A DNA stretch of 15,450 nucleotides, taken from positions 1-15,450 of the forward strand of contig DGGY01000023.1 of the NCBI GenBank assembly GCA_002392405.1, written 5' to 3'. The stretch comes from Treponema sp. UBA3862 (GTDB taxonomy: Bacteria > Spirochaetota > Spirochaetia > Treponematales > Treponemataceae). The notes under the pieces are model-generated. The model did no database searches and was not told where the DNA came from. It was given only the letters and a program-made list of their open reading frames with translations. The translations under genes and the position numbers were made by a program. Below are positions 1 to 15,450 of this stretch, piece by piece (the stretch's first letter is position 1; every line of letters starts with the position of its first letter).

Positions 1-84
1 GGAAAAGAAAAAGTAGGAACTGAATGGGGATTATTGATGCTAGGATATGATTTCAAGCAGTTGATTCGATTAATAAACGCCTAA
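1..84 (+). CDS. Transposase, C-terminal end (partial)
   Basis: Frame 1 is open from the window edge to TAA at 82-84 and encodes 27 residues ending TEWGLLMLGYDFKQLIRL-INA. This resembles the C-terminal tail of DDE transposases of the IS1182/IS4 kind, which end with a (R/K)V-TE(W/F)-L--YN-K-L pattern. The catalytic domain lies upstream of the window, so neither family nor integrity can be judged. The gene is followed by a 50-bp A-rich stretch and then by the hairpin at 136-185. That hairpin could be either the terminator or part of the right end of the element. The identification rests on a short motif. Confidence 0.5.
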   Translation, partial: GKEKVGTEWGLLMLGYDFKQLIRLINA

Positions 85-135
85 GAAAAAAAAACAATAA
101 ACGAAAATCTACAAAATTCATTTAAACATAAAAAA

Positions 136-185
136 GGCTGTCCTTTTTGAAGTCTTTAATTACTTCTAGGACAGCCCCTTTTTTT
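136..185 (+). terminator. Rho-independent terminator, or right end of the upstream IS
   Basis: Arms GGCTGTCC (136-143) and GGACAGCC (169-176) pair perfectly over 8 bp. A 5-bp inner helix (GAAGT/ACTTC, 149-153 with 162-166) lies between them. The 3' arm leads into CC and seven T (179-185). An A-run (131-135) on the 5' side would also allow termination on the minus strand. It ends transcription from the transposase side and precedes the first repeat unit. Because it lies about 50 bp after the transposase stop, it might instead be the hairpin-like end of the insertion sequence. Confidence 0.75.
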
Positions 186-195
186 ATAAGCGACC

Positions 196-261
196 GGGCA
201 GCCGTGCGAGTTTTTCCGTTTTTTTGCGAAAGCAAAAAATGCGAGCCCTTTGGCGAGCAAG
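196..261 (+). repeat. 66-nt palindromic repeat, copy A
   Basis: This begins GGGCAGCCGTGCGAG and contains a T-run/A-run hairpin (TTTTTTGC, GAAA tetraloop, GCAAAAAA). It then carries GCGAG in two direct copies around CCCTTTGG. Copy A matches copy B (418-482) at all but one base, an extra A in the hairpin loop, and its first ~30 bases recur at 624-655. CGAGTTTT near the 5' side is answered by AAAACTCG at 264-271, which gives an outer stem around the hairpin. It starts 10 nt after the T-run of the terminator at 136-185. I do not recognise the family; it resembles a REP-like or MITE-like dispersed palindrome. Confidence 0.85.
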
Positions 262-347
262 TGAAAACTCGAGTTTCATCGGATGCGAAGCTTCCGATGA
301 ATACATGTACAGTAGCATGTGCTGTAGCGGTAGCCGGATCATTCTAA
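204..347 (+). CDS. Small peptide A ending TCTVACAVAVAGSF (start unresolved)
   Basis: The last 14 codons before TAA (345-347) encode TCTVACAVAVAGSF, identical to the end of the second small frame at 426-560. Ten of the 14 codons differ between them, always synonymously and including TCA versus AGT for serine. This fixes the strand, frame and stop with good confidence. The start is not fixed. GTG 204 is shared by both copies and gives 47 aa, GTG 261 gives 28 aa, and ATG 297 gives 16 aa (MNTCTV...). The ATG lies in the 3' arm of a 9-bp hairpin (275-301). None has a clear Shine-Dalgarno sequence. The end is Ala/Val-rich with two Cys (CTVAC) plus Thr and Ser. A terminator begins 24 nt after the stop. 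The function is unknown; a modified-peptide precursor, a membrane-active peptide or a leader peptide are all possible. Confidence 0.55.
   Translation: MRVFPFFCESKKCEPFGEQVKTRVSSDAKLPMNTCTVACAVAVAGSF
275..301 (+). repeat. Inverted repeat/hairpin over the ATG of peptide A
   Basis: TTCATCGGA (275-283) and TCCGATGAA (293-301) are perfect 9-bp reverse complements. The 9-nt loop can add a GC/GC pair around GAA. The 3' arm contains the in-frame ATG at 297-299, so a folded transcript would hide it. Copy B has a different, shorter hairpin at the matching place (498-514: GCAAACC / GGTTGC, loop GCCA). The position is therefore conserved while the sequence is not. Confidence 0.7.
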
Positions 348-370
348 TTGAGTTCTTGTAACTAAAACGA

Positions 371-401
371 AGACATCTCCTTTTGGGGATGTCTTTTTTT
401 T
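371..401 (+). terminator. Rho-independent terminator of peptide unit A
   Basis: AGACATCTCC (371-380), loop TTTT, then GGGGATGTCT (385-394) form a 10-bp stem with one G-U pair, followed by eight T. It starts 24 nt after the peptide A stop. Its stem sequence differs from those of the neighbouring terminators, so the units have diverged there. Confidence 0.92.
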
Positions 402-417
402 ATAGGCGCATGATACA

Positions 418-482
418 GGGCAGCCGTGCGAGTTTTTCCGTTTTTTTGCGAAGCAAAAAATGCGAGCCCTTTGGCGAGCAAG
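418..482 (+). repeat. 66-nt palindromic repeat, copy B
   Basis: This copy is 65 nt long and matches copy A except for one missing A in the hairpin loop (GCGAAGC instead of GCGAAAGC). The outer stem is better here than in A: CGAGTTTTTCC near the 5' side pairs with GGAAAAA-T-CTCG up to about 493, over 11 bp with one bulged base. It starts 16 nt after the T-run of the terminator at 371-401, and 222 nt downstream of the copy A start. Confidence 0.85.
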
Positions 483-560
483 GAAAAATCTCGTGAAGCA
501 AACCGCCAGGTTGCGACTTGCACCGTTGCATGTGCAGTTGCAGTAGCTGGTAGTTTCTAA
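426..560 (+). CDS. Small peptide B ending TCTVACAVAVAGSF (start unresolved)
   Basis: This is the paralogue of the small frame at 204-347. Codons 516-557 spell TCTVACAVAVAGSF with different codons from copy A (ACT TGC ACC GTT against ACA TGT ACA GTA, and so on), then TAA at 558-560. The frame is closed upstream by TGA at 411-413. The only possible starts are GTG 426 (44 aa, chosen because it is shared with copy A) and TTG 471 (30 aa). Neither has an evident ribosome-binding site, and there is no ATG. Residues before the conserved end (KSREANRQVA) differ from copy A (KTRVSSDAKLPMN). A terminator begins 20 nt after the stop. A good AAGGA ribosome site at 480-484 serves a GTG at 493, but in another frame. 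The translated form, or whether copy B is still expressed, is uncertain. Confidence 0.5.
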   Translation: MRVFPFFCEAKNASPLASKEKSREANRQVATCTVACAVAVAGSF

Positions 561-579
561 TAAATTTAGCGTAATGCAA

Positions 580-609
580 AAGCCTTGTCGGTTTGACAGG
601 GCTTTTTTT
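580..609 (+). terminator. Rho-independent terminator of peptide unit B
   Basis: AAGCCTTGTC (580-589) pairs with GACAGGGCTT (595-604) over 10 bp with one wobble, loop GGTTT, followed by a T-run to 609. It starts 20 nt after the peptide B stop. The third repeat copy begins 15 nt after the T-run. Confidence 0.92.
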
Positions 610-623
610 ATGCACATGCTACT

Positions 624-655
624 GGGCAGCCGTGCGAGTTTCCACGTTTTTTTGC
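624..655 (+). repeat. Truncated third copy (C) of the palindromic repeat
   Basis: GGGCAGCCGTGCGAGTTT is followed by CCACGTTTTTTTGC, matching the first ~30 nt of copies A and B with a few changes (TCCACG for TTTCCG). The sequence then diverges. The frame from GTG stops at once and no third peptide end is found downstream. As with the other copies, it sits directly after a terminator T-run. Confidence 0.8.
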
Positions 656-732
656 TAAAATCTCTACTTCTTTTCCCGGATCTGTAAATATTCTTAAAAT
701 TTAAATATAATATAACATTTTTTTGTAAATTG

Positions 733-741
733 TGTTATACT
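733..741 (+). promoter_or_regulatory. Extended -10 promoter for the DUF975 gene
   Basis: TGT-TATACT (733-741) is an extended -10 element with 5 of 6 consensus bases in the hexamer. There is no convincing -35 at 16-18 bp, but the upstream DNA (690-725) is strongly A/T-rich. A start near 748 would leave a leader of about 29 nt. Confidence 0.5.
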
Positions 742-776
742 TACAGCGTAGATATTCAAATTAACTGGAGGAATCT

Positions 777-1355
777 ATGACAATTGACAGAAGAGAGATT
801 AAAGAACTTGCAAAAAAGCAGATTAAAGGAAATATCCTTACCTTTTTCGGCTTGTCGGTAGTAATGTTTTTAATTCTTGGACTTGTTTCCTTTACTTATA
901 TCGGAACTCTCGTTCTTGCAGGTCCTATTTATCTTGGATTTGCCATGTTTGTTCTTGAAATCCTTAGAAGCGGGGAAGGAAAGTTTGGTACAGGCTTTGA
1001 AGGCTTCAGACAGTTTGGTTCAGCTTTTGTTGCTACATTGCTGAGCGGTATTTTTGTTTTACTCTGGAGTATTCTTTTTATTATTCCTGGTATTATTGCC
1101 GGTTACCGTTACAGTATGGTTTATTTTATTCTTGCAGATAATCCTTCAATCTCCGGTAGTGAAGCAATCAAAAAGTCAAAGGAAATGATGGCAGGTCATA
1201 AATGGGAGCTTTTTGTGCTTCAGCTTAGTTTTATAGGCTGGTTCCTGCTTTGTTTCATTACCTTTGGAATTGCCGCAATCTGGGTTTATCCATATTACCT
1301 TACGACAATTGCTGCTTTTTATGATAAAGTTAAGTCTGAAGTAAAAACAGAATAG
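777..1355 (+). CDS. DUF975 family integral membrane protein
   Basis: This is a 192-aa polytopic membrane protein. Hydrophobic segments lie at about residues 19-40, 42-63, 82-118 (probably two helices) and 147-180. The family pattern is clear: FIIPGIIAGYRYSM (101-114), then YFILADNP with a conserved acidic and helical stretch (SEAIKKSKEMMAGHKWELF, 128-146), and a last TM ending WVYPYY. This matches the DUF975 family (Pfam PF06161), whose biochemical role is not known. Full family length suggests an intact gene. The start is supported by GGAGG at 767-771, 5 nt before ATG. It appears monocistronic, with an extended -10 promoter upstream and a terminator 55 nt after the stop. The family call is fairly sure; the function is not assigned. 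Confidence 0.88.
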   Translation: MTIDRREIKELAKKQIKGNILTFFGLSVVMFLILGLVSFTYIGTLVLAGPIYLGFAMFVLEILRSGEGKFGTGFEGFRQFGSAFVATLLSGIFVLLWSILFIIPGIIAGYRYSMVYFILADNPSISGSEAIKKSKEMMAGHKWELFVLQLSFIGWFLLCFITFGIAAIWVYPYYLTTIAAFYDKVKSEVKTE

Positions 1356-1409
1356 TTTTTAGAAAATTCTTCTTCACTTTTTTTATAATTTTAATGGATT
1401 AAAATGATT

Positions 1410-1439
1410 AAGTGCACTTTTACAGGTGCACTTTTTTTT
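1410..1439 (+). terminator. Rho-independent terminator after the DUF975 gene
   Basis: AAGTGCAC (1410-1417) and GTGCACTT (1426-1433) pair over 8 bp around an 8-nt loop, followed by a T-run to 1439. It separates the DUF975 gene from the transporter gene downstream. Confidence 0.9.
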
Positions 1440-1532
1440 ATTTTTCTTTTGTAGTATTATCTTTTTATTAAATTAATTTTTACAGTCCTCAGTCTTTCTT
1501 TTGACGGGGGCTCATGATTTTACGGAGTTATT

Positions 1533-2897
1533 ATGAATAACATTCAAAACAAATGGATCCGGGGTGCAATTCCAGCCCTGCTTCTGCACTGTTCTATCGG
1601 AACTGTATACTGCTGGTCTTTATTCAGTCAGGAAATTGCTGACTATATCGGTTTTTCTAAGGGTGCTGCTGAATGGGCATTCTCTTTCGCTATCTTTTTC
1701 CTTGGTATGAGTGCTGCTTTTCTTGGTAACCTTGTAGAAAAAAACATTCACAAGTCTTCACTTATTGCAGCAATTACTTTTGCCTGCGGTATGGCAGGAA
1801 CAGGTTTTTTCATCTGGTACGGCGGTAACTGTTATCAGCATGGTGCAGGTGCTCCAAGCCTTGTTTCTTTAATCGGTATTTATATCTGTTATGGCTTTAT
1901 TATGGGAATTGGTCTTGGTACAGGTTATCTTTCTCCTGTAAAGACTTTAATGCTCTGGTTTAAAGACAGAAAAGGTCTTGCTACAGGTCTTGCTGTTGCG
2001 GGTTTTGGAGCAGCAAAAGCCATTGCCAGTCCTTTCATGCAGAAAATGCTTCCCGGATTAAGCAATAAAATCTATGACGAAGCAGGTCTTGTTATCGGAA
2101 ATGACGGAACGGGCGTATGGAAAATGTTTGTAATTCTTGCAGGCATCTATTTTGTAATGATGTTTATCGGTCATCTTCTTCTTGCAAAACCTGCTGACTG
2201 GGTAGAGCCTCAGCAGAAATCAAAGGAAGAAGGAATAATCGCAACTTTAAAGCGTGAACCGATTATCAGCTACATTGGTATCTGGCTCATGTTCTATCTT
2301 AACATCACCTGCGGTCTTGCCCTTATTTCACAGGAAAAAATGATTGTTAAGTGTATCGGTCTTGCTTCAATGGCAGGTATTGTTTCAACTGTTTCAGCCG
2401 TTTTCAATGCAGGCGGTCGCCTCGGCTTTTCTGCCTGGGCTGACAAAATGAAAGACAGAAATACAATCTACAAGCTCATTTTTATCCTTTCGATTCTCTT
2501 TACTGCTGTTGTTTATTTCTCAAAGGGAATTTCAAACGGTGCAGGAAATACTGTCCTTATCATCTTCGTTCTTGCCCTCATCTTCATTGTAAATGCCGGT
2601 TACGGCGGCGGTTTCTCTAATGTTCCCACACTGCTTTCTGACCACTACGGAATGGGCTCAATTTCTGCAATCCATGGAATTACTCTTTCTGCATGGGCTT
2701 TTGCAGGACTTACAGGAAACCAGATGGCAAATGCAATCGTAAAACACACCGGAAAATTCATTGAAGTTCACGGAATTTCAGCTAATCCAACCGGATATCA
2801 GAATGTTCTCATTGTTACAGGTGCCCTTTACATCGTTGCACTTTGTCTTTCACTGTTCTTCGTTAAGCCTGTAAACAAAGATAAAGGACAGCTCTAG
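1533..2897 (+). CDS. MFS transporter, OFA (oxalate/formate antiporter-like) family
   Basis: This 454-aa protein has about 12 predicted membrane helices in two halves, joined by a hydrophilic loop near residues 225-242 (KPADWVEPQQKSKEEG). Family features include the N-terminal IGTVYCWSLF (22-31) and the central GLGTGYLSPVKTLMLWF followed by DRKGLATGLAVAGFG (127-159). There is also a C-terminal block of the form NVPTLLSDHYG-GSISAIHG. OFA members exchange small carboxylates such as oxalate/formate or take up monocarboxylates, but the substrate cannot be read from this sequence. A ribosome site CGGAG (1523-1527) lies 5 nt before ATG. The gene stands alone between two terminators. The promoter is unclear; TATTAT at 1455-1460 is the best -10 candidate and lacks a good -35. 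The length is normal and there is no frameshift. Confidence 0.87.
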   Translation: MNNIQNKWIRGAIPALLLHCSIGTVYCWSLFSQEIADYIGFSKGAAEWAFSFAIFFLGMSAAFLGNLVEKNIHKSSLIAAITFACGMAGTGFFIWYGGNCYQHGAGAPSLVSLIGIYICYGFIMGIGLGTGYLSPVKTLMLWFKDRKGLATGLAVAGFGAAKAIASPFMQKMLPGLSNKIYDEAGLVIGNDGTGVWKMFVILAGIYFVMMFIGHLLLAKPADWVEPQQKSKEEGIIATLKREPIISYIGIWLMFYLNITCGLALISQEKMIVKCIGLASMAGIVSTVSAVFNAGGRLGFSAWADKMKDRNTIYKLIFILSILFTAVVYFSKGISNGAGNTVLIIFVLALIFIVNAGYGGGFSNVPTLLSDHYGMGSISAIHGITLSAWAFAGLTGNQMANAIVKHTGKFIEVHGISANPTGYQNVLIVTGALYIVALCLSLFFVKPVNKDKGQL

Positions 2898-2954
2898 AAA
2901 TTGCAATTTTTAGAGATAACCTAAATAATAAAAATATATAACTGTTTTATACAG

Positions 2955-3030
2955 AGGCTGCCTGAAAAGCACAGGTGATTGCGGTGAGTTATACTGCAGT
3001 TTTCTGTACTTACCGGGCAGTCTTTTTTTT
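2955..3030 (+). terminator. Rho-independent terminator with long apical arm, after the MFS gene
   Basis: AGGCTGCCTG (2955-2964) pairs with CGGGCAGTCT (3014-3023) over 10 bp with two wobble pairs, followed by eight T. The two arms are 49 nt apart, far longer than usual. The interior contains the palindrome ACTGCAGT and may fold further. It lies 58 nt after the transporter stop. It may also be the 3' end of a short RNA. Confidence 0.75.
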
Positions 3031-3100
3031 GCTTCCTGGTACACTCTTAAAATAAATTTAAAAAAAGACTTTATAAACAGCTTATTCTGCCTTTGAATAA

Positions 3101-3129
3101 TTGACTTAATTCTTCTTTTTTTAGATTAT
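3101..3129 (+). promoter_or_regulatory. Sigma-70-type promoter of the DUF4912-GH57 operon
   Basis: TTGACT (3101-3106, 5 of 6 consensus bases) and GATTAT (3124-3129, 4 of 6) are separated by 17 bp. A start near 3136 would leave a leader of about 23 nt before ATG 3159. Confidence 0.6.
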
Positions 3130-3158
3130 TAAACAGTTAAAAAAAGTAAGTTAAAATT

Positions 3159-3839
3159 ATGGAAAGTAAAATATTAACACGTTCTTATCTTGAAACTCTT
3201 TCTACGCAGGAGCTTCTTGCAATCGCCGACGACTACGGTATCGATATTCCTGAAAATCTTAACAGAAGTTTTATTATCACTGAACTCATTGAAGTATCAC
3301 TTGAATTTGCTGATGAACAGAAAGAGGAAGACATTACTGCCAGCGATGAAAATGCGCCTGTTCACGCCAGGGAAGAAGAACTTCCTGAATCTTACAATGA
3401 AACAATGATCTGCGCTGTTCTTCGTAATCCTGCCTGGGCTTATGTTTACTGGGATATTAAAAATGCTGACATCCAGCGTCTTAATTCAGATTCTGCTTTT
3501 AAAGGCCTTTGTCTTCGTGTTTCTTACTGGGAAAAAGAAGAAGATGAAAAACCGCTTGAGTCTTTTGACATTCAGATTTCCCTTACAGACAGGCAGCAGT
3601 ATATTCTTATTTCACCTGAAAAAAATCTGCTTCGTGTAGATCTTGCAGCGCTTTATTCAGGCAAAGATGATGAAAATCTTGCTGTTACTCCTAAAATTCA
3701 GATCCCAAAAGGTTCACCTTTATTGACCTCTCTTCCAGGAAGGGAAGTTGACCTCAGTCCTGCAGTTGAAGCTTCCAGTATGAGAAATCTTCTGACAGAG
3801 CATTTTGAAAAACACAGGGAATCTTTTTCTCAAATTTAA
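3159..3839 (+). CDS. DUF4912 domain protein
   Basis: This is a 226-aa soluble protein without signal peptide or TM segment. Residues 11-50 form a small helical SAP/Rho-N-like module (LSTQELLAIADDYGIDIPENL). An acidic linker follows (51-80). The DUF4912 core begins at CAVLRNPAWAYVYWDI (85-100), whose NP-W-YVYW signature is diagnostic of Pfam DUF4912. The rest of the core (about 101-190) is beta-rich with an RVDLAALY-like end. DUF4912 genes are often found beside GH57/DUF1957 genes. Here the next gene is exactly that, 18 nt downstream and on the same transcript, which suggests a shared polysaccharide-related role. Molecular function is not established. No clear Shine-Dalgarno sequence precedes ATG 3159. 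Confidence 0.8.
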   Translation: MESKILTRSYLETLSTQELLAIADDYGIDIPENLNRSFIITELIEVSLEFADEQKEEDITASDENAPVHAREEELPESYNETMICAVLRNPAWAYVYWDIKNADIQRLNSDSAFKGLCLRVSYWEKEEDEKPLESFDIQISLTDRQQYILISPEKNLLRVDLAALYSGKDDENLAVTPKIQIPKGSPLLTSLPGREVDLSPAVEASSMRNLLTEHFEKHRESFSQI

Positions 3840-3857
3840 AAATCCGGAGAGTTAAAA

Positions 3858-5423
3858 ATGTCATCAAAAAAACTTGGAATTGTAGTTGCCGCTCATCTTC
3901 CTTATGTAAGGCACCTTTGCGAAGAAGGTGAACTTCCAGGCCCGGAATATGATCTTCTCTTTACTTCAATAAGCCAGACTTATCTTCCGCTTGTTAATCT
4001 TATTAAAAAACTTGAAGAGGAAGGCGTAAAGTCAAAGTTTTCAATTGTAATGACACCGACTCTCTGTGCAATGCTTGATGATACTGAAATTCAGAATCAA
4101 TATGTTGAATGGCTTGACCGCTGTATTGCTCTTGGACAGAAAGAAATTGAAAGGGTAGGAAAAGACAGCGCAAAGTTAAAGATTGCTCAGGATACATTAA
4201 AAAAGCTTCAGCAGAATAAAGAAGATTTTACCCAGAAATATAACTGCAATCTTTTAAAACAGTTTGCAGAATTTGCAAGAAAAGAACTTATAGAGATTCT
4301 TGCTTCCTGCGGATCCTATGCTTTTTTACCGCATTATGCTGATCTTCCTGAAGTTTTAAATGCACAGGTTGAAACAGGAATTATTTCACACAGAAATTAT
4401 TTTGGAATTGCTCCGGACGGTTTCTGGCTTCCTTATCAGGGTTACACTAATGGTCTTGAAAGGGTACTCCGCTCTTATGGCATTTTATATACCGTTTTAG
4501 ATTCACGCGGACTTTTATTTGCAGAAGATGCGCCTCAGACAGGTATTTTTGCTCCGGTGCGCACCTGGAATTCACTTGTAATTTTTGCCAATGATTCAAA
4601 GGCATGTTCTGAAATTACAGGGAAAAATGCATTCCTTTTAAATAAAGTCTACAAAAATCAGAACCGTGATATTGGCTTTGAACTTGAAATAAATGAACTC
4701 GGGGATTTTGTAAAGCCTGATTCTCCGCGTACAAATTCTCTTTTCCGTTACTGGTCTAACAGTGAAGAAATTTATGATGAACAGGCCGCTCTCCTTCAGG
4801 CACGTAAAGACGCAGAACTTTACCTTAAAAACAGAAATGAAACTTTAGTTGAGGCAGAAAAATCAGTAAATGCTCCGTCCTTAATCTGCAAAATTGATGC
4901 ACGTTTTTTAGGTGGCGACTGGGCTGAAGGAATGGAATTCTTTGAAACCCTGCTCAGAAAAAATGCAGATTCAGAGTTTGTTACTCCAAATGAACTTATT
5001 GAAGAGCAGTTTAAGCTTACAAAAGTAACTCCTTATCCTTCTGCTGCCTGCGGTATGGGATATGGTGAAGATCTTCTCGACAGTACAAACAGCTGGATGC
5101 TCCGCTATACAAGAAAGATGTGCGAAAGAATGGTAGACCTTTCAGACCGTTTTAAAGATGAAACGGGATTAAAGGCCAGACTTTTGATTCTTGGCGCAAA
5201 AGAACTGATGCTTTCTCAGTCAGCAGAACTTTCAAAAATGATTCATGACGGAGACCTTCCTGACTGGGCAAAAAACAGTTTCACTCAGAGTGTAAAAAAC
5301 TTTACAACTGTTTTTGATTCCCTGGGAACAAATCTTGTAAGTACAGAATGGCTTACCGTTCTTGAAAAAGAGCATAATCTTTTTCCATGGATGAATTACA
5401 GAATTTTCAGCAGGAAGATGTAA
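3858..5423 (+). CDS. GH57/DUF1957 (AmyC-like) protein with degenerate active site
   Basis: This 521-aa protein spans the whole GH57 AmyC/DUF1957 layout of 1,4-alpha-glucan branching enzymes. The N-terminal beta strand with AHLPYVRH is at residues 12-19, and the SQTYLPL/TPTLC-ML block at 39-73. The SYAFLPHY segment is at 153-160 and GFWLPYQGY at 188-196. The segment that carries the acid/base Asp (KIDARFLGGDWAEG, 345-358) follows. The C-terminal helical domain ends LFPWMNYRIF. In active relatives the motif is WLPEC(G/A)Y with the nucleophile Glu; here Tyr193 takes that place. The family's THGFLP reads SYAFLP, and FGHWW reads LGGDW. Asp347 is kept. I infer a catalytically dead or altered homologue, perhaps glucan-binding. 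GGAGA lies 7 nt before ATG, and the gene follows the DUF4912 gene by 18 nt. Family assignment is strong; loss of activity is inferred. Confidence 0.85.
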   Translation: MSSKKLGIVVAAHLPYVRHLCEEGELPGPEYDLLFTSISQTYLPLVNLIKKLEEEGVKSKFSIVMTPTLCAMLDDTEIQNQYVEWLDRCIALGQKEIERVGKDSAKLKIAQDTLKKLQQNKEDFTQKYNCNLLKQFAEFARKELIEILASCGSYAFLPHYADLPEVLNAQVETGIISHRNYFGIAPDGFWLPYQGYTNGLERVLRSYGILYTVLDSRGLLFAEDAPQTGIFAPVRTWNSLVIFANDSKACSEITGKNAFLLNKVYKNQNRDIGFELEINELGDFVKPDSPRTNSLFRYWSNSEEIYDEQAALLQARKDAELYLKNRNETLVEAEKSVNAPSLICKIDARFLGGDWAEGMEFFETLLRKNADSEFVTPNELIEEQFKLTKVTPYPSAACGMGYGEDLLDSTNSWMLRYTRKMCERMVDLSDRFKDETGLKARLLILGAKELMLSQSAELSKMIHDGDLPDWAKNSFTQSVKNFTTVFDSLGTNLVSTEWLTVLEKEHNLFPWMNYRIFSRKM

Positions 5424-5443
5424 TTTACTTACTTTCAAAAGAA

Positions 5444-6769
5444 TCAGCGGTCGAGTGTTCCAAACGCATTAATCTGGTCATGTACGTCTAAGAGTGACTG
5501 GGCAGTTTTTATTGCCTTAATGGCAGGATCGTATTTTATTCCGATGGTTTTTGAAAGGTCTTTTGCTTCATTCCATTTGATAATTGCTGCTACAATGTCT
5601 TCTCTTGTTCCTTTTGAGTAAAGGTTAATGCCTTCTGCGTATTTTTTCTGAACTTCAGCTTTAACTGTTCCACGTCCTCTGTCTCCTAAAAGAAGACGTG
5701 CGGCAAGACTTATATGATTTACAGGGTTAAAGGAAGATGTTAAATCCAGAGTGTAATTGATGTTCATCTTTACGCCTGCAATTAAAAACTGGCTGCCCAA
5801 ACTGAAGCGCGGGTTTGCACCTGAAATTAAAAACCCTGTTTCAAAATCAAAAAACTTTGTTACGTTTATTTCAAGACCGCTTGCAAGCGAGAATTTTTCA
5901 CTGGAAGGTATGTCAAAAAGATTTACTGGCTGGCGGAATTCCCCGGTTATGAGAAGTGATTTCATCATCCTGTAGGAAAAACCAAAAGCAGCACGGGTAG
6001 GGAGCGGATCATCAAACTGAAAATCAGAGTTAAAACCCGTAAAAGCAATACCCACATTGTTTAGTGTCAGCCCGAAGCATAAGTTAGGTTCAACGTCATT
6101 AAAATGCTTTAAGAAATTAAATCGTAAAAGGATTCCGCCGTCCCCCATAATGCCAAGTGCAGACTGTGAAAAGCCTGAACCAGAAATTATTTCATCAGTA
6201 CGGTCATCGGTGTAATCAGGCATGCTTCTCCAGGTTCCGCGGATGTTGTATCCAAGTGCGATTCCCTTAAAATCATAGCCTGCAAAAAAATTGTAGGACA
6301 TGTTCAGTGTAAATGAGGTTTCAGAATAATAGTTTCCTGCTACTTTATCGCCGAAAAGATTGTATTCTGTAAACGGAACGTAAAAACATTTAAACTGTAA
6401 ACCCATCCCGAAGTTGTTGACCCGGAATGTGCCTTCCAGCGTTTCCTGGGCTGAGTCAGCTATCCATGCATTGTGAAAAAGGGCGGCTTCTGACTGATCT
6501 AAAACAGAAGAACCTGCGGGATTGTAGTCAAAAAAGGTAATGTCATCACATAAACCTGTTACTGCAGTACCAAGACTTTCGGCCCTTCCGCCTGAGGGAA
6601 TGTTGAGTGAGCGGAAAATTGTGCTTCCGGCGTTATCATCAGAAAAAGAATCAAAAATATCACCGAATTTTGAATTTATGTCGGAAAGCGTCAATGCACC
6701 TGTTTTTGAAATCGAAAAAAGCGAAAAGAGAAGAATCAGAATGTCAGAAAATGAGAATGATTTTTTCAT
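5444..6769 (-). CDS. UPF0164 family FadL-like outer-membrane protein
   Basis: This 441-aa protein is encoded on the minus strand. Residues 1-26 form a signal peptide (MKKSFSF..., hydrophobic ILILLFSLFSIS, cleavage near TGA-L). The segment SLNIPSGGRAESLGTAVTG, then DDITFFDYNPAGSS (about 53-87), is the hallmark of UPF0164 and related PorV/FadL-type barrels. The middle (about 90-370) alternates short amphipathic strands rich in Asn, Phe and Tyr, as in a beta-barrel. The last ~70 residues turn into charged helices (YAEGINLYSKGTREDIVAAI-KWNEA) like a TPR pair, presumably periplasmic. Treponemes carry several such paralogues, proposed to import hydrophobic nutrients. It faces the GH57 gene tail to tail with only 20 bp between them and no terminator. 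It diverges from the 1051-aa gene. The ribosome site before ATG 6769 is weak. Confidence 0.85.
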   Translation of the reverse strand: MKKSFSFSDILILLFSLFSISKTGALTLSDINSKFGDIFDSFSDDNAGSTIFRSLNIPSGGRAESLGTAVTGLCDDITFFDYNPAGSSVLDQSEAALFHNAWIADSAQETLEGTFRVNNFGMGLQFKCFYVPFTEYNLFGDKVAGNYYSETSFTLNMSYNFFAGYDFKGIALGYNIRGTWRSMPDYTDDRTDEIISGSGFSQSALGIMGDGGILLRFNFLKHFNDVEPNLCFGLTLNNVGIAFTGFNSDFQFDDPLPTRAAFGFSYRMMKSLLITGEFRQPVNLFDIPSSEKFSLASGLEINVTKFFDFETGFLISGANPRFSLGSQFLIAGVKMNINYTLDLTSSFNPVNHISLAARLLLGDRGRGTVKAEVQKKYAEGINLYSKGTREDIVAAIIKWNEAKDLSKTIGIKYDPAIKAIKTAQSLLDVHDQINAFGTLDR

Positions 6770-6903
6770 CTTAAAAATGCATTTCTTTATATGGTCAGTT
6801 TTTTTTCCTGCCCTTTATAAATTTCGGATTTTTGTCTACATTACATAAGGTATATTACCGAAAATAATAGAAGAAGAAAATCTGTAAATATACCCGTTTA
6901 AGT

Positions 6904-9900
6904 ATGTTTGAATTAAGACGAAAAGTTTTTTCAGTTCTGTTTATTCTCTTTTGCTCAGCCTTCATGCTTCAGTCACAGGAAGTTCCTGAAGAAGATACGG
7001 AGGTTATGTCTCTCGGCGGGATTGACCATCTTATCAGCATCAGCGAATACTCACAGGCACTGGAACAGCTTTCACTTTATATTCAAAAATATCCTGAACA
7101 GTTTGATAAAGCACAGAAACGAATTTCAAAAATCTTAAAATACAGAAATGCCTTCAATTTACAGGCAGGTGAACTTGCTCAGAAAATGCGCCAGTCTGCC
7201 GAAGCCCAGAACCTGACAGATGAGCAGGCAGATGAACTTGATGCCCAGAAAATGGACATTATTTTAGCACTTGAAAATTCAGAAAAAAATCCTGCACAGG
7301 AAGAAACAGACCTTACAAACGATGCACGTCGTACGGTCCGTCTTTCTTATTACATCAACCGTTCCAATATGATTGTAAATCAGGGAACCGCCCTGATTAA
7401 TGAGGCGGATTCTGCTTCTTCTGAGAATTACGGACTTGCTTTTGATAAATTCAGGGAAGGCATAAACTTAAAGACAAACGACTCTGATGTAGTTTACAAC
7501 GGGCAGGAAGAAATTCAGGTTGTTTATCCTGATGATTTAAAGCGTTCGGTTAATGCCCATATCCTTCAGGTAAAAAACTTTTCTCTTTCAGTTAAGTCTC
7601 AGCTTGAAAACTGCCAGAATCTTTATAATGAATATGTTGCCGCAGTTAATTCCCTTGATTTTAATCTTGCCTCTGAACTTTTAGAGAGTGTTAAAGCTGC
7701 GTTTACGCGTCTGGCTTCAACCAGAAATACCCTCTACCGTGAAGGAAATGAATTAAAGAAACTTGATGAAAGGGCCAGAATCTTAAATCCTGGTCTTGGT
7801 GATACATCTTACATCACTTTCAGCCGCTGGGCAGTAAGCGGTGTCGAAGGTAATCCTGATTCAGGTATGACAGGAGCTGTTGAAGCCTTTTTTAACACCC
7901 GTATTGAGGGCTTGAAAAATGTGCTTTATGAGGCTGTTCTTGCAGAGTATAAGAATATCGGTACAGAGTTAAAACTTGACTCTAATGAACTTTTTTCTGT
8001 CGGTGATTACAGCAGTGTTTTAACCATGAGGGACTGTGCTTCTGGATTTGCCTTGCAGTCAGGTGAAATCAATTCGCTTTACTCAAAAATCAATGACAGC
8101 CGTGTAAAAGACTTTACGCTTTATAATTCTTCCCTTGCTTTCATTCAGGATTTTTCTAAAAAGAATTTTACAGACACCCTTTCAGTGTCAAAAAAAGTTT
8201 TTGATATTAATGAACAGGTTAAAAACCGTACTGTCGTTAACGGTAATTTTGCCAAATTCGGACAGGACAGCCTTGCCTCTGCCCAGAGTTATGGAAAACA
8301 GCTTTCAGACATCAGAATACAGGCTGCTTCAAAAAATACAGCTGACGAAAAACTTTCCCAGGAAAACTATTTAAAGTCGCAGGAAGAAAAGGGCAGAACT
8401 CCTGTTAAAAGAAATACAGCAGGGGAAACTGTCGAAGATAAAAAACTTTCATGGACAGAAGTTCTTGAGCTTTACGATAAAATTATTTTATTTACAGAAG
8501 AAGAATGTATAAATCAGGGAGCGCATGTCTGGTCTGTGCTTGCAAAAACTTATTCTGATGAAGCAGACAGCCAGCTTGCAGCCTTTACTTTAAGAAATGT
8601 TGAAGCAAATACTCTTTTAAATGGTGTTGAAGAGACTGTCGGAGAAGGAAAGATTACAAAGTATTATCCGACAAAAGCAGCTCAAATCTGTACTCAGCTT
8701 AACAGCGATATTCAGAAACAGAAAACAATTTTAACCGGGTATAGAACAACCCTTAACGGAGGGGCTGCCTATTCAAATGTTGAAAGTACCTACACATCAT
8801 CAACAGCAAACATCGATCATGTAATTGCTTCGCTTGATGAACTGACAGTAAATAATAATCAGCTTATTACTACAGCAAAAATTAAGGCGAATGAAGCCCG
8901 TATTGCTGTAAATGAAGCCCGTTTAAGGTTTGACCAGGCCGTTAAGTATTTGAACTCAAATAAATACGATGAAGCCCGCCAGTCTCTTTCAGAAGCAGAT
9001 GAAAGCTACAAAAAATCACTTCTGCTTGAAGAAAATGATTCTTTCCGCCGCGAGTTCTCTGCAAAAATTTCTCAGACGGATGAACAGATTACAGTCAGAC
9101 AGAATGAATGGGTAATTACAACAACCCGTGCCCTGATTACGGATGCCTATAATGATTATTATTCAGGTAACTTTGAAAACTCAAAACATTCTCTTGACGA
9201 GGCATCGGCTGTCTGGGAAAAGACTCAGGCTCAGGAAAATACCGAAATTGCAGAACTCATGGTGCTTGTAAAAGAAGCGCTTGAGTCTACCGGCGGAAAA
9301 GAAATTGCATTCTCTGATCCTCTTTATAAAGATATGGGGGCCTTCCTCAATAATGCAAGAGTTCATTATGAAGACGGAGCTAAGCTCTTTAATTCTGGAA
9401 AAACAGAAGAAGGAACTGCTCTTCTTAAACAGGCGAGGGATGAAACAAGAAAGGTTCAGCGCGTGTTCCCTAAAAATATGCAGGCAAACAACCTCAATCT
9501 TTTAATCAATAAAATACTCGATCCTGCGGTCTACGAGAATAATGTTGCCCAGAAAATCAATCAGGCAAAAACAACAGCCGGCTCTAACAGGGTGGTTGAT
9601 ATGCAGACTGCCCTTAAAGATTTAAAGGATTTACATGAAATAATTCCTGATAATAAAAAAGTTTCTGATGCAGTTAAGGAACTTGAAGTACAGCTTGCCC
9701 GCTCCCAGCAGTCTGAACAGATTAAAAAAGACATGGCACGTTCTGATGCCCTTACAAGACAGGCTCAGAAAGAAACAAATATTGCAAGAAAGGTTGCCCT
9801 TCTTGACGAAGCTTTAAGCCTTAACAGACGCAATACGCTTGCACAGAAACTCAAGGACCAGGCATATATTTCAAATTCCGCGGGTAAAACCGTTAAAAAC

Positions 9901-10059
9901 TTCCTTAATGATGCTGATGAAATACGTTACTCTCAGGCAGAACGGTATTATAATGATGGTATGAAGGATCAGGCTTCAGCATTGATTAATGATCTCTTTA
10001 AACGAAATCCTCAGGTTTCTAAGGTAATTAAACTCAAGCGCCGTATTGAAAACATGTAG
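6904..10059 (+). CDS. Large exported helical/TPR-like protein, unknown function
   Basis: This is a 1051-aa protein starting MFELRRKVFSVLFILFCSAFMLQSQE. That is a signal peptide with cleavage near residue 26; the Cys at 17 does not sit in a good lipobox because Phe precedes it. The rest is almost entirely charged helix. TPR-like helix pairs can be seen near residues 40-80 (EYSQALEQLSLYIQKYP) and 679-710 (YLNSNKYDEARQSLSEADESY). More occur at 745-775 (YNDYYSGNFENSKHSLDEA), 825-850 and 1015-1040 (ERYYNDGMKDQASALI). Long coiled-coil stretches lie between them. It is probably a periplasmic scaffold. The next gene starts 10 nt after its stop, so the two are very likely co-transcribed and functionally linked. 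No clear Shine-Dalgarno sequence precedes ATG 6904, and TATATT at 6851-6856 is only a weak -10 candidate. The product is not known to me by name. Confidence 0.8.
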   Translation: MFELRRKVFSVLFILFCSAFMLQSQEVPEEDTEVMSLGGIDHLISISEYSQALEQLSLYIQKYPEQFDKAQKRISKILKYRNAFNLQAGELAQKMRQSAEAQNLTDEQADELDAQKMDIILALENSEKNPAQEETDLTNDARRTVRLSYYINRSNMIVNQGTALINEADSASSENYGLAFDKFREGINLKTNDSDVVYNGQEEIQVVYPDDLKRSVNAHILQVKNFSLSVKSQLENCQNLYNEYVAAVNSLDFNLASELLESVKAAFTRLASTRNTLYREGNELKKLDERARILNPGLGDTSYITFSRWAVSGVEGNPDSGMTGAVEAFFNTRIEGLKNVLYEAVLAEYKNIGTELKLDSNELFSVGDYSSVLTMRDCASGFALQSGEINSLYSKINDSRVKDFTLYNSSLAFIQDFSKKNFTDTLSVSKKVFDINEQVKNRTVVNGNFAKFGQDSLASAQSYGKQLSDIRIQAASKNTADEKLSQENYLKSQEEKGRTPVKRNTAGETVEDKKLSWTEVLELYDKIILFTEEECINQGAHVWSVLAKTYSDEADSQLAAFTLRNVEANTLLNGVEETVGEGKITKYYPTKAAQICTQLNSDIQKQKTILTGYRTTLNGGAAYSNVESTYTSSTANIDHVIASLDELTVNNNQLITTAKIKANEARIAVNEARLRFDQAVKYLNSNKYDEARQSLSEADESYKKSLLLEENDSFRREFSAKISQTDEQITVRQNEWVITTTRALITDAYNDYYSGNFENSKHSLDEASAVWEKTQAQENTEIAELMVLVKEALESTGGKEIAFSDPLYKDMGAFLNNARVHYEDGAKLFNSGKTEEGTALLKQARDETRKVQRVFPKNMQANNLNLLINKILDPAVYENNVAQKINQAKTTAGSNRVVDMQTALKDLKDLHEIIPDNKKVSDAVKELEVQLARSQQSEQIKKDMARSDALTRQAQKETNIARKVALLDEALSLNRRNTLAQKLKDQAYISNSAGKTVKNFLNDADEIRYSQAERYYNDGMKDQASALINDLFKRNPQVSKVIKLKRRIENM

Positions 10060-10069
10060 AGTGGGACAT

Positions 10070-13000
10070 ATGAAAATAAATTTTGCTGCTTTGAAAAAAT
10101 CATTAATTTCTCTCTTAACTTTGTTTTTTGTTTCATTTTCAGTTTCCGCTCAGAGCCTTTATTTTGAAAAACCTGTTCCGCTTACAGAAAAAAATACCTG
10201 CTTTCCGGTAGTCGTTAAAGGACAGAATAAAAACTATCTTTTTTATGAGGAAATCCGCTCTGGTTCACTTTATGTAGATTTAAAGATTAAAGAAGATGAC
10301 TCGGAAGAATGGTCTCCCGCAAAAACAGTAGCAGGTCCGTTCTCTTATTCAGGTGAGGTACCTGATATTTTTACAGCCGCAGTTCTGGAAAAAGGCATTA
10401 TCAGTGTTGCCGTTACACTGTCTGAGTATGAAATCGGAATCTACACCTCCTTAGACCAGGGGCAGACCTTTACTTCAGAAAAACTTGTAATGAAAGGCGA
10501 GAGAATTGTAGCTCCTCGAATTTTCAGGACAAAAAATGACGGCTTTGTTCTTTTCGTATCTCTTGGAACAGAAAATAAATTTTCAATTGCATGGACAGTA
10601 AGTTCTAACGGAAAATCCTGGTCATCTATTACACCGTTTGCACCGGCAATGGAGCTTGATAATTCCTTTTCTCCTTACCTTTGTCCGCTGCCTCAGGGAG
10701 ATATGATTGTCTTTCAGTCGCATTTTTCTGTTCCTGAGCGGCCTAAAACTTTCCAGCTCTATACGACACTTTCTACAGATAACTTAAAGTCTTTTTCTCC
10801 TGCAGTGCTTTTTACTGATGACAGCGTTACATCATCCCGCAGGGTTAATTCTTTTGTTGACTACTCAAACCAGAGTCCTGTGCTGTTTGCAGAAAACGGT
10901 TCACTCTGGTGCGCCTGGGAAAGAAATGAAGCGCGTTCAGAAAACATTTATATTTCACTTGCACAGCTCGACATTACTGGAAAAATTACGGGCAGGGGAA
11001 GGGTAAAAGAATTTTCAGATTTAAGGTCGAGTCACCGTCCGTCGTTTTTTTCTTTTGAGAAAAGCCTTTATTTAATGTGGTTTGATAATAATAACGGTGC
11101 ATATTATTCAAGAAAAAGCTCTGATAATATTTTTTCAAGTGAACGTCTAATCAAAAACAGTACAAAGGCGACATTCCCTCATCCGGTAATTTCTTCTGAT
11201 TCAAAAATTGCCTATCTCTGGCAGTTAAAAGAAGGCGCCTCAAGAATCTATGCAGTAAATCAGGATTTAACGGCACCTCCGCCGCGTCTTTCTGCTGTCA
11301 GCTTTAAGGAAAACAAAAGAGCTGTTAGTTCGAATGTTAAAATTAAAATTACAATTCCTGAAGATACCAACGGAATTTCAGGCTATGTCTGGAGTTTTTC
11401 AAAGGATAAATTCTCTGAGCCTTCGACAGATGCGCAGAATATTATAGTCGAAAACAATATCAGCTCAGGCCGCTCATATGTAATTAATGCAAATGCTGCT
11501 GAAGACGGTGAATATTACTTTAAAGCCAAAGTTCTTGATGTGGCAGGAAACTGGTCTGAAAGTGCACTTATAACTTATTACCGTGACCTGACACCGCCTC
11601 ACAAACCTTCAGTCTTTGAGTTTCTGAAAGATGAAGCAGGCTTCGTAAAAGACAGCATGTTATCTTTAAGATGGCAGAAAGACAGCCAGGATGATGATGT
11701 TGCCGGTTACAGCTGGACTTTCACAAAGGTACAGGAACTCGATTCAAAATTTAAAGATTCCCCGCAGCATCCTCTTAAAGCTTCAAAAGAAGACGTAGAA
11801 AAGTATGTAAGTTCGATTGAAGCACAGAAAAACAGCATAATTGTAAAGGCTTCAAAACCTCCTCAGTCTGTACTGACTGTCCAGGACTCAAAGCAGTTTA
11901 TTAATATGAAAAACGGCGTATACGTCTTTTCAGTTTGCGCTGTTGATGAAGTTGGTAATGTTGGTCCTGCAAAAAGTGAAGTCGTTCTGATTAATAAATA
12001 CAGGCCTTTTACTCTTGTTTCAGGTCTTCAGACAAAAAAAGACGATTACGGTGCTTTAAATATAAGTGTCTTCGGTCAGGATTTTAACTATGAAGGCTAT
12101 ATTGACCAGATTTATATAGACCGTGACGGTAAGGCACCTTATGACAGGACTTTGTACTACAGTAAAGGTGATTATAAAATTGACTCTTCAGGAAAGATTT
12201 CTCAAATCCGTGTTGATGAGCTTGATACCGGAAGATACGGAATATACCTGCATCATACTGAACGGGGTATAAGCCCTTCAAATACAGGTTTAAGTTCAAA
12301 TAAATTTATCGTTGATGAATCGGGAAGCATCAAAATTGAACATCCTTATGTCTTAAGTCCTGAATGGAAAGCCGTAACTCAGGGCAGAAGAACAGTTCAG
12401 ATAATAGATCTTCTTTTAGCAGTTCTTTTTATTCTCTGCATTGCATCTGCAGTTTTCTCATTAAGGGGAATGGCACATATTGCAAGGGAATCAGTTTTAA
12501 TTCAATCGGAAGTTACTGCGCTTTTAACAGGAGGCGTTATGCCGTTAAGTAAAAAAATCAAAGTTGAAAAATTAAAGAAACGACAGACAAGCTTAAAGCT
12601 CAAACTTACTGGCTTTACGGTTCTTCTTGTACTTGCCATTGTTACGATGGTCTCAGTTTCTCTTGGACGCAGGATGGTAAAAACTCAGCGTCAGACTCTT
12701 GTACAGAGTATGCAGGAACAGGTTGTCGTACTTCTTGAAGGTATGGCAAACTCAGTCCAGAATGCAATGAATGATGCAGTAGAAGGCGGCAGTACGGTTG
12801 GCCTTATTGACCTTGTCCGTCAGGCTGATACCTTTAAGCCGTCCCTTTACGCAACCTTAATCGGAAGGGGATTGAATAAGGGTGTCGCAGGCTTTGATTA
12901 TTTCTGGGCATCCACAGAAACAACCGCTTCAGTTGCTTCTAAACTTGATACAGATGAACCTTCCGCAGGAAAAAGCCGTTTTAATCCTGATACAATTGAA

Positions 13001-14743
13001 GCCCGGATTGCAGATGAATGTTCCGGTCTTGAACAGACTGCCCATGAAGCCGTTGATTCAATTCTCGAAGAAATTTCTAAAAAATATTCAAAAGAAAAAA
13101 AAGATGAATACACGGCTCTTTTAAACTCACTTTCAAGAAATGCAACTCAGGCTGTTCCTCAGTTTACGGAAGATACGCTTGGTTCAGAAGGTTTGATTTA
13201 CACCTTCTACTATCCGGTTTTCTACAAAAACAGTTCTGACAATAATCTTCTTCACGCTGTTTTAGTTCTTCAGGTTTCTGCAGAAGAACTTATGGTTTCC
13301 CTCAACAGGGCAAGAATGACGATTATTGTAATTGCGCTCATCGTTGCAGCCATTGCACTGGCACTGGGTGTAATCGGTTCCTGGGTTCTTGCCTCGCTGA
13401 TTGTTGAGCCGATTAAAAAACTTGTAAACCACGTAAAAGTAATTACAGATACAAAAGATAAAAAGAAACTTAAGGATTTTTCTATCAGCATAAATACCCG
13501 TGATGAAATCGGAACCCTCGGACAGGCCGTAAACGAAATGACGGACGGACTTGTAAAGGCTGCTGAAGATGAAGAAAAAGCCATGGAACAGGAAAAAATG
13601 GCCCTCGACGGTAAAGCCGTACAGCAGACCTTCCTTCCGCTTCTGACAACGGATAAAGGCGGTAAAAAGACTACCGCAGAGCTCAAGGAAAAGGATTTTC
13701 ATATTTTCGGTTATTATGAAGGTGCTGATGCCGTATCCGGGGACTATTTTGACTATAAAAAACTTGATGACCGTTTCTATGCCGTAATTAAATGCGACGT
13801 TTCAGGTCACGGAGTTCCTGCCGCCCTTATTATGACAGTAGTTGCAACGCTTTTCCGTAAGTATTTTGAAACCTGGACTTATAAAACACACGGATATTCG
13901 CTTGATAAACTTGTTGTTCAGATAAATGATTTTATTGAATCTCTCGGTGTTAAGGGAAAATTTGCAACACTGATGATATGTCTTTTTGATACAAAAACAG
14001 GTGACGTTCACATGTGCAATGCAGGTGATAATATCATTCATGTTTTTGACCAGAAAAGCCGTAAGGAAAAAGTCATAACACTTCACGAAGCACCTGCTGC
14101 AGGACCGCTTCCTTCATTTATGGTAGAAATGAAAGGCGGATTTGTCGTTGAAAAAACACATCTTAATCCTGGAGATGTCCTCTTCCTCTATACTGACGGT
14201 ATTGAAGAAGCAACCCGCTTCTTCAGGAATTCTGATTTTGAAATTACTAAATGTATGGAAAGCGGACTTAAAGAAGGTGATATACATATTAATCACAAAG
14301 TAGGGCAGGAATCTGAACAGATGGAAAGTGACCGCGTAAAGGGTATTCTTGAGGCGGTTTTAAACAGACAGAAATACCAGCTTGTTAAACATCATAATCC
14401 GCTTGGAACAGAAGACCTTACTTTTGACTTCACTTCGCTTGAAGGTAATGTAAGTGAAGCAATTATGGCACTTGCCGCAGTAGAAAAGATTTTCCGTATC
14501 TATAAAACACCTTCTGCATCAGGCAGCGTTTCACGCAATGAAGCCGGCGATGTTGTAATTGAAGGTGATGCAGTAAGGGTAGACCGCAGGATTGACCAGT
14601 TCCTTAAAATGACGTTCAGCCGTTATGATTATTACTGTTCAGGTCTTGCCGATCTTGAAGAACCTAATTATGTTTATTATACGGGTGTAAATGAAGACCC
14701 TCAGGCAGACGATCTTACTCTGCTTGCAATCAGAAAGTTATAA
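10070..14743 (+). CDS. Periplasmic-sensor SpoIIE/PP2C-type protein phosphatase with HAMP
   Basis: This is a 1557-aa membrane phosphatase. A signal peptide ends at SVSA (27). Residues 28-390 look like a sialidase-type beta-propeller, with Asp-box SLDQGQTF at 127-134 and a degenerate one near 177-184. Residues 400-700 hold two or more Ig/FN3-like modules (VAGNWSES, VDEVGNVGPA). TM helices lie at about 778-800, 846-867 and 1084-1108, with a second periplasmic sensor at 868-1083. HAMP follows at 1109-1165 (RDEIG at 1144-1148), then PP2C. The metal-site motifs are intact: GDYFD (1224-1228), DVSGHG (1243-1248), YTDG (1374-1377) and DDLTLL (1547-1552). Between YTDG and DDLTLL lie about 170 residues, much more than in RsbU-type enzymes. 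It should dephosphorylate a cytoplasmic phosphoprotein, typically a STAS anti-anti-sigma factor, but none is encoded here. ATG 10070 is chosen over ATG 10046 because it starts the signal peptide directly and avoids overlapping the preceding gene. Confidence 0.9.
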   Translation: MKINFAALKKSLISLLTLFFVSFSVSAQSLYFEKPVPLTEKNTCFPVVVKGQNKNYLFYEEIRSGSLYVDLKIKEDDSEEWSPAKTVAGPFSYSGEVPDIFTAAVLEKGIISVAVTLSEYEIGIYTSLDQGQTFTSEKLVMKGERIVAPRIFRTKNDGFVLFVSLGTENKFSIAWTVSSNGKSWSSITPFAPAMELDNSFSPYLCPLPQGDMIVFQSHFSVPERPKTFQLYTTLSTDNLKSFSPAVLFTDDSVTSSRRVNSFVDYSNQSPVLFAENGSLWCAWERNEARSENIYISLAQLDITGKITGRGRVKEFSDLRSSHRPSFFSFEKSLYLMWFDNNNGAYYSRKSSDNIFSSERLIKNSTKATFPHPVISSDSKIAYLWQLKEGASRIYAVNQDLTAPPPRLSAVSFKENKRAVSSNVKIKITIPEDTNGISGYVWSFSKDKFSEPSTDAQNIIVENNISSGRSYVINANAAEDGEYYFKAKVLDVAGNWSESALITYYRDLTPPHKPSVFEFLKDEAGFVKDSMLSLRWQKDSQDDDVAGYSWTFTKVQELDSKFKDSPQHPLKASKEDVEKYVSSIEAQKNSIIVKASKPPQSVLTVQDSKQFINMKNGVYVFSVCAVDEVGNVGPAKSEVVLINKYRPFTLVSGLQTKKDDYGALNISVFGQDFNYEGYIDQIYIDRDGKAPYDRTLYYSKGDYKIDSSGKISQIRVDELDTGRYGIYLHHTERGISPSNTGLSSNKFIVDESGSIKIEHPYVLSPEWKAVTQGRRTVQIIDLLLAVLFILCIASAVFSLRGMAHIARESVLIQSEVTALLTGGVMPLSKKIKVEKLKKRQTSLKLKLTGFTVLLVLAIVTMVSVSLGRRMVKTQRQTLVQSMQEQVVVLLEGMANSVQNAMNDAVEGGSTVGLIDLVRQADTFKPSLYATLIGRGLNKGVAGFDYFWASTETTASVASKLDTDEPSAGKSRFNPDTIEARIADECSGLEQTAHEAVDSILEEISKKYSKEKKDEYTALLNSLSRNATQAVPQFTEDTLGSEGLIYTFYYPVFYKNSSDNNLLHAVLVLQVSAEELMVSLNRARMTIIVIALIVAAIALALGVIGSWVLASLIVEPIKKLVNHVKVITDTKDKKKLKDFSISINTRDEIGTLGQAVNEMTDGLVKAAEDEEKAMEQEKMALDGKAVQQTFLPLLTTDKGGKKTTAELKEKDFHIFGYYEGADAVSGDYFDYKKLDDRFYAVIKCDVSGHGVPAALIMTVVATLFRKYFETWTYKTHGYSLDKLVVQINDFIESLGVKGKFATLMICLFDTKTGDVHMCNAGDNIIHVFDQKSRKEKVITLHEAPAAGPLPSFMVEMKGGFVVEKTHLNPGDVLFLYTDGIEEATRFFRNSDFEITKCMESGLKEGDIHINHKVGQESEQMESDRVKGILEAVLNRQKYQLVKHHNPLGTEDLTFDFTSLEGNVSEAIMALAAVEKIFRIYKTPSASGSVSRNEAGDVVIEGDAVRVDRRIDQFLKMTFSRYDYYCSGLADLEEPNYVYYTGVNEDPQADDLTLLAIRKL

Positions 14744-14784
14744 CAGGCCCGCTTTTTTACTGCGCGGTTTATCTGGAGGAAGTT

Positions 14785-15099
14785 ATGTCATTCAAAGAAG
14801 AAATTCAGAAGTATCTTGAAATTGGTATTCAGGCTTCAAAAGAGGCTGTTTCAAAAGCAGGCGTTGCTGTAAGTAAGTTTGGAGATGAAAGCGTTCTCCG
14901 CGTTGAAAAGTTTCAGTTTCAGAATCTGTTAAAGCAGGAGATTTCTTCTCTAGGACTTGATGTCCTTAAGGCGTTTGAAGATGATTCAAAAGACTGTATT
15001 AAAGCCGGTGATGAGGAAATTAAAGCTCATATTGAAAAAATAAAATCCTTAAAGGCTGAAATTGCTAAAAGGGAAGAGCAGTTAAAGACAGAAAATTAA
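14785..15099 (+). CDS. Small helical/coiled-coil protein, unknown function
   Basis: This is a 104-aa acidic, soluble, fully helical protein with no Cys-rich, signal or TM segment apart from one weak Ala/Val stretch (about 18-30). The last third (AGDEEIKAHIEKIKSLKAEIAKREEQL) is a strong coiled coil. GGAGGA at 14775-14780 lies 4 nt before ATG, the best ribosome site in this operon. The 41-nt gap from the phosphatase has no convincing terminator, so it is probably co-transcribed with it. It could be an accessory or output partner of the phosphatase, but this rests on position only. No family is recognised. Confidence 0.75.
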   Translation: MSFKEEIQKYLEIGIQASKEAVSKAGVAVSKFGDESVLRVEKFQFQNLLKQEISSLGLDVLKAFEDDSKDCIKAGDEEIKAHIEKIKSLKAEIAKREEQLKTEN

Positions 15100-15109
15100 G
15101 CTTTAAAGT

Positions 15110-15132
15110 AACTGGATTTGAAGCCAGTTTTT
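15110..15132 (+). terminator. Weak rho-independent terminator ending the phosphatase operon
   Basis: AACTGG (15110-15115) and CCAGTT (15124-15129) form a 6-bp stem around an 8-nt loop and run into TTT. It lies 10 nt after the stop of the 104-aa gene. The stem is short, so readthrough is possible. Confidence 0.55.
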
Positions 15133-15161
15133 CCATTTAATTAAAAAATACGTTTTTTTTC

Positions 15162-15186
15162 CGGGTTTATTTACTCATAAATCCCG
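15162..15186. repeat. Inverted repeat before the GC-rich island
   Basis: CGGGTTTAT (15162-15170) pairs with ATAAA-T-CCCG (15177-15186) over 9 bp with one bulged T and a 6-nt loop. It follows a run of eight T (15153-15160) rather than preceding one, so it is not a plus-strand terminator in the usual form. Confidence 0.5.
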
Positions 15187-15247
15187 TGCTAGCTCGACGG
15201 GGACGCTCGCGGCGCCCGGGGCTAAGATTCCTGTCCGGAAGCGCTCA
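15183..15247. other. GC-rich palindromic island between operon end and rRNA promoter
   Basis: By hand count about 46 of 65 bases are G or C, in a region otherwise dominated by A and T. It contains CCCGT/ACGGG as a hairpin (15183-15200), overlapping palindromes GGCGCC and CCCGGG (15211-15220), and TTCC/GGAA around TGTCC. No ORF or tRNA fold was found in it. It may be a protein-binding site, a decayed mobile repeat, or a boundary element in front of a highly transcribed unit. Confidence 0.45.
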
Positions 15248-15248
15248 A

Positions 15249-15339
15249 AAAAGAAATTAAAAAAAACAAAAAAAAAATTAAAAATTTTTGCAAATTTTTA
15301 AAAAATTTAATTGACTAAAAATTATAGTAATGCTATATT
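15249..15339 (+). promoter_or_regulatory. Strong rRNA-type promoter with UP-like A/T tract
   Basis: TTGACT (15311-15316), a 17-bp spacer and TATATT (15334-15339) form a near-consensus sigma-70-type core. TGC before the hexamer makes it an extended -10. The 60 bp upstream (15249-15310) is almost pure A and T with phased A-runs, as in UP elements of rRNA promoters. Predicted transcription starts near 15346. It is the strongest promoter in the window. Confidence 0.8.
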
Positions 15340-15345
15340 CATTCT

Positions 15346-15450
15346 CACCCGCTCTAAAGCAGGGTAACACAAGTTCTTTGAAAAAAAATTAGTGAAGGAA
15401 GAAAGACAAGATAGCACAGACTTTCCGTAAGGAAAGTCCAGTAGCAGAAA
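15346..15450 (+). other. 5' leader of a probable rRNA operon (runs off the window)
   Basis: This is about 105 nt of transcribed leader without an ORF, after the strong promoter. After the boxA-like site it contains a perfect 8-bp hairpin, GACTTTCC-GTAA-GGAAAGTC (15419-15438, GNRA loop), suited to RNA processing or folding. The mature 16S start (a GAGTTTGAT-type sequence) is not reached before 15450, so the rRNA identity is inferred from promoter and boxA only. Confidence 0.6.
15347..15384 (+). promoter_or_regulatory. boxB-like hairpin and boxA antitermination site of an rRNA leader
   Basis: ACCCGCT (15347-15353) pairs with AGC-A-GGGT (15358-15365) around CTAA with one bulged base, a boxB-like hairpin. 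It is followed by GTTCTTTGAAAA (15373-15384). This is the boxA-type sequence found in many bacterial rRNA leaders, where NusB/NusE-based antitermination assembles. The order promoter, boxB, boxA within 40 nt of the start fits an rrn operon. Confidence 0.65.

Follow-up and report, generated by a model that had tools for sequence, protein, structure and literature searches.

What are two short neighbouring blocks of DNA that spell the same peptide in different codons, and on which product would selection act to keep them alike? The question arises near the start of the window, the 15,450-nucleotide stretch of Treponema sp. UBA3862 DNA analysed here, which makes up contig C6 of an unfinished genome assembly of 1.59 Mb with 65.5 percent completeness. 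Positions 303–347 and 516–560 both encode TCTVACAVAVAGSF followed by a stop, with 12 of 42 sense bases in 10 of 14 codons differing and every difference synonymous; the sequence confirms that serine is written TCA in one block and AGT in the other. Random drift is ruled out as the source, 12 random substitutions having kept the block peptide in 0 of 200,000 simulations. A preliminary description had ascribed the pattern to selection on the encoded residues of a repeated sequence, which was upheld, and had taken the blocks for two tandem micro-genes. The feature is real and odd, but as micro-genes it is misread.

A DNA search of relatives gave matches in 26 of 97 genomes, among them places where the block closes a long reading frame (...GNNPMVGCTVACAVAVAGSF and stop). 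The encoded protein has 346 residues, belongs to the Pfam family GGGtGRT (PF14057, E 3.4e-182) and is present in 158 of 200 genomes of the genus. At this end, four genomes of other families have VGASVAVAVAL or VGASVAVAVAV..., and two divergent genomes of the genus have VGATVATAVAV... and VGATVTVAVAV...; the two cysteines are absent from all of these. A phmmer search of PDB sequences returned no solved relative. Judged by this match, each block is a GGGtGRT C-terminal end displaced from its gene, and the selected product is the C-terminus of the 346-residue protein and not a peptide of 14–45 residues.

A second copy of the tail lies 105–278 bp past the intact GGGtGRT gene in 44 of 115 loci, 31 copies being full and 13 starting at codon 5; L033, from a yak-rumen Treponema MAG, and L180, from G169, are identical over the stretches compared and are counted twice in both the 44 and the 115. 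Between gene tail and displaced copy pS is 0.618 and pN 0.023, the latter lowered by the acceptance of copies at no fewer than 9 of 13 residues; 37 of the 44 pairs differ by synonymous changes only, seven carry non-synonymous ones and none is identical. When 196 genomes were scanned with a tail-only model, tails were found in 146, and at least 30 genomes had two or more among the matches listed. Neighbouring tails among these matches lie 106–249 bp apart on one contig in 29 genomes, and G207 has tails at the ends of two contigs. G179 carries four tails, spaced 211, 204 and 211 bp, and L033 a second tail plus a decayed third, the latter read by eye. Among the four tails of G179, on contig C75 (L164), a 415-bp pair of units appears to have been duplicated recently. 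Contigs of several drafts break inside the GGGtGRT gene (for example G000:C16, G005, G022, G176 and G200), so that arrays are hidden; at G117:C20:48802-49904 (L155) the gene lies in two pieces (residues 3–168 and 164–346), with the break inside the gene.

These comparisons bear directly on the details of the preliminary description. Its 14-residue identical end shrinks to 13 homologous codons plus stop (306–347 and 519–560), because the leading threonine (ACA or ACT) is the right end of the preceding element; the parent protein reads ...MVG followed directly by CTVACAVAVAGSF, without that threonine. Each block does have its own T-run hairpin, but 24 and 17 nt after the stops instead of the reported 20–24 nt. 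The reading frame upstream of a detached block belongs to the element and not to a gene: an in-frame start 48 nt upstream of the displaced copy is common to the 11 loci with a kind C core (the kinds are set out below) because that core is conserved, the start lies elsewhere in other loci, and 9 of 44 have no in-frame ATG, GTG or TTG after the last stop. Displaced copies at homologous loci have lost stop or frame in 5 of 44 cases, at odds with a maintained peptide gene; five further copies marked AAG are longer tails ending in KK with a stop following, and were not counted as losses. The expected low non-synonymous rate was found, on residues that belong to the GGGtGRT C-terminus. A Pfam scan of the nine window ORFs revealed no modification enzyme, and the blocks show neither the own start nor the conserved short ORF of a RiPP or micro-peptide gene. 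Short synonymous repeats should be named micro-genes with caution.

In the window, three units with kind A cores stand in a row (188–305, 405–518 and 611–655) with two displaced tails among them, and the match between their junction complements and the two local copies is only moderate (Table 1). The parent gene is absent from this contig; only residues 3–66 were found, at the end of contig C16, so the array's own gene is not assembled beside the window. The transposase end upstream of the array may have parted the units from the GGGtGRT gene. Its 27 residues have no Pfam match of their own, and the similar protein L141:618-956, which in G237 is encoded downstream of the tail array, matches PF13751. 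No Rfam family reached its gathering threshold in the window or in 10 loci. Far downstream, positions 10046–14743 encode a 1565-residue protein in which a weakly BNR-like front part accompanies HAMP and SpoIIE domains; the ORF before it, of 1051 residues, has no Pfam match.

Table 1. Features of the array at the start of the window
Feature	Position	Strand	Basis
IS transposase C-terminus (similar to the DDE_Tnp_1_6 type), truncated at the contig start	1..84	+	22/27 residues identical to L141:618-956
Hairpin then T-run (terminator or IS end)	136..176	+	sequence
Unit 1: segment complementary to GGGtGRT gene/tail junction	188..203	+	weak: 11 and 12 of 16 against the two local copies
Unit 1: kind A palindromic core, outer stem GTGCGAG...CTCGAG, two inner hairpins	204..273	+	folds, relatives
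Unit 1: second hairpin (274–301) and right end ...ACA	274..305	+	sequence
Displaced GGGtGRT tail, copy 1 (CTVACAVAVAGSF + TAA)	306..347	+	parent-gene match, sequence
Terminator-like hairpin after copy 1	372..401	+	sequence
Unit 2: junction-complementary segment	405..425	+	15/21 to either copy
Unit 2: kind A palindromic core	426..495	+	fold; 95 percent identity to unit 1 over window 415–490
Unit 2: second hairpin and right end ...GCGACT	496..518	+	sequence
Displaced GGGtGRT tail, copy 2	519..560	+	parent-gene match, sequence
Terminator-like hairpin after copy 2	578..609	+	sequence
Unit 3: junction-complementary segment	611..631	+	18/21 to either copy
Unit 3: truncated kind A core, no tail copy after it	632..655	+	sequence

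The history of the tail departs from that of the gene body. Across 81 distinct genes, tails differ at 9.13 per 42 bases versus 3.84–7.16 in six 14-codon body stretches, and AGY serine codons are found at 35/81 in tails versus 13/567 in bodies. In 13 pairs whose bodies are at most 6 of 252 bases apart, tails differ by 6.69 of 42 bases versus 0.82 expected. Resolved by codon in 82 close pairs, differences amount to 0–0.18 at codons −13 to −2 (five of them Met), 0.24–0.74 at codons −1 to 12 and 0.02 at codon 13. One genome's gene tail is found as the displaced copy in another, most clearly in a nested series: L118 has gene tail X; L117 has gene tail Y with X displaced; L074 has gene tail Z with Y displaced. 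The sequence 3' of the L074 displaced copy equals that 3' of the L117 gene tail (57/57), the sequence 3' of the L117 displaced copy matches that 3' of the L118 gene tail over 98.96 percent of 96 bases, and the L117 and L118 bodies differ at 2 of 180 positions. This series is direct evidence of tail replacement and not of copying alone. Because distant tails sit on close bodies and gene tails turn up displaced elsewhere, the units seem to bring recoded tails with them. Tail differences are nevertheless about as large in pairs without a displaced copy (7.58, 26 pairs) as in pairs with one (7.83, 18 pairs), which suggests that excision is common or that another process also recodes tails.

From gene to displaced copy, a unit consists of the new tail with its stop, a 3'UTR that carries a terminator in many loci (read by eye), a stretch complementary to the gene/tail junction, and a palindromic core. 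UTR and palindrome lie between tail and copy, accompanied by a clear complement in 26 of the 44 loci. Hairpin cores are of three kinds: A, the window's kind, with an outer stem, two inner hairpins and one further hairpin; and B and C, which form one family. Alignment of 29 dispersed B and C cores yields a predicted stem of 17 pairs, 11 of which have changes on both sides in some sequence. The joints, read by eye, are mostly at codon 1 or 5 of the tail, with others in L087 and L147, and the junction DNA of L092 is predicted to fold far better than shuffles (z −9.0). At other gene ends, in L012 and L015, kind A-like palindromes alternate with terminators in tandem; no displaced tail was recognised there by eye.

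The junction complement scores a mean of 11.68 against its own junction versus 7.88 against those of other genomes, and exceeds the mean of the latter in 25 of 31 loci. Scored against the tails in a way that does not favour the new one, the strong complements of 26 of 44 loci fit the new junction better in 17 cases, both equally in seven and the old one better in two; taking all 44 together, these counts become 24, 13 and 7. Of 39 informative bases in the complement, 34 agree with the new tail and 3 with the old, and within the aligned part 142 of 143 bases match the host body. Its distance from the cut is 80–97 nt in 21 of 25 loci, the others being 60, 110, 115 and 165 nt. The segment may be a guide to the target or an end-structure of the element.

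The explanation that we consider probable is that palindromic mobile units enter the 3' end of the GGGtGRT gene with a recoded tail and displace the old one. Small units, 105–278 bp from tail to tail, would enter mostly at tail codon 1 (between GGN and TGY) or codon 5 (between GCN and TGY), and in a few cases elsewhere in the tail. Each would bring a recoded tail and stop, a 3'UTR, in which a terminator was often recognised by eye, then usually a junction complement of 13–21 nt and a core of kind A, B or C whose right end would abut the old tail. Since the unit would bring its own tail and stop, the gene would stay intact with a new ending, while the old one, moved downstream, would be free to decay; repeated entries would stack tails in tandem. 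The sequences themselves establish the parent gene, the displaced and the replacement tails, stacking, the sharing of units between genomes and a common design at several genes; insertion would presumably be the work of a dedicated enzyme acting in trans on folded DNA or RNA, and spread would proceed through homologous recombination between strains. Such residence of mobile DNA in genes that stay unbroken looks unusual. If this is right, the smallest mobile DNAs of the genus enter important conserved genes by carrying the gene end along, and gene ends become exchange hotspots that leave a trail of old endings.

Ordinary homologous recombination may instead spread array-bearing alleles by itself, with no dedicated mobility today, a reading that we regard as possible though doubtful. 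Strains do share units. The units after the gene tail agree at 158 of 162 bases in L117/L129 (bodies 143/150), 140 of 142 in L092/L166 (140/150), 151 of 160 in L074/L131 (140/150) and 141 of 152 in L115/L179 (144/150). The displaced tails are alike at 41 of 42 bases in L117/L129, 34 of 42 in L074/L131 and 37 of 42 in L115/L179, and 3' of them 9, 16, 11 and 12 of 30 ungapped bases are alike in L117/L129, L092/L166, L074/L131 and L115/L179, respectively. In L092/L166 the displaced tails are half-shared, with a break near codon 8, and the last ~60 body bases are identical; in L078/L181 the right flank and frame-shifted end are identical and the first part of the displaced tail differs; and perhaps the shared stretch also breaks inside the displaced tail in L117/L118. 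L159 and L171 have identical gene tails (42/42), bodies alike at 122 of 131 and displaced tails at 28 of 42. Breaks inside displaced tails fit homologous recombination better than clean insertion. Tail distance also tracks body distance poorly across the 81 genes (Spearman 0.29, versus 0.30–0.74 among body stretches), and codons −13 to 0 follow body history as poorly as the tail does (0.30). Against exchange as the whole account, differences in the 82 close pairs set in abruptly at codon −1, the left edge of the exchanged stretch, where random crossovers would slope into the body, and related cores sit at other genes with junction complements of their own. Strain-to-strain recombination seems to help spread units.

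Plain duplication, in which a palindrome inserts downstream, creates a 70–85-bp target duplication starting in the coding end and leaves the copies to drift apart, appears unlikely as the general account. The near-constant spacing of cut and complement would suit it, as would the likeness of the copies past the stop in L150, L079, L143 and L141. In 11 of 44 loci the two copies also resemble each other beyond the stop (own score above the 95th percentile of others), so that duplication fits some, but post-stop sequences are mostly unrelated, and in L165, L152 and L147 the alike sequence is the next palindrome. In the nested series, moreover, every new tail comes with a UTR of its own, and non-synonymous change is nearly absent from the detached copies, which were picked at 9 or more of 13 residues. 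A 70–85-bp target duplication at the founding insertion is possible.

Related palindromes also sit at genes other than GGGtGRT. Kind C cores were detected in 47 of 118 genomes and kind B cores in 38 of 118, mostly without the query's junction complement; at most seven candidates per genome were scored, making copy numbers lower bounds. Of the 60 loci obtained, the analysis covered 39 dispersed ones and left out 19 GGGtGRT loci, L220 being taken for one of these, and the two short loci L234 and L273. In 8 of the 39, the upstream end is repeated directly after the element and a junction complement of 9–14 nt lies 80–90 nt off, centre to centre (85–99 by the GGGtGRT measure). The hosts are glutamate dehydrogenase (L255 by Pfam; L238, L252, L256 and L270 by the same C-terminus), topoisomerase I (L225) and a DUF362/Fer4 protein (L275), both by Pfam; L276 is also among the eight. 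In a control, the direct repeat exceeded every other locus' right flank in 7 of 39 and the complement did so in 5 of 39, counts lowered because several loci share a gene. None of the other 31 clearly combines a repeat with a complement: the 20-nt repeat of L266 has no clear complement, inverted repeats in L251, L245 and L230 score 9.5–13 only 22–40 nt apart, and the remainder score 8 or less. Kind C elements in L226–L228 and L239 lie reversed at gene ends, and in L226 and L239 the reversed element end (GCC TAA) gives the last residue and stop of a GatC-like and a FabG-like gene, respectively.

A bolder reading, which we think quite unlikely, is that structured elements of ~100 nt use, genus-wide, a variable 9–21-nt arm complementary across the cut to pick the 3' ends of protein genes at a nearly constant ~85 nt; such a guided element would land harmlessly because the stretch brought or duplicated would re-supply C-terminus and terminator. 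If true, the arm would be a guide for insertion that occurs in nature, can be retargeted and differs from the guides known. Should a junction-complementary arm direct insertion, it would represent a new way of addressing DNA, and the similar spacing at four gene families makes arm-guided insertion testable.

Presence scans of genus genomes for Y1, IS110, TnpB, reverse transcriptase and integron integrase yielded none that clearly accounts for the arrays. A Y1 transposase passed the Pfam cut-off in 11 of 59 genomes and, among 14 Y1-scanned genomes with a tail array read, only in G025; that distribution does not place the units with REP/RAYT or IS200/IS605 elements. The DEDD transposase of IS110 elements, which use bridge RNA, passed its cut-off in 15 of 41 genomes chosen for arrays; IS605-type TnpB, with weak matches in 19 of the 41, was over cut-off in one, at exactly 26.3 bits. 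Reverse transcriptase, as the mark of group II introns or other retroelements, passed in 16 of 59 genus genomes. For carriage by phages or plasmids, a kind C unit had no match at E 1e-5 among 50,697 phage and 72,556 plasmid records, and an exact 20-base core was absent from the viral contigs searched.

The attC motif of integron cassettes is RYYYAAC...GTTRRRY. Three loci in the genus, L190, L192 and L194, are integrons on the chromosome whose arrayed repeats, roughly 100 bp long, have the form CATAACAAAGG...CAGTTGTTATG. That the units are cassettes set at a secondary site by IntI is very improbable: an integron integrase is over cut-off in 28 of 98 genus genomes, and stacked units with a folded complementary site recall attC, but the units show no likeness by eye to the repeats of the three integrons, and genomes that lack a full-length IntI match, G008, G009 and G021 among them, carry tail arrays too. 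Scarcely credible is the original reading as tandem micro-genes for a modified or membrane-active peptide, which the purely synonymous change between the window blocks would suit but which the large parent gene, the element-derived upstream frame and threonine, and the lost stops contradict.

The displaced tails invite comparison with known systems. None of the titles and abstract openings met in literature searches reports such units or displaced tails in Treponema. In the available text on Treponema integron cassettes (PMC3607928), stacked small units and a folded complementary site are shared with the present arrays; the units here differ in repeat sequence and have no gene cassette cargo. 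IS1272 replaces inverted repeats, which are its targets, and is a coding IS, unlike the units here; the part of its description at hand does not mention recoded gene tails (PMC5678879). With tDNA islands, as the available portion of the Islander report presents them (PMC4383910), the units share insertion into a gene, a gene made whole and an old end left displaced. Those islands rely on tyrosine integrases and usually occupy tRNA or tmRNA genes, whereas the units here lie stacked in protein genes. The gene is likewise made whole by an element-borne end, with the displaced fragment at the other edge, as in a 3'-end-restoring integrative element, but the inserts of 105–278 bp between tails are too short for an enzyme gene and contain no integrase. 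REP/GTAG-CGTC repeats are also short dispersed palindromes near gene ends, and a stop codon can come from their termini, as it does from some reversed elements here; a replacement tail and a junction complement are not mentioned in the accessible part of that account (PMC3733652). On the tests made, the units fail a defining feature of each kind; their effect resembles that of gene-restoring integrative elements, and their build that of REP-like palindromes.
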